DNA of 64,000 bases. Origin: Sulfurospirillum halorespirans DSM 13726. Its GTDB lineage: Bacteria > Campylobacterota > Campylobacteria > Campylobacterales > Sulfurospirillaceae. Location of the stretch: contig NZ_CP017111.1 in NCBI RefSeq assembly GCF_001723605.1, positions 1,240,001-1,304,000 on the forward strand. The letters run 5' to 3'. A program made the position numbers and the translations under genes. The notes under the pieces are model-generated. The model saw only the letters and a list, made by a program, of their open reading frames with translations, searched no databases and was not told where the DNA came from. Positions 1 to 64,000 of this stretch are shown here, one piece after another (the first letter of the stretch is position 1; the number at the start of each line of letters is the position of its first letter).

Positions 1-1
1 G

Positions 2-337
2 GTGTTGAGTGATAAATATATTAAAACCAAAGAGCAACTTAAAAACGTTCCCATTATTGCAGATATTGATGAGATGCAGATCAAAGATATTCGTCTGATT
101 TTTCAATCGATTGCATTGGCGTTTGAGCTCAAGCTTGGCATTATGTGCTCAGTCGTTATGGAGATGAGTCACGAAGGTTTTGGGCGCGCTGTGGTCTTGG
201 CCGAAAAAATTGTTATCACCAACAAGTTTTTCAAAGATGCGCATCGTTACAGTTTTAGAACCTATGATGATCTCATTAAAGAGGGTGGCAAAATGTTAAA
301 AGATGCCATCGAAATTTACGAAACTCATAAAAAATAA
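2..337 (+). CDS. NifX-associated nitrogen fixation protein (DUF269), 5' truncated by window edge
   Basis: The 111 visible residues match the C-terminal two thirds of the DUF269 family, which accompanies NifX in nif clusters and is thought to help FeMo-cofactor handling. Signature stretches are YIKTKEQLKNVPIIADID near the visible start and MSHEGFGRAVVLAEKIVI followed by the DAHRYSF segment. Family members are about 150 residues, so roughly 40 are missing and the true start lies left of the window; the GTG at base 2 is not taken as the start. It is followed 12 bp later by a flavodoxin and then nifW and nifZ in the same direction, consistent with one nif operon. Confidence 0.85.
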   Translation: MLSDKYIKTKEQLKNVPIIADIDEMQIKDIRLIFQSIALAFELKLGIMCSVVMEMSHEGFGRAVVLAEKIVITNKFFKDAHRYSFRTYDDLIKEGGKMLKDAIEIYETHKK

Positions 338-349
338 TCAGGATAGAAC

Positions 350-865
350 ATGGCAAAGGTTGGTATATTTTACGCAAGTGCGGGCGGCAATACAACATTG
401 GTAGCAGAGGCTTTAAAAGAGGCGTATGAGCTTGAAGATGATGATTGTATTTTGATGGAAGATGATTTTGACAGTGTTGAGCAATTTGATAACTACGATG
501 TGCTTTTCGTTGGCTCTTCAACATGGGGACAAGGCGATGTGCATTTTAGTTGGGTTGACCCACTCTTTGAAATCACATCTGATAACATCAGTTTTGCAGG
601 TAAAAAAGTTGCGTTTTTTGGTGCAGGTGATAGTAAAACGCATGGCGAACATTTTTGTTCAGCTCTTGGTAAATTTAATCAAATTTTTACCAAAGCAGGT
701 GCACAGGTCATCGGTTTTGTGGATAAAGAGGGCTATAACTACACAGCTTCTTTGGCAGAATCAGGCGATAAACTCTGTGGTTTAGCCATCGATAACATCA
801 ACGAAAAAGAGAAAACAAGTGAGCGCATTGAGAACTGGATCGAGCAGTTACAAGGCGAGATATAA
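350..865 (+). CDS. Flavodoxin, probable nif-linked electron donor
   Basis: This is a long-chain flavodoxin of 171 residues. It carries the N-terminal FMN phosphate-binding loop (YASAGGNTT, residues about 8-16), the SSTWGQGD loop near residue 56 and the FFGAGDSKTHGEHFC segment near residue 90 that packs on the isoalloxazine ring. In diazotrophs such flavodoxins (NifF) pass electrons to NifH. Its position between a DUF269 protein and nifW supports that role, but a general flavodoxin cannot be told from NifF by sequence reading alone. The stop codon lies at the foot of a strong hairpin (864-887). Confidence 0.88.
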   Translation: MAKVGIFYASAGGNTTLVAEALKEAYELEDDDCILMEDDFDSVEQFDNYDVLFVGSSTWGQGDVHFSWVDPLFEITSDNISFAGKKVAFFGAGDSKTHGEHFCSALGKFNQIFTKAGAQVIGFVDKEGYNYTASLAESGDKLCGLAIDNINEKEKTSERIENWIEQLQGEI

Positions 866-887
866 AGGGTTGTACACACAACCCTTT
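864..887 (+). terminator. Intra-operon hairpin after flavodoxin
   Basis: A 10-bp perfect stem (AAAGGGTTGT / ACAACCCTTT) with a 4-nt loop begins at the flavodoxin stop codon. No T-run follows, so partial termination or 3' end stabilisation of the upstream message is more likely than full termination; nifW follows 34 bp downstream. Confidence 0.6.
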
Positions 888-920
888 AGTATATAAACTA
901 TTAAGGATAAAGGACATAAA

Positions 921-1253
921 ATGAGAACGCTTGAGCAATATTATGAACTGAAAGATGCAGAAGATTTTTTTGAATTTTTTGGTGTTGACTACGACAAACA
1001 CATTGTGGAAGTCAAGCGTTTTCATATTATGAAAGAGTATGGAACCCTCATTAAAAAAGGGTTTGAAAACTTTAACGGCGATGAGAAATACTTGATGGAC
1101 TTTTTAAAGTTTGCTTTGATTCGTGTCTATATGGACTATAAACATGGACATGCCCCAAGTGCTGCTGAGGTGTGGGGAATGCTTGAAGATGGTAAAGCCA
1201 AAGGCTGTTTGGCATGTACCACTGCAACGGAAGGAGGAAACTGTGCCTGCTAG
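921..1253 (+). CDS. nifW: Nitrogenase-stabilizing/protective protein NifW
   Basis: The 110-residue product has the NifW hallmark near its start: a short helix, then AEDFFEFFGVDYD (residues about 13-25) and the VKRFHIMKEYG segment. NifW associates with the MoFe protein and protects it from oxygen damage or helps its maturation. The C-terminus is unusual in carrying four cysteines (GCLACTTATEGGNCAC), a possible metal or redox site. The gene overlaps the start of nifZ by 11 bp, so the two are likely translationally coupled. Confidence 0.88.
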   Translation: MRTLEQYYELKDAEDFFEFFGVDYDKHIVEVKRFHIMKEYGTLIKKGFENFNGDEKYLMDFLKFALIRVYMDYKHGHAPSAAEVWGMLEDGKAKGCLACTTATEGGNCAC

Positions 1254-1605
1254 CGAAGAAGTTGTTTTACACAACAACGTGATGGCAAAACTTTCAGGGA
1301 AAGACGAAGCGAAAGCGAAGTTTTTTCTCGGTCAAAAGGTCAAACTTTTAGAAGACGTCAAAAACGATGGTACCTATCCGTATCTCAAAATTGGCGATGT
1401 GATGATTAAAAAAGGCTCAGTCGGTTACATTCGTGGCATGGGTGAGTTTTTACAAGTCATTCGTGTGTATGAAGTCCATTTTTTAGATGCTGAAGCGGTT
1501 ATTGAAGTCATTGGGTGTAGGGAACATGAGCTTGAAGCGATGGAACCTTACCGTGATCTTGAAGCGGAAGAGACAGAATGGATGATCGATCATTATAAAA
1601 AGTAG
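1243..1605 (+). CDS. nifZ: NifZ family nitrogen fixation protein
   Basis: The 120-residue product contains the NifZ core: FFLGQKVKLLEDVKNDGTYP, then GSVGYIRGMGEFLQVIRVYEVHFLD and the VIGCREHELE ending motif. NifZ acts in P-cluster and MoFe-protein maturation. The start is taken at GTG 1243, 5 nt after GGAGG (1233-1237); a longer reading from base 1123 would lie inside nifW and has no site of its own. The 11-bp overlap with nifW fits coupling. Confidence 0.88.
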   Translation: MPASEEVVLHNNVMAKLSGKDEAKAKFFLGQKVKLLEDVKNDGTYPYLKIGDVMIKKGSVGYIRGMGEFLQVIRVYEVHFLDAEAVIEVIGCREHELEAMEPYRDLEAEETEWMIDHYKK

Positions 1606-1641
1606 TATGATAATAACAAATCTTAGTAAGGAGGAAAAGTC

Positions 1642-1980
1642 GTGGCAAAAGTAATTTTTATGCATTTTGATGTAGAAAAAGATGGTATCTATGATGCTAA
1701 AATAGGCGAACCCGTTGTTCGTTTGGCAAAAGAGAAGGGGATTCCTATCACGTTTGATAGTAAAGATCACTCTTCATGTTTGGTCAGTGTTGAGAGTATT
1801 AGCGAAGAAGAGCCAACAAGTTACATGGAAGACGAAGAGCTTGATGAACTTGTCAAACTTGGTGCAATTTCTCAAGAAGATGCTGATATCTGCCAACAGT
1901 TTACCGTAAGCCCAAAAGTACGCATCGCTTCTATGATGATGATTAAGGGCGATGTTTTGATTAAACCATTTAAAAAGTAA
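1642..1980 (+). CDS. Degenerate 2Fe-2S ferredoxin-fold protein in nif operon
   Basis: The product is 112 residues and lines up with the plant-type ferredoxin next to it: a GEPVVRLAKEKGIPI helix-turn, then SKDHSSCLVSVES where a ferredoxin would have the CxxxxCGTC loop, then a VRIASMMMI strand where a ferredoxin has RLACQ. Only one of the four cluster cysteines (in SSCLV) seems to be kept, plus one cysteine in DADICQQ. It therefore probably cannot hold a normal 2Fe-2S cluster. AGGAGG precedes the GTG start. It sits 10 bp before an intact ferredoxin, suggesting a duplicated and repurposed copy, perhaps a partner or scaffold. Confidence 0.6.
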   Translation: MAKVIFMHFDVEKDGIYDAKIGEPVVRLAKEKGIPITFDSKDHSSCLVSVESISEEEPTSYMEDEELDELVKLGAISQEDADICQQFTVSPKVRIASMMMIKGDVLIKPFKK

Positions 1981-1990
1981 AGGATCACGT

Positions 1991-2287
1991 ATGACAACAA
2001 GAGTAGAAATTATCAATGACTTTTTAGCAATTAACGTAAAACCGGGCGCAACCATTCAAGATGTCGTCGAAGCGAGTGGTAGTGCACTACCTTTCGGCTG
2101 TCGTGATGGTCAATGCGGTACATGTGTGGTTGAAATTGTACAAGGAATGGAGTTCTTATCACCTAAAAATGAGAAAGAATTTAAAGTTCTTAAAGAAGTA
2201 TGTGCGGGCACATGTTCAGAGAATGCACGCCTTGCCTGTCAGATGAAAATTGACAAACCAAACGGCGTTGTTCGTATTAAATACTAA
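1991..2287 (+). CDS. 2Fe-2S ferredoxin, nif-linked
   Basis: The 98-residue protein has a complete plant-type 2Fe-2S ferredoxin binding pattern: CRDGQCGTC at about residues 36-44 and a fourth cysteine in RLACQMKI near residue 81. Between them lies CAGTCSENA, adding two extra cysteines. Such ferredoxins donate electrons to nitrogenase or take part in FeS cluster and cofactor assembly. It is the last gene before two hairpins and the rpoN gene. Confidence 0.85.
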   Translation: MTTRVEIINDFLAINVKPGATIQDVVEASGSALPFGCRDGQCGTCVVEIVQGMEFLSPKNEKEFKVLKEVCAGTCSENARLACQMKIDKPNGVVRIKY

Positions 2288-2299
2288 GATTTTCCCTCG

Positions 2300-2350
2300 C
2301 TTGAACGCTTGTTCAAGGAGCTCTATATCGAGGAGTTTTTCAGAAAACTC
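2300..2350 (+). terminator. Paired hairpins at end of nif operon
   Basis: Two small inverted repeats follow the ferredoxin: CTTGAAC / GTTCAAG (2300-2317, loop GCTT) and GAGTTTT / AAAACTC (2333-2350). The second is followed by a pyrimidine-rich stretch. Together they look like a transcription terminator for the nif operon. Confidence 0.5.
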
Positions 2351-2379
2351 TTCTTCTTATGCGTAAAAAATAATCACCC

Positions 2380-2414
2380 ATTATGCCCAAAATGAATCCA
2401 TTTTTGGGCATAAT
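2380..2414 (+). promoter_or_regulatory. Perfect inverted repeat just upstream of rpoN
   Basis: Arms ATTATGCCCAAAA (2380-2392) and TTTTGGGCATAAT (2402-2414) form a 13-bp perfect inverted repeat with a 9-nt spacer. It ends 6 bp before the rpoN ATG, where no Shine-Dalgarno sequence is visible. It could be an operator covering the promoter, or an RNA hairpin that controls rpoN translation. It lacks the T-run of a simple terminator. Confidence 0.5.
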
Positions 2415-2420
2415 TTATAC

Positions 2421-3647
2421 ATGAGAAGTATCAACCTAGAATTCAAACAGAAGCAGAGTTTAAACCTCTCTTTGAAGCTTTGGCTCCCACTGTTACAACT
2501 ACCTCTTCAAGAGTTAAGTACGCACCTAGAAACATTGTCGTACGAAAACCCTTTTTTAGAAGTAAAACGCCCTTTTGAGCAAAACCTAGGTTCAAGCCAT
2601 GGGATCGTTGAAGAGTTGGTACTTGGAAGCGAATCGTTGCATGAAAAAATCATCGAACAAATCGTTCCACCTCTTTTTCCAACACCTATTTCTCAAAAAG
2701 TAGCGCATGAAATTCTCTGTGATATCAACGAAGAGGGCTATTTTGATGGCGATATTGAAGCCATTGCCGTGACCTGTGGTGTTTATACCGAGTATGTTGA
2801 GCGCATTCGCCAACGCTTCTCCAAGTTAGAGCCTTATGGTATCGGCTCACGTGAGAGCCACGAATCGTTTGTCTTTCAACTCGACGCGCTCAGCGATGAC
2901 ATCGACGATGAACTCTATAACTTAGTCCTTAAGATGATCGATCAGATGGCAAAAGTCGATAAATTCTCCAGACACGGGCGTTTTGAGGAAGCCAAAGCGA
3001 TCATCAAAAAATTTGCTAATCCTCCAGCGATTGAGTATCAAGCAACACCAAAACAGATTATTCCCGATTTTTACGTCGAAGTGGATGATGACATTCGTTT
3101 GCGCATTAACAACGACTATTATCCTGACATTTTGATTACCGATCCTTTTTCAAGCAAGAGTGAGAACATCAAAGAGAAGCTCAAAGAGGCACGCGACATC
3201 GTCAACCTTTTGGAACTTCGTAAAACAACGCTTTACAAAATTGTGCTTTTAGTCGTGGAGCGTCAACTCTCCTTTTTTGTGGGAGGCGAGCTAAAACCTC
3301 TGAATATGAGCACGCTTGCCGAAGAGCTCTCTTTTGCGGAGTCAACCATTTCACGAGCGATCTCCAACAAATATATTGAGTCTAAACAGGGTATCTTTCC
3401 ATTGAAATCGTTTTTTACCAATGCCGTCGCGACCAAAGAGCTCTCTTCGTCTGAGATCAAGAATTTTATCAATCAACAGATCGAATACGAAGACAAAAGC
3501 GAACCGCTCACGGATGATGATCTTTTGGAGCGCATTGAAAAGCGCTTTAACATCAAGATGGTCAGACGCACCATCACCAAATACCGCAAATTGATGAACG
3601 TCGCCTCATCCAAAGAGCGTAAAAAAATTTACAAGGTACAAGCATGA
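2421..3647 (+). CDS. rpoN: RNA polymerase sigma-54 factor (nif-linked)
   Basis: The 408-residue protein shows the three sigma-54 regions. Residues about 1-48 are region I (LNLSLKLWLPLLQLPLQEL, then YENPFLEV), which contacts activators. The middle part binds core polymerase. A helix-turn-helix (STLAEELSFAESTISRAI) lies near residue 295-315, and the RpoN box VRRTITKYRKL, which reads the -24 element, begins near residue 381. It is somewhat shorter than common RpoN proteins, chiefly in acidic region II. It overlaps the nifQ-like gene by 4 bp, and a -24/-12 promoter precedes nifH in this window. A second, flagellar rpoN may exist elsewhere; that cannot be seen here. Confidence 0.9.
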   Translation: MRSINLEFKQKQSLNLSLKLWLPLLQLPLQELSTHLETLSYENPFLEVKRPFEQNLGSSHGIVEELVLGSESLHEKIIEQIVPPLFPTPISQKVAHEILCDINEEGYFDGDIEAIAVTCGVYTEYVERIRQRFSKLEPYGIGSRESHESFVFQLDALSDDIDDELYNLVLKMIDQMAKVDKFSRHGRFEEAKAIIKKFANPPAIEYQATPKQIIPDFYVEVDDDIRLRINNDYYPDILITDPFSSKSENIKEKLKEARDIVNLLELRKTTLYKIVLLVVERQLSFFVGGELKPLNMSTLAEELSFAESTISRAISNKYIESKQGIFPLKSFFTNAVATKELSSSEIKNFINQQIEYEDKSEPLTDDDLLERIEKRFNIKMVRRTITKYRKLMNVASSKERKKIYKVQA

Positions 3648-4006
3648 CCACCACCATTGAAGAGAGTCTAACAAGCCGCTACAGTCAACTAGAGATGACA
3701 AAGCTTGAACGCGAAGTGATGATCTTTTTGCAAGGTTATGCCAAAAATCGCTACTCAAAATACGTCATCGCCCCACACATCGCAGCGATGTCGTTACAGA
3801 TGAACCACCTCTACGAAGCGATGGGGTTTAAAAACCGCGTTCAGATGGGAAAATACATGAAATGCCACTTCCCAGAACTGGCTGGACTTAAACCTGTCGA
3901 TAAACTCTGGAAGAAATTCATCTACGATTCCATCGATAGAGTTGCCCCTTTTTGCTTTAGATGTAAAGATCAAAGCAACTGCTTTGCCTGTCAATTAGCA
4001 GGATAG
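3644..4006 (+). CDS. nifQ: NifQ-like molybdenum donor protein, short form
   Basis: The 120-residue product matches the C-terminal half of NifQ: HLYEAMGFKNRVQMGKYM, HFPELAG, then KLWKKFIYDSIDR and a terminal cysteine cluster. NifQ carries a Mo-Fe-S cluster and feeds molybdenum to FeMo-cofactor synthesis. The usual C-x4-C-x2-C-x5-C pattern is altered: here it is C-x2-C-x5-C-x2-C (CFRCKDQSNCFAC), so the first ligand is moved to the end. The protein is also shorter than typical NifQ. It overlaps rpoN by 4 bp (ATGA), so both are likely co-translated. Confidence 0.75.
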   Translation: MTTTIEESLTSRYSQLEMTKLEREVMIFLQGYAKNRYSKYVIAPHIAAMSLQMNHLYEAMGFKNRVQMGKYMKCHFPELAGLKPVDKLWKKFIYDSIDRVAPFCFRCKDQSNCFACQLAG

Positions 4007-4033
4007 ATTGCCTTTAAAAGAAGGGTAAAAACA

Positions 4034-4546
4034 ATGATTCGTTTTGCCACAGAGGCTGATTTGGAAGCCATTTTAGCGATTTATAATGATGCGATTTTAA
4101 CGACAACCGCCGTTTACACCTACAAAGCAAAAGACCTGCAAGAACGTAAAGAGTGGTTTTTAGCCAAGCACGAAAAGGGCTACCCGATTTGGGTATATGA
4201 AAAGGAGCATCGTGTGGCAGGTTTTGCAACTTACGGTTCGTTTCGCTACAGCCCTGCGTATAAGTACACCATTGAGCATTCAATCTATGTTCACAAAAAT
4301 TTCCGAAAGCTGGGCATCGGTTCGATTCTGCTTCAAACTGTCATAAACGACGCCCAAGAAAAAGGATACGCCACCATCGTTGCAGGCATTGATGCTTCAA
4401 ATGCCAACAGTATTCATCTGCACGAAAAACTAGGCTTTTCCTCCGCGGGCATTGTCAAAAAAGCAGGGTATAAATTTGGTCAATGGCTCGATTTGGCGTT
4501 TTATCAATTGATGCTTGATGGCCCTGCAAATCCTACGGAAGAGTGA
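4034..4546 (+). CDS. GNAT acetyltransferase, phosphinothricin/methionine sulfoximine type
   Basis: The 170-residue protein is a GNAT enzyme of the Pat/YncA group. It has the N-terminal IRFATEADLEAILAIYNDAI motif, the acetyl-CoA loop FRKLGIGSILL near residue 95 and the terminal NSIHLHEKLGFSSAGIVKKAGYKFGQWLDL segment, all characteristic of that group. These enzymes N-acetylate glutamate analogues such as methionine sulfone, sulfoximine or phosphinothricin. Substrate identity here is inferred. It starts 27 bp after the nifQ-like gene but is functionally unrelated to it. Confidence 0.82.
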   Translation: MIRFATEADLEAILAIYNDAILTTTAVYTYKAKDLQERKEWFLAKHEKGYPIWVYEKEHRVAGFATYGSFRYSPAYKYTIEHSIYVHKNFRKLGIGSILLQTVINDAQEKGYATIVAGIDASNANSIHLHEKLGFSSAGIVKKAGYKFGQWLDLAFYQLMLDGPANPTEE

Positions 4547-4554
4547 TTTTTGCT

Positions 4555-4564
4555 TTACATGTAA
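4555..4564. repeat. First copy of dispersed palindrome TTACATGTAA (33 copies in window)
   Basis: The 10-bp palindrome, usually extended to CTTTACATGTAAAG, was found at starts 4555, 7241, 9576, 11130, 11675, 12511, 15605, 16873, 18926, 19454, 20742, 23134, 23698, 24728, 25705, 27530, 28802, 29792, 32309, 33321, 34284, 34803, 35809, 36270, 36491, 38991, 52169, 53566, 55907, 55929, 60930, 62623 and 62996. Chance expectation at this base composition is well below one. Eight copies are in intact genes (11130, 16873, 18926, 27530, 28802, 52169, 53566, 62623), one is in a pseudogene and the rest are intergenic or in decayed sequence, often next to hairpin terminators. Function is unknown. Confidence 0.9.
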
Positions 4565-4582
4565 AGTGAAAATGAACTACTT

Positions 4583-4622
4583 ACGTACGCTATTTGACTT
4601 ATAACGTACGCCATTGTATAAT
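4583..4622 (+). promoter_or_regulatory. Promoter and operator of toxin-antitoxin pair
   Basis: A near-consensus promoter is present: -35 TTGACT (4594-4599), 17-bp spacer, -10 TATAAT (4617-4622). Two copies of ACGTACGC (4583-4590 and 4605-4612), 22 bp apart, flank the -35 box and lie on the same helix face. This is the layout expected for autorepression by the antitoxin encoded 28 bp downstream. Confidence 0.75.
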
Positions 4623-4649
4623 GCTCTTACTTTAATGAAAGGAGCAAAA

Positions 4650-4877
4650 ATGGTCGTAACACCCTCAAAACTTCGTGAAAATTTGTACAATCTTCTGGAC
4701 AGTGTCATCGAAAAAGGTGAGCTTCTTGAGATTTCGCGCAAAGGTAAATTGTTGCGCATTGTACCCGAACAGCGTCCTTCTCGCCTCGATAAAATCGTTG
4801 CAAAAAACATCACCACCGCAAGCGATGATGAACTCATCAACACACCATGGGAGAGCGAATGGAAGCCCTTTATTTAG
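4650..4877 (+). CDS. Type II antitoxin, Phd/YefM-like
   Basis: The 75-residue product begins MVVTPSKLRENLYNLLDSVIEKG and continues ISRKGKLLRIVPE, the N-terminal DNA-binding fold of Phd/YefM-type antitoxins. The C-terminal part (ITTASDDELINTPWESEW) would wrap the toxin. The start at 4650 follows AAAGGAG (4638-4644); the longer ORF from 4614 begins inside the promoter. It overlaps the PIN toxin gene by 19 bp. It is expected to repress its own promoter through the ACGTACGC repeats. Confidence 0.8.
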   Translation: MVVTPSKLRENLYNLLDSVIEKGELLEISRKGKLLRIVPEQRPSRLDKIVAKNITTASDDELINTPWESEWKPFI

Positions 4878-5245
4878 ACACGCACATTGTCGTGTGGCTA
4901 AGGCAAAAGGAGCTTCAAAAATTCTCACCCAAAGCACTTGAAGCCATCGAGCAAGCAGGGCAACTTTTTGTCTCTCCGATGGTTGAACTTGAGCTTAAAT
5001 TTTTACATGAAATTGGGCGAATCTCAGAAACTCCCTATAACATTTTAGGAGATTTAGGCGCTATGATAGGGCTTAAAATAGACGATCATAGTTTTAGCGA
5101 AGTCATCCAAAAAGCAATGCTAATAGACTGGACACGCGACCCATTTGATCGCATTATCGTCGCACATGCCATGAGTCAGGAACGTAAACTTTTAACGAAA
5201 GACGAGAAGATTTTGAGCTATTTTCAAGATGCGATTAGGGCATAA
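4859..5245 (+). CDS. PIN-domain toxin, VapC-like ribonuclease
   Basis: The protein (128 residues from ATG 4859; an alternative ATG at 4847 would add four) has the PIN acidic residues: LYLDTHIVVWL with the first Asp, VELELKFL with the Glu, DPFDRIIVAHA with the third and LTKDEKIL with the fourth. PIN toxins cut tRNA or mRNA when the antitoxin is degraded. The 4859 start follows GGGAGA. The gene overlaps the antitoxin gene, as is usual for such modules. Confidence 0.85.
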   Translation: MEALYLDTHIVVWLRQKELQKFSPKALEAIEQAGQLFVSPMVELELKFLHEIGRISETPYNILGDLGAMIGLKIDDHSFSEVIQKAMLIDWTRDPFDRIIVAHAMSQERKLLTKDEKILSYFQDAIRA

Positions 5246-5269
5246 AATTATATTTTATAAGGAAATCAA

Positions 5270-5692
5270 ATGGCAATGTGGTTATATCAAATTGATCAGA
5301 AAAATTGGAATCCAGCAAGATATCGTTTAGAAATTTGGGAATCTGAACGATGGGTTTGGCATGTGGGTAAAATAGTACACCATGGAGAAGAGATGAATCC
5401 AGGTGATACAGTGGTGTTTTTTTGTGCCCCAAGTACTGGAGCGGAGCCAGGTTTTTATGGTTGGGCAATTGTGTTAGAATGGAAAGAAGATAGTCAATAT
5501 ATTTATTTTCGCCCAACATCACCAAGTGATTATCTAAAAATGGTTCCATGGTGGGATACTAATGCGAAGAATATTGCTGATAAAATTAGAGGAAAATTTA
5601 AACAAGGTACGCTTTGGTTTATTCCTCAAGATTTAGCAAAAGAAATTAATGAAGGTATTCATCAATGGATAGGCGGAATAGGCACTTTTTAA
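5270..5692 (+). CDS. EVE/PUA-like domain protein
   Basis: The 140-residue protein is rich in Trp (MAMWLYQIDQKNWNP, SERWVWHVG, FYGWAIVLEW, VPWWD). It has the EVE-like order of an N-terminal strand, a PGDTVVFFCAPSTG loop, and a C-terminal FKQGTLWFIPQDLAKEI helix. EVE domains belong to the PUA-like fold and bind modified bases in nucleic acids; some act in anti-phage defence. The context (toxin-antitoxin before, dinD after) fits an accessory locus. The family assignment is by motif reading and moderate. Confidence 0.6.
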   Translation: MAMWLYQIDQKNWNPARYRLEIWESERWVWHVGKIVHHGEEMNPGDTVVFFCAPSTGAEPGFYGWAIVLEWKEDSQYIYFRPTSPSDYLKMVPWWDTNAKNIADKIRGKFKQGTLWFIPQDLAKEINEGIHQWIGGIGTF

Positions 5693-5716
5693 AAGACTTG
5701 AACACAGGGATTGTAA

Positions 5717-5830
5717 GACAGGCTACTTTTTAGTCTCCTACTCCCACTGTCATAAAAGGATTGTGCGCGATTTTCCACAAATGCCCGTCGGGGTCTTTAA
5801 ATGGCTAAAAGGGGGATAAGCTACTTTAAT
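5717..5830. repeat. REP-like half elements flanking a gene remnant
   Basis: GACAGGCTACTTTT at 5717-5730 and a degenerate GGATAAGCTACTTTAAT at 5814-5830 match the arm of the REP-like hairpins at 34.8, 35.8, 36.5, 39.0 and 46.5 kb. They bracket the VOC remnant. The rest of the 5693-5915 gap shows no gene. Confidence 0.55.
5737..5803 (-). pseudogene. Remnant of a VOC (glyoxalase-fold) gene C-terminus
   Basis: Read on the minus strand this gives DPDGHLWKIAHNPFYDSG, which closely matches DPDGHLWEIAYNPFFTIG at the C-terminus of the intact VOC gene at 6782-7192. No further homologous sequence is left upstream. It is a fragment of a duplicated gene, with REP-like half sites on both sides. The intact gene lies on the far side of dinD, so the duplication brackets dinD. 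Confidence 0.8.
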
Positions 5831-5915
5831 CTTCACGCAAATATTTCAAATTGATATATTTTAAAACCTTCCTATAAAAAATTGTTAAAATGTTCAAAAA
5901 TGCTAAGGTGGCTAT

Positions 5916-6767
5916 ATGAAACAAGAACGCATAGTAGATTTGCAGTATCAATTTAACTTAGTTGCGCACAATACAGATGATGAAAATGTTGAGTTTTGGT
6001 ATGCAAGAGATTTACAAGTTGTATTGGGATATCAAAGTTGGGATAAATTTCAAAATGTTATTGAAAAGGCAATGGTTACTTGTGAAAATAGTGGTATAGA
6101 AGTTTTTGACCATTTTCGCCATGTGGGAAAAATGGTCGAGATAGGCTCAAATGCACAACGAGAGATAAAAGACATCGTTTTAACACGGTATGCATGTTAT
6201 CTTATAGCTCAAAATGGTGATAGTTCAAAAGAACAGATAGCGTTTGCTCAGACCTATTTTGCTTTGCAAACACGAAAACAAGAGTTGATAGAACAACGTA
6301 TAGAACTTGAAGACAGGCTAAAAGCAAGAAACAAACTCAAAAACAGTGAAACAGAACTCTCCAAACACATCTATGAACGAGGTGTTGACGACAAGGGGTT
6401 TGGTCGCATTCGTTCACAAGGTGATAGTGCTTTATTTGGAGGGTATAATACCAAAGATATGAAAGACAAACTTGGCATTTCAAGTGGTAGAGTTTTGGCT
6501 GATTTTTTACCCACTGTAACCATTACAGCAAAAAACCTTGCTACTGAGATAACCAACCATAATGTCAAACAAAACAATCTTTATGGCGAAAATCCTATAA
6601 CCCATGAGCATGTAACCAATAACAAAAATGTCAGAAAACTATTGGTAGAGAGTGGTATCAAACCTGAAGAACTTCCACCATCTCAAGACTTGCAAAAGCT
6701 TGAGAGAAAAGTAAAATCGGACGAGAAAAAACTTATAAAAAGCAGTGCTTTGCCTAAAAAAGTTTAA
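5916..6767 (+). CDS. dinD: DNA damage-inducible protein D
   Basis: The 283-residue product matches DinD across its length: the BRO/KilA-N-like N-terminal part FWYARDLQVVLGYQSWDKFQ, the TRYACYLIAQNGD segment, QTYFALQTRKQEL near the middle, GVDDKGFGRIRSQGD and the LADFLPTVTITAKNLATEIT C-terminal part. In E. coli DinD is LexA-regulated and inhibits RecA strand exchange. No LexA-type box was recognised upstream. It sits in an accessory patch between VOC gene copies and may have been transferred. Confidence 0.88.
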   Translation: MKQERIVDLQYQFNLVAHNTDDENVEFWYARDLQVVLGYQSWDKFQNVIEKAMVTCENSGIEVFDHFRHVGKMVEIGSNAQREIKDIVLTRYACYLIAQNGDSSKEQIAFAQTYFALQTRKQELIEQRIELEDRLKARNKLKNSETELSKHIYERGVDDKGFGRIRSQGDSALFGGYNTKDMKDKLGISSGRVLADFLPTVTITAKNLATEITNHNVKQNNLYGENPITHEHVTNNKNVRKLLVESGIKPEELPPSQDLQKLERKVKSDEKKLIKSSALPKKV

Positions 6768-6781
6768 AAATGGACAGACTA

Positions 6782-7192
6782 TTACTCTTCTAGTCCTATT
6801 GTAAAAAAAGGATTGTACGCTATCTCCCATAAATGCCCGTCAGGGTCTTTGAAGTAGCCGCTATAGCCTCCCCAAAACACTTTTTGAGGTTGTTTGGTAG
6901 AGGTCGCACCTGCTTTGATGGCTTCTTCAAAACAGCGATCAACTTCGGCTTCGCTGCCAAGATTGTGGGCGAGTGTAAAGCTGTGGAAATCGCTTTCGTT
7001 AAATGCTACGTTGGCATCTTCTGCCAGTGCTTTTTTCTCGTACAATGCTAACCATGTCCCATTTAAGGTAAAAAAAGCGATCTGCTCATCGTACGGTTCC
7101 ATGCGTGGGAAACCAAGACCCGTTTGATAAAAAGCGATCGAAGCTTTTAGGTCGGTTACACCTAAACTAATCATGCTGATATAAGGTTTCAT
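6782..7192 (-). CDS. VOC family (glyoxalase-fold) protein
   Basis: The 136-residue protein has two beta-alpha-beta-beta-beta halves: MISLGVTDLKASIAFYQTGLGF at the N-terminus, FTLNGTWLALYE, then FTLAHNLGSEAEVDRCFEEAIKAGA and YSGYFKDPDGHLWEIAYNP. Similar proteins are annotated glyoxalase/bleomycin resistance/dioxygenase superfamily; the metal ligands and substrate cannot be set by reading. A C-terminal fragment of a paralogue remains at 5737-5803. Confidence 0.82.
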   Translation of the reverse strand: MKPYISMISLGVTDLKASIAFYQTGLGFPRMEPYDEQIAFFTLNGTWLALYEKKALAEDANVAFNESDFHSFTLAHNLGSEAEVDRCFEEAIKAGATSTKQPQKVFWGGYSGYFKDPDGHLWEIAYNPFFTIGLEE

Positions 7193-7271
7193 TGTCTTCC
7201 TTGTACGGTATTTTAAAGAGTACCATCACGTACGTACTCTTTACATGTAAAAAAAAGGTTTTATCTTTGCA

Positions 7272-8267
7272 TTACTGATTTCTAATGTCAAAGATCTCGC
7301 TTTTAGATGCGCCAAAGAGTTTAAGATACTCCTCATCACTTAACACGTTTTGATACTCTTTCAACTCTTCATTGAAAAGTTGATTTAACGCGTCAAAATC
7401 AAGCTGTGCTGATGGTGATGTTAAAGCTGCTTTATCGCTGCTCGCTCTTTTGATCCTATACTGTTTGTCAATTTTAAAAAGAGTGGCTTTTTGCTCTTGC
7501 GAAATATCTCCCAGCTTCTCTTTGATATTAAGCTCAAAAAGTTTTTTGAGGTAATCCTCTTCTGTGGATGAGACCATACCGTTTTTGTTTGATTGTTGCG
7601 TATAGTTATGATAGAGCTCAATTCTTGGGTCAATGGATTTTAGAGGACTTTTGAGATTGATCGCATTATTTGCACTCCAAGGCATCTTCTCTTGCACGTT
7701 GGTTAAACATTGAGACCACGCGTATCTCTTTTTTCCTTCTTCACACCTCGATGGACTGAGGCTATACCAACACGCGCTGTTTGTATCGAGTCCATACGTG
7801 CCATAAACTTTTTCGATGAGCGCATAAAAAGGAACGTTGTGTACGGTTTTTCCTGTGTAGTAGAGCCCTCGATTGGTTGCATTCCAGCAGACACCAACGA
7901 TGGCATAATAGTGTTCATACGGCCAAATACAAGGCGCTTCCGTCATAATGTAATTAAGCGTCGATAGATCGATACACGCTCCATCTTTATCGCATTTTGT
8001 AGTCGTATCGGCTAAGATGTCTCCGCCGCTATCGCCTCCTAAGGCTTTCCATGCGTAGCGTGTTCCATTAGCATCGAAGGCTTCAGGGTAAGTATGATGG
8101 GCAATTTTCTGCATCCATTTACCGCCTAAGGCGTAATAGCGCACATCCATCTGGTCTCCCATTTGATGCGGGTTCTCTGCGCTTTCTTTGTGACTCGGAT
8201 TTTTGAGTGAACAAGCACTCAGCATAAAACCAACCAAAACAATACTCATCATACGATAGGCTCTCAT
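7272..8267 (-). CDS. Lipoprotein of unknown function
   Basis: The 331-residue protein starts with a lipoprotein signal (VLVGFMLSAC, cysteine near residue 20), so it is likely anchored in a membrane facing the periplasm. The start at 8267 follows AGGAGG by 5 nt. The mature part has many cysteines (CDKDGAC, APCIWPYEHYY, GVCWNATNRG, SACWYSLSPSRCEEG), suggesting disulfides, then a helical C-terminal half with ISQEQKATLFKID and LSDEEYLKLFG. I do not recognise the family. It is monocistronic between a VOC gene and DUF711. Confidence 0.7.
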   Translation of the reverse strand: MRAYRMMSIVLVGFMLSACSLKNPSHKESAENPHQMGDQMDVRYYALGGKWMQKIAHHTYPEAFDANGTRYAWKALGGDSGGDILADTTTKCDKDGACIDLSTLNYIMTEAPCIWPYEHYYAIVGVCWNATNRGLYYTGKTVHNVPFYALIEKVYGTYGLDTNSACWYSLSPSRCEEGKKRYAWSQCLTNVQEKMPWSANNAINLKSPLKSIDPRIELYHNYTQQSNKNGMVSSTEEDYLKKLFELNIKEKLGDISQEQKATLFKIDKQYRIKRASSDKAALTSPSAQLDFDALNQLFNEELKEYQNVLSDEEYLKLFGASKSEIFDIRNQ

Positions 8268-8296
8268 CAAGACCTCCTTTTGAATTAACGGCTTAT

Positions 8297-9529
8297 TTAC
8301 GGAATGCGCAACACCATGCTATTGCAAAGATCATCGCTTTCAAACTGTGTCATGTCGCCTGCTTTGAGGTTTGGAACGGGAAAGAGTCGCACTGTTAAGG
8401 GTTTGTTCAATCTAAACGCCAGTGTTCCTGTGTCCGCGCAAATGGCGGCGATTTTTTCGGCAGATGTATCGCCTTCGATGGGAACGGTATCGAGCCCGAT
8501 GCCGCAGACTGAGGAGTATTGAAGTAGGGCTCTTAGGTCAAACTCATTGCGTGTTGTGGCATCGGCTAAGCCTTCATCTTCCACCACTGCTAACATGAGC
8601 CCTGAAAAACCTATGAGCTCACACCCTTTTTGCGCTTTAAAGACCTTGGTTAACAAAGCAGAAGCCTCAAGTGTTCCTGCCGCACCAAAGAAGGGTACTC
8701 CAAGCAGTTTATACACATCGACCATGGAAGCGCAGTTTTTAGAAGGCGCGGCAGAGGTGTCGATGCCTGCAAAGAGCGTTTTAAACGGGTGTTCATACGC
8801 GTTGGTAATGTCAAGAATCGTGGAGATGTGATATTGCAACACCTCTTTCATAATGGCGTAAGATTTTTGCATTTTGAGATTATGGTTTTTGTCTGCTCGT
8901 AAACTTTGGAGTGCTGCTACGAGCAGATCGGGTGTTTCAAGTCCTAAAGCAAAGCAATTTGCATCACTACTTTTGTGGTACGATGCGGGAAAATAGGGAA
9001 TTAAGGGTTTGCAATTGTAGTTGATCGTGAAGTTAAAATTGCCTTCGCCACGCGGTGTGATTTTGCCGATCTCAACAACTGCTTGGGCACAACAGAGGGT
9101 TAAGTCATGATCTACAATGCCTTGCTCATCAACACCGACATTGACACAGACATTGCAAATGTCACCAAATGCTTTGACCATCTCAGGCAAAAGGGCGATC
9201 TCTTCTTGATTCCTCGCCTCACCAATGGCAAAACGAATGCGAATGTTGGGCATCGAAGGACTTTTCAAGACATCAGAGAGGATTTGCATTCCTTTGAAGA
9301 CCGAGTGAAAGGAGGTTGTATTTAAGTATTCGCCAAAAGGGTTGGTGACGATGCGAATGGACTGAACGCAATAGCCTTGTGCGTTAAATGCGCCTGCCAA
9401 ATCGCCACCAAACGTCGCTGCTTCACGAATCGTTTTCTCCCATGTGCTTTTATCTTTACTGAGCGTTACAAAGGAAGTAATCGTTCTTATTTTGCACAAA
9501 TCTCTGTTTTTGAGGCTCTCTTTGAGCAT
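8297..9529 (-). CDS. DUF711 (UPF0210) family protein
   Basis: The 410-residue product has the conserved DUF711 C-terminal block: GIDTSAAPS, GFSGLMLAVVEDEGLA, LLQYSSVCGIGLDTVPIEGDTS and NKPLTVRLFPVPNLKAGD, plus the N-terminal KIRTITSFV motif. The biochemical role of the family is not firmly known. The ATG at 9529 follows AAGGA with good spacing; the longer reading from 9568 lacks a site. A promoter with -35 TTTACA from the dispersed palindrome (9581-9586) and -10 TATGAT (9558-9563), 17 bp apart, lies just upstream. Confidence 0.85.
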   Translation of the reverse strand: MLKESLKNRDLCKIRTITSFVTLSKDKSTWEKTIREAATFGGDLAGAFNAQGYCVQSIRIVTNPFGEYLNTTSFHSVFKGMQILSDVLKSPSMPNIRIRFAIGEARNQEEIALLPEMVKAFGDICNVCVNVGVDEQGIVDHDLTLCCAQAVVEIGKITPRGEGNFNFTINYNCKPLIPYFPASYHKSSDANCFALGLETPDLLVAALQSLRADKNHNLKMQKSYAIMKEVLQYHISTILDITNAYEHPFKTLFAGIDTSAAPSKNCASMVDVYKLLGVPFFGAAGTLEASALLTKVFKAQKGCELIGFSGLMLAVVEDEGLADATTRNEFDLRALLQYSSVCGIGLDTVPIEGDTSAEKIAAICADTGTLAFRLNKPLTVRLFPVPNLKAGDMTQFESDDLCNSMVLRIP

Positions 9530-9606
9530 TCTTTTTCCTTGAGCACTTTTGTACAAAATCATAGCCAATTCAGTTTTACATGTAAAGCTACACTGACCTT
9601 AACGCA

Positions 9607-11586
9607 TCACGCTTCTTCCACTTTTTTCGGTGGAAAGAAAAGTGCTCGTGGATTACGCTTGGCTTCTTGAAAAAGGAGTTTTACAAAAGAGAAAAAATTA
9701 CCAAACTCAGCATCTCTGGATTTGAGCGAGACTTTGAGGGCGAGGATGAAGCTGACGCTGAGATTGACCAAGCCTATCATCAAAACAAACACCAAACCTA
9801 TGAGAAAATCAAGCAAAGAGAGTTCGCCTTGTGCTACGATGTAGCCGAGGTTAGCGGAGGAAAAGGCAACGTGTCTGATGTCGAGTGGAAGCTCAAGCAT
9901 GTGCCCAACAAACGGGGTCACGCCTAAGAGAATTCCGAAGTAAAAATTGCCCATGATCGCGCCGTGGTTGTTGTGTAAGTAGGTTGCGATTTTTGCTCTA
10001 ACGGCACCAGAAGTTATTTTCTTTAAAAAAGGAAGGTGCATATACCTGCTTTTTAAGTCCAAATAGTTTGCACGGTTATCGTAATACCCTGCAATCAAAC
10101 CCGATGTAAAGAGCCAAATGCCTGCAATAGCGGCGTAGAAAAGCCCTGGGAAGGGATTGAAATTTTCTGTATAGTAATGAAGCTCTTGGGGGGAAAGAAT
10201 CGGGATATGGTTCTGCGCGTAGATAAATCCGATCAAGCATGAAACACCTAACGCAAGCGTAACATTGCCCAGAACTGCTGCAAATTGCGACCTGCTTACT
10301 TGCATGAACAATGTGGCGAGTTTATGTTGATCGGCGTGTTTTGTATCGGCAAGGTCCACCGCTTTTGCAAAGGTTGAGGCGGTCATGGCGGGCTGTTTGG
10401 TTGCTACGGTAAAGCCTAAAAGATGGATCAGCACAAAGCCAAATCCGTAATTTAAACTGGCCAAAATAGTCTCAACGATGGGAGAAAAACCACTGTGCAT
10501 GATCGTTATTTTCATGAGCGCCATCAACGCGATCACAATGCCCGCACCACTGGCACTTAAAAACATGCCGATGTACTCTTTAGTGTTATCCGCGATGTAG
10601 TGCTCGCCGTGTTCACTGGCATTGTTCGCGATGCTTTTGGCTAAGATTTTGATGTTTTGATTGAGCACTTCGCGCAAAGAATTGCGTGAGCAGTTTTTCT
10701 CAACCACTTCTTTAAAGAGCGGTAATAAGGTTTCATAAAAGGTATCTGTCTCAAATTCTTGGATGAGTTGTACACATTTTTGCGTTCTTTGGATGATCTG
10801 CTCTAAGCGCTCAAGGTTGTAGGTGAGCGAGACTAAAATGCCTTTATCGAGCGACTGTTTGCGTAGAAAATTGACTTGGTCGAAACATTGAGCAATTAAA
10901 ACATCGATATGCTGAAAATCAAGCTTTGTCATCTCCGCCTCAGGATCTTCATTTTGAACCGTGAGTGAGAGACTGCTGATCTCTCGTTGCAATGCAATAA
11001 ATGCAGAGTCTTTGGTCAACAGCGACCTATCCAGTCGAATATAGTGCTCATCAAACTCTTCAGCAGCAATCCAAATCGCCAAAATCTCCGTCGCGTAGAC
11101 AATCTCATGATAAAGGTACGTTTTTGTCTTTACATGTAAGGTTTCATTGTATAAAAGGATGCTCCAAAACTTTGCCCAGAGTGCATCATCGATGGCATTG
11201 ACCCACAAAGAATCTTTTTTGTGCGGAAAGAGTATGGCAAATAAAGAGGAAAAATCGCCTTTTTTAGGCGCTTGCGGTAAAAATTTATTGTAAAGACGAC
11301 TGCTCATCTCCTCTCTAAATCCTTGCTTGGAGAGGATGCCCAAGGAGGTGATATTGCTAGAGATTTTGGAGTGGATGAGCCATTCGTTATATTCATACGA
11401 AAGCGTTTCTCTGAACTCTGGAAAGGCTTCAAGGTGGTGGATCATCGCTTCGATATTGGAGGTACTCTCTTCGTTGTTTTTGAAGGATTTTGGGCGAATT
11501 TTGTTGATAATCTGTGTGAGTTTTTCAATCGCAGTTTCACTGCTTTCACTCAGCGTTTGTAAAAATTCTTCTAACGTCTGTTTCAT
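9607..11586 (-). CDS. SpecificRecomb family membrane protein (annotated site-specific recombinase)
   Basis: The 659-residue protein matches the family named after Neisseria Gcr. A soluble N-terminal half with FPEFRETLSYEYNEWLI and LFPHKKDSLWVNAIDD is followed by about seven membrane segments (FLSASGAGIVIALMALMKI, AVLGNVTLALGVSCLIGF, LFYAAIAGIWLFTSGLIAGYYDNRANY and others). Despite the name it has no recombinase catalytic motif I can see, and is more likely an integral membrane protein of unknown role. Start 11586 follows AAGGAG by 6 nt. One dispersed palindrome lies in frame at 11130 as LHVK. Confidence 0.8.
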   Translation of the reverse strand: MKQTLEEFLQTLSESSETAIEKLTQIINKIRPKSFKNNEESTSNIEAMIHHLEAFPEFRETLSYEYNEWLIHSKISSNITSLGILSKQGFREEMSSRLYNKFLPQAPKKGDFSSLFAILFPHKKDSLWVNAIDDALWAKFWSILLYNETLHVKTKTYLYHEIVYATEILAIWIAAEEFDEHYIRLDRSLLTKDSAFIALQREISSLSLTVQNEDPEAEMTKLDFQHIDVLIAQCFDQVNFLRKQSLDKGILVSLTYNLERLEQIIQRTQKCVQLIQEFETDTFYETLLPLFKEVVEKNCSRNSLREVLNQNIKILAKSIANNASEHGEHYIADNTKEYIGMFLSASGAGIVIALMALMKITIMHSGFSPIVETILASLNYGFGFVLIHLLGFTVATKQPAMTASTFAKAVDLADTKHADQHKLATLFMQVSRSQFAAVLGNVTLALGVSCLIGFIYAQNHIPILSPQELHYYTENFNPFPGLFYAAIAGIWLFTSGLIAGYYDNRANYLDLKSRYMHLPFLKKITSGAVRAKIATYLHNNHGAIMGNFYFGILLGVTPFVGHMLELPLDIRHVAFSSANLGYIVAQGELSLLDFLIGLVFVLMIGLVNLSVSFILALKVSLKSRDAEFGNFFSFVKLLFQEAKRNPRALFFPPKKVEEA

Positions 11587-11673
11587 GCTACGCTCCTTCG
11601 CTTCGTGTTTCGCACGCGAATCACTTGAAGCTTTTTTCATTCTAGCACACAAGGGTAAACCAAACTTCTTGGG

Positions 11674-11701
11674 TTTACATGTAACGCTAAAACGCTATAA
11701 T
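11674..11701 (+). promoter_or_regulatory. Promoter of beta-lactamase gene using the palindrome as -35
   Basis: TTTACA (11674-11679), the left part of a dispersed palindrome, is followed after 16 bp by TATAAT (11696-11701). The beta-lactamase ATG is 29 bp downstream. Confidence 0.55.
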
Positions 11702-11730
11702 TCTGGCGTAGTCAAATACAAAGGAAGAGC

Positions 11731-12501
11731 ATGATTCAAAAACTACTTTTGATGCTGAGTCTCGTAGGATATTTATACGCAGAAGATGCGAGTATCGCCA
11801 AACTCTTTGAAAATGCCCACGTTAAGGGTACGATCGTTATTGAATCACTTGATGGCAAAGAGCAGTATATTTATAACGATGCACGTGCGCGAACACCTTT
11901 GCTTCCTGCGTCTACCTTTAAGATTCCCAATACCCTCATCGCCTTGCAAGAAGGTGTCATCACTGCCGATTCAATCATCGTTTGGGATGGCGTACAGCGA
12001 AGTATCACAGCATGGAATCAAGACCAAAATCTAAGCTCCGCGTTTAAAACCTCGTGTGTTTGGTGCTATCAACAGTTTGCGCGCACCATTGGGTTTAAAA
12101 AATACACGGAGTATCTGCACACAATAGCGTACGGCAATGAAAAAACAGGCGTTGATGTTGAACGTTTTTGGCTCGATGGAGCGCTTCGCATCAGTGCATA
12201 CGAGCAGATCGCTTTTTTGAAAAAGCTCTACAAAAACGATTTACCCTTTGATCAAAAACATCTGTATCTGCTTAAATCGATCATGATCGATGAACAAGGG
12301 GAAAACTACACCTTAAGAGCTAAAACAGGCTGGGCAGTGCCCAAAGGGGCGGAACATCATGGCTGGTACGTGGGGTATGTAAAGAGTTCTCGTGGCGTTT
12401 ACTTCTTTGCAACCAACCTGCTCACACCATCTTCGGATGAACTGCCTTTGCGCAAACTGCTGACCCTTGAGGCGCTGAAAGCGAAAGGAATTTTAGAGTA
12501 A
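11731..12501 (+). CDS. Class D (OXA-type) beta-lactamase
   Basis: The 256-residue precursor has a signal peptide (MIQKLLLMLSLVGYLYAED) and all class D motifs: ASTFKIPN with the catalytic Ser and the Lys that becomes carboxylated, SCVW as the S-x-V motif, YGN, FWLDGALRIS and KTGW. It should hydrolyse penicillins in the periplasm. Chromosomal OXA enzymes are common in Campylobacterota, so it need not be recently acquired. A promoter sits directly upstream, and a palindrome copy lies 10 bp after the stop. Confidence 0.93.
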   Translation: MIQKLLLMLSLVGYLYAEDASIAKLFENAHVKGTIVIESLDGKEQYIYNDARARTPLLPASTFKIPNTLIALQEGVITADSIIVWDGVQRSITAWNQDQNLSSAFKTSCVWCYQQFARTIGFKKYTEYLHTIAYGNEKTGVDVERFWLDGALRISAYEQIAFLKKLYKNDLPFDQKHLYLLKSIMIDEQGENYTLRAKTGWAVPKGAEHHGWYVGYVKSSRGVYFFATNLLTPSSDELPLRKLLTLEALKAKGILE

Positions 12502-12536
12502 ATAACACCTTTACATGTAAAGCGCATGGGAGTTTT

Positions 12537-14801
12537 TTAGGACGCGATGGTGTGCGTTTCAAAAAACGCTTTGAGTGTGTCATAAGCTAATGGCTTGGCG
12601 TAAAAATAGCCCTGAAAACGGTCGCATCCTAAGTTTTTGAGTATCACCTCTTGCTCTTTGGTTTCCACCCCTTCTGCCAAAATATACAAGTCCAAATTTT
12701 TACCAATCGTGATGATGTTTTGAACCATTTTTTCAGCAGTGATGTCATTTAAAATCGTATCGACAAAGCTTTTATCGATCTTTAACTCATCAATGGGAAG
12801 CTTACGAAGGATGCTTAAAGAGGAGTATCCTGTGCCAAAATCGTCCATCGAAATGTGCAATCCCATGTCATGGATTTTGTTCAAGAGTGGCAAGATGTAG
12901 TCAATATCTTCGATAAACAGACTCTCGGTAATCTCCAAACAGAGCGAAACATGCGCTAGCTTAGCACGGTCGATCTCGTAGATCAGTTTTTCAAAGAAAT
13001 GCGCTTCCATAAACTGTTTGATCGAAATATTCAAAGAGGTTTGAAAGGTGACCCCAAGGGTTATTTGCAACGTTTTCATCTCTTGAAGCGTCGTATGGAT
13101 GATAAAATGTCCCAGCTCAGGCATCAAACCCGATGCTTCGGCAATGGGGATGAATTTATCCGGAGGCACTAACCCCAACTCCTCGTTTTGCCAACGCACG
13201 AGCGCTTCAACGCCGTAAATAGCGCCATTGTTGTCTATTTGCGGTTGATAGACCATATAGATTTCATGTTTGGCGAGCGCTTTACGCAACATCTGCTCCA
13301 CATTGACACGGTTTAGGTAGCCTTCTTGCATCAACGGCACAAACAGTCGCACACTGTTCTTATACTTTTTCGCCTCGTACATTGCAATATCCGAAGCGCG
13401 TAAAAGTGTATCTAACGTATCGCCGTGTTCGGGGTATTTAGCGATGCCCATACTCGCCCCGATGACAAAATTGAACTGTTGGATGTGATAAGGCTGTGAA
13501 ATTTCGTGCATGATCATTTGGGCATGCGAAAGAAGTTCTTCATCACGGGTCAGATAACTCAAAATGACGAACTCATCACCACCTTGACGAATCACGATGC
13601 TCTCTTTGGGGACAACACGCAAAAGGCGTTTTGAAAATTCGATGAGCACTAAATCTCCAAAATGATGACCAAAACTGTCATTGATGTTTTTAAAATGGTC
13701 CATATCGAGGTAAAAAAGGCTAAAAGGAGGTGCATCTTCACGCATCCACTCCTGCATGCAGTGTTGGAAGTAGTTTCGATTGGGAAGTTGGGTGAGTGAA
13801 TCATGCGTCGCTTGGAAAATCAGATCTGAGCGTCGTTTATTTTCAGCATTGGCGATCAGTTTAAAGAGTAAAAAGAGAATGGCATGCACCACGATCAAAA
13901 TCAGCACATACGTGAGAAAGCTTTGAACAAAATCGTGCACGATCGTTGGATGATTGACCTGTGAGAGTATCCAGAGTTCGTAGCGAGGGTTGTATTTGAG
14001 GGCAATTTGGACAAGTGTTCCATCCGCTGAGGAGACTTCATCGTTGTAAATTTCACCTTTTTGCTTGATCTCATCAACCGAAATAGCGTATTTTTGTGTA
14101 ATGCTTTTCAATGCGTTTTGTAAAAAATTATCTGGAAGAGGTGTCTCATAAAGCGTTTTGGAAATTTCGTGGTTGGAGGATTGGAACTGCACAAATTGGT
14201 CATGATCGCGAATGAGTGTAACGCTGTTGTAATCCCCAAGCGAGAGATTTTCCGTGTAAAGTTTAAATGCACCTTCGATGCTAAGCCCTGCTGTCATGAC
14301 ACCGAGGACTTTGCCCGCATCATCAAAAACCGTTTTACGAATCGGAATACCCCAACGTCCACTTCCCGCGATGAAGTAAGTTCTGCCTAGCACCATTTTC
14401 GTTTGGCTTAACGTGTAATCAAAGGACTCTCGTGTAATAGGTTCAGCCCTTAGACTAGGGCGTTTTGATTTGTCAAAGTTTGAACTGGTGTGAAGGTAAT
14501 TTCCCTCCGTATCGGCAAAACCAAAGGCGACAATGGAAGGATTGAGCAGTAGCAATTCATCTAAAATGCGTGGATTACGCTCTTTAACAATTTGATTGCC
14601 TAAAATGTTGAGCATCATCTCTTGGGTCAAAAGAAGCGAATGGGTCGCGTTGGAGACGAGTTTGACAAGGTTTGTCTGATCGGTCATGTACTTTTCGTGA
14701 ACACTGTTCCATTTTGTGTATGAGACAATCCCTAAAAACACAAGGGCGCTGAGTAAGAGGAAGTAAAAAATAGTCCAGATATTTTTTTGAATAATCGCCA
14801 C
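12537..14801 (-). CDS. Membrane-bound GGDEF-EAL cyclic di-GMP enzyme with periplasmic sensor
   Basis: The 754-residue protein has an N-terminal membrane helix (residues about 8-26), a Cache-like periplasmic sensor (RYYFIAGSGRWGIPI region, residues about 40-280), a second helix near residue 290-310, a GGDEF domain with intact IRQGGDEFVIL, and an EAL domain with EALVRW, DDFGTGYSSL and ILAEGVET. Both catalytic signatures are intact, so it may make or break c-di-GMP depending on the signal. The start is GTG 14801 after AGGAG. Confidence 0.9.
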   Translation of the reverse strand: MAIIQKNIWTIFYFLLLSALVFLGIVSYTKWNSVHEKYMTDQTNLVKLVSNATHSLLLTQEMMLNILGNQIVKERNPRILDELLLLNPSIVAFGFADTEGNYLHTSSNFDKSKRPSLRAEPITRESFDYTLSQTKMVLGRTYFIAGSGRWGIPIRKTVFDDAGKVLGVMTAGLSIEGAFKLYTENLSLGDYNSVTLIRDHDQFVQFQSSNHEISKTLYETPLPDNFLQNALKSITQKYAISVDEIKQKGEIYNDEVSSADGTLVQIALKYNPRYELWILSQVNHPTIVHDFVQSFLTYVLILIVVHAILFLLFKLIANAENKRRSDLIFQATHDSLTQLPNRNYFQHCMQEWMREDAPPFSLFYLDMDHFKNINDSFGHHFGDLVLIEFSKRLLRVVPKESIVIRQGGDEFVILSYLTRDEELLSHAQMIMHEISQPYHIQQFNFVIGASMGIAKYPEHGDTLDTLLRASDIAMYEAKKYKNSVRLFVPLMQEGYLNRVNVEQMLRKALAKHEIYMVYQPQIDNNGAIYGVEALVRWQNEELGLVPPDKFIPIAEASGLMPELGHFIIHTTLQEMKTLQITLGVTFQTSLNISIKQFMEAHFFEKLIYEIDRAKLAHVSLCLEITESLFIEDIDYILPLLNKIHDMGLHISMDDFGTGYSSLSILRKLPIDELKIDKSFVDTILNDITAEKMVQNIITIGKNLDLYILAEGVETKEQEVILKNLGCDRFQGYFYAKPLAYDTLKAFFETHTIAS

Positions 14802-14945
14802 AAGAATCTCCTAATGTCACAATGGTTAATCATAACATAATTTTTTTACCATGCCAAAACGATAACAAAAAACGCTCAAAAAGAAGGGGTTTTAGCGTAA
14901 ATGAGGTATGATTCGCAACGTATATGTGCTTATAAAGGAAAACAA

Positions 14946-15587
14946 ATGAAATTAAAACCAAGTCTCTTTTCACTACTGGCATTAGGTGTGTTGATGGCAC
15001 CGCTTAGTTTGAGTGCCGAGGTCGATTTTGAGTGGCGCTTGAGCCTCAACAACCGCTACCATGCTGATCCGTACGGATACCGTTATGGACTAGCTGATCG
15101 CTTTCGTATGCCAGAATCTCGCGTTATCGTCATCCTTGATAGCGTGCGCGAACCGGCTGATGCGTATATGATCTTTCGCTTAGCGGAACTTTCAGGAAGA
15201 CCGTATGATTATGTTTTAAGCGTCTACCGCCAAAACCGATACTCAAGTTGGGCAGAAATCGCCTCTTTGGTCGGTATCATCATCTCTTCCAATGATTTTA
15301 ATACCCTAAGACATCATCATGATTTACGCGATGACTATCGCTACGATAGCAGACGCCAAAATCGTTATGAAGATAAACGTGTGGTGATAAAACGCGAAGA
15401 GATTTATATTCCTCAGGTCTACCACGATCAGCAACAAAAGCACCGTGAACCTAACTATAAACCAAACGAGCCACAGCGCCATGACCCACGCGATGATCGC
15501 AAAGATGATCATCGAGATGACCATAAAAATAATAACAACCATCCCGATAATAATGATGACAACAGACGCGATGACAGAAGGCATTAA
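14946..15587 (+). CDS. Secreted protein with Asp/Arg/His/Asn-rich tail
   Basis: The 213-residue product starts with a signal peptide (LFSLLALGVLMAPLSLSAE). A folded part of about 100 residues follows (NRYHADPYGYRYGLADRF, EPADAYMIFRLAELSGRPYDYVLSVYR). The last 60 or so residues are a low-complexity charged tail (DDRKDDHRDDHKNNNN and similar) that could bind metal ions. The ATG at 14946 follows AAAGGA. Family not recognised; periplasmic or surface location inferred. Confidence 0.65.
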   Translation: MKLKPSLFSLLALGVLMAPLSLSAEVDFEWRLSLNNRYHADPYGYRYGLADRFRMPESRVIVILDSVREPADAYMIFRLAELSGRPYDYVLSVYRQNRYSSWAEIASLVGIIISSNDFNTLRHHHDLRDDYRYDSRRQNRYEDKRVVIKREEIYIPQVYHDQQQKHREPNYKPNEPQRHDPRDDRKDDHRDDHKNNNNHPDNNDDNRRDDRRH

Positions 15588-15600
15588 TTAACACCTTCTG
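15575..15600. terminator. Hairpin between convergent genes
   Basis: CAGAAGG (15575-15581) and CCTTCTG (15594-15600) form a 7-bp stem at the end of the secreted-protein gene, followed by TTCTTTACATG, the start of a dispersed palindrome copy. Confidence 0.55.
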
Positions 15601-15620
15601 TTCTTTACATGTAAAGTAGA

Positions 15621-16694
15621 TTATTCTTTACGATTTAAAAAGGTTTCGATCTCTTCAATCGCTTTTTTATTAGAGAGGTTAAACTTAATCTCAATGCGCC
15701 TTGATGCCTCTTTATCTTCCAGACCATTTTTAAAGATACGATCACTGTACGAGCGACCGTTTGCACTCAGGTATTTTTGAAGCAACGCGGTGCGTTTTTC
15801 ATCGAGTGAATAGATAAATGCCATCACCGAATAGGCTCTCTTTTGTGAAAGATCGAGGTTGTGCATGTAACTACCATCCGAATCCGTATGTCCTTCGATG
15901 ACGATGTGGTCGATGTTTTCTCGTATGGTGTCATCGTTTAATAGGACATCAAGGTAAGGTTGAAGTGTCTCTTTGAGCTGTTTTTGCGCTTCGGGTTTGA
16001 GCTCGAATGATCCTACATCAAATAGCACGGAAGAGGGCAGACGAATAGCACCGCTGTTGGGGTCGATGTTGATTTTTTTTCCCAGTTTACTTTTGAGCTC
16101 TTGCACCACTTTGATGCGAATACCAGTCAGGTTTTTAATGCGCGATTTGGTGAGGTTCAGATCTTCGACCAACTGCTGATGTGAAGCGGTATTTTCAAGC
16201 AATTTGGCACTTAAAAGCGCTAACTCTCCCTCTTTGAGTTTGAGTGTGTTGGTGGTTGTTCCAAGCTCCATTTGGCTGGCGACAAGCTCACCTTTGACTT
16301 CATCGCGTGCCAGTTCCGTGTCAAGGAGGAGTTTTTTAAGATTTTCGATCTCTCTATCTGAGAGTTGCAACCTCGCCGTTGCTTCATCCAGACTCGACTC
16401 TTTTTGAGAGAGCAGCTCTTTGGCGATCTGCAATGAAGCACTCGTGACATTCATATCCGAGCGAAGCCTTAGGAAATCACGTTGTTTTTGGGAGAGCTCC
16501 AATTGCGCGATGTGCAAAACTTTCTTTTGCGCTTCAAGATCATTTTTAATGCCTTTAAGATCGGTTTGCACATACACATACTTGACCACAATCGCCCCAA
16601 TAAGCAAGATAAACACAAACAATAATCCTGCCATCAAGTCAGCATACGAGACCCAGAAGTTTTGATCTGAACTTCGTGAACGGTTGTATCGCAT
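15621..16694 (-). CDS. MotB-like/OmpA-family stator protein with coiled-coil linker
   Basis: The 357-residue protein has one membrane helix near residues 18-40 preceded by SYADLMAGLLF, where the Asp matches the proton-binding Asp of MotB-type stators. A coiled coil of about 130 residues follows, then an OmpA-like peptidoglycan-binding domain (FDVGSFELKPEAQ, IVIEGHTDSDGSYMHNLDLSQKRA). It starts within the stop codon of the upstream MotA-like gene (TAATG), so both form one ion-driven motor unit. The long coiled coil is unlike flagellar MotB. Confidence 0.82.
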   Translation of the reverse strand: MRYNRSRSSDQNFWVSYADLMAGLLFVFILLIGAIVVKYVYVQTDLKGIKNDLEAQKKVLHIAQLELSQKQRDFLRLRSDMNVTSASLQIAKELLSQKESSLDEATARLQLSDREIENLKKLLLDTELARDEVKGELVASQMELGTTTNTLKLKEGELALLSAKLLENTASHQQLVEDLNLTKSRIKNLTGIRIKVVQELKSKLGKKINIDPNSGAIRLPSSVLFDVGSFELKPEAQKQLKETLQPYLDVLLNDDTIRENIDHIVIEGHTDSDGSYMHNLDLSQKRAYSVMAFIYSLDEKRTALLQKYLSANGRSYSDRIFKNGLEDKEASRRIEIKFNLSNKKAIEEIETFLNRKE

Positions 16695-17848
16695 TATTTT
16701 AACGCATCCATTTTCTGGATGATCTCTTCGGTTTCAGCATCGATGATCTTCAAGCTCTCTTTGAGCGACTCAACTTCATCATTTGCGGCGGTGTCACTTT
16801 GTTGGGTCTCTTTGAGTGTGCGCAGAAGCTCTTCGTTGGTTTTGAGCATCGCTTCATTGCTGTGCATCAGCTTTACATGTAAAGAGGTGGTGCTCTCATT
16901 AAAGAGGCTCAGTTTAGTCAGGATGTCTTCGTGAATTACGGCTAAATCGCGTTGTCTATCTTGCGAGCGTGAAAGCGCTTCCATCCCTTCTTTGATGTGC
17001 TCAGCGCCTCGTTTAACTGCCATGGCTTCAAGGGTTAGCATCTCATCGAACAGTCCAAATTTGGTCTCAATGCTTTTACCCAATCGTTCAAAAAAGTCAT
17101 TAGAGCTTAGGCGTTCAAACATCTTACCGATACGCTCAAAGTTTTGAAGATTTTCTTGTAAGTAAGCTTGTTCGATCTCCTCTTTGGTCCAAAAGAGTGC
17201 TGCTGTTGAGTTTTGAATGAGTGCTACGTCTCTATCAAAACGACTGAGTCCTCGTTTTTCAAAAAAGATCCACCACAGTGAGAGCAAAATACCGTAAATG
17301 GAGACGTAAAACGCTGTTCCCACACCGCTTAAAAGAAGGCTTATTTCATTTTCCAACGCACCCGCACTTTGCGATGAAAAATCAGGAAGCGTTAACGCGA
17401 TCGAGATAAACGTTCCCAAAATACCCATCGTTGGGAAAATACTTGCCGCAACAGAGGCATAATTGTCATTGCGAATGCCTTTGGCATAGGTGTCGATGAA
17501 ATTTTCAAACGAAGCGTTGGACTTCATTTGTCCGCCAATAGGCATCAAGTTTTTTGAGATATATTCGTGAAGTTCTGTTTGAAACTCTTTGGAGTAACGT
17601 CTAAACGTGCACACACCAAATTCGCCATTGTGTTTGGCAAAAATAAGGGAAACGATGTAAATAAACCCGATGAGCACGACGCTGTGAATCCCCACTTTAA
17701 AATGTAAAATGCCTAAAAAGCCAAGTAAAAAGTAGAGATATGCCACGGTTGGAAGCAAAATAAGCTTCAAATAAACCAAAGCGCAGTTACGTTTTGGAGC
17801 CTCTAATGCGGCTAAATTTTGGAATGTTTCGTTCATATTTTCTTGCAT
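16694..17848 (-). CDS. MotA/TolQ/ExbB-type proton channel protein with coiled-coil tail
   Basis: The 384-residue product has four membrane segments: two at about residues 25-70, one at ASIFPTMGILGTFISIALTLP and one at SGVGTAFYVSIYGILLSLWWIFF. The last 170 residues form a predicted cytoplasmic coiled coil. This is the ZorA-like layout, but no zorC, zorD or zorE gene is adjacent. The ATG at 17848 is chosen because a TATAAT (-10, 17886-17891, minus strand) lies just upstream of it and inside the longer reading. A palindrome copy at 16873 encodes SLHVK. Confidence 0.8.
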   Translation of the reverse strand: MQENMNETFQNLAALEAPKRNCALVYLKLILLPTVAYLYFLLGFLGILHFKVGIHSVVLIGFIYIVSLIFAKHNGEFGVCTFRRYSKEFQTELHEYISKNLMPIGGQMKSNASFENFIDTYAKGIRNDNYASVAASIFPTMGILGTFISIALTLPDFSSQSAGALENEISLLLSGVGTAFYVSIYGILLSLWWIFFEKRGLSRFDRDVALIQNSTAALFWTKEEIEQAYLQENLQNFERIGKMFERLSSNDFFERLGKSIETKFGLFDEMLTLEAMAVKRGAEHIKEGMEALSRSQDRQRDLAVIHEDILTKLSLFNESTTSLHVKLMHSNEAMLKTNEELLRTLKETQQSDTAANDEVESLKESLKIIDAETEEIIQKMDALK

Positions 17849-18057
17849 AAAAAGCCTTTGTAGAGTATCTATAGTATCTTTGTACATTATAACGCTTCTT
17901 TTTATACCGATAGTTAACAAGAAGGCAAAGTGCTGAACATTAACGTGCAATTAATATTAAAAGACTACAATTTTTCATGTCATTTACATCATGGTGAGAG
18001 ATACAACTCTTCGTATCGCCTCTAATGCCTTTTCCAAAGTCTCATAAGGGTTCATCC

Positions 18058-18945
18058 ATGTCTTCCAAAAAAGATTTTTTAGAACGTCATAGCATCAAGC
18101 AGTTGCTCAAAACCACGCTGCACCACAATCTTGAAAACATCACAACGCATTTAAAAGCGTTTTTGCACACCAAAGATCCTGAAAGCCTGCACCAGTACCG
18201 TGTTTACATTCGCACAGCGCGCTCCATCTGCTTGGAATTTAACGATTTTATGGATGAAAAACGCCATGAATTACTCGACAAAACCCTCAAAATCCTCCAA
18301 CAAGAGACCAACGAGATGCGCGATCTGGATGTCTTTTTAGATGCCCTTGAAGCGTACAAACAAAGCGTTGATGAAATGTATTGGGATGATTTTGAGCAAC
18401 TGAGAGCAAAGCTTTTGGCAGAGAAAGAGGTGGCGTACCAACACTTTGAAGAAAAGTTCACCCCAAAACTTCAAGCGAAAATTTTTGATGAACTTGATGC
18501 ACTTCAGAGCGATGAGAAGCTCTGCCTTGCTAAATCTGAAGAAAAACTCTTCCGACACATCAAAGAGATCATCGAAAATCGCCTCAAAAAGATCGCTAAA
18601 ATTTCCAAAAAACTCGACATAGACTCTTCCAATGAACGGTTTCATAAACTCAGACTTCACTATAAAAAACTTCGCTACACCTGCGATGCGTTATCGCTGA
18701 AACAGTTTGCTAAAAGTTTTAAACCGATTCAAACCGCTTTTGGCAAAGTGCAAGATAAAAACACCCAAATTGAGCGCATCAAACGCTATAATAGCGCCAA
18801 CAGTACAGCGCTGCAACAGATTATCGACCTTTTAGAAGAAGAGATCGCACACGATAAGCAGGACTGCATCGAAAAATCAAGCAAGGAAGCCCTCCAAACC
18901 ATGCACGAAAAATTTGAAAAAATCTTTACATGTAAAGCGTGCTAA
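18058..18945 (+). CDS. CHAD-domain protein
   Basis: The 295-residue protein is a helical CHAD domain with its two conserved basic motifs: HQYRVYIRTARSICLEF near residue 47 and HKLRLHYKKLRYTCDAL near residue 200. CHAD domains bind polyphosphate through these histidines, arginines and lysines. No CYTH triphosphatase is fused or adjacent. The ATG at 18058 follows AAGGG; the reading from 18025 lacks a site. Its last residues FTCKAC are encoded by a dispersed palindrome copy (18926-18935), and it overlaps the next gene by 7 bp. Confidence 0.85.
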   Translation: MSSKKDFLERHSIKQLLKTTLHHNLENITTHLKAFLHTKDPESLHQYRVYIRTARSICLEFNDFMDEKRHELLDKTLKILQQETNEMRDLDVFLDALEAYKQSVDEMYWDDFEQLRAKLLAEKEVAYQHFEEKFTPKLQAKIFDELDALQSDEKLCLAKSEEKLFRHIKEIIENRLKKIAKISKKLDIDSSNERFHKLRLHYKKLRYTCDALSLKQFAKSFKPIQTAFGKVQDKNTQIERIKRYNSANSTALQQIIDLLEEEIAHDKQDCIEKSSKEALQTMHEKFEKIFTCKAC

Positions 18946-19451
18946 GCGTGCCAGAACTAGCTTACATCGCGCATTACCCTGAACATTTGATAGATCAAAT
19001 TCGCCGTCTTGTTAATGAAGAAAAACTGGGAAAATACTTGCTCTCCAAATACCCAACCACGCACAACTTAACCAGTGATAAAGCTCTTTATACGTATACG
19101 ATGGAGCTTAAAAGCACGCATTTGCGTAAAAGTGAGCCAATCACCAAAGTGCTGTATGATGGCAAAATAAACGACATCAATGACGCGCTAGGCTTACACC
19201 GCATCACGATCAAAAACCACGGCGGACGCCTACGCAGTAAAAGTGAAATCAGAGTCGCAACACTTTTTAAAAGCTCACCCGAGCCCTTTTTAAGGATGAT
19301 CTGCGTGCATGAACTCGCCCATCTCAAAGAGAGAGAACACAACAAAGCCTTTTACGCCCTGTGCGAAAATATGGAGCCAAACTACCACCAATTAGAGTTT
19401 GATGTCAGGCTCTACCTCACGCATTTGGATCTGTTTGGGAAGTTGTATTAG
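18939..19451 (+). CDS. YgjP-like (DUF45) zinc metallopeptidase
   Basis: The 170-residue protein carries HELAHLKEREHNKAF near residue 125, giving HExxH plus a further His seven residues on, the zinc site of the YgjP/SprT-like family, and the family ending ENMEPNYHQLE. Family members are cytoplasmic proteins of uncertain substrate. The start may be GTG 18939 or GTG 18948; both fall right after the palindrome. Coupling with the CHAD gene is likely from the overlap. Confidence 0.8.
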   Translation: MLSVPELAYIAHYPEHLIDQIRRLVNEEKLGKYLLSKYPTTHNLTSDKALYTYTMELKSTHLRKSEPITKVLYDGKINDINDALGLHRITIKNHGGRLRSKSEIRVATLFKSSPEPFLRMICVHELAHLKEREHNKAFYALCENMEPNYHQLEFDVRLYLTHLDLFGKLY

Positions 19452-19519
19452 TTTTACATGTAAAAAAGTCCCACATCTTAGTCTATAATAATCAAAATTT
19501 TATCTGAGGAAAATTACCT

Positions 19520-20149
19520 ATGTCCGAAACGACCATCCGCCTTGAATCCATGCAACCCAAACACTCCCAATCGTTGATCGAACTGCTCATTTACACGTTT
19601 CGAAATCACTTTAAACAGTGCCAAAATTTAAGCAATGAACAGTTAACCCATCTGTTTGAAAAACGTTTAGAATCTTCTTCCAACGAATCATCAACGCACC
19701 GAATCATCGCATTGGAGGACGACAAAGTCGTCGGAACATTGTGTCTGAAATGGAAGCCTGAATTGGAACAGGCGAAAGCTAAAAACGTACTTTTTTCAAA
19801 AGAGATGGTGCAGGTACTGGGCAAATGGGATTTTTTCAAATTAGCACTCTCATTGCATTTGCTAAAACACGAGCCTGCGCTTTATGAGTGCTACATCGCC
19901 GATATTTCGGTGCATCCTGAGCATCAAGAACAAGGTATTGAGCCGCTTCTCATCCAATGGGCATGTGATTTTGCAAAAAAAGATACAAAATTTGACCTTA
20001 TAACGTTATATCTAATGGACAAAAACAAAGACACCGCACGCTTTTTCGAGAAGTTTTTCTTTAGAACCTGCCTCCAAAAAAAGAGCTTTGCGCGGTCTGT
20101 TTTATTTGACGATTATCAATGGAACTATATGACGTTGCCTTTGAAGTAA
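19520..20149 (+). CDS. GNAT family acetyltransferase
   Basis: The 209-residue protein fits the GNAT fold: an N-terminal IRLESMQPKHSQSLIELLIYTF, central VGTLCLKW strand, ADISVHPEHQEQGIEPLLIQWA acetyl-CoA loop with the glycines partly replaced (QEQGIE in place of R-x-x-G-x-G), and a terminal DTARFFEKFFFRT. The weak pyrophosphate loop suggests low or altered acetyl-CoA binding. Substrate unknown. Its stop codon lies at the edge of the RelB operator. Confidence 0.7.
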   Translation: MSETTIRLESMQPKHSQSLIELLIYTFRNHFKQCQNLSNEQLTHLFEKRLESSSNESSTHRIIALEDDKVVGTLCLKWKPELEQAKAKNVLFSKEMVQVLGKWDFFKLALSLHLLKHEPALYECYIADISVHPEHQEQGIEPLLIQWACDFAKKDTKFDLITLYLMDKNKDTARFFEKFFFRTCLQKKSFARSVLFDDYQWNYMTLPLK

Positions 20150-20175
20150 ATTGTAGCAATATTGTGCTACAATTT
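20148..20175 (+). promoter_or_regulatory. Inverted-repeat operator before relB/yafQ-like pair
   Basis: AAATTGTAGCA (20148-20158) and TGCTACAATTT (20165-20175) make an 11-bp perfect inverted repeat with a 6-bp spacer, 25 bp upstream of the antitoxin ATG. Ribbon-helix-helix antitoxins bind such repeats. It could also act as a weak terminator for the preceding gene. Confidence 0.65.
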
Positions 20176-20200
20176 GAGAAATAAAAAGAAGGAGCAAAAA

Positions 20201-20476
20201 ATGGCACTCGAAGCAACGATTAGAGCCAGATGCGACGCTGAATTGAAACAGTCCGCAGAAGCTATTTTTAAACAATTAGGCATCTCTACGTCTCAAGCGA
20301 TTAATATGTTCTTAGCCAAAGTTAAAAGCGAAAATGGCATTCCTTTTGAGCTCAAAATCCCCAATGAGAAAACCGCAAAAGCGATGAACGAAGCGCGTTT
20401 GGGCATCAATATGGAAACCGTAACACTTGAAGAGCTAAAAACAGAATTTGAAAGTCAAAAAAGTGCTCAGCATTAA
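20201..20476 (+). CDS. RelB/DinJ family antitoxin
   Basis: The 91-residue protein has the ribbon-helix-helix start of RelB/DinJ (ATIRARCDAELKQSAEAIFKQLGISTSQAINMFLAKV) and a C-terminal toxin-binding helix. The ATG at 20201 follows AAGGAG. It overlaps the toxin gene by 14 bp. It likely represses its own transcription at the inverted repeat 20148-20175. Confidence 0.88.
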   Translation: MALEATIRARCDAELKQSAEAIFKQLGISTSQAINMFLAKVKSENGIPFELKIPNEKTAKAMNEARLGINMETVTLEELKTEFESQKSAQH

Positions 20477-20732
20477 GAGGCACAAGCAGTTTACCAAAGA
20501 TTTTTCGCACGCAAAAATGAGCGAAAAACATTTTGGAAAATTTATTGTTTATATCGCAAAACTCTTGCAAAGTGAACCTTTACCTCCCGAAGCCTTAGAT
20601 CATGCACTCGAAGGAAATTGGTCTGGGTTTAGAGAGTTTCATATCAGTGGTGATTTGTTGGTTATCTACATGTTTGATGAGCAAACACTCAATCTTATAC
20701 GTCTTGGTTCGCATTCGGAGTTGTTTAGTTAA
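20463..20732 (+). CDS. YafQ-family mRNA interferase toxin
   Basis: The protein (89 residues from GTG 20463) begins LSIKRHKQFTKDF and ends NLIRLGSHSELF, the start and end motifs of YafQ toxins, with DHALEGNWSGFREFHISGDLLVIYMFD in the middle containing the conserved catalytic His residues. It cuts mRNA on the ribosome. A TTG at 20448 is an alternative start; GTG 20463 fits the family start better. The partner antitoxin overlaps upstream. Confidence 0.87.
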   Translation: MLSIKRHKQFTKDFSHAKMSEKHFGKFIVYIAKLLQSEPLPPEALDHALEGNWSGFREFHISGDLLVIYMFDEQTLNLIRLGSHSELFS

Positions 20733-20773
20733 AGCTATATTTTACATGTAAAAAAATACCTAAAAGGAACAAA

Positions 20774-21100
20774 ATGGATTTACGCAAAGAAATAGAAAAA
20801 TTGCTCTATTGGTATATTCCAGCACTATTAATAGCAACTTTTGTAGGTTATTTTGTGACTATACTGGTTAAAAACATGAATGGATTGCCATTGTGGTTAA
20901 CATCATTATCCGTTGGAATGAGCATGTGTATTAGCCATATACATAATATTGTTGTTGCCATTTGGTTATACTTTTTAGCAAAAAAAATGGATCAAAAGTA
21001 TATATTATGGGCTTTATTTGGGCTGATTTCTCATGTATTTGCAGTCATCGTTTTTTTGGTTTTACATTTATTAGACAAGCAAAAGACAACTAACATTTAA
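20774..21100 (+). CDS. Small membrane protein of unknown function
   Basis: The 108-residue protein has three hydrophobic segments (YIPALLIATFVGYFVTILV, MSMCISHIHNIVVAIWLYFLA, ILWALFGLISHVFAVIVFLVLHLL). Two histidines in ISHIHN lie within the second segment. AAGGAACAAA precedes the ATG. A palindrome copy is 22 bp upstream. I do not recognise the family. Confidence 0.65.
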   Translation: MDLRKEIEKLLYWYIPALLIATFVGYFVTILVKNMNGLPLWLTSLSVGMSMCISHIHNIVVAIWLYFLAKKMDQKYILWALFGLISHVFAVIVFLVLHLLDKQKTTNI

Positions 21101-21134
21101 TAATAGTGTGTTGATATAAACTTAGGACACAAAT

Positions 21135-21941
21135 ATGACCCCAACCCAACTCCCCATTTACATCATCGACGCTTTCACCGACACACTGTTCAAAGGCAAT
21201 CAAGCCGCAGTTGTGCCACTGAAGCATTGGCTTCCTGAATCCATGATGCAAAGCATTGCTTCTGAAAACAACCTCTCTGAGACGGCATTTTTTGTTAAAA
21301 ATTCTGAGGGTATTTTTGAGATTCGTTGGTTTTCACCTTTGAAGGAGATCGACTTTTGTGGGCATGCGACGTTGGCGAGCGCGTATGTGATTTTTAACCA
21401 TTTTGATCATCCATTTTGCATCACGTTTTGGGCGAAGGCGGTGGGAAAAATTGAGGTCAATGCGCTTGAAAATGGGTTGATTGAGATGAGTTTTCCTAAC
21501 CGCGAACCTGAGTGTGTGGTGGAGGTTCCAGAAGCTTTACGAACGGGACTTTCCATTGCGCCGCTTGAATTTTACAAGAACCAACAAGCTTATTTCGCTG
21601 TGTATAAAGACGAGGACGATGTTAAAAATGTCGTGCCCGATCTTGAAAAACTGACAACATTGGCACCTTTTGATGTGGTAGTGAGCGCTCCAAGTGTAGC
21701 GTTCGACTTTGTTTCGCGCTATTTTTGGCCTGCCAATGGTGGCGTGGAAGACCCTGTTACGGGCTCAATTCATGCAGGGCTTGCGCCGTTTTGGTCGAAA
21801 CGTTTGGGCAAACAAACGCTTGTTGCTCTGCAAGCATCGAAGCGTTCAGGTGTGCTGTACTGCTGTGTTGAAAAAGAGCGTGTTTTTGTTTCGGGTGCGT
21901 GTGTGGAGTATTTGCAAGGGACGATTGGGCTTCGTGCGTAA
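21135..21941 (+). CDS. PhzF family isomerase/epimerase
   Basis: The 268-residue product has the PhzF signature: IYIIDAFTDTLFKGNQAAVV at the N-terminus, NNLSETAFFV with the conserved catalytic Glu near residue 48, FCGHATLASAYV, and the mirrored C-terminal domain GGVEDPVTGSIHAGLAPFW. Family members isomerise small acids; the only well-known one acts in phenazine synthesis, and no phenazine genes are nearby, so the substrate is open. Confidence 0.88.
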   Translation: MTPTQLPIYIIDAFTDTLFKGNQAAVVPLKHWLPESMMQSIASENNLSETAFFVKNSEGIFEIRWFSPLKEIDFCGHATLASAYVIFNHFDHPFCITFWAKAVGKIEVNALENGLIEMSFPNREPECVVEVPEALRTGLSIAPLEFYKNQQAYFAVYKDEDDVKNVVPDLEKLTTLAPFDVVVSAPSVAFDFVSRYFWPANGGVEDPVTGSIHAGLAPFWSKRLGKQTLVALQASKRSGVLYCCVEKERVFVSGACVEYLQGTIGLRA

Positions 21942-22071
21942 ATCGTTACAATTTTTATAAAAGAGCATAAATTTCTCACGATAACGTCATTATTTAGATC
22001 AAAATAATCTAAATGATAATAAAATCGATTCACGAGATAAGCAGTATCGCGCCAAAAGTAAGGGGATAAAT

Positions 22072-22512
22072 ATGAAAAAGTATTTTGCATTGGGGATATG
22101 GTTCATCGTAACACCTCTTTTACTCTTGGCGTCACCCTCTGTGGCGCTTGTCAAGTCGGTTCAAGGTGATGTCAGTGTAACCCATGCTGATCACACCACC
22201 GTGAGTTTGAAACAAGGCGATAGAATCTTTGAAAAAGACTCCATTAAAACGGCTTCAAACAGCACCATTGGTCTTGTTTTTGAAGACAATACCTTAATTT
22301 CGATCGGTTCCAATGCTGAATTTTTGGTTGATGAGTATCTTTTTGATCCTGCAAATAAAAATGTTAAATTTAAAAGCAATTTGTTCAAAGGGATTCTGGC
22401 GTGCAAAACGGGGCTCATTCCTAAGATCAATCCTGACGCGATGGAGATCAAAGCAAAAACGGCGACCATTGGCATTAGAGGAACCTATTTTGTAGCGGAG
22501 GCAAAAGAATGA
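22072..22512 (+). CDS. Secreted FecR-domain protein
   Basis: The 146-residue precursor has a signal peptide ending near LLLASPSVA and a FecR core: VKSVQGDVSV, LKQGDRIFEKDSIKTASNSTIGLVFEDNTLISIGSNAEF, ending in ATIGIRGTYFVA. Stand-alone FecR proteins of this kind often sit with OmpA and CHASE2 cyclase genes. It overlaps the OmpA-type lipoprotein gene by 4 bp; no CHASE2 cyclase is present. Confidence 0.82.
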   Translation: MKKYFALGIWFIVTPLLLLASPSVALVKSVQGDVSVTHADHTTVSLKQGDRIFEKDSIKTASNSTIGLVFEDNTLISIGSNAEFLVDEYLFDPANKNVKFKSNLFKGILACKTGLIPKINPDAMEIKAKTATIGIRGTYFVAEAKE

Positions 22513-23108
22513 GACGCTTAGCGCTTTTAGGACTCTGTTTGGGAGCCATTTTATTTTCAGGGTGTGCTTCAAAAGATGTTCAAATAACCCTGCTACCTGA
22601 GGAAGAAGGCAAAGTAGGCGTCATCTCTGTTGCGGATCGCAAAGGTGATACTCATACGATAAACAAAGCCTATGAAGCCTTAGATGTTTCTCAAAAAGGT
22701 GAAATTACATCCAAGCTTGAAACCGAAGAGAGCGTGAAACTAAAGTATGCGGAAGTACTGGGTGCCTTACCGCAAAAACCTCAAAGTTTCCTCTTCTTTT
22801 TTAGTTTTGACAGTGCTGTTTTAGAGACAAAACAGCTTGAAGAGTTGAAGGTGGTGGCTCGATTGATTCGTGAAAATAGCATCGTCGAAATCATCAGCAT
22901 CGGTCATAGCGATAGCGCAGGCGATAAAGAGTATAACAAAACGCTTTCACTCCAAAGAGCTAAAAATGTCGCCGATAAACTGGTGGTCTATGGAGTTCCT
23001 AGGTCACTGCTTCAATTGCAATATTATGGCGATGCCAATCCTTTAGAACCGACCACCAACACTAAACCAAATGCGAAAAACAGAAGAGTGGAGATTATTT
23101 TAAAGTAG
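22509..23108 (+). CDS. OmpA-family lipoprotein
   Basis: The 199-residue protein has a lipobox (LFSGCAS, Cys near residue 19) and a C-terminal OmpA peptidoglycan-binding domain (FFSFDSAVLETKQLEEL, IISIGHSDSAGDKEYNKTLSLQRAKNV, NAKNRRVEIIL). It is predicted to tether the outer membrane to peptidoglycan. It overlaps the FecR gene by 4 bp. A palindrome copy with extended arms follows at 23134. Confidence 0.87.
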   Translation: MRRLALLGLCLGAILFSGCASKDVQITLLPEEEGKVGVISVADRKGDTHTINKAYEALDVSQKGEITSKLETEESVKLKYAEVLGALPQKPQSFLFFFSFDSAVLETKQLEELKVVARLIRENSIVEIISIGHSDSAGDKEYNKTLSLQRAKNVADKLVVYGVPRSLLQLQYYGDANPLEPTTNTKPNAKNRRVEIILK

Positions 23109-23146
23109 CGACATCTCCACGTCGTTTAACGCTTTACATGTAAACG

Positions 23147-23620
23147 TTAAAGTTTAATGGTGGGTAACTCTTCGCGTTCGATGGTGGCGCTTAGTTTTTG
23201 ATAAACACCTAAAGCGACGATCAAAATGGCAGAAACAAACAGCAAAAATGCAGGATAGATCAAAAGTGTCATGCTCTCGGTTCCTGCTTTAAAGATGTAG
23301 ACCAATCCTTCGATGCTCACAGCAATGGTAATGATGACGATGATTTTGGTAAGGGTTCGTCTAGCTTCCCTTGGATCGCGGAGTTCTTTGTTCATAAAGA
23401 CCTCTTCTTCGATCATGTACTGCGCCACATCGATGATCGCCGCAGAAATAACGATGGCACCAACGGATTGAAGCATGCGTGGGATAAATTCACCCTTGAG
23501 TGGAATACTCGCGATGACTTCATACACCGCCCAGCCCATAATGAGCAAAGACATAATAATCAGCAGCAAAGCGGCAAAAAGATGGATAGAATTGAGTAAA
23601 AAGACAAATAATTTTTGCAT
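23147..23620 (-). CDS. Four-helix membrane protein of unknown function
   Basis: The 157-residue protein has four hydrophobic segments: HLFAALLLIIMSLLIMGWAVY, SVGAIVISAAIIDVAQYMI, IIVIITIAVSIEGLVYIFK and LIYPAFLLFVSAILIVALG. A charged loop (EEEVFMNKELRDPREARRTLTK) lies between the second and third and is predicted cytoplasmic. No family was recognised. Confidence 0.65.
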   Translation of the reverse strand: MQKLFVFLLNSIHLFAALLLIIMSLLIMGWAVYEVIASIPLKGEFIPRMLQSVGAIVISAAIIDVAQYMIEEEVFMNKELRDPREARRTLTKIIVIITIAVSIEGLVYIFKAGTESMTLLIYPAFLLFVSAILIVALGVYQKLSATIEREELPTIKL

Positions 23621-23709
23621 GAAAATTCCTTAGATGCGAGGTTTCTAGGTTGTTTTCATTATAGGCTTATGATACTTAAACGAAGCGTTCAGAGGGTTTA
23701 CATGTAAAG

Positions 23710-23732
23710 CAGAGGCACGTCAAATGCCTCTG
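23710..23732 (-). terminator. Terminator of dehalogenase-like gene
   Basis: CAGAGGCA (23710-23717) and TGCCTCTG (23725-23732) form an 8-bp stem just past the hydrolase stop codon. On the minus strand it is followed by CTTTACATGTAAA, a dispersed palindrome copy. Confidence 0.65.
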
Positions 23733-23744
23733 AAATAGTCTCAC

Positions 23745-24662
23745 TTAGCCTTTAGTTTTTTTTTCTTCCAAAAACTGCAATAACGCTTCTAAAACAACCT
23801 GTGGTTTCTCTTCTGGTACAAAATGCCCGCATTCTTTTACCCCAAAACCTTGTACATCAGAGGCGTATTTTTGCCAGCCTTCCAGCACATTCCAGATGTT
23901 TCCCACAACACCATTGGCTCCCCAAAGAACGAGGAGGGGCGTTTGGATGGTGAACGGTCGGTCGCGTGTGTCATGTTCCAAGTCAATGCTTGCGGATGCT
24001 CTGTAATCTTCGCTGATCCCATGCACGGTTGCAGGATCGGAGTAGTGGCGAATGTACTCCTGCAACACCTCTTCAGGGAAGTTTTTTTGCGCTTCAGGAG
24101 TTGCTTTTTTAAGTAAATTGTTGCGGATAAAATACTCAGGATCAGCTCCTAAAAAGCGCTCAGGAAAGTCGTAGGCTTGGATGTAGAAAAACCAGTGCCA
24201 GTACTTCGTCGCAAACTCGCAGTTGGTTTGCTCGTACATGTCTAAGGTTGGAAGAATGTCCATCATTGTACAGGTAAGTACTTTTTCAGGATGATCCAGC
24301 ATCAAACGATGACACACGCGCGCCCCTCGATCATGCCCTACGATGTGGAATTTTGAAAAACCTAGCGTTTGCATCACGCTCACTTGGTCTTGTGCCATTA
24401 CCCGTTTGGAGTAGTTGGAGTGGTCACTCAAACCTTTGGGTTTGGAGCTATCGCCATATCCTCGAAGATCGGTGGCGATGACGGTGTACTTTTGCGCAAG
24501 GGTAGGGGCGATGTCGCGCCAAATGAGGTAACTCTCAGGATGCCCATGAAGCAGTAAAATCGCTTCCTCTCCACTGCCTCCAATGAGGGTGTTGATCTGA
24601 ATATTTTCCCCAACATCGATCATTTTTCGCTCAAATCCTTGAAAATAATCCGCAATTGCCAT
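23745..24662 (-). CDS. Alpha/beta hydrolase, haloacetate/fluoroacetate dehalogenase-like
   Basis: The 305-residue enzyme has the oxyanion loop LLHGHPESYLIWRDIAP, the nucleophile elbow GHDRGARVCHR with Asp in place of Ser near residue 115, KYWHWFFYIQ in the cap, and a late CGHFVPEEKP with the base His. Asp nucleophile, the two arginines of DRGARxxxR and the His-Trp of the cap are the features of fluoroacetate dehalogenases, which release halide from haloacetates. Epoxide hydrolase is the main alternative. Cytoplasmic; no signal peptide. Confidence 0.78.
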   Translation of the reverse strand: MAIADYFQGFERKMIDVGENIQINTLIGGSGEEAILLLHGHPESYLIWRDIAPTLAQKYTVIATDLRGYGDSSKPKGLSDHSNYSKRVMAQDQVSVMQTLGFSKFHIVGHDRGARVCHRLMLDHPEKVLTCTMMDILPTLDMYEQTNCEFATKYWHWFFYIQAYDFPERFLGADPEYFIRNNLLKKATPEAQKNFPEEVLQEYIRHYSDPATVHGISEDYRASASIDLEHDTRDRPFTIQTPLLVLWGANGVVGNIWNVLEGWQKYASDVQGFGVKECGHFVPEEKPQVVLEALLQFLEEKKTKG

Positions 24663-24760
24663 GATGCCACTCCATTATGTAATATGTGATATGTTATCAC
24701 GTTTGAGAAAAATAGCGTTCGAAATCTTTACATGTAAAGTTAAAAAAGTCTAAATGTGTT

Positions 24761-25636
24761 TCATTTTAGCAACAAAAAGGTGGCGATGGTCGAGATGGCG
24801 ATGCCGACGCACACTTCGATCGAGAGCGTGGTTCCTTCAAAAAGGTAGAGCAATACCGCGATGCTCGCGGGGCTTAGATAAACATACGCCATAACTTTTT
24901 TTGGACCGATCACAATGGAGGCTTTTTGGTAGAGATACACCGTAAAAAAAGTCGCAACGATGGCAAGATAGAGCAGATAATTCAACGCTTCGATGTTAAG
25001 GCGTTCCCACTCCAAGGGGATGTCAAAAAGCATTAAAGCCGTTCCCATCCAGATCGCCCCACCGATGAGCGTCATAAAGACCAGCACGCTCATATCATCC
25101 CCCACACGGTGAAGAAATTTGGTACAGATGGAGTAAAGCGCCATACTTAGCACCGCGGCTAAAAAGATCAGTTCACCTTGTCCGAGTGAAAAGTGCAGAA
25201 GAAGGTTGATGTCACCTTTAAAAACAACGATCAATGTGCCAATAATGCCGCAAACGTAGATCAACAGCTGCTTTTTGCTGATGCGTTCTTTAAAAAAGAA
25301 AATACACAAAATAGCCGTAACAAGCGGCACAAGCGTGTACAGTGTGCCTGTACTGAGAGCGGTGGTATACTCCAACGCTTTAAAAAATGCGATGAAATAG
25401 AGCGCGTAAAAAAGGCTGATGATCAGCGTGCGACCAAAGGAGGGAATAATGAGAGAGCGTTTTTTAGCACTTAAAAATACAAAAGGCGCTAGCGCACATG
25501 AGGCGATAAGAAAGCGCAGAAGATTAAGCGAAATGGGATGAATGACGCCTGCGAGTTTTTTAGAGATGATGAAAGAACCTGCGACCAAAAATGTGGCGAG
25601 AAGCACCATAAGATGCGCTTTAAATGCGTTTGACAT
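24761..25636 (-). CDS. EamA family (DMT) transporter
   Basis: The 291-residue protein has ten hydrophobic segments in two EamA repeats: LLATFLVAGSFIISKKLAGVIHP with ISLNLLRFLIASCALAPFVF, and ALYSICTKFLHRVG with LLYLAIVATFFTVYLYQKAS. Such carriers export amino acids or metabolites. The substrate is unknown. A palindrome copy lies just past its 3' end, and another in the spacer before the divergent second EamA-type gene. Confidence 0.87.
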   Translation of the reverse strand: MSNAFKAHLMVLLATFLVAGSFIISKKLAGVIHPISLNLLRFLIASCALAPFVFLSAKKRSLIIPSFGRTLIISLFYALYFIAFFKALEYTTALSTGTLYTLVPLVTAILCIFFFKERISKKQLLIYVCGIIGTLIVVFKGDINLLLHFSLGQGELIFLAAVLSMALYSICTKFLHRVGDDMSVLVFMTLIGGAIWMGTALMLFDIPLEWERLNIEALNYLLYLAIVATFFTVYLYQKASIVIGPKKVMAYVYLSPASIAVLLYLFEGTTLSIEVCVGIAISTIATFLLLK

Positions 25637-25790
25637 GAAAACCTTTTTGAAATTATTGGCGTTATTGTAGCAGATGAGAGATTAGGTGTGCTAAAAAAAT
25701 ATCTTTACATGTAAGGGTTATTTTTCAACCATAATGTACACGTGGGAATGGGTATAATACGCATCATTTATGGTGTAAAGAAGAGGTATT

Positions 25791-26741
25791 ATGGTTGCTC
25801 TCATTGCTCTTGGTCTGCTCTCCGCTCTTTTTTTTAGCTCCACGTTTGTGCTCAACCGTTTGATGAGCTTAGAAGGAGGGCATTGGATCTGGTCGGCGTC
25901 ACTGCGGTATGTTTTTATGATACTTTTTTTACTCATTGTGATTCGTCTTTTTCAAGGCAAAAAACCGCTTCAAGCACTGTTCAAACTTTTTGCAGAACAT
26001 TGGCTCTTTTGGACGGTGGCTGGGAGCATTGGGTTTGGTTGTTTTTACGCCCTTTTGTGTTTTAGTGCTGATTACGCACCTGCATGGGTGATTGCGGCAA
26101 CGTGGCAGTTGACCATTATCGCATCGCTCTTTGTTTTGATGCTCTTTGGAAGAACGTTTCCCAAACGTATTTGGATCTTTTCAACAATCATCGTCATCGG
26201 TGTGGGGCTGATCAATACTTCGCACATCACAACGTTTCATTTTGCGGAGTTTGCAAAAGGCGCTTTTCCAGTACTCATCGCCGCATTTTGTTACCCCTTT
26301 GGCAATCAACTCGTCTGGGAGTCCAAACACGGGCATAAACTTTTCCCCAAGATCGACTCGCCTTTACTGGAAAATGCGTTTAACAAAGTCTTTTTGCTCT
26401 CTTTAGGCTCACTCCCATTTTGGATCGTTTTAGTGGCATTTATCAATCCACCGATGCCCTCAATGGGGCAAGTGCTTAATACTTCGCTGGTCGCGCTGCT
26501 TTCAGGACTGGTGGCAACCACGCTCTTTTTATTGGCACGACATCAGGCACACAAGTCCAGCGAACTTGCCGCTGTGGATGCGACGCAAGCGAGTGAAGTA
26601 ATCTTTGCGCTTTTAGGCGAGATGCTCTTTTTAGGCACGGAACTGCCCAATGCACAAGCGTGGGCTGGGATGAGTTTGGTGTTTGTGGGGCTTGGATTTT
26701 TTATCTACTTTCAAGAAAAAAAGAGTCTTGTTGATGATTGA
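25791..26741 (+). CDS. Multidrug resistance efflux transporter family (DMT superfamily)
   Basis: The 316-residue protein has about ten membrane helices. The start ALGLLSALFFSSTFVLNRLMSLEGGHWIWSASLRY and the end SSELAAVDATQASEVIFALLGEMLF match the DMT subgroup usually named multidrug resistance efflux transporter. It is divergent from the EamA gene at 24761-25636. The actual substrate cannot be inferred. Confidence 0.82.
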   Translation: MVALIALGLLSALFFSSTFVLNRLMSLEGGHWIWSASLRYVFMILFLLIVIRLFQGKKPLQALFKLFAEHWLFWTVAGSIGFGCFYALLCFSADYAPAWVIAATWQLTIIASLFVLMLFGRTFPKRIWIFSTIIVIGVGLINTSHITTFHFAEFAKGAFPVLIAAFCYPFGNQLVWESKHGHKLFPKIDSPLLENAFNKVFLLSLGSLPFWIVLVAFINPPMPSMGQVLNTSLVALLSGLVATTLFLLARHQAHKSSELAAVDATQASEVIFALLGEMLFLGTELPNAQAWAGMSLVFVGLGFFIYFQEKKSLVDD

Positions 26742-26792
26742 TTCATTAAAATGAGTTACAATACGGAAAATCGTTAGAAGGATCTTTCCAAA

Positions 26793-27317
26793 ATGAAAAC
26801 GCTTAAAAAAGCATGGTGGATTATGGTAGTGTTCATAGGCGTATTAGCCTACGCTGAAAGCCCAAAAATGGCGCTTCCGTTTAACATCACGCCTGAGATG
26901 TACGCTTCATTTATGGCGCAAAATTTAGCCAACAATCTTCCACAGACCTTCAAGCATAAAGATCTCTCTTTGATCGTCACCAAAGTTTATGCGATGCAAA
27001 ACAAAGTCTTTTTCCAATCCACTACAACCCAGTACAAACAGGTCTTAGACGAGCTGAACAAATACCACACACTCCCCGATGATCTAAAAAAACAGTGCAA
27101 AGACTTTTCTAAAATTGCGATGGTGGACAAGGGCGTTGAGTACTATTTAAGTGTCGAAGAGGGCAGTAAAAAATTTGTGGTCAAATACGACAAAGAGGCG
27201 TGCTCTGAGAGTTTTGATCCTGCTCAAAAAATCTTCATTGGTGGGTATAACCGTTACGGAATGGATATGAACGGTGCGAGCAAAAAAGAGAATCTTGCGA
27301 AAAAATCCTCCAATTAA
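26793..27317 (+). CDS. Secreted protein of unknown function
   Basis: The 174-residue precursor has a signal peptide (AWWIMVVFIGVLAYAES). The mature part contains two cysteines (KKQCKDF and KEACSES) and a repeat-free alpha/beta pattern. I do not recognise the family. Its last codons and the next gene's end were copied in a tandem duplication: a related sequence recurs at about 28559-28592. Confidence 0.6.
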   Translation: MKTLKKAWWIMVVFIGVLAYAESPKMALPFNITPEMYASFMAQNLANNLPQTFKHKDLSLIVTKVYAMQNKVFFQSTTTQYKQVLDELNKYHTLPDDLKKQCKDFSKIAMVDKGVEYYLSVEEGSKKFVVKYDKEACSESFDPAQKIFIGGYNRYGMDMNGASKKENLAKKSSN

Positions 27318-28442
27318 CTAACGCACGCAGTTACGCCCCGCATCTTTAGCGGCATAGAGCTTTTTATCCGCGTGGATGTAGAGCTCATCGAGGCTTTTAA
27401 TGTGCTCCGAGAGCATCGCAAGGCCGATACTCACGGTAAAATTGAGCGTTGAGTCTCCATTATAGGCAACATTGAGTTGGCTTAGCTCTTCTTTGAGTTT
27501 TTCCATCTTGGCTCTGGCTTGTTCTTCGTTTACATGTAAAAGTAAAAATGCAAACTCTTCTCCACCCAGCCTTCCCACCAAATCTGTTTCTCGCAAGCTA
27601 TTCAAACAGTGTTTTGCCAGTACTTGCAAGACAGAATCACCCACAGGATGACCAAACGTATCATTGATGTTTTTAAAATGGTCAATATCAAGGATGGCAA
27701 AACCGATAGGAGTGTTATAGCGTTTGGCGCGTTTAAGCTCTTTTTCGGCTGATTCTAAGAAAAAACCTCGGTTGTAAAGAGAGGTCAGCGGATCGGTTTG
27801 GGCGAGTCTTTGAAGCTCTTTTTCCAGTATTTTGCGTCTTTCTATCTCTTCATTGAGTAATTTTTGCTCTAACAAAAGCGCTTGATGAGAGCGTGAACCA
27901 TGGTATTCCACCCAACTGCTAATAACGGCTACAACAAGATAGGAGATACCAAAACGTACTTGAAATGGGATATTGTAAACGGTATGAATTTCAGGAACAA
28001 AAAGAAAAAGCCCGATAATCATGCCTAAGAGTAAACAGCTCCATAAAAAGCCAAGACGATGTCCAAATAAAAAGATGATGCCAACAGGATAAATATAAGC
28101 CCAAAGAATACGAGAGTTTTCTGCATCAGCATGAAACACCATGTAAAGAATCAAAAAAGTGTAGAGAAGATTGGCGCCATGATAGAGCAGATAAGTCTTT
28201 TGGATGGTAGGAATGAGGAACAATGAGCCAAGCATATGCCCTGAAAAAAGTATGATTAAAAAGGCTAACGCATAATTATTGACGTAGACATTATAGGCGC
28301 CAGAACCAATGGCAACAGGTAACATCAAAAGAGCAATCCACACATAATGGTTGAGTTTAAAAATTTCCTCTTCATTATGAGAACGTGCTTTAGCAACAAT
28401 GAAATCAACAAGATGTTGAATGTTTTTAGCTAATGTAATCAT
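27318..28442 (-). CDS. Membrane-bound diguanylate cyclase (GGDEF), copy 1
   Basis: The 374-residue protein (from ATG 28442; the longer reading adds 17 residues) has about six membrane helices in the first 190 residues, a short coiled coil (LLEQKLLNEEIERRKILEKELQRLAQTDPLTSLYNR), and a GGDEF domain with the active site GRLGGEEFAFL. No I-site RxxD is evident where expected, so product inhibition may be weak. It is the downstream member of a tandem pair. Palindrome copy 27530 is in frame as LLHVN. Confidence 0.88.
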   Translation of the reverse strand: MITLAKNIQHLVDFIVAKARSHNEEEIFKLNHYVWIALLMLPVAIGSGAYNVYVNNYALAFLIILFSGHMLGSLFLIPTIQKTYLLYHGANLLYTFLILYMVFHADAENSRILWAYIYPVGIIFLFGHRLGFLWSCLLLGMIIGLFLFVPEIHTVYNIPFQVRFGISYLVVAVISSWVEYHGSRSHQALLLEQKLLNEEIERRKILEKELQRLAQTDPLTSLYNRGFFLESAEKELKRAKRYNTPIGFAILDIDHFKNINDTFGHPVGDSVLQVLAKHCLNSLRETDLVGRLGGEEFAFLLLHVNEEQARAKMEKLKEELSQLNVAYNGDSTLNFTVSIGLAMLSEHIKSLDELYIHADKKLYAAKDAGRNCVR

Positions 28443-28554
28443 GGTAGCTCTTTTTTTTAATTCTACATCGCAAGTGTGATAAAAGCGTTGCATTGAAAAA
28501 AGAACACAAGAAGAAATTAGGAAATAAAGCGTTATGTTTCAAAGATTCTTAGCT

Positions 28555-28592
28555 GTCAAGAAAATCTTGCGAAAAAAACCTCCAATTCATTA
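28555..28592 (-). repeat. Junction remnant of tandem duplication
   Basis: Sequence here (AATCTTGCGAAAAAAACC, then TCCAATTC) nearly repeats the end of the secreted-protein gene and the 3' end of copy 1 at 27291-27320. It shows the duplicated segment reached past the cyclase gene into its neighbour's 3' end. Confidence 0.75.
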
Positions 28593-29735
28593 GCGCACGC
28601 AGTTACGCCCTGCATTTTTTGCAAGATAAAGCTTTTCATCGGCTTGAATGTAGAGTTCATCGAGTCGTTTAATGCGTTTGTTCAACATCGCTAAGCCAAT
28701 GCTGACGGTAAAGTTGAGCGTAAGCCCTCCATCGTAGGGAACACTCAGTTGACTCAGCTCATCTTTGAGTTTTTCCATCTTCGCTCTGGCGTGCTCTTCG
28801 TTTACATGTAAGAGGATCAATGCAAACTCTTCACCACCCAAACGTGCGATCAAGTCCGTCTCGCGCAAACTGTGTTTACAATGCTGCGCTAATGCTTGAA
28901 GCACGCTATCGCCCACAGGATGACCCAGTGTGTCATTGATGCGTTTAAAATTATCAATATCGAGTACTGCAAAACAAAGCGAAGCGTCATAACGCATAGC
29001 ACGCTGGAGCTCTTTTTCTGCCAATTCCAAGAAATAGCCACGGTTGTACAGCAAAGTGAGTGTGTCGGTTTGGGCTAGGTGTTGAAGCTCTTTTTCAAGC
29101 ACGCGACGTCGCTCGATCTCCTCTTTGAGCAGTGCTTGCTCTAAAAAAAGAGCGTAATGCGTCTGCTGAGACTCTTTTTGATACCGCGCACGGTGGTACT
29201 CAACCCAACTGCTGATAAATGCAACGATCATATACGTAATGGCAAAACGAATTTGAAACGGAATGCTGTAGACGATATGGATCTGAGGAACAAATAAAAA
29301 AAGTCCGATGATCATGCCCAAAAAGAGACAACTGTACAAAAAGCCCAGACGATTGCCAAATAAAAAGATAACACTAATGGGATAAATATAAGTCCAAAGG
29401 ATGCGGGAATTTTCACTATCAAGATGCGAAACAACGTAAAGCATGAGAATCGCATACAGAAAATTGGCTCCGTGGTACAGTAGGTACGTTTTTTTAATTT
29501 TAGAGATAAGAAAAAGCGAGCCGATCGTGTAAGAGGCAAAAAGCATGATCAAAAAAGCCAATATATAATTGGCACTATACGCATTGTAAACACAGGCAAA
29601 AAGAGAAACAGGAATCATCAAAAACGCAATCCATACATAATGGTTAAGCCGTGAGAGCTCCTCTTCGTCAAAAGAGGGAGATTTCTCAACAATAAGATCC
29701 ACAAAATGCTGCATGTTTTTAGCCAGTGAAAGCAT
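28590..29735 (-). CDS. Membrane-bound diguanylate cyclase (GGDEF), copy 2
   Basis: The 381-residue protein is a close paralogue of the neighbour at 27318-28442 with the same six-helix sensor, coiled coil and GGEEF active site (ARLGGEEFALIL). An insertion of several residues (KESQQTHYA) lies before the coiled coil. ATG 29735 follows AAGAGG. Both copies end GRNCVR and both keep a palindrome copy (28802, as LLHVN) at the same codons, so the palindrome predates the duplication. Confidence 0.88.
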   Translation of the reverse strand: MLSLAKNMQHFVDLIVEKSPSFDEEELSRLNHYVWIAFLMIPVSLFACVYNAYSANYILAFLIMLFASYTIGSLFLISKIKKTYLLYHGANFLYAILMLYVVSHLDSENSRILWTYIYPISVIFLFGNRLGFLYSCLFLGMIIGLFLFVPQIHIVYSIPFQIRFAITYMIVAFISSWVEYHRARYQKESQQTHYALFLEQALLKEEIERRRVLEKELQHLAQTDTLTLLYNRGYFLELAEKELQRAMRYDASLCFAVLDIDNFKRINDTLGHPVGDSVLQALAQHCKHSLRETDLIARLGGEEFALILLHVNEEHARAKMEKLKDELSQLSVPYDGGLTLNFTVSIGLAMLNKRIKRLDELYIQADEKLYLAKNAGRNCVR

Positions 29736-29829
29736 GTTGCCTCTTTTTTTCTTATCATTGTACATTATTATCGTGACAAAGGCGTTGTATTTTACATGTA
29801 AACATAAAAAGTTACACTATAAAGCATTA

Positions 29830-31215
29830 CTAAGCTTTAAGGGTTTTCAGCCATATTGTTTGAAGAAGCTCTATCGCTTCTTCGATCTCTTTCTCCGATA
29901 GCCCTCCAAAGCCCATGCGAATCGCCTCCCATGTCTCACCGTAAAGATCACTCGCACAGTAAAGTTTGATACCTTGTTTGAGAGCATTGGCTTTTAATAT
30001 TTGCAGATCAATCGTGAGGGTAGGTCGTATCAAAATAGCAAGCCCACCGCCTTCACTGATGATCTCTATCATAGGTCCTAACGTGCTTTTGAGTCGCTCT
30101 TTCATCAGGTCGTGTTTCTTTCGGTTCAGGGTGCGGATTTTGCGAAGGTGTCGCTCCCAATGACCCCCTTTTATAAATAGTTCCAAGGTTTTTTGGGTAC
30201 ACAGTGAGACAGGGCAGTGTTGATGGCGCATCTGACATACTTTCGTGTACGCGTTTAAATAGCGATGCGGAAGCACGATGTAGCTCACACGAAGTGCGGG
30301 AGAAAGCGACTTGGAAAAGGTTCCAACATAAACAACATTCTCATCATGATCCAGTCCTTGCAGCGAAGGAATAGGGCGGTTTTGGTACCTAAGCTCACTG
30401 TCGTAATCATCTTCAATGATAACGCCCTGAACACGTTTTGCCCAATCTAACAACTTCATACGGTTATGAATAGGCATTGTAATCCCTGTTGGGTACTGAT
30501 GGGAAGGTGTAATGTAAACCAGTTTGGCTTTTGTTGCTTCCAGTTGATTGATGTTTAAGCCGTTGTGATCAACGTCAATGGGAACAATGTCATAACCGTA
30601 ATCTTCAAAGACCTTTCCCGTAGCAGGATACCCAGGATACTCAATGGCGATTCGTTGAAAGTGCTCTTTAAAGAGTGCGGCAAGACGGTTCATGGAGTCT
30701 GTAAATCCACCGCAAACAACGATTTGCGCTGCGTCACAGGTTACACCACGGGATGTGATAAGGTACTGCGCAATTTCGGCTCTAAGCCCTTGTTCGCCTT
30801 GAATGTCACCGTACGCCCCAAAATCCAAACTCTCTTTCATCGCTTTGATCAAAAGACGTTGCCACAGTTTCAAAGGGAACGCATCATGCGTCAACCGAGC
30901 GGGAAAAAAATCATAACGAATGAGAGGCTTTGTTTCAGAGATATTAAGAGGCGTCGTTAATGTGGGTGTACCATACTCGCGAAACGTGTCGGCAACAAAA
31001 TAGCCACTTTTGGGAATGCTCTCAATGTATCCTTCCGCATAGAGTTGTTTGTATGCCAGTTCAACGGTATTTTTACTGATGGTGTACTCTGTTGCCACTT
31101 TTCGAACCGAGGGAAGTTTTGCTCCTACTGAGAGGGAGTTTAAAATCTCCTCTTTCATGGCATCGTAGAGTTGTATGTAGAGTGGTTTTGTGGCTTCTTT
31201 GTCGAGGATATACAT
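29830..31215 (-). CDS. MocR/PdxR-type regulator (GntR HTH fused to aminotransferase fold)
   Basis: The 461-residue protein has an N-terminal winged helix (PLYIQLYDAMKEEIL, GAKLPSVRKVATEYTISKNTVELAYKQL) and a fold-type I aminotransferase domain with the PLP lysine in YVGTFSKSLSPALRVSY near residue 310. MocR proteins sense PLP or pyridoxal-linked compounds and control divergent genes. Here the divergent genes (31317, 31694) are FMN-binding PNPOx-fold proteins, which makes them the probable targets. Confidence 0.9.
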   Translation of the reverse strand: MYILDKEATKPLYIQLYDAMKEEILNSLSVGAKLPSVRKVATEYTISKNTVELAYKQLYAEGYIESIPKSGYFVADTFREYGTPTLTTPLNISETKPLIRYDFFPARLTHDAFPLKLWQRLLIKAMKESLDFGAYGDIQGEQGLRAEIAQYLITSRGVTCDAAQIVVCGGFTDSMNRLAALFKEHFQRIAIEYPGYPATGKVFEDYGYDIVPIDVDHNGLNINQLEATKAKLVYITPSHQYPTGITMPIHNRMKLLDWAKRVQGVIIEDDYDSELRYQNRPIPSLQGLDHDENVVYVGTFSKSLSPALRVSYIVLPHRYLNAYTKVCQMRHQHCPVSLCTQKTLELFIKGGHWERHLRKIRTLNRKKHDLMKERLKSTLGPMIEIISEGGGLAILIRPTLTIDLQILKANALKQGIKLYCASDLYGETWEAIRMGFGGLSEKEIEEAIELLQTIWLKTLKA

Positions 31216-31248
31216 AACTGACCCCTAAAATATTTCATTAACTGGCTC

Positions 31249-31277
31249 TTGTATTGAGTACAGATTGCGATTATAAT
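31249..31277 (+). promoter_or_regulatory. Promoter of PNPOx-fold operon
   Basis: TTGTAT (31249-31254), 17-bp spacer and TATAAT (31272-31277) lie 40 bp before the first gene's ATG, in the 101-bp region shared with the divergent MocR gene, so this is where MocR binding is expected. Confidence 0.6.
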
Positions 31278-31316
31278 ACCACAATTAAAATTTAAAAAAA
31301 CGCATTGGAGGCGTAA

Positions 31317-31685
31317 ATGATCTCAGAAAAATTAAAATCGGTGATGCAAAAAGAGGGAGCGGTTGCCATTGTCGCGCAAGGGAAGAACTTCCCCCATGTT
31401 GTCAACACATGGCATTCGTACGTGACGCTCAACGACGATTATCTCATACTTCCCGTAGCAGGAATGAACACGATGGAAGAGGCTTTGGCGAACGACAATA
31501 GGGTTTTAGTGACAGTTGGAAGCAAAGAGGTAGAGGGCTTGCACGGTGAGGGTGCTGGATTTTTACTCAATGGAAATGCAACGATTGTGTATGAGGGCGA
31601 TGAATGCGACCACATGAAAGCCAATTTCCCGTGGGCAAGAGCGGTGATGAAAATCGCGATTAAAGATTTTATCCAAACAACGTAG
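31317..31685 (+). CDS. PNPOx-fold FMN-binding protein
   Basis: The 122-residue protein fits the split-barrel flavin-binding fold: FPHVVNTWHSYVTLNDDYLILPVAGMNTMEEALANDNRVLVTVGS, then GEGAGFLLNGNATIVYEGDEC and a terminal helix. Likely a small flavoprotein reductase or binding protein. It heads a two-gene operon opposite a MocR regulator, so its role may link to vitamin B6 or flavin status. Confidence 0.75.
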   Translation: MISEKLKSVMQKEGAVAIVAQGKNFPHVVNTWHSYVTLNDDYLILPVAGMNTMEEALANDNRVLVTVGSKEVEGLHGEGAGFLLNGNATIVYEGDECDHMKANFPWARAVMKIAIKDFIQTT

Positions 31686-31693
31686 GAGTAATG

Positions 31694-32293
31694 ATGCGAA
31701 GAGCTGAATTTGAAGTGAATGATACCAAACGTATCGAGGAATTATTTGCAGAGTGTGAATATGGAACGCTCAGTTTGATGGATGATCTTGTGCCTTATGG
31801 CGTGCCTCTCAATTTTGTCTGGTATGAGAAGAGTCTCTGTTTTCATGGCTCCAAGGAAGGGCGTAAAATGGAGCTGATCGCCAAAAATCCAAAGGCGAGT
31901 TTTAGCGTGGTGAAGCCACTTTCTCTGATTCCTTCTTACTTTAGCAACACGCGCTCCGCTTCTCCAGCGACGCAATTTTTTATCTCAGCACATGTTACAG
32001 GGTTGATTGAAATCGTGAGCAATGCTGATCTGAAATGTTTGATGCTCACCTCACTTATGCAAAAGCTTCAGCCAGAAGGCGGTTACGATGCTATCGAAGC
32101 TACCAATCCCATTTATACAAAAATGATAGAACAAACAGGGCTTTTTCGCTTGAACCCAGAATCGATCTCGCTCAAATTTAAAGCAGGTCAAAACCTCACC
32201 GATGAGCGTAAAAAAAGCCTAATCGAAAAGTTACATGAACGCGGAAATACCCTTGATCTCCTCACGATAGAGATGATAAATCAGATGCGTTAA
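31694..32293 (+). CDS. PNPOx-fold flavoprotein, NimA-like
   Basis: The 199-residue protein begins MRRAEFEVND and has the CEYGTLSLMDDLVPYGVPLNFVWYEKSLCFHGSKEGRKMELI motif typical of NimA-type pyridoxamine 5'-phosphate oxidase relatives. NimA proteins reduce nitroimidazoles in some anaerobes, but this subgroup is broad. The second ATG (31694) has better spacing to AGGAG (31684-31688) than the first (31691). Same operon as the preceding small flavoprotein. Confidence 0.78.
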   Translation: MRRAEFEVNDTKRIEELFAECEYGTLSLMDDLVPYGVPLNFVWYEKSLCFHGSKEGRKMELIAKNPKASFSVVKPLSLIPSYFSNTRSASPATQFFISAHVTGLIEIVSNADLKCLMLTSLMQKLQPEGGYDAIEATNPIYTKMIEQTGLFRLNPESISLKFKAGQNLTDERKKSLIEKLHERGNTLDLLTIEMINQMR

Positions 32294-32417
32294 AGTCGAA
32301 AAGAGGCTTTACATGTAAAGCGCTCTTTATCTGCGTTTACCAGTCATTAACGAAAGAAGATTAACATTCCCAAAATATAATTCATTATTATATTTAGAAA
32401 CAGTTTAAAGGAAAAAC

Positions 32418-33302
32418 GTGAAATCGTTTGCATTTGGTTTAAGTGTTGCATGTTTAATGGGAGCTAATCTCTTTGCGCAAGAGAATTATATTGAGATTGG
32501 TGGTGGCTTTTTAAGTGAAAAAAATAATTTTTCAACAGACTCAAAATCGACCATCTCGAATTATGGGGAATCGGATAGTGATACAAGAGGAATTCCTTAT
32601 GGTGCGTTTAATTACACCTATCATTACGATAATGCCATTGCGTTTTATCTTGAGAGTCAAAAAGGGGATGTGCGCGTTGGTACCGCTATCGATAACCTGA
32701 ATTTTGGTTTTGTCATCAAACCTTTTGCAGAAGAAGAGTGGTCCAATCCCTTCCTTCTCAATCAAGACAGAAGCAAAACCGATGTCTCAGAAATGGGTGG
32801 TTATGTAGGCTATACGTTCAAGGCAGATGCCTATGAATTGGCACTTGAATATCAAGTCACCACCGTGGATTATGACAATGATGCGCTCTCTTCAACACTT
32901 AAAAGAGATGCAACACGTCATATTCTCTCAGCAAAAAACAGTTATAAAAATTATCTTTTTGGTTTGGAGTATGAAAAATACGATGCCGATGGTAAAGCCA
33001 GTGCTTACGATAAATACATGTCAGAAGTCGGCTATCAAGATACATTTTTTACAAATCTTTCGTTTTTTACAGCGTTGGGTATTGGTGTAAAAGAGTATGA
33101 CGCAACCAATCCAATACTGGGTAAAAAGATAGATGCAACGATTGTCAGTGCAACCGTTGCTCTAAAGCTGGACAATCCAATGGATTTTGGTAAGAATACC
33201 TATGTATCGCTTGCGCTTAAAGCAACGCAAGAAGATGCCAATCATGACTTCTACGATAAAGAGCAAATTGCTTCTATTGTCAGTGTGGGATATAAATTTT
33301 AA
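32418..33302 (+). CDS. Outer membrane beta-barrel protein (DUF2860-like)
   Basis: The 294-residue precursor has a signal peptide (FGLSVACLMGANLFAQE), alternating amphipathic strands rich in Tyr/Phe/Gly throughout, and an aromatic C-terminus (VSVGYKF), as in outer membrane barrels. The layout resembles DUF2860 proteins. Role and ligand unknown. It stands alone, with palindrome copies on both sides (32309 and 33321). Confidence 0.72.
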   Translation: MKSFAFGLSVACLMGANLFAQENYIEIGGGFLSEKNNFSTDSKSTISNYGESDSDTRGIPYGAFNYTYHYDNAIAFYLESQKGDVRVGTAIDNLNFGFVIKPFAEEEWSNPFLLNQDRSKTDVSEMGGYVGYTFKADAYELALEYQVTTVDYDNDALSSTLKRDATRHILSAKNSYKNYLFGLEYEKYDADGKASAYDKYMSEVGYQDTFFTNLSFFTALGIGVKEYDATNPILGKKIDATIVSATVALKLDNPMDFGKNTYVSLALKATQEDANHDFYDKEQIASIVSVGYKF

Positions 33303-33313
33303 GTTAGAGGAGA

Positions 33314-33337
33314 AGAGGCTTTACATGTAAAGCCTCT
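33314..33337. terminator. Palindromic terminator between convergent genes containing the dispersed palindrome
   Basis: The 24 bases are a perfect palindrome: AGAGGCT, then TTACATGTAA, then AGCCTCT. It lies between two convergent genes and ends 7 bp before the stop of the transaminase gene, so it could form a stem in either transcript. Confidence 0.6.
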
Positions 33338-33344
33338 GAATTGT

Positions 33345-34199
33345 TTAGGCATTCGCCTCTTTAAGGGCAGCTTCGACATAAAGTGCGCGAAGTTTTTTAA
33401 CCATCTCGCCAGGTTTACCTGTGCCGATAGGCTTACCATCGATCTCGATGATCGGAAGAACAAAAACCGTTGCACTTGCCATAAACGCTTCATCCGCGTT
33501 CAACGCTTCTTCAATCGTAAAAAGACGCTCTTCGACTTTGATGTTGTTCTCTTTGGTGTATTCCATTAAGAGTTTGCGACGAATACTTGGCAAAATCGCA
33601 TTGGAAAGTGGACGCGTGATAATCACGCCATCTTTCACGATAAATGCAGCCGAAGAAGTTCCTTCAGTCACAAAACCATCTTCAACCATCCAACCTTCAA
33701 AGGCACCTTTTTGGTGGACTTCTTCTTTCGCTAAAACTTGACCTAAAAGTGAGATAGACTTGATGTCACGTCTTTTCCATCTGATGTCCGCACAACTGAC
33801 AACTTTGATGCCTTTTTCTGCAAGAGGGTGGTGAATAATCTCTTTTTTAAAGGTAAACGCCATAAATGTGGTTGGGGTATTTTCAGGAAAATAAAACTCA
33901 CGAGGTGCGACACCGCGTGTCACTTGCATGTAAATGCCCCCTTCAACGATCTCATTTTTCGCAATTAACGTATCTAAGATCGTCTCAATCTCCGCTTTGC
34001 AAAAAGGCGCTTTGAGCCCAATTTTGCTCATGCTTCCATCAAAACGCTCAAAGAAAGGCTCTTTGTCGATCACTTTGCCATTAATAACAGGAACCACTTC
34101 GTAGATACCATCGCCAAAAAGATACCCACGATCAAAAATAGATACTTTCGCATCTTCCTCTTTACAAAAATCTCCGTTTAAAAAAACAATACTGCTCAT
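33345..34199 (-). CDS. dat: D-amino-acid transaminase (class IV PLP enzyme)
   Basis: The 284-residue protein has fold-type IV motifs: DRGYLFGDGIYEVVPV near residue 25, the cofactor lysine in DIRWKRRDIKSISLLGQVLAKEE near residue 145, and EGTSSAAFIVKDGVIITRPLSNAILPSIRR. The arrangement matches D-alanine aminotransferases, which make D-glutamate or D-alanine for the cell wall. Branched-chain transaminase is an alternative. ATG 34199 follows GGAG. Confidence 0.82.
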   Translation of the reverse strand: MSSIVFLNGDFCKEEDAKVSIFDRGYLFGDGIYEVVPVINGKVIDKEPFFERFDGSMSKIGLKAPFCKAEIETILDTLIAKNEIVEGGIYMQVTRGVAPREFYFPENTPTTFMAFTFKKEIIHHPLAEKGIKVVSCADIRWKRRDIKSISLLGQVLAKEEVHQKGAFEGWMVEDGFVTEGTSSAAFIVKDGVIITRPLSNAILPSIRRKLLMEYTKENNIKVEERLFTIEEALNADEAFMASATVFVLPIIEIDGKPIGTGKPGEMVKKLRALYVEAALKEANA

Positions 34200-34474
34200 T
34201 ACAGACTCCAAAAAAAATAATACGTAATTGTATCAAAAGGTTTCTTAGCCATCTGTGCAATAAGTAGGCAGAAGTTTCTTTATTTACATGTAAAGCGTTG
34301 AAAAAGAAGTTTGGGTCATTTTCTATTTTGGTTTTAAAGATTAAAGAGATATTATTTTTGGATGGGTATTGGAGGTTGGTGGCAAAGTAGTTTAGAGTAT
34401 AAAAAGTTAAAAATCAAGCACTGATCCCTAAATTCCTAAACTCTTCATTGAATAAATAGTTAATATGGAAGAAA

Positions 34475-34750
34475 ATGAATAAAGTTGGTTGTCTCGTTTG
34501 CGGTTATCAGGAAATTACTGTTCTCGATGAGTTTAATGAGACTACATTTGAAATTTGTGGTTGTTGTGGATGTGAAGCAGGCTATTCCTACGATCAAAGA
34601 ACGAGTCAAGAAGATCTTGAAAAGTTGAGGGATTACTGGTCCATTGATAACAACTTTAAATTTTGGAGAGGTGAAGCTCCAAAAAACTGGAATCCAATAC
34701 GTCAAATGAAGGACTCTGGAATTGATGTATCTAAATATGAAAACTTCTAA
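34475..34750 (+). CDS. Small cysteine-rich CxxC protein
   Basis: The 91-residue protein has two CxxC-type knuckles (CLVCGY at residue 6 and CGCCGCEAGYSYD near residue 28) that probably bind zinc, then a Trp-rich helix (LRDYWSIDNNFKFW). It resembles a family of small CPxCG-type proteins often found near polymorphic toxins, but no toxin is adjacent. It is followed directly by a REP-like hairpin. Confidence 0.62.
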   Translation: MNKVGCLVCGYQEITVLDEFNETTFEICGCCGCEAGYSYDQRTSQEDLEKLRDYWSIDNNFKFWRGEAPKNWNPIRQMKDSGIDVSKYENF

Positions 34751-34757
34751 CAAATCA

Positions 34758-34840
34758 GAGAAGAAGGGAAAAAGGGACAGGCTACTTTAATGGATAACTC
34801 TTTTACATGTAAAGAAAAAGTAGCCTGTCCCCTTTTTCTC
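34758..34840. repeat. REP-like hairpin element, complete copy
   Basis: Left arm AAAAAGGGACAGGCTACTTT (34769-34788) and right arm (34817-34837, AAAGTAGCCTGTCCCCTTTTT less one base) form a long imperfect stem. The loop holds a dispersed palindrome (34803-34812). Related copies are at 35770-35849, 36452-36530, 38961-39007 and 46463-46530. A relic is at 5717-5830. Confidence 0.85.
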
Positions 34841-34863
34841 TTTATTTTTAAAAAGGATTAAGT

Positions 34864-35787
34864 TTGTCTAAACCTAAAAAGCAACATTGGGTTCCACGTT
34901 TCTATCTTAAAGAGTTTTCAATAGAAGAATCTCAAAGTAAAAAAGAAACACAAGTATGGATTTTTTCAAAAAATGAGGGTGATCCTAAAGTTGTAAATAT
35001 AAAAGATGTTGCTGAAAAAAGATATTTATATTCTCCTAAAGATGAAAATGGGGATAGATCTTGGAAAATGGAAGAAGAACTTGCATCTTTGGAAGGACTT
35101 ATGAGCCAAATATGGCCTACATTTGCAAATGGATATCTTGACTTAAACAATCAATCTTATAGAAAAATTATTTCATTATTCCTTGCAACATTGTATTTAC
35201 GACATCCAAAGAGATTACTAGAACAAGAAAGAATGCAAAATTGGTTTATAGATTTTTATGAAAAAAATCTTCCAAAAGATAAAAATGGAAAACCTGTAGC
35301 TTGTCAATTTAGCACTCCTAAAGGAGACTTCATACTTGATCCATCGGATTGGAAAAGTTATTCTAATCCAACTCAATACGATAAGGAAAAATTTTTTGTA
35401 GATACAATCAAAGAATCATCTATGGATATTGTAGAAGTATTTATGAAAAAACGTTGGTCTGTAATTTTTTCAGAAACTAAACAATTTATTACTACGGACA
35501 ATCCATTAGTAATATCTAATAGAATTATGGAAGATGATAAAAACTATGGACTAAATTCTAAAGGTACAACTATTACTTTCCCTATTAGTCCTACAAGAGT
35601 ATTGATAATGGATGATTTGTTTGATGAACCACATTCACAATATTATCCACTAAAAAATGATGGAAGTGATATAAATATATTATTATGGATTGATGCACAT
35701 CAGTTTATGATTTCACATAGAAATCCAGATGAAGTCAATTACGAAATGATTAAGTATATTGAAAAAAAAGGTGACAGGCTACTTTAA
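34864..35787 (+). CDS. DUF4238 family protein with REP-derived C-terminus
   Basis: The 307-residue protein begins KKQHWVPRFYLKEFS, the DUF4238 signature, and continues with LFLATLYLRHPKRLLEQ and FITTDNPLVISN. Its start is TTG 34864 after AAGGA (34852-34856). The last residues KKGDRLL and the TAA stop are encoded by the arm of a REP-like element (35770 onward), so the native 3' end has been replaced or trimmed. AT-rich codon use and orphan context suggest transfer. Function of the family is unknown; some members occur in defence regions. Confidence 0.72.
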   Translation: MSKPKKQHWVPRFYLKEFSIEESQSKKETQVWIFSKNEGDPKVVNIKDVAEKRYLYSPKDENGDRSWKMEEELASLEGLMSQIWPTFANGYLDLNNQSYRKIISLFLATLYLRHPKRLLEQERMQNWFIDFYEKNLPKDKNGKPVACQFSTPKGDFILDPSDWKSYSNPTQYDKEKFFVDTIKESSMDIVEVFMKKRWSVIFSETKQFITTDNPLVISNRIMEDDKNYGLNSKGTTITFPISPTRVLIMDDLFDEPHSQYYPLKNDGSDINILLWIDAHQFMISHRNPDEVNYEMIKYIEKKGDRLL

Positions 35788-35849
35788 TGAAATTAGGAAA
35801 TTAAATCTTTACATGTAAAGTGAGGAGTAAAAAGGTGACAGGCTACTTT
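35770..35849. repeat. REP-like element with direct arms
   Basis: GGTGACAGGCTACTTT occurs at 35770-35785 and again in the same orientation at 35834-35849, with a palindrome copy (35809-35818) between them. In the other copies the second arm is inverted; here it is direct, so it may be two half elements. Confidence 0.75.
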
Positions 35850-35908
35850 TTACTCTAAAGTTCTTGAATAAATAGTTATGTCTAAAAATTGAATTATAGA
35901 GGTATTAC

Positions 35909-36220
35909 ATGGAAAAAGTTTTATTCGTATCTTTATCTGATATTCAGTCAAATTCCGAAGTGGAGCTATTCAATTCAAAGGGTTATATTTTTTCCTACTT
36001 AAAAACAATGCCGTTTGAACACTTGGAATCTGGAAAGTTACCGAAAGAAGGGGAAAATTTTATTGTGAGCATTCATTATGGTTCTAGGCACTTATATAAG
36101 TGCATTAATAGCTATATTGATAAACCATTTGTCGTAGATGGTCATGATGCTGTTGTTTATGCAAAATGGATCAAGCGGGTTGCAAGTAATCATGAAAAGG
36201 AGTCGGAGCTAAACTTTTAA
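35909..36220 (+). CDS. Small protein of unknown function
   Basis: The 103-residue protein has no motif I recognise. It begins KVLFVSLSDIQSNSEVELF and contains ENFIVSIHYGSRHLYKCINSYIDKPFVVDGHDAVVYAKW. Its 3' end lies in a sequence that recurs after the RidA gene (36203-36228 and 47051-47076 differ at two bases). Context: orphan genes between REP-like elements. Confidence 0.5.
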   Translation: MEKVLFVSLSDIQSNSEVELFNSKGYIFSYLKTMPFEHLESGKLPKEGENFIVSIHYGSRHLYKCINSYIDKPFVVDGHDAVVYAKWIKRVASNHEKESELNF

Positions 36221-36384
36221 CTTTTTGTTTGTTGCTTTTTATTGAGAATAGAGGTGTTCAGAATAAAGCTTACATGTAAAATTTTTTTATGGAAGTATTA
36301 ATAGATATTTCAAAATGACATATCTTCTAACGAAAATAAATTATTTTAGTAGTATAGGTAAAATAAATATTTGAGGTAGAAGCA

Positions 36385-36453
36385 ATGAACAAAGAAACTG
36401 AATCAAATATGGTTATCTATAACGACGGTGAGTTGGAACTCAAGAGAAAAAGG
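36385..36453 (+). pseudogene. Possible remnant of a RhuM-family gene N-terminus
   Basis: Translation gives MNKETESNMVIYNDGELELK, resembling the start of RhuM/virulence-type proteins (IVIYNDGELELKV). It runs into a REP-like element, which supplies a stop after RKR. Only about 20 residues are left. The rest of the 36221-36633 gap shows the REP element and no other gene. Confidence 0.4.
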
Positions 36454-36530
36454 TGACAGGCTACTTTAATGAAATTAAGCAATAAAATCTTTACATGTAA
36501 AGTGAAAAATTTAAAAAGTAGCCTGTCACC
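36452..36530. repeat. REP-like hairpin element, complete copy
   Basis: Arms GGTGACAGGCTACTTT (36452-36467) and AAAGTAGCCTGTCACC (36515-36530) are perfect inverted repeats. The loop holds ATTAAGCAATAAAATC and a palindrome copy (36491-36500). Confidence 0.85.
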
Positions 36531-36609
36531 ATTTATCTGAATGGCACATGGCTCAAACGCTTTTTTTCAACAAAACTGATGGATTACGTGGCACGAAAAT
36601 CAAGTGATT

Positions 36610-36630
36610 AAAGCCCTAAAATAGGGCTTT
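36610..36630 (-). terminator. Terminator of chemoreceptor gene
   Basis: AAAGCCCTA (36610-36618) and TAGGGCTTT (36622-36630) form a 9-bp stem with a 3-nt loop, 4 bp past the chemoreceptor stop codon on the minus strand. Confidence 0.65.
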
Positions 36631-36633
36631 AAC

Positions 36634-38775
36634 TTATGTTCTAAATTGATTGAGAATGGCGTTGAGTTGTGTGGTGAGTTCATTGAGATGCTCACTCGCC
36701 CCTGCGATTTCTTCCACACTTCTGGTATTTTGCGTTGCTAACGTATTGATTTCTTCGATTTTGGAAACGATGGTATCGATTTTTTCACCTGTTTGGATGT
36801 AGTCGTTAACCGTTTTTTCATTGAGTTTGGTTGCAACATTCATCATAGAAACAGTGTTATCCAGTTTGCTTTCCACATCCCCCGCGAGCGCGTTTAATTC
36901 TTGGATTTGTGCTGAATTAACATTCATTCTCTCTGAGCTGTCCGTGATAGCTTGAACAATGACATTAATGGTTGCGTTGATTTCAACCAAACTTTTTTGG
37001 GTGCGCTCTGCTAAGGTGCGTACTTCATCGGCAACGACTGCAAAGCCTCTTCCATGCTCTCCTGCACGTGCAGCTTCGATGGCAGCATTGAGTGCTAGAA
37101 GGTTTGTTTGATCAGCAATATCGCTGATGACGGTAAGAACATTTTTAACTTGGTCGGCATCAGAGCTAAGTTGTTGGATTTTTTGTGCTAGTTCTTGCTC
37201 TGTTTGCGCGCTCTCTTGAACACGCTGTCCCAGTTTTTGAAGGAACTTACGAGCACTTTGGAGTTCATTATTTGCCTTAACAATCTCTTCTTTTGAAGCT
37301 TTTGCTTCATTGACGGAAGAGACAATTTCTTGTTTGGTCTCGCTTGACATGTGTGTGGCTTGAGAAATGATGATTGAAGAGTCTTCCACGCGTTTGCCCA
37401 CTTGCAGGGTTGTCGCTAAGAGCTCATGCGCAATCGATGCATTTTCAGAACTGGTGTCTTTTGCTAATTTGATGGTTGAGTGAACTTTATCGATAAATTG
37501 GTTAATCTCATGGGAAGCATCACCAATTTCATCGTGACATTTAATGGCTAATTTTTTGGTTAAATCACCATCACCCGTTGCCAAATCATGGGCAGTTTCT
37601 TTAAGGCTTAAAAGAGGTTTGGCAATAATACTGGTGGTAAGAAAATAGATTGCAATAATAGCCAGTAAAGCAACGATAAAACCAACGACAATTTGCAACG
37701 AAGCATTGCTGTAAAGTCGATCGCTCATGTCTTTATCAAGTACCAACGCTTTAGCCAATATAATTTCTCGTGGCACTTGAATCAAAACTGCCCAAGGTTT
37801 ACCCGTTTGTCCAAGCTTGATTGGCGCAACCGTTTCTATCATGCCACTCTCATTGTTGATACGAACTAACGCCTTACCTGCTTGAATAGCTTCATAAATC
37901 TTTTCCCAACCTTTAGGCATCACTTGTTTAAAGTGACCTCCAATCATAGAAGGATTCTCGCTTTGGGCTACCAACAGACCATTGTCAGCAATGATGGACA
38001 CCTGTCCATGGGCTTCAAACAATGCTTTATCCGCTTTTTCAGCAATTTTTTGAACAAAGTCTAAGTTATAGTCAGCACCGGCAACGCCATAGAATTTACC
38101 ATTGACATGAATTGGCACAGACATCGTTGCGAGGAATACTTGCTTACCTTGTACGATATAAGGCAAAGGTCCAAGCACACTTTCTTTATTCTGCTCACGT
38201 GGGGTAATATACCAGCCTCCTTTAAGAACGCCGTTAGGATGCTTATCGTAGGTGTCGTACTCTACTAAAGGTTGAACAGCAATATTGCCTTTATCATCAC
38301 GCGTCCAGTAAGGGGTAAAGCGTCCAGTCGTTGGATTATTGCCGTCTTTGTCTACACGGAAGTTGGCATCAGCGCCATCAATGGCATTTGGCTCCCAACA
38401 GGAGTATGTACCATTAAAGCTCTTGTTACTTTTCAATACATTGAGAAGCACAGCATTGAGCTGGTCGCGGCCAATGCCCAGCGCTTCTTTACCATCTTTA
38501 GGTTTGAGTTTACTCACTTCAAAGGTATTAGCCATCGTACGCGCAGCATCCAAAGCTAACTCTAATTCGGACTGAATGGTACCACTTTGCTCGCCGGCTA
38601 AATTTTGCAGTCTCTCCATGTTGAGCTCGGTCAACAAAGAGGAAACTTCCGCGGAAACAACATCTTGTGTGCTTTTAGATGAAAACAACCCGTAACCCAC
38701 CAATAGAATAACTGCTGAAACCAAGCAAAGCCCAGCTATCAAAACAATCTTAGTTTGAATCGACTTAAATATCAT
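36634..38775 (-). CDS. Methyl-accepting chemotaxis protein with double Cache sensor
   Basis: The 713-residue receptor has membrane helices near residues 9-29 and 360-380. Between them lies a dCache sensor ([66 protein letters not shown]). After a HAMP domain comes the signalling hairpin [20 protein letters not shown] with [19 protein letters not shown]. It controls swimming through CheA/CheW. The sensor pattern resembles amine or amino acid binding Cache domains; ligand inferred only in general terms. Confidence 0.92.
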
Positions 38776-38960
38776 CGTACAACCCCTCTTTGTTATTATT
38801 TGTATATAAAAATATACAATTAGTTATTTAAACTATCTTAGATGAAAATTGATTCAAAGTCAATGATATGTATTAGTCCATAGATTATTTTCTAAGATAA
38901 AATATAAAAGGGTAAAATGGGGACAGTTTCCACCTTTAACCTCCCTTAGACAGAGAAAAA

Positions 38961-39007
38961 GGTGACAGGCTACTTTAATGGATAACTCTTTTACATGTAA
39001 AGAAAAG
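38961..39007. repeat. REP-like element, left half only
   Basis: GGTGACAGGCTACTTT (38961-38976) is followed by the same sequence as in the 34758-34840 element, through the palindrome (38991-39000) to AGAAAAG. The right arm is missing. The remainder of 38776-39044 shows no gene. Confidence 0.8.
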
Positions 39008-39010
39008 AAG

Positions 39011-39037
39011 CGCTCTCTTTGAAAGACAAAGAGAGCG
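39011..39037 (-). terminator. Terminator of torA
   Basis: CGCTCTCTTTG (39011-39021) and CAAAGAGAGCG (39027-39037) form an 11-bp perfect stem with a 5-nt loop. On the minus strand it is followed by CTTCTTTTCTTT. It closes the tor transcript 8 bp past the torA stop. Confidence 0.85.
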
Positions 39038-39044
39038 AGGAGGC

Positions 39045-41588
39045 TTAGGCTCCTTTAGGAGCGGAGAATGCAGTCAGAGGAAGTGTTTTCCCCGTGTATT
39101 TTTCGATATTGACCAATGCGGTATGCGAAATATTTCCATTTGCCAGTTTGGACGTTGGAATATCAATCGTTAAAAGATTTGGACTGCCGTTTTTGCAGAT
39201 GCTTCCTACCGCACCTGGTTTTTCAGGATCGTACCATACACCCTCATAAATACAAATGACGCCTTCGATCACATCGTCTGTTACGACAGCACCTGTTAAA
39301 ATTTCGCCTCTTGCATTGAAAACACGCACCGTATCACCGTTTTTGATCTGTTTTTTAGCCGCATCTTTGGGGTTGATATAAATCGGCTCATGATTGGCAA
39401 CCGCATACGTGTCACGCAAACGTGTTTGATTTTGCTGTGAATGCAGACGATCGTATGGATGCGGGCTTAACATATGAAATTCTGCTGGTTTTTGTTTCAT
39501 ACCCAGCCATTCAATTGGCTCAAACCAGCTTGGATACGCCTTACAATCGTCATAGTTCATTTTTGCGATCGTATCAGAGTAAATCTCAATCATACCTGAT
39601 GGTGTACCAAGTGGTTGCAAGATCGGATCATCCCTAAAATCTTTAAACTTCACGAAGCTTTCGTTTTCCATGCTACTATTAAAAACAACAGGCTTATTTT
39701 CGCTCCAAAATACTTTAAATGGTTTCATATCCGTCACAAGCTGTGGCGTTTTTAAGATCGTATTGTAAGCGACGTTATAATACTCTTCGATCCAATCCAT
39801 CTCTTTTTTACCATTTTCGGTGTAAGCGTTAAAAAGCTCTTTACCTGCATATGCCAAACATAAATCGCTGAAAATTTGATAATCGTCTTTGGCCTCAAAT
39901 TGTTTTTCAACTAGCTGTTTCATTGGTGAGATACCGTGTTTAGAGTAATCGCCAATCATTGCAATATCGTTTCTCTCATATTGTGAAGTTGCAGGGAAAA
40001 CAATATCTGCCATTTTTGCGCTTGGTGTCCAGTAAATCGAATTCATAACGATCGTACGAGGTTTTTTCCACGCTTTGACAAGCTCATTGGTATTTTGATG
40101 GTGTGAAAAAGGATTGCCTCCGACCCAATAGATAAAGTCGATGTCGGGATAGGTAATCATCTTTCCGTTATGGTGTATCGTTTTTCCCGGATGTAACAAT
40201 GCATCAGCAATTCTAGCAACAGGAAACGATGAGGCAGAAACTTTCAATTTCCAACTCTCCCCTGTACTAGCTGCGTCGTTTCCGCTACTTTTCGTGCCGA
40301 TAAATTTACCGTTTTCGTCAAAATAACCCAAGCTCGCCGCATTAATACCGCCGATTGTTGCACCTTTACGCGTTGGTACACCTGCTCCACTGTAGTGATG
40401 TCCTAGTGAAAAACCACCGCCTTGAAGTCCAATTTGACCAAGCATTGATGCTAAGGTAACAAGCATCCAGTGTGGTTGTTCTCCGTGGTGTGCGCGTTGC
40501 ATACCCCAACCGCTCATCATAAACGTTCGATTCTCAAAAAAGAGTTCAGCTAACTCTTGAATTGTTTTTTCATCGATACCGCAAATACGACTTGCCCATG
40601 CCGTCGTTTTATCGATGCCATCAGTTTTTCCTAAAAGATATTCGCTAAATCGATCAAATCCGACCGTATAAGTTTCGAGGAACTCTTTGTCGTATTTCCC
40701 TTTTTTATACAGATGATTTGCTATACCGAGCATCATCGCTACATCGGTATTGGGAAGCGGTGAAATCCATCTGGCTTTATCAAAATAGTGAATGGTCTCT
40801 GAACGTCTTGGATCGATAATAATCAGTTTTTTACCACTGGCTTTAAGTTTTTCCAGATATGCAAATGCTTGCGCGTCGTCAACTTGCCATGAAATTTTTA
40901 ACGTGCTGATGGGATTTGCTCCCCAAAGAACAACGACGTTGGAGTGCTCTAAGATCACAGGCCAGCTAGTTTGTTGCTCATAGACACCGATACTACCGAT
41001 AACATGAGGCATAATAATTTGACTAGCCCCCGTGGAGTAGTCCCCTAAACTGCCCGTAAAGCCACCGCTTAAGTTCATAAAGCGATGCAGTAATATTCTA
41101 GAGTTGTGAACGTTCCCGACACTTTTCCAGCCGTAACTTCCCGCAAAAACGCTTGCAGGACCTTTTTGGGTACGTGTTTTTTTGAGTTCGCGTGCAACGA
41201 GTTTGATCGCATCTTCATAACTGACGCGTACAAATTCTTCGCTACCTCTGAGGGCTGGTTTTGGATCGTTTGGGTTCTCAAGGTAACTTTTACGCACCAT
41301 CGGATATTTGACGCGAGATTTATAGATCATATCGGCGGTGTTACCTTGAAGGGAGTTGGGAATTTTACTTGTGTTAAAAAATGGTTTGGAATCAATGACC
41401 TTTCCGTCTTTTAACGTTACTTTTAAAACACCCCAGTGTGTTCCTGTAATGACTTCGCCATTTTTGAGCACATCACTAGGTTCTTTCGCAAACAGCGAAT
41501 AGGTTCCTGACAGTTGCGAAAAAACGGGAACCGTTGCTAGGGTAGCACCGATTTTTAAAAATCCTCTTCGATTGATTGTTTCTTGCAT
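39045..41588 (-). CDS. torA: TorA-type molybdopterin oxidoreductase (TMAO/DMSO/sulfoxide reductase)
   Basis: The 847-residue precursor has a Tat signal (NRRGFLKIGATLATVPVF). There is no N-terminal 4Fe-4S motif. Molybdenum is bound by serine in LGDYSTGASQ near residue 190, the mark of the DMSO reductase/TorA/BisC group. Other conserved stretches are YGWKSVGNVHNSR, VVLWGANPISTLK and YWVGGNPFSHHQNTN. It reduces TMAO or sulfoxides in the periplasm, taking electrons from the cytochrome c encoded 12 bp upstream. Campylobacter jejuni has the same cytochrome-enzyme pair. Confidence 0.9.
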   Translation of the reverse strand: MQETINRRGFLKIGATLATVPVFSQLSGTYSLFAKEPSDVLKNGEVITGTHWGVLKVTLKDGKVIDSKPFFNTSKIPNSLQGNTADMIYKSRVKYPMVRKSYLENPNDPKPALRGSEEFVRVSYEDAIKLVARELKKTRTQKGPASVFAGSYGWKSVGNVHNSRILLHRFMNLSGGFTGSLGDYSTGASQIIMPHVIGSIGVYEQQTSWPVILEHSNVVVLWGANPISTLKISWQVDDAQAFAYLEKLKASGKKLIIIDPRRSETIHYFDKARWISPLPNTDVAMMLGIANHLYKKGKYDKEFLETYTVGFDRFSEYLLGKTDGIDKTTAWASRICGIDEKTIQELAELFFENRTFMMSGWGMQRAHHGEQPHWMLVTLASMLGQIGLQGGGFSLGHHYSGAGVPTRKGATIGGINAASLGYFDENGKFIGTKSSGNDAASTGESWKLKVSASSFPVARIADALLHPGKTIHHNGKMITYPDIDFIYWVGGNPFSHHQNTNELVKAWKKPRTIVMNSIYWTPSAKMADIVFPATSQYERNDIAMIGDYSKHGISPMKQLVEKQFEAKDDYQIFSDLCLAYAGKELFNAYTENGKKEMDWIEEYYNVAYNTILKTPQLVTDMKPFKVFWSENKPVVFNSSMENESFVKFKDFRDDPILQPLGTPSGMIEIYSDTIAKMNYDDCKAYPSWFEPIEWLGMKQKPAEFHMLSPHPYDRLHSQQNQTRLRDTYAVANHEPIYINPKDAAKKQIKNGDTVRVFNARGEILTGAVVTDDVIEGVICIYEGVWYDPEKPGAVGSICKNGSPNLLTIDIPTSKLANGNISHTALVNIEKYTGKTLPLTAFSAPKGA

Positions 41589-41600
41589 AATGTTCTCCTC

Positions 41601-42167
41601 TTACTTTTTCATATCGCTGGCATTCTTTTGTAAATACTGAGTCACTAACCACACATCATCTTTCTGAATCGGCGTTCGATCTAACATCGAGCGAAACGTT
41701 GATGGCCACTGATTGGCAGTAAAGTGATCGATAGCATTGAGCGTATGGCACATGGAGCAATTGTCCGAATAGAGTTTTGCGGCTTTTTCCATCATCGGCT
41801 CAACACTCTTTTCATAATCGCCTTGTGTTGTATACGCTTCCGTGGTAACGATATTCCATTGATCTTTACTTTCCACAATTTTCGTTACAGGTATGATGTT
41901 TTTGGCAAAAGCTAAAGAGAAAATACGTGCTTTATCCGTAAAATAAATCACGTTGGGCGTGTTTTTATTTTGATAACCTGTGATCTTAAATTTGATTCTA
42001 TCGCCCTCTTGCGAAAGAATTTCGATTGCATTGGTTGGTAGGAGTTTTCCCACGACTTTTCCAGATATTGCATCTAAATAGACGGGCTTTTCTTTAACGG
42101 AATAAACGACGTCGTTTGCAAAAAGCGCGCATGATGTTAAGACAATGCCCGTGACTTGTTTCCACAT
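41601..42167 (-). CDS. Monoheme cytochrome c, electron donor to TorA
   Basis: The 188-residue precursor has a signal peptide (VTGIVLTSCALFANDV), a domain of about 100 residues (VYLDAISGKVVGKLLPTNAIEILSQEGDRIKFKITGYQ) resembling the C-terminal part of TorC, and one heme motif CSMCH near residue 143. The ATG at 42167 follows GGAGG by 6 nt; an upstream ATG at 42182 overlaps that site. It should carry electrons from the menaquinol pool or other cytochromes to TorA. Confidence 0.85.
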   Translation of the reverse strand: MWKQVTGIVLTSCALFANDVVYSVKEKPVYLDAISGKVVGKLLPTNAIEILSQEGDRIKFKITGYQNKNTPNVIYFTDKARIFSLAFAKNIIPVTKIVESKDQWNIVTTEAYTTQGDYEKSVEPMMEKAAKLYSDNCSMCHTLNAIDHFTANQWPSTFRSMLDRTPIQKDDVWLVTQYLQKNASDMKK

Positions 42168-42210
42168 AAAATACCTCCACAATAGTTGAAATGTTTTAAA
42201 ACTAAAGAAG

Positions 42211-42264
42211 AGTATAAAGGATTAAAAAGTAGATTTAATGGAAAAAAAATGGCAAAAAAATGGC
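42211..42264 (-). promoter_or_regulatory. Candidate activated promoter of cytochrome c-torA genes
   Basis: On the minus strand GCCATTTTTTT is repeated directly at 42264 and 42253, 11 bp apart, the spacing used by OmpR-family regulators. A -10 like TATACT (42216-42211) lies about 33 bp downstream with a poor -35. The same double repeat precedes the regulatory operon at 46313-46336. Confidence 0.6.
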
Positions 42265-42266
42265 GT

Positions 42267-43931
42267 TTAAAGTGGTAAATGCAGTTTGATGGAAAAAAGT
42301 GCTCCTTTATCGGTGTTTTCAACGTTGACATAGCCTTGCATGTTGTTTTCGATAATTGCTTTGGTCATATAAAGTCCAATTCCTGTGCCTTGTTTGGCGT
42401 GTTTGGTCGTAAAATAAGGCTCAAAAATACGCTCAATATTTTCAGGTGCGATACCACCGCCATTATCTTCGATGCGGATAATCGTAAACTGCTTTCCTAT
42501 TTTGATATTGATACGAATGGAGGGTTCTAAAACACGTCGCTCGATCAAGACATCTTTTGCATTGGATAATATATTTAAAACGGCATGGGCAAATTCGTTG
42601 GGATAACCTATAATAAGGCTGTCTTTGGCGGCGTAATCGTAGGCAAGCGTGATATTATGGTATTTGAGTGAAGCATTGATGATGGATATGGCATTATTGC
42701 ATGCTTCCATGACACTGAAACTTTCTTTGTTTTTAGAGGGTTGAAAGAAGTTTTGAAAGTCATAAATCGTATTAGACATGTGTTCGGTTACATCGCAGCA
42801 AGTATGGATGAATTTAAAGAGATCTTCTTGGCTTAACGTATCGTAACGCGCGATGGCCTCGACTTCCATCAAAATGGCGTTAATTTCACTAATAGGTTGG
42901 CGCCACTGATGGGCAATATTGCCAAGCATGTTTCCCATAGCGGCAAGTTTAGATTGTTGGACTAAAAGTTTTTCTTGATCGCTTCTTTGCTTGATCTCCT
43001 CTTGTATTTTTTGTTCTAAACTGTCAATCATTTCATTCATCACGTCTTTAAGGGCGTTGAGTTCGTGATAGTTTGAACTTAAACTTAAGCGTTGACCAAA
43101 TTTTCCCTCTTTAAGATTGCTAACGGTTTGTGTCGCTTCTTGAATTAATAATCGGTCTTGGTTGAGCGTCTCTTGTACGCCTGCAACATGTTGGTTGATC
43201 GTTTTTGCCATTTTCCCAAGTTCGTCGTTATGATCAAGTTTAATAAAAACCTGTTCGTCCGTTTTGGCCGGATTTTTCAAATAGGTAAAAAACTGTTGCA
43301 ATCCGTGTTGAACTTTTTCGATTGATTCGACAATTTGTTTGACGATAACCGAGTCAAATAAAAAGCTAATAACGGCAATTAAAAAGAACCCAACAATCAA
43401 GTAATAATGGCTTTGAATCACATTTTTTTCGGCATACGTGAAAGTTGATTGAGAGTCTTCCAAACGTTCTTCCTGCAATTCTTTAAGAGAATTAATCAGA
43501 GTATAAAAAGCGTCTCTTTCTTCTGAAATTGCATTCATAAACGAGCCTTCGTCGAAACTTTGCAGAGCGTAAGAGCGTGTTGTGAGCAAAAGCTCTTTGT
43601 AACGTTTCCATTGTTCGACTATCGGTTCGGGAGCTTGTGCTATCATCGTTTCAAGTTTGTCTAAAATGGGCATAAGTTTTTGATCTGCGCGTTTTTTATA
43701 ATCATCGTTGGGCGACATTACCAGTGTAAGCATCGTTTCGCGTAATATAAAAAGCGGTTCGATGTAGTTGCTTTGCAGGTTTTGAACTTTTTTGAAATCG
43801 GTAAAGACGTGATGAAGGTTCGCAAAGCCTCGCTGATTAATATTCATCGAAAGAAGTGCTAGCGATAAAAGCGACACAAATGCGATAATGCCCAAAATGA
43901 GAAATTTAGTACGGATGCTTAGATTATTCAT
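42267..43931 (-). CDS. Sensor histidine kinase of tor-like system
   Basis: The 554-residue protein has membrane helices near residues 12-32 and 175-198 with a periplasmic helical domain between, then a HAMP region, a coiled coil, an H-box HQWRQPISEINAI near residue 340 and an ATPase domain with NILSNAKDVL, EDNGGGIAPENIERIFEPYFTTK and GTGIGLYMTK. The HQWRQP-type H-box is common in Campylobacterota. It overlaps the binding-protein gene by 8 bp, so it most likely receives its signal from that protein and passes phosphate to the OmpR-type regulator of the same operon. Confidence 0.88.
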   Translation of the reverse strand: MNNLSIRTKFLILGIIAFVSLLSLALLSMNINQRGFANLHHVFTDFKKVQNLQSNYIEPLFILRETMLTLVMSPNDDYKKRADQKLMPILDKLETMIAQAPEPIVEQWKRYKELLLTTRSYALQSFDEGSFMNAISEERDAFYTLINSLKELQEERLEDSQSTFTYAEKNVIQSHYYLIVGFFLIAVISFLFDSVIVKQIVESIEKVQHGLQQFFTYLKNPAKTDEQVFIKLDHNDELGKMAKTINQHVAGVQETLNQDRLLIQEATQTVSNLKEGKFGQRLSLSSNYHELNALKDVMNEMIDSLEQKIQEEIKQRSDQEKLLVQQSKLAAMGNMLGNIAHQWRQPISEINAILMEVEAIARYDTLSQEDLFKFIHTCCDVTEHMSNTIYDFQNFFQPSKNKESFSVMEACNNAISIINASLKYHNITLAYDYAAKDSLIIGYPNEFAHAVLNILSNAKDVLIERRVLEPSIRINIKIGKQFTIIRIEDNGGGIAPENIERIFEPYFTTKHAKQGTGIGLYMTKAIIENNMQGYVNVENTDKGALFSIKLHLPL

Positions 43932-45564
43932 TTGGTAAGACCTTTGTCGGTAAACGGTAACGTAAGCGTTCTTGAGGCAGAGGTTCTGAACGAATCGACC
44001 AATGATAGGGTGTGAGTTTCGCTTCCCAAAGGCGCATAATCGCCACGCTTGAGGGCGTAAAATCCACTTCTTTATTGATACCTATAACCATATTGGGAGA
44101 AGGAATACTTAACATGTAAGCTTTTTCATACACATGTTGCAAAATTTTATCCATTAAAGGTAAAAAACGAGGATCGCTGTTTTCGAGCGTAAAAAGTGTT
44201 TGCATGTAAGTATCAAGTGTGTCGTCTTTGTCTATTGAGCACCATTGGTTCGGTGTATAAAGAGTAAACAGACTTGACCAAGGATGTCCATACCAATCTT
44301 CATTTCCCCATAATAACAAATCCCAATCGTATTGGTGTTCGCGATTAGTTAAGAGTTGCCTAAAAACGTATTTTTCGTCACTCGTAACATCGTAGCTTAA
44401 AGTGACACCGAAGCGTTTAAGCTGATACTCGATCCCTTTACAGATTGATAAAAAGCGATCTTGCGTTACGACTTTGAGATGGACACCGTTTAAAATGTTC
44501 GTGATCTCCTCGTCACTCATTCGAGTGGGTGGATGCTGGATATACGCTTGAGAAAGCGCTTTAGCGGCATACATATTTGCCGAAATTGGAAAGGGTGAAA
44601 GAACACCTTCTCCTTTATACGAAAATTTGACGAGATTTTCTTGATTTAAGGCTTCGTTGAGAGCTTGACGTATGCGAAGATCGTGCAAGGGCGTTTTGGG
44701 GTTCATGAGGTTCATATGAAAACTGAGCGTCGTTGTTGAGGGACGTGTGTAAAGTTTTGCATATTTTGAATTAACGATTTCAGTTTTTTTATTCAGTGGG
44801 ATAAAGGCAATATCAATTTTGCCTTCGTTATTGCTCAATGCATCGATAACACTATCAATAGGCATACGTGTGTGAATCGTTAACGTTTGAATATACGGTT
44901 GGGATTTTTCAAAATAGTAAGGATTGGCTTTTAAAACGACGGTATCGCTTTGGGACAAGCCGGTTGCATGGCCTTGTGTTAAAATATAAGGGCCCGCTCC
45001 AAAAGGTCCGACGATCGCTGTATTTTCGGCGGTGATGCTTTTTGACCATTGATGGTGAGTGTAATACTCTTTGGTATAAAAATTGATGCGTGCTAAATCG
45101 TGAAAGAGCATGCCGTAGGGCGCATTCAGATGGATACGAATGCTGTATTCGTCTAACTTTTCAACGGATTTGAGTTTACGGTGAATATCGGTATAGGTAA
45201 ATGCACCCTGTAAAAAATGTTGAAAATTCTCAACGACAGCATCGGCATTTAAGGGTGTACCGTCTTGAAATTTAACGTCGTTACGTAGCCAAAAATCATA
45301 GGTAAGCTCATCTCGTTTTTCATGTTTATAGGCAATAAAATACTCCCAACCACGCTTGGAATCATCCAGTCTAACCAGCGTTCCGTTGATTAAACGCATA
45401 ATATACGCGTAAGGTAACGAGGGAATATAGACATGTAAATGTGAATTTGGATCGCGATACGTAAGGCTCGTCTTTGCTGCATCGTCCATTTCGTATGGTT
45501 CGGCGGTGTGCATGTAAGAAGGTATCAGTCCTAAAGCAAAGCACAAAAGGCTTTTGACGAACAT
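43924..45564 (-). CDS. Periplasmic substrate-binding protein (SBP_bac_5 type), probable sensor
   Basis: The 546-residue protein has a signal peptide (FVKSLLCFALGLIPSYMHTAE) and the family-5 binding protein layout: YDFWLRNDVKFQDGTPLNADAVVENFQHF, FGAGPYILT, HDLRIRQALNEALNQENLV, WDLLLWGNEDWYGHPWSSLF. No permease or ATPase gene is near. It sits between a response regulator and a histidine kinase, so it likely acts as a ligand sensor, replacing TorT of the enterobacterial TorTSR system. ATG 45564 lies 1 nt past the regulator stop. Confidence 0.82.
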   Translation of the reverse strand: MFVKSLLCFALGLIPSYMHTAEPYEMDDAAKTSLTYRDPNSHLHVYIPSLPYAYIMRLINGTLVRLDDSKRGWEYFIAYKHEKRDELTYDFWLRNDVKFQDGTPLNADAVVENFQHFLQGAFTYTDIHRKLKSVEKLDEYSIRIHLNAPYGMLFHDLARINFYTKEYYTHHQWSKSITAENTAIVGPFGAGPYILTQGHATGLSQSDTVVLKANPYYFEKSQPYIQTLTIHTRMPIDSVIDALSNNEGKIDIAFIPLNKKTEIVNSKYAKLYTRPSTTTLSFHMNLMNPKTPLHDLRIRQALNEALNQENLVKFSYKGEGVLSPFPISANMYAAKALSQAYIQHPPTRMSDEEITNILNGVHLKVVTQDRFLSICKGIEYQLKRFGVTLSYDVTSDEKYVFRQLLTNREHQYDWDLLLWGNEDWYGHPWSSLFTLYTPNQWCSIDKDDTLDTYMQTLFTLENSDPRFLPLMDKILQHVYEKAYMLSIPSPNMVIGINKEVDFTPSSVAIMRLWEAKLTPYHWSIRSEPLPQERLRYRLPTKVLPNE

Positions 45565-45565
45565 G

Positions 45566-46240
45566 CTATTCAAGCTTGTATCCAATCCCCGAGAGGTTGG
45601 CAATAATGTCTTTGGGGAGCTTGTTTCGCAGGTTTCTCACAATCGAACGAATTGCATCGTCAGTCATAACCGCATTGCCCCAAACGTAGCTTTGAAATTC
45701 TTCATAGGTCACAATACGGTGTTTATTATGAAATAAAAGTTCCAAAAATGAAATCTCTTTTTTGGTGAGTGTAATACTTTTTGATTGATACGTCAAAATT
45801 TTCTGATTCCAATCGTAGTAATACCCTTGAGGTAAATCGTGGCAATCGCTACATTTGTCTAATTTCGCACAACATTCTTGTAAAATCGCTAGCATCTTTT
45901 CAAAGCGTATTGGTTTAATAACGTAATGTTCGATGTGCATATTAATCAATGGTAGTAGATACTCTTGGCTCGTATATGCCGTTAAAACAACAATGCAGGA
46001 GTCAATCTCTTTTTTGCGAATCGTCGTAATTAACTCCACACCGTTCATGATTGGCATTTCAAGATCGGTCATAATAATATCGGGAGAAAACGTTTTGAGT
46101 ATTTCTAATGCCTCTTGTCCATTAGAGGCTTCTTTGATCTCATGGACAATATAGCCTAGAGCGTTGGCGATATGCTTCCGTATGTTCTCTTCATCTTCAA
46201 CAAATAGAATATTTAAATGTCTCAGCGGATTTTGTATCAT
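45566..46240 (-). CDS. OmpR-family response regulator of tor-like system
   Basis: The 224-residue protein has a receiver domain (phosphoryl Asp near residue 59 in IIMTDLEMP, Lys in VIKPIRF) and a winged-helix domain (LTKKEISFLELLFHNKHRIVTYEEF, AIRSIVRNLRNKLP, GIGYKLE). Unusually, the linker holds four cysteines (QECCAKLDKCSDCHD, residues about 122-134) that could bind a metal or respond to redox. It is first in a three-gene operon with the binding protein and kinase. Confidence 0.88.
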   Translation of the reverse strand: MIQNPLRHLNILFVEDEENIRKHIANALGYIVHEIKEASNGQEALEILKTFSPDIIMTDLEMPIMNGVELITTIRKKEIDSCIVVLTAYTSQEYLLPLINMHIEHYVIKPIRFEKMLAILQECCAKLDKCSDCHDLPQGYYYDWNQKILTYQSKSITLTKKEISFLELLFHNKHRIVTYEEFQSYVWGNAVMTDDAIRSIVRNLRNKLPKDIIANLSGIGYKLE

Positions 46241-46265
46241 TAAAAACCTTTATTCTAAGAATGAG

Positions 46266-46336
46266 ATTATATACCATTCAACATATAAGTGTTCTAGCGT
46301 TTCCAATATGACAAAAAAAAATGGCGAAAAAATGGC
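46266..46336 (-). promoter_or_regulatory. Promoter and direct-repeat operator of tor-like regulatory operon
   Basis: A -10 TATAAT lies at 46271-46266 (minus strand). Further upstream ATGGC appears at 46321 and 46332 on the plus strand, each in an A-tract, 11 bp apart. This double repeat matches the one before the cytochrome c-torA genes, so the regulator may control both. Confidence 0.6.
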
Positions 46337-46462
46337 AAAAGCGAATAAAACAGGGTTAAGAGCGGTGTAAGGACGCTTTGGTAACGCAAAAGTAAAAGAG
46401 GAAAAATCTTTGAATGCTTTCTCGTTGTATTATGGATAATGGCATATAATGGGCAATATAAT

Positions 46463-46530
46463 GGGGACAGGCTACTTTATTTAAATTAAGCAATAAATCT
46501 TTGGCAAAGAGTTAAAATTCAGCCCTGACC
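46463..46530. repeat. REP-like element, degenerate, without central palindrome
   Basis: GGGGACAGGCTACTTT (46463-46478) is followed by AAATTAAGCAATAAATC and CTTTGGCAAAG where other copies have CTTTACATGTAAAG. The right arm is absent; AGCCCTGACCCCT follows. The rest of 46241-46612 holds the tor promoter and no gene. Confidence 0.7.
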
Positions 46531-46612
46531 CCTAAAGTTATAGATTTAGTAAGAAACAGACTGTTTCATAATATAATGTTCATTTTAACATCATCCTATC
46601 TTCGGAGAAAAT

Positions 46613-47020
46613 ATGAAGAATTTAATTGTCCGTCTTAATCCATCGACATTACCGAATGCTGGCGAAATGGGATACTCACAAATATCAATAGTTGAGCCAG
46701 GGCGTATGGCTTATATATCTGGTCAAGTTGCGTGGCGGCCAGATGGTCAGACTGTACCTAAAGGGTTAGCAGAACAAATGAGTATTGTCTCGCTCAACGC
46801 GAAGGCTGCATTAGATGCTGTTGGCGCTACGCCGCATGATGTTGTGATTGCACGTATTTATGTGGTCAACCTTACGCCCGAACGATTGGAAGAACTCATG
46901 CCATCGTTTCTAGCAACTTTTGAAGGGGCTCAACCTTGTGTTACTGGAGTTGGTGTCGCGACGCTGGCAGCGCCAGACCTTCAAGTTGAAATGGAGCTAG
47001 TTGTCAGGCTACCTAATTAA
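46613..47020 (+). CDS. RidA (YjgF/UK114) family protein
   Basis: The 135-residue protein has the RidA fold: YISGQVAWRPDGQTVPKGLAEQMSIVSLNAKAALDAVGATPHDVV and the ending VGVATLAAPDLQVEMELVV. The conserved Arg that binds the imine carboxylate in true RidA is not obvious (VEMEL replaces the VEIEAIA end), so it may be a YjgF paralogue. Codon use looks more GC-rich than its AT-rich surroundings, hinting at transfer. It is flanked by REP-like and repeated sequences. Confidence 0.82.
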   Translation: MKNLIVRLNPSTLPNAGEMGYSQISIVEPGRMAYISGQVAWRPDGQTVPKGLAEQMSIVSLNAKAALDAVGATPHDVVIARIYVVNLTPERLEELMPSFLATFEGAQPCVTGVGVATLAAPDLQVEMELVVRLPN

Positions 47021-47176
47021 CTATTGGATTCTGGTCTTGAATTTTAGATGTCGGGGCTAAACTTTCAACTTTTTGTCAATTTATGAGACTAAAGGTCTTG
47101 AGAATAAAGACGAAAATGGGGCTTGTCCTCTTTTCTCTCTTTAGTCTTAATGGTTTTATTGAAGTAAAAAAAGAAG

Positions 47177-47653
47177 CTACTTAAAATTCAATAGGTAGAC
47201 TAGCCTCTCTCCTCTATCTGTAGAAATTGTTGTTTCGTATTTGAGCCCAAGTTTTTCTATACATTTTATAGATGCAAAGTTTTCATGATAAACTGTTGCA
47301 ATAGCTCTGTTTTTTAACAAAGAATTTTTGATTGATTCTATTTGGGCTTTACCAATTTCACTTGCATATCCTAGTCCCCAAAATTTTTTTGCCAAGATAA
47401 AACCGAATTCATAGTCATCTTCTTGCAAATAAGAACAAGGCAGAACACCTGCTAAACCTATTATTTCTTTTGTAGTATTGTTTTCTAAAACTTTTAAGCC
47501 TATCTGCTTTACATACTCATATATGTTTTGCTCTGAAATAGTATCTTTTCCAAAAGTATATTTGATAACATCTTTATCACTAAAAATCAGTTCATATAAG
47601 GTTTTGCTATCTTCTTGGTTTAATGCTCTTAGTCTTAATCTTTCTGTTCTCAT
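47177..47653 (-). CDS. GNAT acetyltransferase, RimJ/RimL-like
   Basis: The 158-residue protein starts MRTERLRLRALNQEDSKTLYELI and has FGFILAKKFWGLGYASEIGKAQIESI and HENFASIKCIEKLGLKYE, the pattern of ribosomal-protein-type acetyltransferases (Acetyltransf_3). ATG 47653 is preferred to a TTG at 47680. AT-rich codon use marks it as an accessory gene. The 47021-47176 gap before it holds a repeat seen also at 36203-36228. Confidence 0.78.
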   Translation of the reverse strand: MRTERLRLRALNQEDSKTLYELIFSDKDVIKYTFGKDTISEQNIYEYVKQIGLKVLENNTTKEIIGLAGVLPCSYLQEDDYEFGFILAKKFWGLGYASEIGKAQIESIKNSLLKNRAIATVYHENFASIKCIEKLGLKYETTISTDRGERLVYLLNFK

Positions 47654-47701
47654 GTAGCTTCTTTGTATATTTTTTGACAAGGTATTTTATAAAAAAATAT
47701 C

Positions 47702-48166
47702 TTAACCTCTGAGCATAACCCCTAAAAAAATGGCGACAACTCCCAAGACAATATTGATAGGCAGTAAAATTGTAGGGAGCAGTTGCATTTTTGCTTTGGC
47801 ACCTGCCAAATCACCACGGTTAAAGAGTGTTTGTGCTTGCTTGCGTTGGATGTACATATACATATAATTAAGACTCATAACAGTCCAAATCGCTTCTTTA
47901 AGATAAATAAATCCACCTGCATAGCCAGCTCCTTGGATGATGAGAAGGGCGCAGAGGATGCTCATGACAATAAAAGGCATCACAAGATTGAACAGTCTTC
48001 CGACGATGCGCAAGTTAGTTCCAAGCCTTATTTTGGGTTCGTCAATTGTCTGGATCACAGGGTGTACAGCAAATTTAATCGCAATCATCCCTCCTACCCA
48101 CACAACCGCCGAAAGAATGTGTAAAAAGATAATGATCGTTTTATAGTCTTCAAAAAATGTTTGCAT
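47702..48166 (-). CDS. Four-helix membrane protein, CopD-like
   Basis: The 154-residue protein has four helices: IIIFLHILSAVVWVGGMIAIKFAV, LFNLVMPFIVMSILCALLIIQGAG, EAIWTVMSLNYMYMYI and LLPTILLPINIVLGVVAIFLGVM. The first resembles the HILSAVVWVGG helix of CopD/DUF2269-type proteins, whose His may bind copper or heme. Function not established. It is divergent from nifH. Confidence 0.65.
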   Translation of the reverse strand: MQTFFEDYKTIIIFLHILSAVVWVGGMIAIKFAVHPVIQTIDEPKIRLGTNLRIVGRLFNLVMPFIVMSILCALLIIQGAGYAGGFIYLKEAIWTVMSLNYMYMYIQRKQAQTLFNRGDLAGAKAKMQLLPTILLPINIVLGVVAIFLGVMLRG

Positions 48167-48241
48167 ACTCTCTCCTTTCCATATTATAGCAATGGATTAT
48201 ACCCTCCTACCCACCTTTGAATATTGACATTTTACATGTAG

Positions 48242-49255
<1,014 letters not shown>

Positions 49256-49271
49256 TTAAACCGAAAATATC

Positions 49272-49340
49272 TGCCAACATCGTTGGCAAGCTTTAGCGCC
49301 CCAGTGGCAAACGTAGTCAAAAGAGCTTTGCCCTTTTGAC
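49272..49340 (+). terminator. Two hairpins between nifH and downstream genes
   Basis: TGCCAAC/GTTGGCA (49272-49288) and GTCAAAAG/CTTTTGAC (49316-49340) lie in the 115-bp gap. They may protect nifH mRNA or attenuate read-through, giving more NifH than NifDK. Confidence 0.5.
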
Positions 49341-49370
49341 GTTATAAAAAAATAAAAAGAGGAGCACACC

Positions 49371-49730
49371 ATGTTTATTTGCGGATACCACTTCCCAGCA
49401 TCTTTGGGAAATAAAATTAGTCATGAGCAAGTCGTAGAGAGAATCACAGCAGAAGTTGGCGATCTTTCAGATGTCAGTTACGCAGTCCTTACAAGTGAAA
49501 ACCGTGATGGTATCAAACAAGAAGACCTTAGAGTTGAAAAAGGATCATTCCTTTTCGCAGCATTGGCTGATTACTATAAAAAATCAGACATTGAAGGCGA
49601 ATACAAAATGATTTTTTACACCAACAAGTATCAAATGAGTGAAGTTTCAAAAGCCGTCGATGGTGGCGCAACAGCAGCCGTTTGCAGAAAACTCGACGAT
49701 ATGCTTCTCTACAGGGTCAAAGTCGCTTAA
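49371..49730 (+). CDS. Unrecognised protein encoded between nifH and nifD
   Basis: The 119-residue protein is not recognised. It begins MFICGYHFPASLGNKISHEQVVERI, has a SYAVLTSENRDGIKQEDLRVEKG middle and ends AVCRKLDDMLLYRVKVA. It is not a PII/NifI protein: the T-loop and PII signatures are absent. NifI genes take the same place between nifH and nifD in other diazotrophs, so a regulatory or accessory role for nitrogenase is a reasonable guess. AGAGGAG precedes the ATG; nifD follows after 30 bp. Confidence 0.6.
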   Translation: MFICGYHFPASLGNKISHEQVVERITAEVGDLSDVSYAVLTSENRDGIKQEDLRVEKGSFLFAALADYYKKSDIEGEYKMIFYTNKYQMSEVSKAVDGGATAAVCRKLDDMLLYRVKVA

Positions 49731-49760
49731 GCGTACTTTTTAAATATAAAGGAAAAGAGC

Positions 49761-51215
49761 ATGACAACAGAAACACTACTAAGCCAACAAGAAGCCGCGA
49801 TCGCGGAAGTACTTGCTGCTTACCCTGAAAAGGCGAAAAAAAGTAGAGAAAAACACCTTGGCGTTGATATGCCTGAAGGTGTCAAAGGTGCTTGTGATGC
49901 AACCAAGAGCAACAAACAGACCGTTCCAGGTGTCATGAGCCAAAGAGGTTGTGCTTATGCTGGAAGTAAGGGTGTTGTTTGGGGTCCTGTGAAAGATATG
50001 ATTCATATCTCTCACGGACCGGTTGGTTGTGGTCAATATAGCCGTGCTGGTAGAAGAAACTATTACATCGGAACAACAGGTGTTGATACCTATGTAACTA
50101 TGAACTTCACAACAGATTACAATGAAAAAGACATCGTTTTCGGTGGCGATAAAAAGCTTAAAGCTGCACTGGCTGAAATTGACGCGCTTTTTCCACTTAA
50201 CAACGGTATCTCAATTCAGAGTGAATGCCCAATCGGGTTGATTGGTGATGATATCCAAGCGGTAGCTAAAGGCTACAAAAAAGAGTCTGGCAAGCCTACC
50301 GTTGCGGTTTCTTGCGAAGGTTTCCGTGGTGTTTCACAAAGTCTCGGTCACCATATCGCGAACGATATGATTCGTGATGAGGTTTTACCTGATAATTCGT
50401 ATAAAAAAGATTTTGAATCAACTCCGTATGATGTTGCAATTATCGGCGACTATAACATCGGTGGTGATGCGTGGAGTTCAAGAATTTTACTTGAAGAGAT
50501 GGGTCTTCGTGTTATCGCTCAATGGAGTGGTGATGCAACCTATAAAGAGTTAACAATCGCTCCAAAAGCGAAAATCAACCTTCTACACTGCTACCGAAGT
50601 ATGAACTACGTTGTTCGTCACATGGAGCAAGAATTTGGTGTGCCTTGGATGGAATATAACTTCTTTGGTCCAAGCAAAACAACAGAGAGCTTACGCAAAA
50701 TTGCGGCGTTCTTTGATGAGAGCATTCAAGCTAAAACCGAAGCGGTTATCGCTAAATACACTGCAATGACAGACGCTGTTGTTGCTAAATACCGCCCGAA
50801 ATTAGAAGGCAAAACCGTAATGCTTTACGTCGGTGGCTTACGCCCTCGTCACGTTATCGGTGCTTACGAAGATTTGGGAATGAAAATTATTGGAACGGGT
50901 TATGAGTTCGGACATGGTGATGACTACAAACGTACCAAAGATGAGCTTAATAGCACAACCTTGATCTATGACGATACCAACGAGTACGAATTAGAGCAAT
51001 TTGTCAAAAGACTTAAACCGGATTTAGTAGCGAGCGGTGTTAAAGAGAAGTACGTTTTCCAAAAAATGGGATTACCATTTAGACAAATGCACTCTTGGGA
51101 TTATAGTGGTCCGTATCATGGATACGATGCCTTTGCAATTTTTGCAAAAGACATGGATTTGGCGTTGAACTCCCCAGTATGGGCTCACACCAAAGCACCA
51201 TGGGAATCTAAATAA
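49761..51215 (+). CDS. nifD: Nitrogenase MoFe protein alpha chain
   Basis: The 484-residue protein keeps all NifD ligands. P-cluster cysteines are in [18 protein letters not shown] and [11 protein letters not shown]. The FeMo-cofactor cysteine is in HCYRSMNY near residue 275, and the cofactor histidine is in [17 protein letters not shown] near residue 440. The presence of nifQ-like and NifX-associated genes supports a Mo enzyme. It is spaced 10 bp from nifK. Confidence 0.98.
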
Positions 51216-51225
51216 GGAGAGCACA

Positions 51226-52779
51226 ATGCAAGACGTAGAAAACATAGTAAATGGGCAGAAGCTCTTTTTAAAACCAGAGTATCAAGAAGTTTTCAAAAAC
51301 AAAAAGCAATTTGAAAGTAACACAGGTTCAACGAACCCTGAAAAAGTAATCGAAATTGCTAAGTGGACAACCACATGGGAATACCGTGAGAAAAACTTAG
51401 CACGTGAGCACATCACGATCAACCCAGCTAAAGCGTGTCAACCTTTGGGCGCTGTTATGGCGGCTCTTGGTTTTGAAAACACGATGCCTTACGTTCATGG
51501 TAGTCACGGTTGTGTGGCGTACTTTAGAAGCTACTTTACACGTCACTTTAAAGAGCCAACACCGTGTGTGTCTGACTCTATGAGCGAGAGTGCAGCGGTA
51601 TTTGGTGGTCTTTCAAATATGAAAGAGGGTTTACGTAACTGTAAAGCGCTTTACAAACCAGACATGATCGCGGTTTCTACCACATGTATGGCAGAAGTTA
51701 TCGGTGATGACTTGAACGCTTTTGTTATCGGTGCTCGCAAAGATGCTGAAGGTGAACTTGATAGTACACCAATCCCAGCGGCACACACACCTTCATTTGT
51801 TGGTAGCCACATCACCGGTTATGACAATATGATGAACGCGATTCTTCAAGAGCTTAACATGGTTGAAGAGGGCGTTGAAGTTGAAAAAGATGCTGAGCGC
51901 ATCAACATCATTCCTGGTTTTGAGTCATACCTTGGAAGCTTGAAAGAAGTGAAAAAAATCGCTTCTATGTTCAGCGACAAGATCGTAATGATCGGTGATC
52001 ATGAAGATCAGTGGAACACACCAGCGGGTGAGTACAAACTCTTCTCTGGCGGTACACCACTCTCTGTTGCAAAAACAGCAAGAGGCGCAGGTACGACGAT
52101 CTCTCTTCAAAAGTACTCTACACAGGCTACTGCGAAGATGATCAAAGGTGATTGGAAACAAAACTACGTTACATGTAATCCAATTGGCTTAGGTGGCACC
52201 GATGAGTTTGTTATGAAACTAAGCGAGCTTACAGGCAAACCAGTTCCTGCAGAGCTTACAAAACTTCGTGGTCAACTTGTAGATGCGATGCAAGACAGCT
52301 ATCCGTATATGCACGGTAAAAAGTTCGCAATCTGGGGAGATCCTGACTTCTTGTTAGGTGTTGTCTCTTTCTTGGTTGAAATGGGAGCGATTCCTGTACA
52401 CGTTCTTTGCCACAATGCCCCACGTAAAAACTGGGAAAAAGAGATGCAAGCGATTCTTGACAAATGTACGTTCAAAGAAGAGTGTCACATCTGGGGTGGT
52501 AAAGACTTATGGCATTTAAGAAGCCTTCTCTTTACAGAGCCAGTTGATTTCATGATCGGTAACGTTTATGGTAAAGAGCTTTATAGAGATACCAAAATTC
52601 CTTTGATCAGAATTGGCTTCCCAATTTTTGACAGACACCATCTACACCGATACTCTATCAGCGGATACGAAGGTGCGCTAAATCTTTTAACATGGATTAC
52701 CAACTCCGTCTTAGACGCGTTGGATGAAGAGACAAAAGAGATCGCAAAAACCGACTATTTCTTCGACTGCGTTAGATAG
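51226..52779 (+). CDS. nifK: Nitrogenase MoFe protein beta chain
   Basis: The 517-residue protein keeps the P-cluster cysteines in KACQPLGAVMAALG, HGSHGCVAYFRSYF and STTCMAEVIGDDL, and the C-terminal RIGFPIFDRHHLHRY. It pairs with NifD in the catalytic tetramer. One TTACATGTAA (52169) falls in frame as VTCN and lacks the usual flanks, so it is probably coincidental. A strong terminator follows. Confidence 0.98.
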   Translation: MQDVENIVNGQKLFLKPEYQEVFKNKKQFESNTGSTNPEKVIEIAKWTTTWEYREKNLAREHITINPAKACQPLGAVMAALGFENTMPYVHGSHGCVAYFRSYFTRHFKEPTPCVSDSMSESAAVFGGLSNMKEGLRNCKALYKPDMIAVSTTCMAEVIGDDLNAFVIGARKDAEGELDSTPIPAAHTPSFVGSHITGYDNMMNAILQELNMVEEGVEVEKDAERINIIPGFESYLGSLKEVKKIASMFSDKIVMIGDHEDQWNTPAGEYKLFSGGTPLSVAKTARGAGTTISLQKYSTQATAKMIKGDWKQNYVTCNPIGLGGTDEFVMKLSELTGKPVPAELTKLRGQLVDAMQDSYPYMHGKKFAIWGDPDFLLGVVSFLVEMGAIPVHVLCHNAPRKNWEKEMQAILDKCTFKEECHIWGGKDLWHLRSLLFTEPVDFMIGNVYGKELYRDTKIPLIRIGFPIFDRHHLHRYSISGYEGALNLLTWITNSVLDALDEETKEIAKTDYFFDCVR

Positions 52780-52792
52780 TTCCTATGAAGTT

Positions 52793-52817
52793 GAGGGCTT
52801 CGGCTCTCTTCTTTTTT
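52793..52817 (+). terminator. Terminator of nifHDK operon
   Basis: GAGGGC and GCTCTC (one G:U pair) close a TTCG tetraloop (52793-52808), followed by TTCTTTTTTTT. This is a classic intrinsic terminator on the plus strand. Confidence 0.88.
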
Positions 52818-53186
52818 TTATTTTCCACCTTTACCTCCACCTCCTTTTCCATTACCGCTACTACCTCCTTTGCCATTGCATGCGCCAGTAGAACTGTTTG
52901 CATTGGAGTTTCTGCCTGTCAGTGCATTGATCTGTTGCGTTTGCACATCTTCGCTTTTTTCAGCATTCAGATCAGCCATCAATTGCTCTCGTTTGGCTTC
53001 ATTTTCAATTCTTGCACGCTCTTTAATCGCTTGAATATAACGCTGACGGAACTGCCTAGGAGCTGAGATCATGTGTGTGGTGAGCTCTTCAATACTCTTA
53101 CTCGTCTGTATCTCTTGTTCAACATCCTTTTCATCAAAAGCATAAAGGTGAACCATAAGCAAAATGGCAAATGTTGCGTATTTCAT
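52818..53186 (-). CDS. Secreted protein with Gly/Lys-rich tail, TCS-linked
   Basis: The 122-residue precursor has a signal peptide (ATFAILLMVHLYAFD), a helical part (MISAPRQFRQRYIQAIKERARIENEAKREQLM) and a tail GKGGSSGNGKGGGGKGGK. The gene at 54985 encodes a similar secreted protein with a like tail, on the other side of the same two-component system. It overlaps the kinase gene by 4 bp and is thus the last gene of the regulatory operon. Function unknown. Confidence 0.65.
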   Translation of the reverse strand: MKYATFAILLMVHLYAFDEKDVEQEIQTSKSIEELTTHMISAPRQFRQRYIQAIKERARIENEAKREQLMADLNAEKSEDVQTQQINALTGRNSNANSSTGACNGKGGSSGNGKGGGGKGGK

Positions 53187-54232
53187 GCTTTCTCCTCGGG
53201 TACGAAAAGCAGGGTGATCGATGTGCCAGTCTCTGGATGACTTTCAAGGGTGATCTGAATGGCTAAAGTATCGCACAATGTTTTAACGATATTCAGTCCA
53301 AGTCCAAGCCCTTTTTCACTCTCTTTATAGTACCGCTCATAGACACGTTTGCAGTTTTTGATGCCAATGCCTGTGTCGCGGATGTTGACGCGATTTCCAA
53401 CATTGCTTAGTATGATGGAACCGTTTTTACGGTTGTATTTACACGCATTTGAGATGAGATTGTCAAAAATACGCGCAATAGAATCGGGATCGCTGTGGAC
53501 GATGCACGGCTCTGTTTTAAAGATAAACGTCAGTTTTGGGTAGAGTTTCTGATAGAGTTTTGCCCTTACATGTAAAAGTTTTTCAAGATCAACTTCGCTT
53601 TTTTTAGGGATAAATCCTTGGTGTAAACTTTCTAAATTACGGTGCAGTGAAGCGATGGTTTTTGCGGCGAGTTCAATACGCTCTAACGCTTCAGAGGGTG
53701 CTGATTGTGCGATAGCTTTTGTATTAAGCAGTATAGACGTGACAGGCGTGTTAAGGTCGTGGATCATGTCTTTTAAAAAGCTTTCCAAAAGATAGAGGGC
53801 ATGTTTGAGCGGATAGAGCGCGTAAAACGAGTACAAAAGTGAAAAGGCAATGATGGCACACAAAAGAAGGCTTAAGATCACGAGCACTTTGTTAAAAAGC
53901 GCATGAAGCTGCGCCTCATAGTGTTGGCTTGGCATAATGACTTTAAACATGGAATTTTTTGCACTTGGAATGGTGAAATACCCACACATACCGCGATCAC
54001 ATGGCTGTAAATTGAGCTCATCGACAGTGCTATCGTAAGGAATGACGTCCATATCAAAGGCATTGTTTTGAAAATCATAGGTAAAAGATCTCATTTCTGA
54101 GAAGATTTGCTCTTCCATAATGTGCTTTTGTTCGTTGTAGTAAAAATAGGCAACTAGTGTGGTCAGAAGCATCAGTGTGGCAAAGAAAATACCAAATGTT
54201 TTAAAAAAAGCCTCTTTCTCATATTTTTTCAA
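53183..54232 (-). CDS. Sensor histidine kinase, paralogue of the kinase at 59681
   Basis: The 349-residue protein has helices near residues 14-33 and 117-140 with a small periplasmic domain containing CDRGMC (a C-x4-C pair), then H-box HDLNTPVTSILLN near residue 160 and ATPase motifs (NACKYNR, IRDTGIGI, GLGLNIVKTL). The cysteine pair could sense redox or metal. It overlaps its regulator by 14 bp. The HxLNTP H-box is shared with the kinase at 59681-60847, so the two systems are paralogous. Confidence 0.87.
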   Translation of the reverse strand: MKKYEKEAFFKTFGIFFATLMLLTTLVAYFYYNEQKHIMEEQIFSEMRSFTYDFQNNAFDMDVIPYDSTVDELNLQPCDRGMCGYFTIPSAKNSMFKVIMPSQHYEAQLHALFNKVLVILSLLLCAIIAFSLLYSFYALYPLKHALYLLESFLKDMIHDLNTPVTSILLNTKAIAQSAPSEALERIELAAKTIASLHRNLESLHQGFIPKKSEVDLEKLLHVRAKLYQKLYPKLTFIFKTEPCIVHSDPDSIARIFDNLISNACKYNRKNGSIILSNVGNRVNIRDTGIGIKNCKRVYERYYKESEKGLGLGLNIVKTLCDTLAIQITLESHPETGTSITLLFVPEEKA

Positions 54233-54854
54233 GACGGTATCCTATACCTTTGACGTTGATGACCTGTAACGAAAAACGCTGTTTGAGTTTGGTGATATGC
54301 ACGCGCAGTGCAACATCGCTTGGCTTCTCCATCACATCAAAAAAATGCTCTTTGAAGATGGTTTGACCCATGTTTCGCATCAGAAGATCAAAAATTTCTT
54401 TCTCCACAAAGCCAAGATCAACCTCTTTCCCCTTGTGGAAAATGCGTTTGTTTAAGAGATCGTAGGCAATGGAGCCGTACGAGAGAACGGGATTTTTTTT
54501 AAGTATATGCGCTTTAATGCGCACTAAAAGCTCGTCAAACTCAAAAGGTTTTTTGATGTAATCATCGCAAGCACTATCAAACGCTTTGGTAATCGTTTGA
54601 ATGTCTTTATACGCACTAATAAAAAAAGCAGGTGTTGTATCGCCACTCTCACGCAGGAGTTTGAGCAGATCAAGACCGTTTAGCAGTGGAACATTGATGT
54701 CGAAAAGATAGAGATCAAAACTAGTTTCATACGAATAACTCAGCGCCTCTTCTCCATCATCGGCATGCACAACTTCATACCCTTCACCCATCAGCAAGCT
54801 TTTGAGTGTTTCACTTAAGAGGTAGTCATCTTCAAGCAGTAAGATTTTTGACAT
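54219..54854 (-). CDS. OmpR-family response regulator
   Basis: The 211-residue protein begins MSKILLLEDDYLLSETLKS. Its phosphoryl Asp is in LYLFDINVPLLNGLDLL near residue 52, and CDDYIKKPFEFDELLVRI carries the conserved Lys. The C-terminal winged helix ends VKGIGYRLEKI. ATG 54854 follows AAGGAG; the longer reading is not supported. It closely resembles the regulator at 59044. Candidate binding repeats lie upstream at 54888-54939. Confidence 0.88.
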   Translation of the reverse strand: MSKILLLEDDYLLSETLKSLLMGEGYEVVHADDGEEALSYSYETSFDLYLFDINVPLLNGLDLLKLLRESGDTTPAFFISAYKDIQTITKAFDSACDDYIKKPFEFDELLVRIKAHILKKNPVLSYGSIAYDLLNKRIFHKGKEVDLGFVEKEIFDLLMRNMGQTIFKEHFFDVMEKPSDVALRVHITKLKQRFSLQVINVKGIGYRLEKI

Positions 54855-54887
54855 GGAGTGCTCCTTACTCAAAGAATAGCAAATATC

Positions 54888-54939
54888 TGTTAATGAAGTG
54901 TTAAAGTAAAAAAAATTTATCCTTAATACTTCGCTAACA
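54888..54939. promoter_or_regulatory. Two facing 11-bp direct-repeat pairs between regulator and secreted-protein genes
   Basis: On the plus strand TGTTAATGAAG (54888) is followed at exactly 11 bp by TGTTAAAGTAA. On the minus strand TGTTAGCGAAG (54939) is followed at 11 bp by TATTAAGGATA (54928). The two pairs face each other in the divergent intergenic region, as expected of an OmpR-type dimer site controlling both sides. Confidence 0.6.
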
Positions 54940-54984
54940 CATTCACCGTATAGTTTCATTATCACTATCTACAAAGGAGCATAG

Positions 54985-55293
54985 ATGAAAAAGAGTCTTT
55001 TAGCGTTGGTATTTTTAGGCGTTGTCTCTTTTGCAACAGACTATACCGCAATGAGCGCAACCGAACTCAGTGCCATGAGAGGAACCATTCCTGCCGAAGA
55101 TAGAACAGCTTTTCAAGCGGCGATGCAGGAAAAAATGCAAACACTGAGTCAAGAAGAGCGTCAAGCGTTAACCCAAGCCCGTACTTCTAGCACAACAGCA
55201 GGAAGTATGGGTGCAGGTTCGGGAAGTGGCAACGGCTCAGGAACGGGTGGCTCAGGTGGCAATGGAAAAGGCGGTGGACGAGGAGGGCGGTAA
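54985..55293 (+). CDS. Secreted protein with Gly-rich tail (DUF1104-like)
   Basis: The 102-residue precursor has a signal peptide (SLLALVFLGVVSFATD), a short domain TAMSATELSAMRGTIPAEDRTAFQAAMQEKMQTLSQEERQAL that resembles DUF1104 proteins of Campylobacterota, and a tail ending GNGKGGGRGGR. It is divergent from the two-component system at 53183-54854 and is its likely target. AAAGGAG precedes the ATG. Confidence 0.68.
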   Translation: MKKSLLALVFLGVVSFATDYTAMSATELSAMRGTIPAEDRTAFQAAMQEKMQTLSQEERQALTQARTSSTTAGSMGAGSGSGNGSGTGGSGGNGKGGGRGGR

Positions 55294-55385
55294 AATACTC
55301 CTGTTTTAATACTCGTTTCACGCTAAATGTATATAATTAACTTTTACGTTAGTTATATACATTTTATAGTTTTAAAAAGGCACCC

Positions 55386-55900
55386 ATGCTTAAGGTGATG
55401 ATAATCGAAGATGAGCCTCTTCAGCCCTTAATCTTAAAAAGATTTTAGAAAAAAAAGCTTTGTTGTTACAGGTCATGTGGGTAATTTTGAAGAGGCACAC
55501 ACGCTTTTTGAACCCAATAAACCCGATATTGTCCTCAGTGACATCAAACTTGAAAATGATGAATCAGGGATAGAAATCGTTAAAAACTTAAAGATGATGA
55601 GTGATTTTTGTGTTATATACCTTACCTCTTATGGCGATGATGCGATGATTGAAAAAGCATTAAGCACCAACCCTGCCGCTTATATCACAAAGCCTTTTAA
55701 AGAAATTGATTTTAATGCCGAATTGAAACTGGTTGCTACTACTATAAAAAATAAAAATACACATCCTGATTTTTGCTACAACAAAGAGACACGCTCCCTT
55801 TTTTACAAAAATGAGCAGATTGTTTTATCCAAACAAACAGTCATCCCACGAGACGAAACTACTGCTTCAACTTGGGTGGATATACTAACCATTCACTTTT
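55386..55900 (+). pseudogene. Response regulator pseudogene, frameshifted
   Basis: The ATG at 55386 starts MLKVMIIEDEPLQP, a receiver N-terminus. The frame then breaks: NLKKILEKKA follows in another frame, and VTGHVGNFEEAHTLFEPNKPDIVLSDIKLEND resumes in a third. The receiver core (SDIKLENDESGIEI, YLTSYGDD, YITKPF) is intact from 55477, and a further shift is visible where HETKLLLQL of the output domain would follow. It ends among two palindrome copies. It is a decayed OmpR-type gene, with no kinase left. Confidence 0.75.
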
Positions 55901-55956
55901 ATTTCTTTACATGTAAGGCTTTAATTCCTTACATGTAAAAAGAGTGAATACTTTTC

Positions 55957-56012
55957 TTGAAGGGCAAATCTTCATCGAAGATGATTGATGGACAAGTGAT
56001 TGAAGTAGCACC
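55957..56012 (+). pseudogene. Short fragment similar to the GNAT-nitrilase gene
   Basis: TTGAAGGGCAAATCTTCATC and the next 30 bases resemble 61112-61163 inside the intact GNAT-nitrilase gene (CTGAAGGGCAAATCTGCATC). Only about 50 bases align. The rest of 55939-56070 shows no gene. Confidence 0.5.
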
Positions 56013-56070
56013 AAACACACTATAAGTCAAGATGAATGATATCAATCTAGCAAGAGATAAACCAATTTTT

Positions 56071-57729
56071 TTAAGTTTTCAATAGAGTATCAAAATGCTT
56101 TTTAATATAATCTGCAACGCGAAAGGCATTGGCATAAATCGTCCATGTATAAGGCACACTTCCTCCCGTTGGCATGAAGCTACCGTCGGTTACAAAAAGA
56201 TTGTGTATGTCATAGCTTTGACAATAACGATTGAGTACATGTTTTTCCGGATCATTTCCAAAACGACATCCTCCTGCTTGAAGATTTTGTGGAGGCAGTG
56301 GTGAAATAGCGTAGGTAATATTTTTTGCTCCCATTTTTTCAAGCACCTGTACCGCTTTTTGGGCTAAAAATTCTCCCACTATAACATCTTGAGGATGCGC
56401 TCCTATGCGAATATTTGCAACAGGAATACCGTATTTATCCTTGTATGCTTCATCAACAGAGACAAAACAGTTGTCATTGGGCATCCAATCATTAAAGACT
56501 TCAAAATTGAGTACCCTTTTTGTTGTTAAGGTTTGAAAAATTTTATCTTGAAGTTTTTTCCCAAAGATCAATGTCCCATCTTCTCTTTTAAGGCTGTTTG
56601 CACGTCGTATCGGATTGGCATGTTCAAATAAAAAATCAACAACGCCCCCTTTAAACTCTTGTGTAAAATACCAATCTTTGAGTGCGCGATTGACAAAAAG
56701 CCCTGCTTGTAAAAGTGTCTCTTGATTAAAATGGCTTAAATCAAACTCTCCTGAACCGATACCTCCGCCTGAAAATATCATATTTTTTCCAACAGCCCCT
56801 GATGAGTTAGCAAGTCCTTTTGGAAATGCCTTGTTTTTTGAATTTAATAATAAGCGAGAACTCTCCACTGCTTGTGCTGCAAGGATAAAAAGCTTAGCAT
56901 TGACATACTTTTTAGTCCCTTCTTTTGTGAGGTACTGGGCTCTTTTAATGGTGCGTGTGTTATCTGTTTCTAATTTCACAACAAACGCATTGGCGATAAT
57001 ATGCAGATTTCCCGTTGCTAAAGCGGGCTGAATAAGCGCAGCACGTGAACTTCCCTTTGCTCCACTCGAACAGGCATACGAGCCGCAGTAATTGGAGTAA
57101 TAACAAGGGTTTCGCCCTTCCTTAGGCTCTGAGATAATAGCCCTAGGCGTTTTAAAAGGCGTAAAATGCAAAGCCTTGCAAGCCGTGTCAAAATTTTCAA
57201 CAATAGGATGTTCCGCTAAAGGAAGGTACGGATATTGCGTGGTACTTCGTGGTTCTTGGTGAGCGTACTCTGTTATCTCGCCTGAGACTCCTACGATTCT
57301 CTCTGTGAGTTCATAAAAAGGTTCAAGCTCTTCATACGTAATAGGCCAATCTTCAATATTGGCTCCTTCATAAGCCCCATAAAGAGATTTTAATTTAAAA
57401 TCATTGGGTTTGAGGCGATGGAAAAATCCACTCATAAAGTTTGAAGAGCCTCCCAAAAGGCTACCATTCCAGAAACTCCAGTTATTTTCATACGAAGGCG
57501 TTTTGATCCATTTTTCCTCTTCAAAGCTCTCAATGACATGGTATTCGTCTCTTAATTTTGGTGTAAAAACATCTCGCTTGGTATAGGCTATCTCATCTTT
57601 TGAAAAATCTTTTTCACTGTAGATGTCTCCTTTTTCAAGGATCACCACTTTTTTCCCCGCACAAGAGAGTTCATAAGCAATAGGCCCAGCACCTGCGCCG
57701 CTTCCTACAATACACACATCATACGTCAT
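56071..57729 (-). CDS. GMC family FAD-dependent oxidoreductase
   Basis: The 552-residue protein has the FAD-binding VCIVGSGAGAGPIAYELSCAGKKVVILEKG at the N-terminus, GSLLGGSSNFMSGFFHRLKPND (GMC signature 1) and the C-terminal NLFVTDGSFMPTGGSVPYTWTIYANAFRVADYI. GMC dehydrogenases oxidise alcohols or sugars; two-gene forms like gluconate 2-dehydrogenase pass electrons to a cytochrome subunit, not seen here. It overlaps the small-subunit gene by 4 bp. Confidence 0.88.
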   Translation of the reverse strand: MTYDVCIVGSGAGAGPIAYELSCAGKKVVILEKGDIYSEKDFSKDEIAYTKRDVFTPKLRDEYHVIESFEEEKWIKTPSYENNWSFWNGSLLGGSSNFMSGFFHRLKPNDFKLKSLYGAYEGANIEDWPITYEELEPFYELTERIVGVSGEITEYAHQEPRSTTQYPYLPLAEHPIVENFDTACKALHFTPFKTPRAIISEPKEGRNPCYYSNYCGSYACSSGAKGSSRAALIQPALATGNLHIIANAFVVKLETDNTRTIKRAQYLTKEGTKKYVNAKLFILAAQAVESSRLLLNSKNKAFPKGLANSSGAVGKNMIFSGGGIGSGEFDLSHFNQETLLQAGLFVNRALKDWYFTQEFKGGVVDFLFEHANPIRRANSLKREDGTLIFGKKLQDKIFQTLTTKRVLNFEVFNDWMPNDNCFVSVDEAYKDKYGIPVANIRIGAHPQDVIVGEFLAQKAVQVLEKMGAKNITYAISPLPPQNLQAGGCRFGNDPEKHVLNRYCQSYDIHNLFVTDGSFMPTGGSVPYTWTIYANAFRVADYIKKHFDTLLKT

Positions 57730-58214
57730 ATTTTGCTCCCATAGGTACTTTTAGGACGAGGTTCTCCCTTTAGATGTAAAACAGATTTCCATCCTATTTC
57801 TTGTGTGTTTCCCCCGTAAATTGGATCACCAAACATTGCTTCAAGCGTGTAATAAATCAGCCGTGAGAGCCATTGCTCCAAATAAGGATCCTCACTTGCT
57901 AGCTCTACGATACGGTATTGAGCTTCTGCATTTTCTTGAAAGAAATGAGAAAATTTTTGGTTAAAAATAGAAGCTCCTTTGATCAAAAGTTCCAAATCAT
58001 TTTGATCAAAATAGTGACTGGCGCTATTGACGATTAAAAAGGAAAGGGCATTGACATTTTTTGCAGAAGGCATCTGCTCTGTTGCAGGAAATAAGACTTC
58101 TTGGACACTTTCTATGGTTTTCCACACAGAAGCAGGAACATCTTTAGCATAAGCATCCATGTTTAAAAAAAAAGGTGATGAAGCACTCAGTGCTATAAAG
58201 GTACGTCTATTCAT
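57726..58214 (-). CDS. Gluconate 2-dehydrogenase subunit 3-like protein
   Basis: The 162-residue protein starts with a Tat-type signal (MNRRTFIALSASSPFFLNM) and has ASVWKTIESVQEVLFPATEQMPSA and QWLSRLIYYTLEAMFGDPIYGGN, the pattern of the small subunit of membrane-bound GMC dehydrogenases. It would carry its GMC partner (56071-57729) through the Tat system. An earlier ATG at 58223 is possible. Confidence 0.82.
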   Translation of the reverse strand: MNRRTFIALSASSPFFLNMDAYAKDVPASVWKTIESVQEVLFPATEQMPSAKNVNALSFLIVNSASHYFDQNDLELLIKGASIFNQKFSHFFQENAEAQYRIVELASEDPYLEQWLSRLIYYTLEAMFGDPIYGGNTQEIGWKSVLHLKGEPRPKSTYGSKI

Positions 58215-58257
58215 AGTGTGCATTCTAACACAGACATGTAAAACTTTTGTGTAATAC

Positions 58258-58299
58258 GACTACATATTCACTACACAAAATGTCACTATACTGTCACTA
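58258..58299. promoter_or_regulatory. Four half-sites in the divergent KCG-peptide/GMC intergenic region
   Basis: GACTA at 58258, then CACTA at 58269, 58284 and 58295, give two pairs with 11-bp spacing. The last two are within TGTCACTA repeats. A possible -10 (TATACT, 58287-58292) is inside. This layout suits OmpR-type binding, most simply by the regulator encoded at 59044. Confidence 0.55.
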
Positions 58300-58323
58300 C
58301 CAAAACTCAAAAGGAGATCTACA

Positions 58324-58557
58324 ATGCAAGTATTTTCTAAAGTTAAACTTTTCGCAGCACTCTTGATAGCTGCTATGTTCGTAAGCGGTGCTATGGCAGC
58401 TGAAAGTAAATGTGGTGGTGAAATGAACGCTACGAAAGATGCGAAAGAGATGAAAAAACCAGCTGACGCTAAATGTGGAGGCGACAAAGCGAGTGATGCT
58501 AAAAAACCAGCTGATGCCAAATGTGGTGCTGCTAAATGCGGTGGCGAAAAGAAATAA
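58324..58557 (+). CDS. Secreted Cys-rich KCG-repeat peptide, HvfA/bufferin-like precursor
   Basis: The 77-residue precursor has a signal peptide (LFAALLIAAMFVSGAMA) and a mature part of about 50 residues made of Lys/Ala/Asp with four KCG motifs: SKCGGE, AKCGGD and AKCGAAKCGGE. HvfA-type bufferin precursors carry such EGKCG/KCG motifs, whose cysteines are modified by MNIO (DUF692) enzymes and bind copper. A DoxX gene follows directly, as in hvf operons. No DUF692 or DUF2063 gene is in the window. AAAGGAG (58309-58315) precedes the ATG. Confidence 0.78.
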   Translation: MQVFSKVKLFAALLIAAMFVSGAMAAESKCGGEMNATKDAKEMKKPADAKCGGDKASDAKKPADAKCGAAKCGGEKK

Positions 58558-58563
58558 TCTGCA

Positions 58564-58998
58564 ATGCGGTTATTTCTTGTTAACACAATGCAATCAATCG
58601 TATTGTTGAGTGTGAGACTTATGTTGGCATATGGATTTTATGAACCATCTGTACGGAAGTGGAGCGATATTCATTCCGTTGCAGAGTGGTTTGAAACACT
58701 TAATATTCCTTTTCCTTTACTCAACGCTTACCTTTCAGCAAGCATTGAGAGTGTGGGTGTTGTTTTACTGATTTTAGGCTTATTAACGAGATGGATTTCA
58801 CTACCATTAAGTGCTGTTATGGTGGTTGCAATTCTAAGCGTTCATTTACACAATGGCTTTAGTGCAACCGATGGAGGTTTTGAAATTCCTCTTTACTATC
58901 TGATATTTCTTGGTGTACTATGTGCCTTTGGCGCAGGAAAAATCAGCTTAGATTATTTTCTTTTTGAGAAAAAAAAGCCATCATCGTGTATGCCATAG
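58564..58998 (+). CDS. DoxX family membrane protein (HvfX-like)
   Basis: The 144-residue protein has four helices: QSIVLLSVRLMLAYGFYEPSVRKW, LSASIESVGVVLLILGLLTRW, SLPLSAVMVVAILSVHLHNGF and GFEIPLYYLIFLGVLCAFGAG. This is the DoxX fold. It starts 6 bp after the KCG-peptide gene, so the two are one unit. DoxX proteins accompany bufferin-type operons, with unknown mechanism. The last residues (SSCMP) carry a cysteine. Confidence 0.82.
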   Translation: MRLFLVNTMQSIVLLSVRLMLAYGFYEPSVRKWSDIHSVAEWFETLNIPFPLLNAYLSASIESVGVVLLILGLLTRWISLPLSAVMVVAILSVHLHNGFSATDGGFEIPLYYLIFLGVLCAFGAGKISLDYFLFEKKKPSSCMP

Positions 58999-59043
58999 CT
59001 TTGCAAAAGGCTATGGTATAATTGGCTTAAAAGGAAGTGGTCG

Positions 59044-59700
59044 ATGAAAATTTTACTGCTAGAAGATGATCCAATTTTATCTGATATTCTACTTTGTCAT
59101 CTGAATCGCCATCTTCATCAAACGACTCACTTTAGCGATGGGCAGTCAGCGTCTGATGCACTCAGTACCCAAAAATTTGATCTTTTAATCCTTGATATTA
59201 ATGTCCCAAAACTCAGTGGTATTGATCTTATTAAAGAAATTCGTACCTATAAAGACACGACACCTGCTATTATCATTACCGCGTTTCAAGATACGGCTCA
59301 TTTGAAAAAAGGATTTGAAAATGGTTGCGATGATTACATCAAAAAGCCTTTTGATCTTGAAGAGCTTGACTTGCGCATTAAAAACATTCAAAAACGATTT
59401 AACCTTATCAATGAACAAGCCATCATTATTGATTCTCATCTTTCTTTAATGGCTTCTAAAAACCGTTTGTATGTCAATGAAATACCTTACACCCTGACGC
59501 GTAAAGAGTGCAAAATCTTACTCTATTTAAGTAACCACAAAAGTAAGGTTGTCTCCTCAGAAGAGCTGATGCAAAATTTATGGGACTATGATGAAATGCC
59601 TAGCGAAGCGACGATTAGGGTTTACATTAAAAATCTACGCACTATCATTGGAAAAGATAAAATTCAAACCGTTAGAGGGAATGGATATATTTTTGAATAA
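59044..59700 (+). CDS. OmpR-family response regulator of KCG-peptide locus
   Basis: The 218-residue protein has a receiver domain (KILLLEDD, phosphoryl Asp in LLILDINVPKLSGIDL near residue 52, CDDYIKKPFDLEELDLRI) and a winged-helix domain (LTRKECKILLYLSNHKSKVVSSEELMQNLW, ATIRVYIKNLRTIIGKDKIQTVRGNGYIFE). It is a paralogue of the regulator at 54219. It likely controls the KCG-peptide genes just upstream. Confidence 0.88.
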   Translation: MKILLLEDDPILSDILLCHLNRHLHQTTHFSDGQSASDALSTQKFDLLILDINVPKLSGIDLIKEIRTYKDTTPAIIITAFQDTAHLKKGFENGCDDYIKKPFDLEELDLRIKNIQKRFNLINEQAIIIDSHLSLMASKNRLYVNEIPYTLTRKECKILLYLSNHKSKVVSSEELMQNLWDYDEMPSEATIRVYIKNLRTIIGKDKIQTVRGNGYIFE

Positions 59701-60847
59701 AGAAGAACAGGGCGCATTATGGCGATTTTTAATCATCTATGTCACTTCTGCACTCTTTCTCATGAGCATTATTGCTATCTTGTACTACAACAATGAAACC
59801 AATAAGCTTCATGAAAAACGTTCAATGGAAATTAAAACCGTTGTGATGAGTTACGAAAAAGAGTTGATGCAAGCAGAAATGGATAAAGTGCCGTATCTGT
59901 TTCATCCACCCAAAGAATTTTTCACGGTTGCTTTGTTAAAAGAAGATAAACAGACTCTTTTTTCAAGCTTTAAAACTCCGTTGCTTGATTTAAATACAAC
60001 ACCGTATGCTGTTCATCGATTAGCAACTCCTATTAATGGAGTTGCTTACATTGTTGTTGATGAAGAAATGAGCGAACGAGAGATACTCAAACTGAAATTA
60101 ATTATTTTGTTTACAATGGTTATATCTGCAATCTTTGTGGGTGTTGAAGGCTACTTTTTAAGCCGCTTGTTGCTTAAGCCTGTTCACTTGCGCATTGAAA
60201 AGCTCAACCATTTCATTAAAGACAGTTCTCATGAACTAAATACACCCGTTGCCGCTTTAATGATGAGTGTTTCAAACTTGAAGCAAAGCTCGTTTAAAGA
60301 TGTACGTGTTATCAACCATATTTCCATTAGCACAAAACTCATTTCTCAAATTTACAATAGTCTTAGTTATATTGCGTTTCATGATATTGATGAAGTGTTT
60401 GAAGAGTCATTTGATCTTGCCCTCTTAGTCCAAGAGAGTGTTGGATTTTTTAATGAAATAGCTTCCACCAAAGACAATATAATTACAGCACAACTTCAAA
60501 CAACATTCGTTTACATGGATAAATCACGTATTCAAAAAGTTATCCACAATCTTCTCTCGAATGCTATTAAATACAGTTATCCCAAAACAGCGATTTGCGT
60601 TAAGCTTTCAGAACATCTTTTAACCGTTAAAAATGAAGGTGTTGGCATTTGTAAAGAGAATCAAAAGAGCATTTTTAAGCGCTTTGAGAGACGAAGCAAT
60701 GCGGTGGGAGGCTTTGGTATAGGGTTGGATATTGTGAATTCTGTTTGTAAAATGTATGATATAAAAGTATGGGTTGAATCCATCCCAAATAAAGAGACAA
60801 ACTTCTTTTTACAATTTCCTTTAACTCAAAAATTGACAAAAAAATAA
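59681..60847 (+). CDS. Sensor histidine kinase of KCG-peptide locus
   Basis: The 388-residue protein has helices near residues 15-37 and 145-165 with a short periplasmic sensor, an H-box SSHELNTPVAALMMSV and ATPase motifs (NLLSNAIKYSY, GFGIGLDIVNSV). The start is ATG 59681, inside the regulator gene (20-bp overlap); TTG 59693 is an alternative. It is paralogous to the kinase at 53183. The short sensor has no evident metal-binding cluster. Confidence 0.86.
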   Translation: MDIFLNKEEQGALWRFLIIYVTSALFLMSIIAILYYNNETNKLHEKRSMEIKTVVMSYEKELMQAEMDKVPYLFHPPKEFFTVALLKEDKQTLFSSFKTPLLDLNTTPYAVHRLATPINGVAYIVVDEEMSEREILKLKLIILFTMVISAIFVGVEGYFLSRLLLKPVHLRIEKLNHFIKDSSHELNTPVAALMMSVSNLKQSSFKDVRVINHISISTKLISQIYNSLSYIAFHDIDEVFEESFDLALLVQESVGFFNEIASTKDNIITAQLQTTFVYMDKSRIQKVIHNLLSNAIKYSYPKTAICVKLSEHLLTVKNEGVGICKENQKSIFKRFERRSNAVGGFGIGLDIVNSVCKMYDIKVWVESIPNKETNFFLQFPLTQKLTKK

Positions 60848-60957
60848 AGCCTTTTTTTCTTTATTAACAAGATTATTCAATCCGCTCTAAACCCAAACTG
60901 TGCTAAGATAATCCTGATATTTTTACCGTTTACATGTAAGAAAAAAGGAAAAATTTT

Positions 60958-62523
60958 ATGGCAAGTAGTGATGATTTAAAACAGACCAATAAGCTCGTTC
61001 TTCGTAATTTAGAACTCAAAGATTATACGCAAGTTAAAAAAATCATGGACAGAGTCTATCCTACCCTTGGCGGTTGGACGATCGAGGAATTTACCGCACA
61101 ACTGACTACGTTTCCTGAAGGGCAAATCTGCATCGAAGATGATGGTAAAGTGATTGCAGCGGCGCAGAGTTTGATCGTGGACTATGACACCTTTGGCGAT
61201 CGCCATACCTACAACCAAATCACGGGAAATGGACTCATCTCAACGCACGATCCTAAAGGCAATACGCTTTATGGGCTGGACATCTTTGTTGACCCCGATT
61301 ACCGAGGGCTCCGACTTGGAAGACGGCTTTACGATGCGCGAAAAGAGCTCTGCTACAGGCTCAATCTCAAGCGCATCATCGCAGGCGGACGCATCCCTGG
61401 GTATGCTGCACATGCCGATGAGATGACCCCTTCAAAATACATCGATTTGGTGAAAGATAAAGAGCTTAGTGACCATGTTTTAGGCTTTCAACTTGCCAAT
61501 GACTTTCATGTCAGACGTGTCTTAAAAGGCTACCTCAAAGGTGATGCTGCTTCACGTGAATATGCCACGCTTTTGGAGTGGAGTAATGTCGATTATGAAG
61601 AGCCTCACACCAATCCAACGGTGAACCGCGGCATCGTGCGCGTGGGCATTGTTCAGTGGCAGATGCGTAGTGTTAAAAGCGTGGAAGAGTTTTTGGATCA
61701 AGTGGAGTTTTTTGTGGATGCGATGGCAGGCTACAACGCGGATTTTGTGCTGTTCCCTGAATTTTTCAACGCACCACTGATGGCATTGCGTTCCGATGAA
61801 AACCCTGAAACGGCGATTCGCACCGTCGCCGCCCACACCGACACGTTGGTGGAAAAAATAGGGCAATTTGCCGTGCGTTACAACATCAATATCATCGCTG
61901 GCAGTATGCCCGAATACGATGGCAATACGCTCTACAACGCCAGTTATTTGTGCCGTCGTGATGGTACGAAAGATTCACAGAAAAAATTGCACATCACGCC
62001 CGATGAAGAGGCGTATTGGGGCATGCACGGAGGCGATAAACTCTGCGTGTTTGAAACCGATGTGGGACGTGTGGGCATTTTGGTCTGTTACGATGTCGAG
62101 TACCCCGAACTTCCACGCCTTTTAGCCGATCAAGGCATTGATATTCTCTTTGTACCGTACTGGACGGATACCAAAAACAGCTACTTACGTGTGCGTCGTT
62201 GCGCGCAAGCTAGAGCCATTGAAAACGAGTGTTATGTTGCGATTTCAGGCAGTGTTGGAACCCTTCCAAAAGTTGAAAATATGGACATTCAGTACTCCCA
62301 ATCGGCGGTCTTTAGCCCTTCGGATTTTGCGTTTCCACACGATGCAACGATTGCCGAAGCCACGCCAAATACCGAGATGACCTTGGTCGCCGATCTTGAT
62401 CTGAGTCTTTTAAAAGAGCTAAGAGAACGAGGCAGCGTGCGCAATCTGCGTTCACGTCGTAATGATTTGTACAGTCTGAAATGGAAAGGCGATAAAGAAG
62501 ATTTTGTCGTGGTTCAAGGCTAG
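60958..62523 (+). CDS. GNAT-nitrilase fusion (carbon-nitrogen hydrolase)
   Basis: The 521-residue protein has an N-terminal GNAT domain (LRNLELKDYTQVKKIMDRVYP, DPDYRGLRLGRRLYDARKELC) to about residue 215 and a C-terminal nitrilase domain with Glu in FVLFPEFFNAP, Lys in SQKKLHITPDE and Cys in ILVCYDVEYPE. This GNAT-nitrilase fusion is widespread and likely acts on an amide whose acyl group or amine is also handled by the GNAT domain. Substrate unknown. It is 1 bp from the RNase H gene. Confidence 0.88.
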   Translation: MASSDDLKQTNKLVLRNLELKDYTQVKKIMDRVYPTLGGWTIEEFTAQLTTFPEGQICIEDDGKVIAAAQSLIVDYDTFGDRHTYNQITGNGLISTHDPKGNTLYGLDIFVDPDYRGLRLGRRLYDARKELCYRLNLKRIIAGGRIPGYAAHADEMTPSKYIDLVKDKELSDHVLGFQLANDFHVRRVLKGYLKGDAASREYATLLEWSNVDYEEPHTNPTVNRGIVRVGIVQWQMRSVKSVEEFLDQVEFFVDAMAGYNADFVLFPEFFNAPLMALRSDENPETAIRTVAAHTDTLVEKIGQFAVRYNINIIAGSMPEYDGNTLYNASYLCRRDGTKDSQKKLHITPDEEAYWGMHGGDKLCVFETDVGRVGILVCYDVEYPELPRLLADQGIDILFVPYWTDTKNSYLRVRRCAQARAIENECYVAISGSVGTLPKVENMDIQYSQSAVFSPSDFAFPHDATIAEATPNTEMTLVADLDLSLLKELRERGSVRNLRSRRNDLYSLKWKGDKEDFVVVQG

Positions 62524-62991
62524 GTGATACGGCTTTTTTGCGATGGCAGTGTCAATGCTCACACCCATGTGGGCGTTGGTGCGTATCTCATAGTTCCTGA
62601 AAATTCTACGCAGGATGAGGCTTTACATGTAAAGCTCAAAATCTTTCCTGAAACCTCTTCCACGAAGCTTGAATTGCAAACACTGTTATGGGCGATGGAA
62701 GAGGTATGCGGCATGAGTGATGAGCTTGTGATTTACACCGATTCGCAAAATATCATCACCCTTCCAAGCCGAAAAGAGCGGTTTGAGCGAAGAGGTTATG
62801 AGACAAACCACAAGAAGATTCATGAGCACGCTGAGTTGTATCAAGCGTTTTATAGGGTGATGGAGGAAGTGAACTGTTCGTTGGTGAAAGTGAAAGGGCA
62901 TAAGCTTGAGTGCGATAAAGATGCGATGGATCGCTATTTTACGCTTGTGGATCGTGCCTCGCGTGAAGCGCTTCGCAAAAGTGGTCTGTGA
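62524..62991 (+). CDS. Ribonuclease HI-like protein
   Basis: The 155-residue protein has RNase H active-site residues: Asp in LFCDGSVNAHTHVGVGAYL, Glu in STKLELQTLLWAMEE, Asp in VIYTDSQNI and Asp in TLVDRASREAL. The start is GTG 62524. Palindrome copy 62623 is in frame as ALHVK. The loop between strands is longer than in E. coli RNase HI, so it may be one of the RNase H-like variants. It likely shares a transcript with the nitrilase fusion. Confidence 0.82.
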   Translation: MIRLFCDGSVNAHTHVGVGAYLIVPENSTQDEALHVKLKIFPETSSTKLELQTLLWAMEEVCGMSDELVIYTDSQNIITLPSRKERFERRGYETNHKKIHEHAELYQAFYRVMEEVNCSLVKVKGHKLECDKDAMDRYFTLVDRASREALRKSGL

Positions 62992-63009
62992 AGGTTTACA
63001 TGTAAAGAA

Positions 63010-63037
63010 AATAAGAGAAGGGAATCCTTCTCTTATT
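63010..63037. terminator. Bidirectional terminator
   Basis: AATAAGAGAAGG (63010-63021) and CCTTCTCTTATT (63026-63037) make a 12-bp perfect stem with a GAAT loop between convergent genes, next to palindrome copy 62996. Confidence 0.85.
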
Positions 63038-63048
63038 GTGTGGTAAAA

Positions 63049-63339
63049 TTATTTGCCGAAGTGTTTTGAAGCGTGGTGTAGGGTAGATTTGGTGGATTGC
63101 CAAATGGATTCAACCCCTTTTTTCATCTCGTCAAATTTTTCTTCGCCTGCATCAACAAGTTCCGCAAGTTTTATTTTACCTTCACTCATTTTTTCATCAA
63201 GTTGTTTGATCTGTTTGTGCATCTCTATTTGAATATCCGCACTTGCACCGGAGGCTTCTGCTTTAAATTTATCAATTTGAGCTTTTGAGGCGTCAAATTC
63301 TGCTTGAATTTTTTGTTCGTAAAGTTTTTTATCACTCAT
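63049..63339 (-). CDS. Coiled-coil stress-type protein
   Basis: The 96-residue protein starts MSDKKLYEQKIQAEFDASKAQIDKFKAEASGASADIQIEMHKQI and is almost wholly helical and charged, a coiled coil. ATG 63339 follows AAAGGA. It is the last gene of a small set with the lmo0937-type and BON proteins, all common in envelope stress responses. Function inferred from context only. Confidence 0.65.
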   Translation of the reverse strand: MSDKKLYEQKIQAEFDASKAQIDKFKAEASGASADIQIEMHKQIKQLDEKMSEGKIKLAELVDAGEEKFDEMKKGVESIWQSTKSTLHHASKHFGK

Positions 63340-63361
63340 GAGGAATCCTTTTATAATGGGT

Positions 63362-63511
63362 TTAGAGAACACGTCTACCTTGAATAATTCGAACGAGCAC
63401 TACGATCAGAGCTATGACCAAGAGAAGGTGTATAAACCCTCCCAAAGTATAGCTCGAAACCAGACCGAGTGCCCACATGATAATCAGTAAAAGAGCAACT
63501 GTATAAAGCAT
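63362..63511 (-). CDS. lmo0937-family small membrane protein
   Basis: The 49-residue protein translates as MLYTVALLLIIMWALGLVSS, then YTLGGFIHLLLVIALIVVLV and RIIQGRRVL. It matches the small two-helix lmo0937 family (YT-GGFIHLLLVIA). AAGGAG precedes the ATG. It is too short for most ORF filters. It lies 14 bp from the BON gene and 22 bp from the coiled-coil gene, forming one operon. Confidence 0.82.
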   Translation of the reverse strand: MLYTVALLLIIMWALGLVSSYTLGGFIHLLLVIALIVVLVRIIQGRRVL

Positions 63512-63525
63512 GTGAGTCTCCTTGT

Positions 63526-64000
63526 TTAATTTTTCAATGATGCGTCAATACTCATGGTATTGACAACACCGATAACACCGTCAACATCTTCGACAAGTTT
63601 GGTAACCAAGTCTACTTCAGCAGCATTTTGTGCTTTTCCACTTACCATGGCAACACCATCTTTGGTGGTGACACTGGTACGGATCGCACTCGTTGAGCTA
63701 TGAAGCAACAAGGTCATTTTGACTTGAGCTGTGATGGAAGCGTCATCTATTTTTTCACCCATGGTTTCAGATTTTGAAAGTTTCATATTGTTTATGACAC
63801 TTTTAACACCTTCCACTTTTTTGGCGTATTGGGTTGTCAGCTCTTTTTTAGCAGAACTTTCAGCCTCGCCTTTTAGGGTAACAACGCCATTTTTAACGCT
63901 AACTTCCGTTTTACTTGCACTTACATTGCTGTGAAACACAAGCGCTGTTTGTACTTTCATTCTGATCCATGTATCGGAGTTTTCAGGAAGACGATCTTCA
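63526..64000 (-). CDS. BON-domain periplasmic protein (OsmY-like), 5' truncated by window edge
   Basis: The visible 158 codons hold two BON domains: VQTALVFHSNVSASKTEVSVKNGVVTLKGEAES and AQVKMTLLLHSSTSAIRTSVTTKDGVAMVSGKAQN. The reading frame stays open to the window end (DTWIRMKVQ), so the gene and its signal peptide start outside; ATG 63960 is not taken as the start. OsmY-like proteins act in the periplasm under osmotic stress. Confidence 0.83.
   Translation of the reverse strand, partial: EDRLPENSDTWIRMKVQTALVFHSNVSASKTEVSVKNGVVTLKGEAESSAKKELTTQYAKKVEGVKSVINNMKLSKSETMGEKIDDASITAQVKMTLLLHSSTSAIRTSVTTKDGVAMVSGKAQNAAEVDLVTKLVEDVDGVIGVVNTMSIDASLKN

Follow-up and report, generated by a model that had tools for sequence, protein, structure and literature searches.

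The locus and its genes

The window, a 64,000-nucleotide stretch of DNA from Sulfurospirillum halorespirans DSM 13726, contains on its plus strand four consecutive genes. They encode a secreted, HvfA-like peptide of 77 amino acids with four KCG motifs (58324–58557), a DoxX membrane protein of the HvfX family (58564–58998; NF050144, PF07681), an OmpR-type response regulator with Response_reg and Trans_reg_C domains (59044–59700), which belongs to a clade of hvf-linked regulators, and a sensor histidine kinase with HisKA and HATPase_c domains (59681–60847). The DoxX gene starts 6 bp past the stop codon of the peptide, and the kinase most likely starts at the ATG at 59681, overlapping the regulator, rather than at 59588.

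An earlier sequence-only reading had described the signal peptide, its four KCG motifs and this gene order correctly, and had regarded the locus as a possible orphan. The latter does not hold, as a divergent gene pair next door was missed. This pair spans 56071–58223 on the minus strand, just beyond the segment considered in that reading, and is formed by G3 (57726–58223), a small protein of the Gluconate_2-dh3 family (PF13618) with an RR-type, Tat-like signal, and by a GMC-family flavoprotein (56071–57729; PF05199/PF00732). The two genes overlap by 4 bp and both diverge from the peptide gene; the start methionine of G3 is at 58223 or 58214.

A second OmpR-type regulator/kinase pair at 53183–54965 (minus strand), whose regulator falls outside the hvf-linked clade, diverges from a gene for a small secreted Gly-rich protein (54985–55293, plus strand) with weak matches to DUF1104 and Metal_resist. 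Directly 3' of the hvf-linked kinase, a GNAT acetyltransferase domain is fused to a carbon-nitrogen hydrolase (60958–62523, plus strand). The fusion protein follows the kinase in genome G016 and is missing from this position in G022 and G020, so it is probably unrelated to the hvf locus.

The KCG peptide and the missing maturation enzymes

In Haemophilus, the hvfABCX operon encodes a peptide, HvfA, whose cysteines are converted by HvfB together with HvfC to copper-binding 5-thiooxazoles in a reaction that uses oxygen (PMC13419390). The Sulfurospirillum locus resembles this oxazolin system in having a Sec-exported peptide with C-terminal KCG repeats and an HvfX-family DoxX protein in a small operon, and the Hvf/bufferin kinship proposed from the sequence is upheld by profile scores. 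The DoxX protein reaches 116 bits on the HvfX model NF050144 (curated cut-off 80), and the peptide 18.5 bits on the HvfA (KCGExKCG_twice) model NF050137, narrowly below the curated cut-off of 19.5. The peptide has the Sec-type signal and repeated KCG expected of the Hvf/oxazolin (Buf_EGKCG) type, with a hydrophobic N-terminus that ends in AMA before AES. Its motifs occur as SKCGG, DAKCGG and DAKCGAAKCGG and not as EGKCG, in contrast to the AEGKCGEGKCG context of the Haemophilus peptide.

The same peptide, with its KCG motifs kept, is found in five other Sulfurospirillum replicons, six in total, and its pairwise dN/dS is about 0.06–0.16 for the better-diverged pairs with finite dS. Its conservation and low dN/dS indicate that the peptide is not a chance open reading frame, and the purifying selection that it is maintained without MNIO; a decaying pseudo-locus is ruled out on the same ground. 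The two Sulfurospirillum versions that occur without HvfX contain three KCG motifs, and those with HvfX contain four.

Unlike Haemophilus hvfABCX, the locus adds the G3-GMC pair and a two-component system, and HvfB and HvfC are absent throughout. The sequence-only reading had noted that genes for MNIO (DUF692) and its partner DUF2063 are missing from the window and had suggested a genome search. In the complete, one-contig genome of 3.03 Mb, neither MNIO (PF05114) nor DUF2063 (PF09836) gives a match, so both enzymes expected of a Hvf/oxazolin (Buf_EGKCG) cluster are lacking genome-wide and maturation in trans by an MNIO, which had been offered as one possibility, is excluded.

In two loci of the MNIO type, the peptide beside an intact MNIO has turned Met-rich and HvfX is also gone. 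All cysteines are lost from one of these peptides (L126 of G039, 6267–6506, minus strand) and all but one from the other (L124 of G038, near 6172–6435, minus strand).

Distribution of the two enzyme pairs

Among 397 Campylobacterota genomes that are 90% complete or more, HvfX is found above its cut-off in 59, MNIO in 25 and the GMC family in 69. The 59 HvfX genomes divide into 41 with GMC and without MNIO, 12 with MNIO and without GMC, four with both and two with neither. The odds ratio for HvfX and GMC is 42 (p 2e-29) and the exclusion between GMC and MNIO among HvfX genomes has a p of 1e-7, both p values ignoring shared ancestry. The DNA pattern for KCGxxKCG matches 64 of the 397 genomes. 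Where at least two sites are present (39 genomes), 31 have only GMC, seven only MNIO, one has both and none has neither; the nine KCGxxKCG genomes without GMC or MNIO contain single matches, at about the level of a reversed-pattern control.

The same picture is seen at finer scale. In the genus of the window, KCG occurs in six genomes. Five of these lack MNIO and are exactly the five with GMC; the other one has MNIO, and all remaining genomes lack KCG, MNIO and GMC. KCG, HvfX and GMC all occur in the same four genomes of genus g16. In a set of 93 loci (80 HvfX loci from public genomes and 13 from the family of the window), MNIO/DUF2063 is present in 16, GMC and/or G3 in 42, and both in none. 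In 41 of 70 loci, the distance from G3 to a KCG peptide is at most 1.5 kb; the distant flanks, 327 kb in all, contain none. The mutual exclusion of GMC and MNIO suggests that the maturation step has been replaced.

PMC12452194 lists precursors of the Buf_EGKCG type without MNIO for 67 of 2583 genomes (Table 3) and describes them as rare; they were considered to be possibly unmodified or non-functional, and activities that need no modification were discussed. The present locus is like these cases, which were left unexplained, in that a precursor is present and MNIO absent. In Campylobacterota, however, this situation is found in 43 of the 59 HvfX genomes and is tied to one enzyme pair.

The sequence-only reading had offered an unmodified cysteine peptide that handles metal as its other possibility. 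In an extended form of this explanation, the peptide still binds metal in its bare state after the loss of MNIO and DUF2063, and G3-GMC has an unrelated job, such as sugar oxidation, and is co-regulated by the same stress. Such an arrangement would agree with the modification-free activities considered in PMC12452194 and with the existence of related GMC proteins without a visible KCG peptide. It is improbable in view of the strong co-occurrence and linkage of GMC and peptide in several independent arrangements, and of the loss of the catalytic residues of sugar dehydrogenases in every aligned member of the GMC family. About 21–25 of the 69 GMC genomes, in particular Arcobacteraceae-like ones, have no KCGxxKCG site or nearby KCG peptide, and in the tree the GMC clade of the window nests beside such Arcobacteraceae-like genes. 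GMC may therefore have a role without the peptide, which speaks against a strict link. No convincing non-KCG cysteine peptide was seen beside these "lone" GMC genes.

Gene orders and mobility

The GMC-type loci are arranged in several ways. In Sulfurovum-like and Sulfurospirillum loci, G3-GMC is divergent from peptide-HvfX; Sulfurimonas-like loci have the order peptide-HvfX-(FMN glutamate-synthase-like)-G3-GMC, Campylobacter-like loci peptide-HvfX-G3-GMC, and other loci peptide-G3-GMC with HvfX missing. In the family of the window, the GMC type has the order hvfA-hvfX-regulator-kinase with G3-GMC divergent, and the MNIO type hvfA-hvfB-hvfC-hvfX-regulator-kinase, in some cases without hvfX. Close downstream of the KCG peptides of 16 Sulfurovum-like loci (e.g. 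L036:7359–8099), the beta chain of a ferredoxin-thioredoxin reductase is fused to a rhodanese.

A GMC protein 82% identical to that of the window is encoded on plasmid pSulSP of Sulfurospirillum sp. 'SP' (L213, NZ_CP118374.1, 148131–173780). There, msrQ-msrP-kinase-regulator-KCG peptide stands next to G3-GMC without HvfX; a plasmid search with HvfX gave no match. The locus is surrounded by Tn3 and IS transposases and toxin-antitoxin genes, and its position among transposases on a plasmid indicates that it is mobile.

Plain co-inheritance would make the association of GMC with the peptide purely phylogenetic, the genes tracking a few lineages such as Sulfurovum and Sulfurimonas. A few genera do contribute many of the genomes, yet this explanation is already largely refuted and very improbable: presence is patchy within genera g1 and g16, with the genes there or missing together, alternative enzymes occur in sister genomes of g1, g32 and g49, a plasmid copy lies between transposons, and the HvfX and GMC trees force several label changes.

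HvfX is absent from several loci that have both GMC and a KCG peptide (G021, pSulSP, G070, G072, G087 and G280), which shows that it is not an obligatory part. The same absences weaken the idea that HvfX is the compulsory electron acceptor. Tandem HvfX pairs are present in L042, L043, L045, L062, L072 and L109, and form two separate clades in the HvfX tree. A PF01645 FMN-binding glutamate-synthase-like protein is encoded just after HvfX in 25 loci (L034, L037, L050, L071, L074 and 20 more), with or without GMC or MNIO.

The GMC flavoprotein and G3

The predicted structure of the GMC protein (mean pLDDT 72) has the fold of FAD-dependent glucose and fructose dehydrogenases along its full chain, with a Z-score of 36.6 over 494 residues against fructose dehydrogenase (FDH) and of about 32 against FAD-glucose dehydrogenase (FAD-GDH). 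It shares with the FAD-GDH gamma-alpha complex (6A2U) and the FDH large subunit (7W2J, 9JQA) this whole-chain fold, three aligned Fe-S cysteines and a small, separately encoded partner. The cysteines of 6A2U bind a 3Fe-4S cluster; they align with C209, C215 and C220, which are invariant in the GMC relatives, and the protein would probably hold such a cluster as well. Unlike these enzymes, to which it is about 25% identical, it has no adjoining cytochrome subunit and lacks the catalytic His and Asn. The position of the catalytic His (FDH H1147, marked by the H1147A structure) is occupied by Leu483 and that of the catalytic Asn (FDH N1190) by Pro526, while FDH N1146 is retained as N482. None of the aligned relatives in the KCG-linked GMC family has a His at the catalytic position. 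Owing to these substitutions the protein is probably not a sugar dehydrogenase; its catalysis is putative, and the missing canonical residues count against a replacement of the maturation enzyme.

The Campylobacter-type gluconate dehydrogenase also belongs to the GMC family, but forms a separate clade and retains the catalytic His, and tree and residues together rule out that the GMC protein of the locus is this enzyme. The gluconate dehydrogenase GMC of genus g15 has 573 amino acids and matches at only about 1e-35 to 1e-45; from its length and map position it is presumably Cj0415-like. A possible natural loss of GMC is seen in L182 (G171): the gene contains an in-frame TGA and is split in two, with HvfX and the KCG peptide retained.

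G3 scores 29.3 bits on PF13618, and the RR motif is seen in the alignment. Its predicted structure is helical and confident (pLDDT 87), and a fold search against the PDB gave nothing above Z 3.2. From the PF13618 match, G3 may have the fold of the FAD-GDH gamma subunit; sequence comparison gave no match. G3 is a putative export or assembly partner of GMC.

Cys488, near the flavin end of the GMC protein, is kept in most members. Together with the replaced His and Asn, this unusual cysteine lends some weight to a role in redox maintenance or repair, where the peptide would buffer metal through unmodified thiols, with GMC/G3 maintaining the redox state of its cysteines or bound metal without adding a new group. 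Genes for MsrP and MsrQ, which repair oxidised proteins, adjoin several loci, MNIO-type and GMC-type alike, and fit such a role. So do the peptides themselves: Gly follows Cys in 93% of cases in MNIO-linked peptides and in 48% in GMC-linked ones, where KCQ, KCD, KCS and KCA are tolerated, a contrast in sequence hinting at differing demands on the substrate. Nevertheless, this role is rather unlikely, as the exclusion with MNIO suggests a replaced maturation step and Cys488 is an Ala in Campylobacter-type members.

Regulation

The two-component system had been taken in the sequence-only reading for an uncommon addition to a Hvf-type locus. The hvf-linked regulators form one clade of 12 rows (support 99/98), which covers both MNIO-type and GMC-type loci of the family of the window, so the system is no oddity of this locus. 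Within the clade, the GMC type is nested beside an MNIO type with support of 85/87, which is not strong, and the HvfX tree shows no direction for the swap between MNIO and GMC.

Upstream of the peptide gene lies an 11-bp direct repeat, CTACA-N6-CTACA (58259–58277, plus strand); the longer pattern at these positions has no second match in the genome, even when one mismatch is allowed. It is present upstream of the peptide in six of six GMC-type loci and in the MNIO-type loci of G032 and G035; most other MNIO-type loci have degenerate versions with single or variant repeats. The repeat is a putative operator to which the regulator would bind. A TGTCAC repeat, also considered as an operator, is conserved in part only and probably overlaps the -10 box, and the CTACA repeat is preferred. 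By eye, a possible -10 box of the peptide promoter, TATACT, is at 58287–58292 (plus strand), and a pair of inverted arms, TTTTGTGTA at 58245–58253 and TACACAAAA at 58272–58280, of undefined strand, may serve the divergent G3-GMC operon. The inverted arm TTGTGTAAT, facing G3, is found in six of six GMC-type loci, and none was seen upstream of hvfA in MNIO-type loci.

Of the 12 hvf-linked kinases, 11 share Met63 and Met67 in the N-terminal sensor region. Hypochlorite and copper both act as inducers of MsrPQ in E. coli (PMC9302797), so copper or an oxidant is a plausible signal for the kinase.

Proposed function

The gene content, the co-occurrence, the mutual exclusion with MNIO and the shared regulator clade are best explained if the locus is a variant of the Hvf/oxazolin type for a periplasmic metal peptide, with the exported GMC/G3 pair as functional replacement of MNIO/DUF2063, a reading given a probability of roughly 0.55. 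The kinase would sense envelope stress in the form of copper and/or an oxidant, and the regulator, acting on the CTACA direct repeat, would switch on peptide-HvfX-regulator-kinase and probably also the divergent G3-GMC operon. The peptide would leave the cytoplasm via Sec, while GMC with FAD and probably a 3Fe-4S cluster would exit folded, together with G3, via Tat. In the periplasm, GMC would act on or with the KCG cysteines, in the simplest case oxidizing them to a form that holds the metal, presumably copper, and would hand the electrons to some acceptor.

A more specific version of this proposal is tentative and has less than an even chance of being right: maturation of KCG metallophore peptides would have a second enzyme class, in which a flavin/Fe-S protein of the GMC family, exported by Tat and with a remodelled active site, takes the place of MNIO. 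Conversion of the cysteines would then follow export and might do without oxygen, unlike the cytoplasmic MNIO reaction, which depends on it. A literature search on GMC proteins with bufferin, thiooxazole or gluconate 2-dehydrogenase subunit 3 gave nothing relevant either way.

Copper peptides made by MNIO are a widespread class that was recognised recently, and precursors without MNIO are unexplained in the literature. The pairing with GMC points to a second mode, so far overlooked, of producing or operating such metal-binding peptides, and the DoxX/HvfX protein gains two enzyme backgrounds for comparison. If the proposal is true, an unrelated flavoenzyme has taken over from an iron enzyme throughout a phylum in which microaerophiles and anaerobes predominate. 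The replacement could then serve as a natural experiment on the requirements of the peptide; it might also provide a way to the same group that is independent of oxygen, and would bring to light a GMC active site of a new type.
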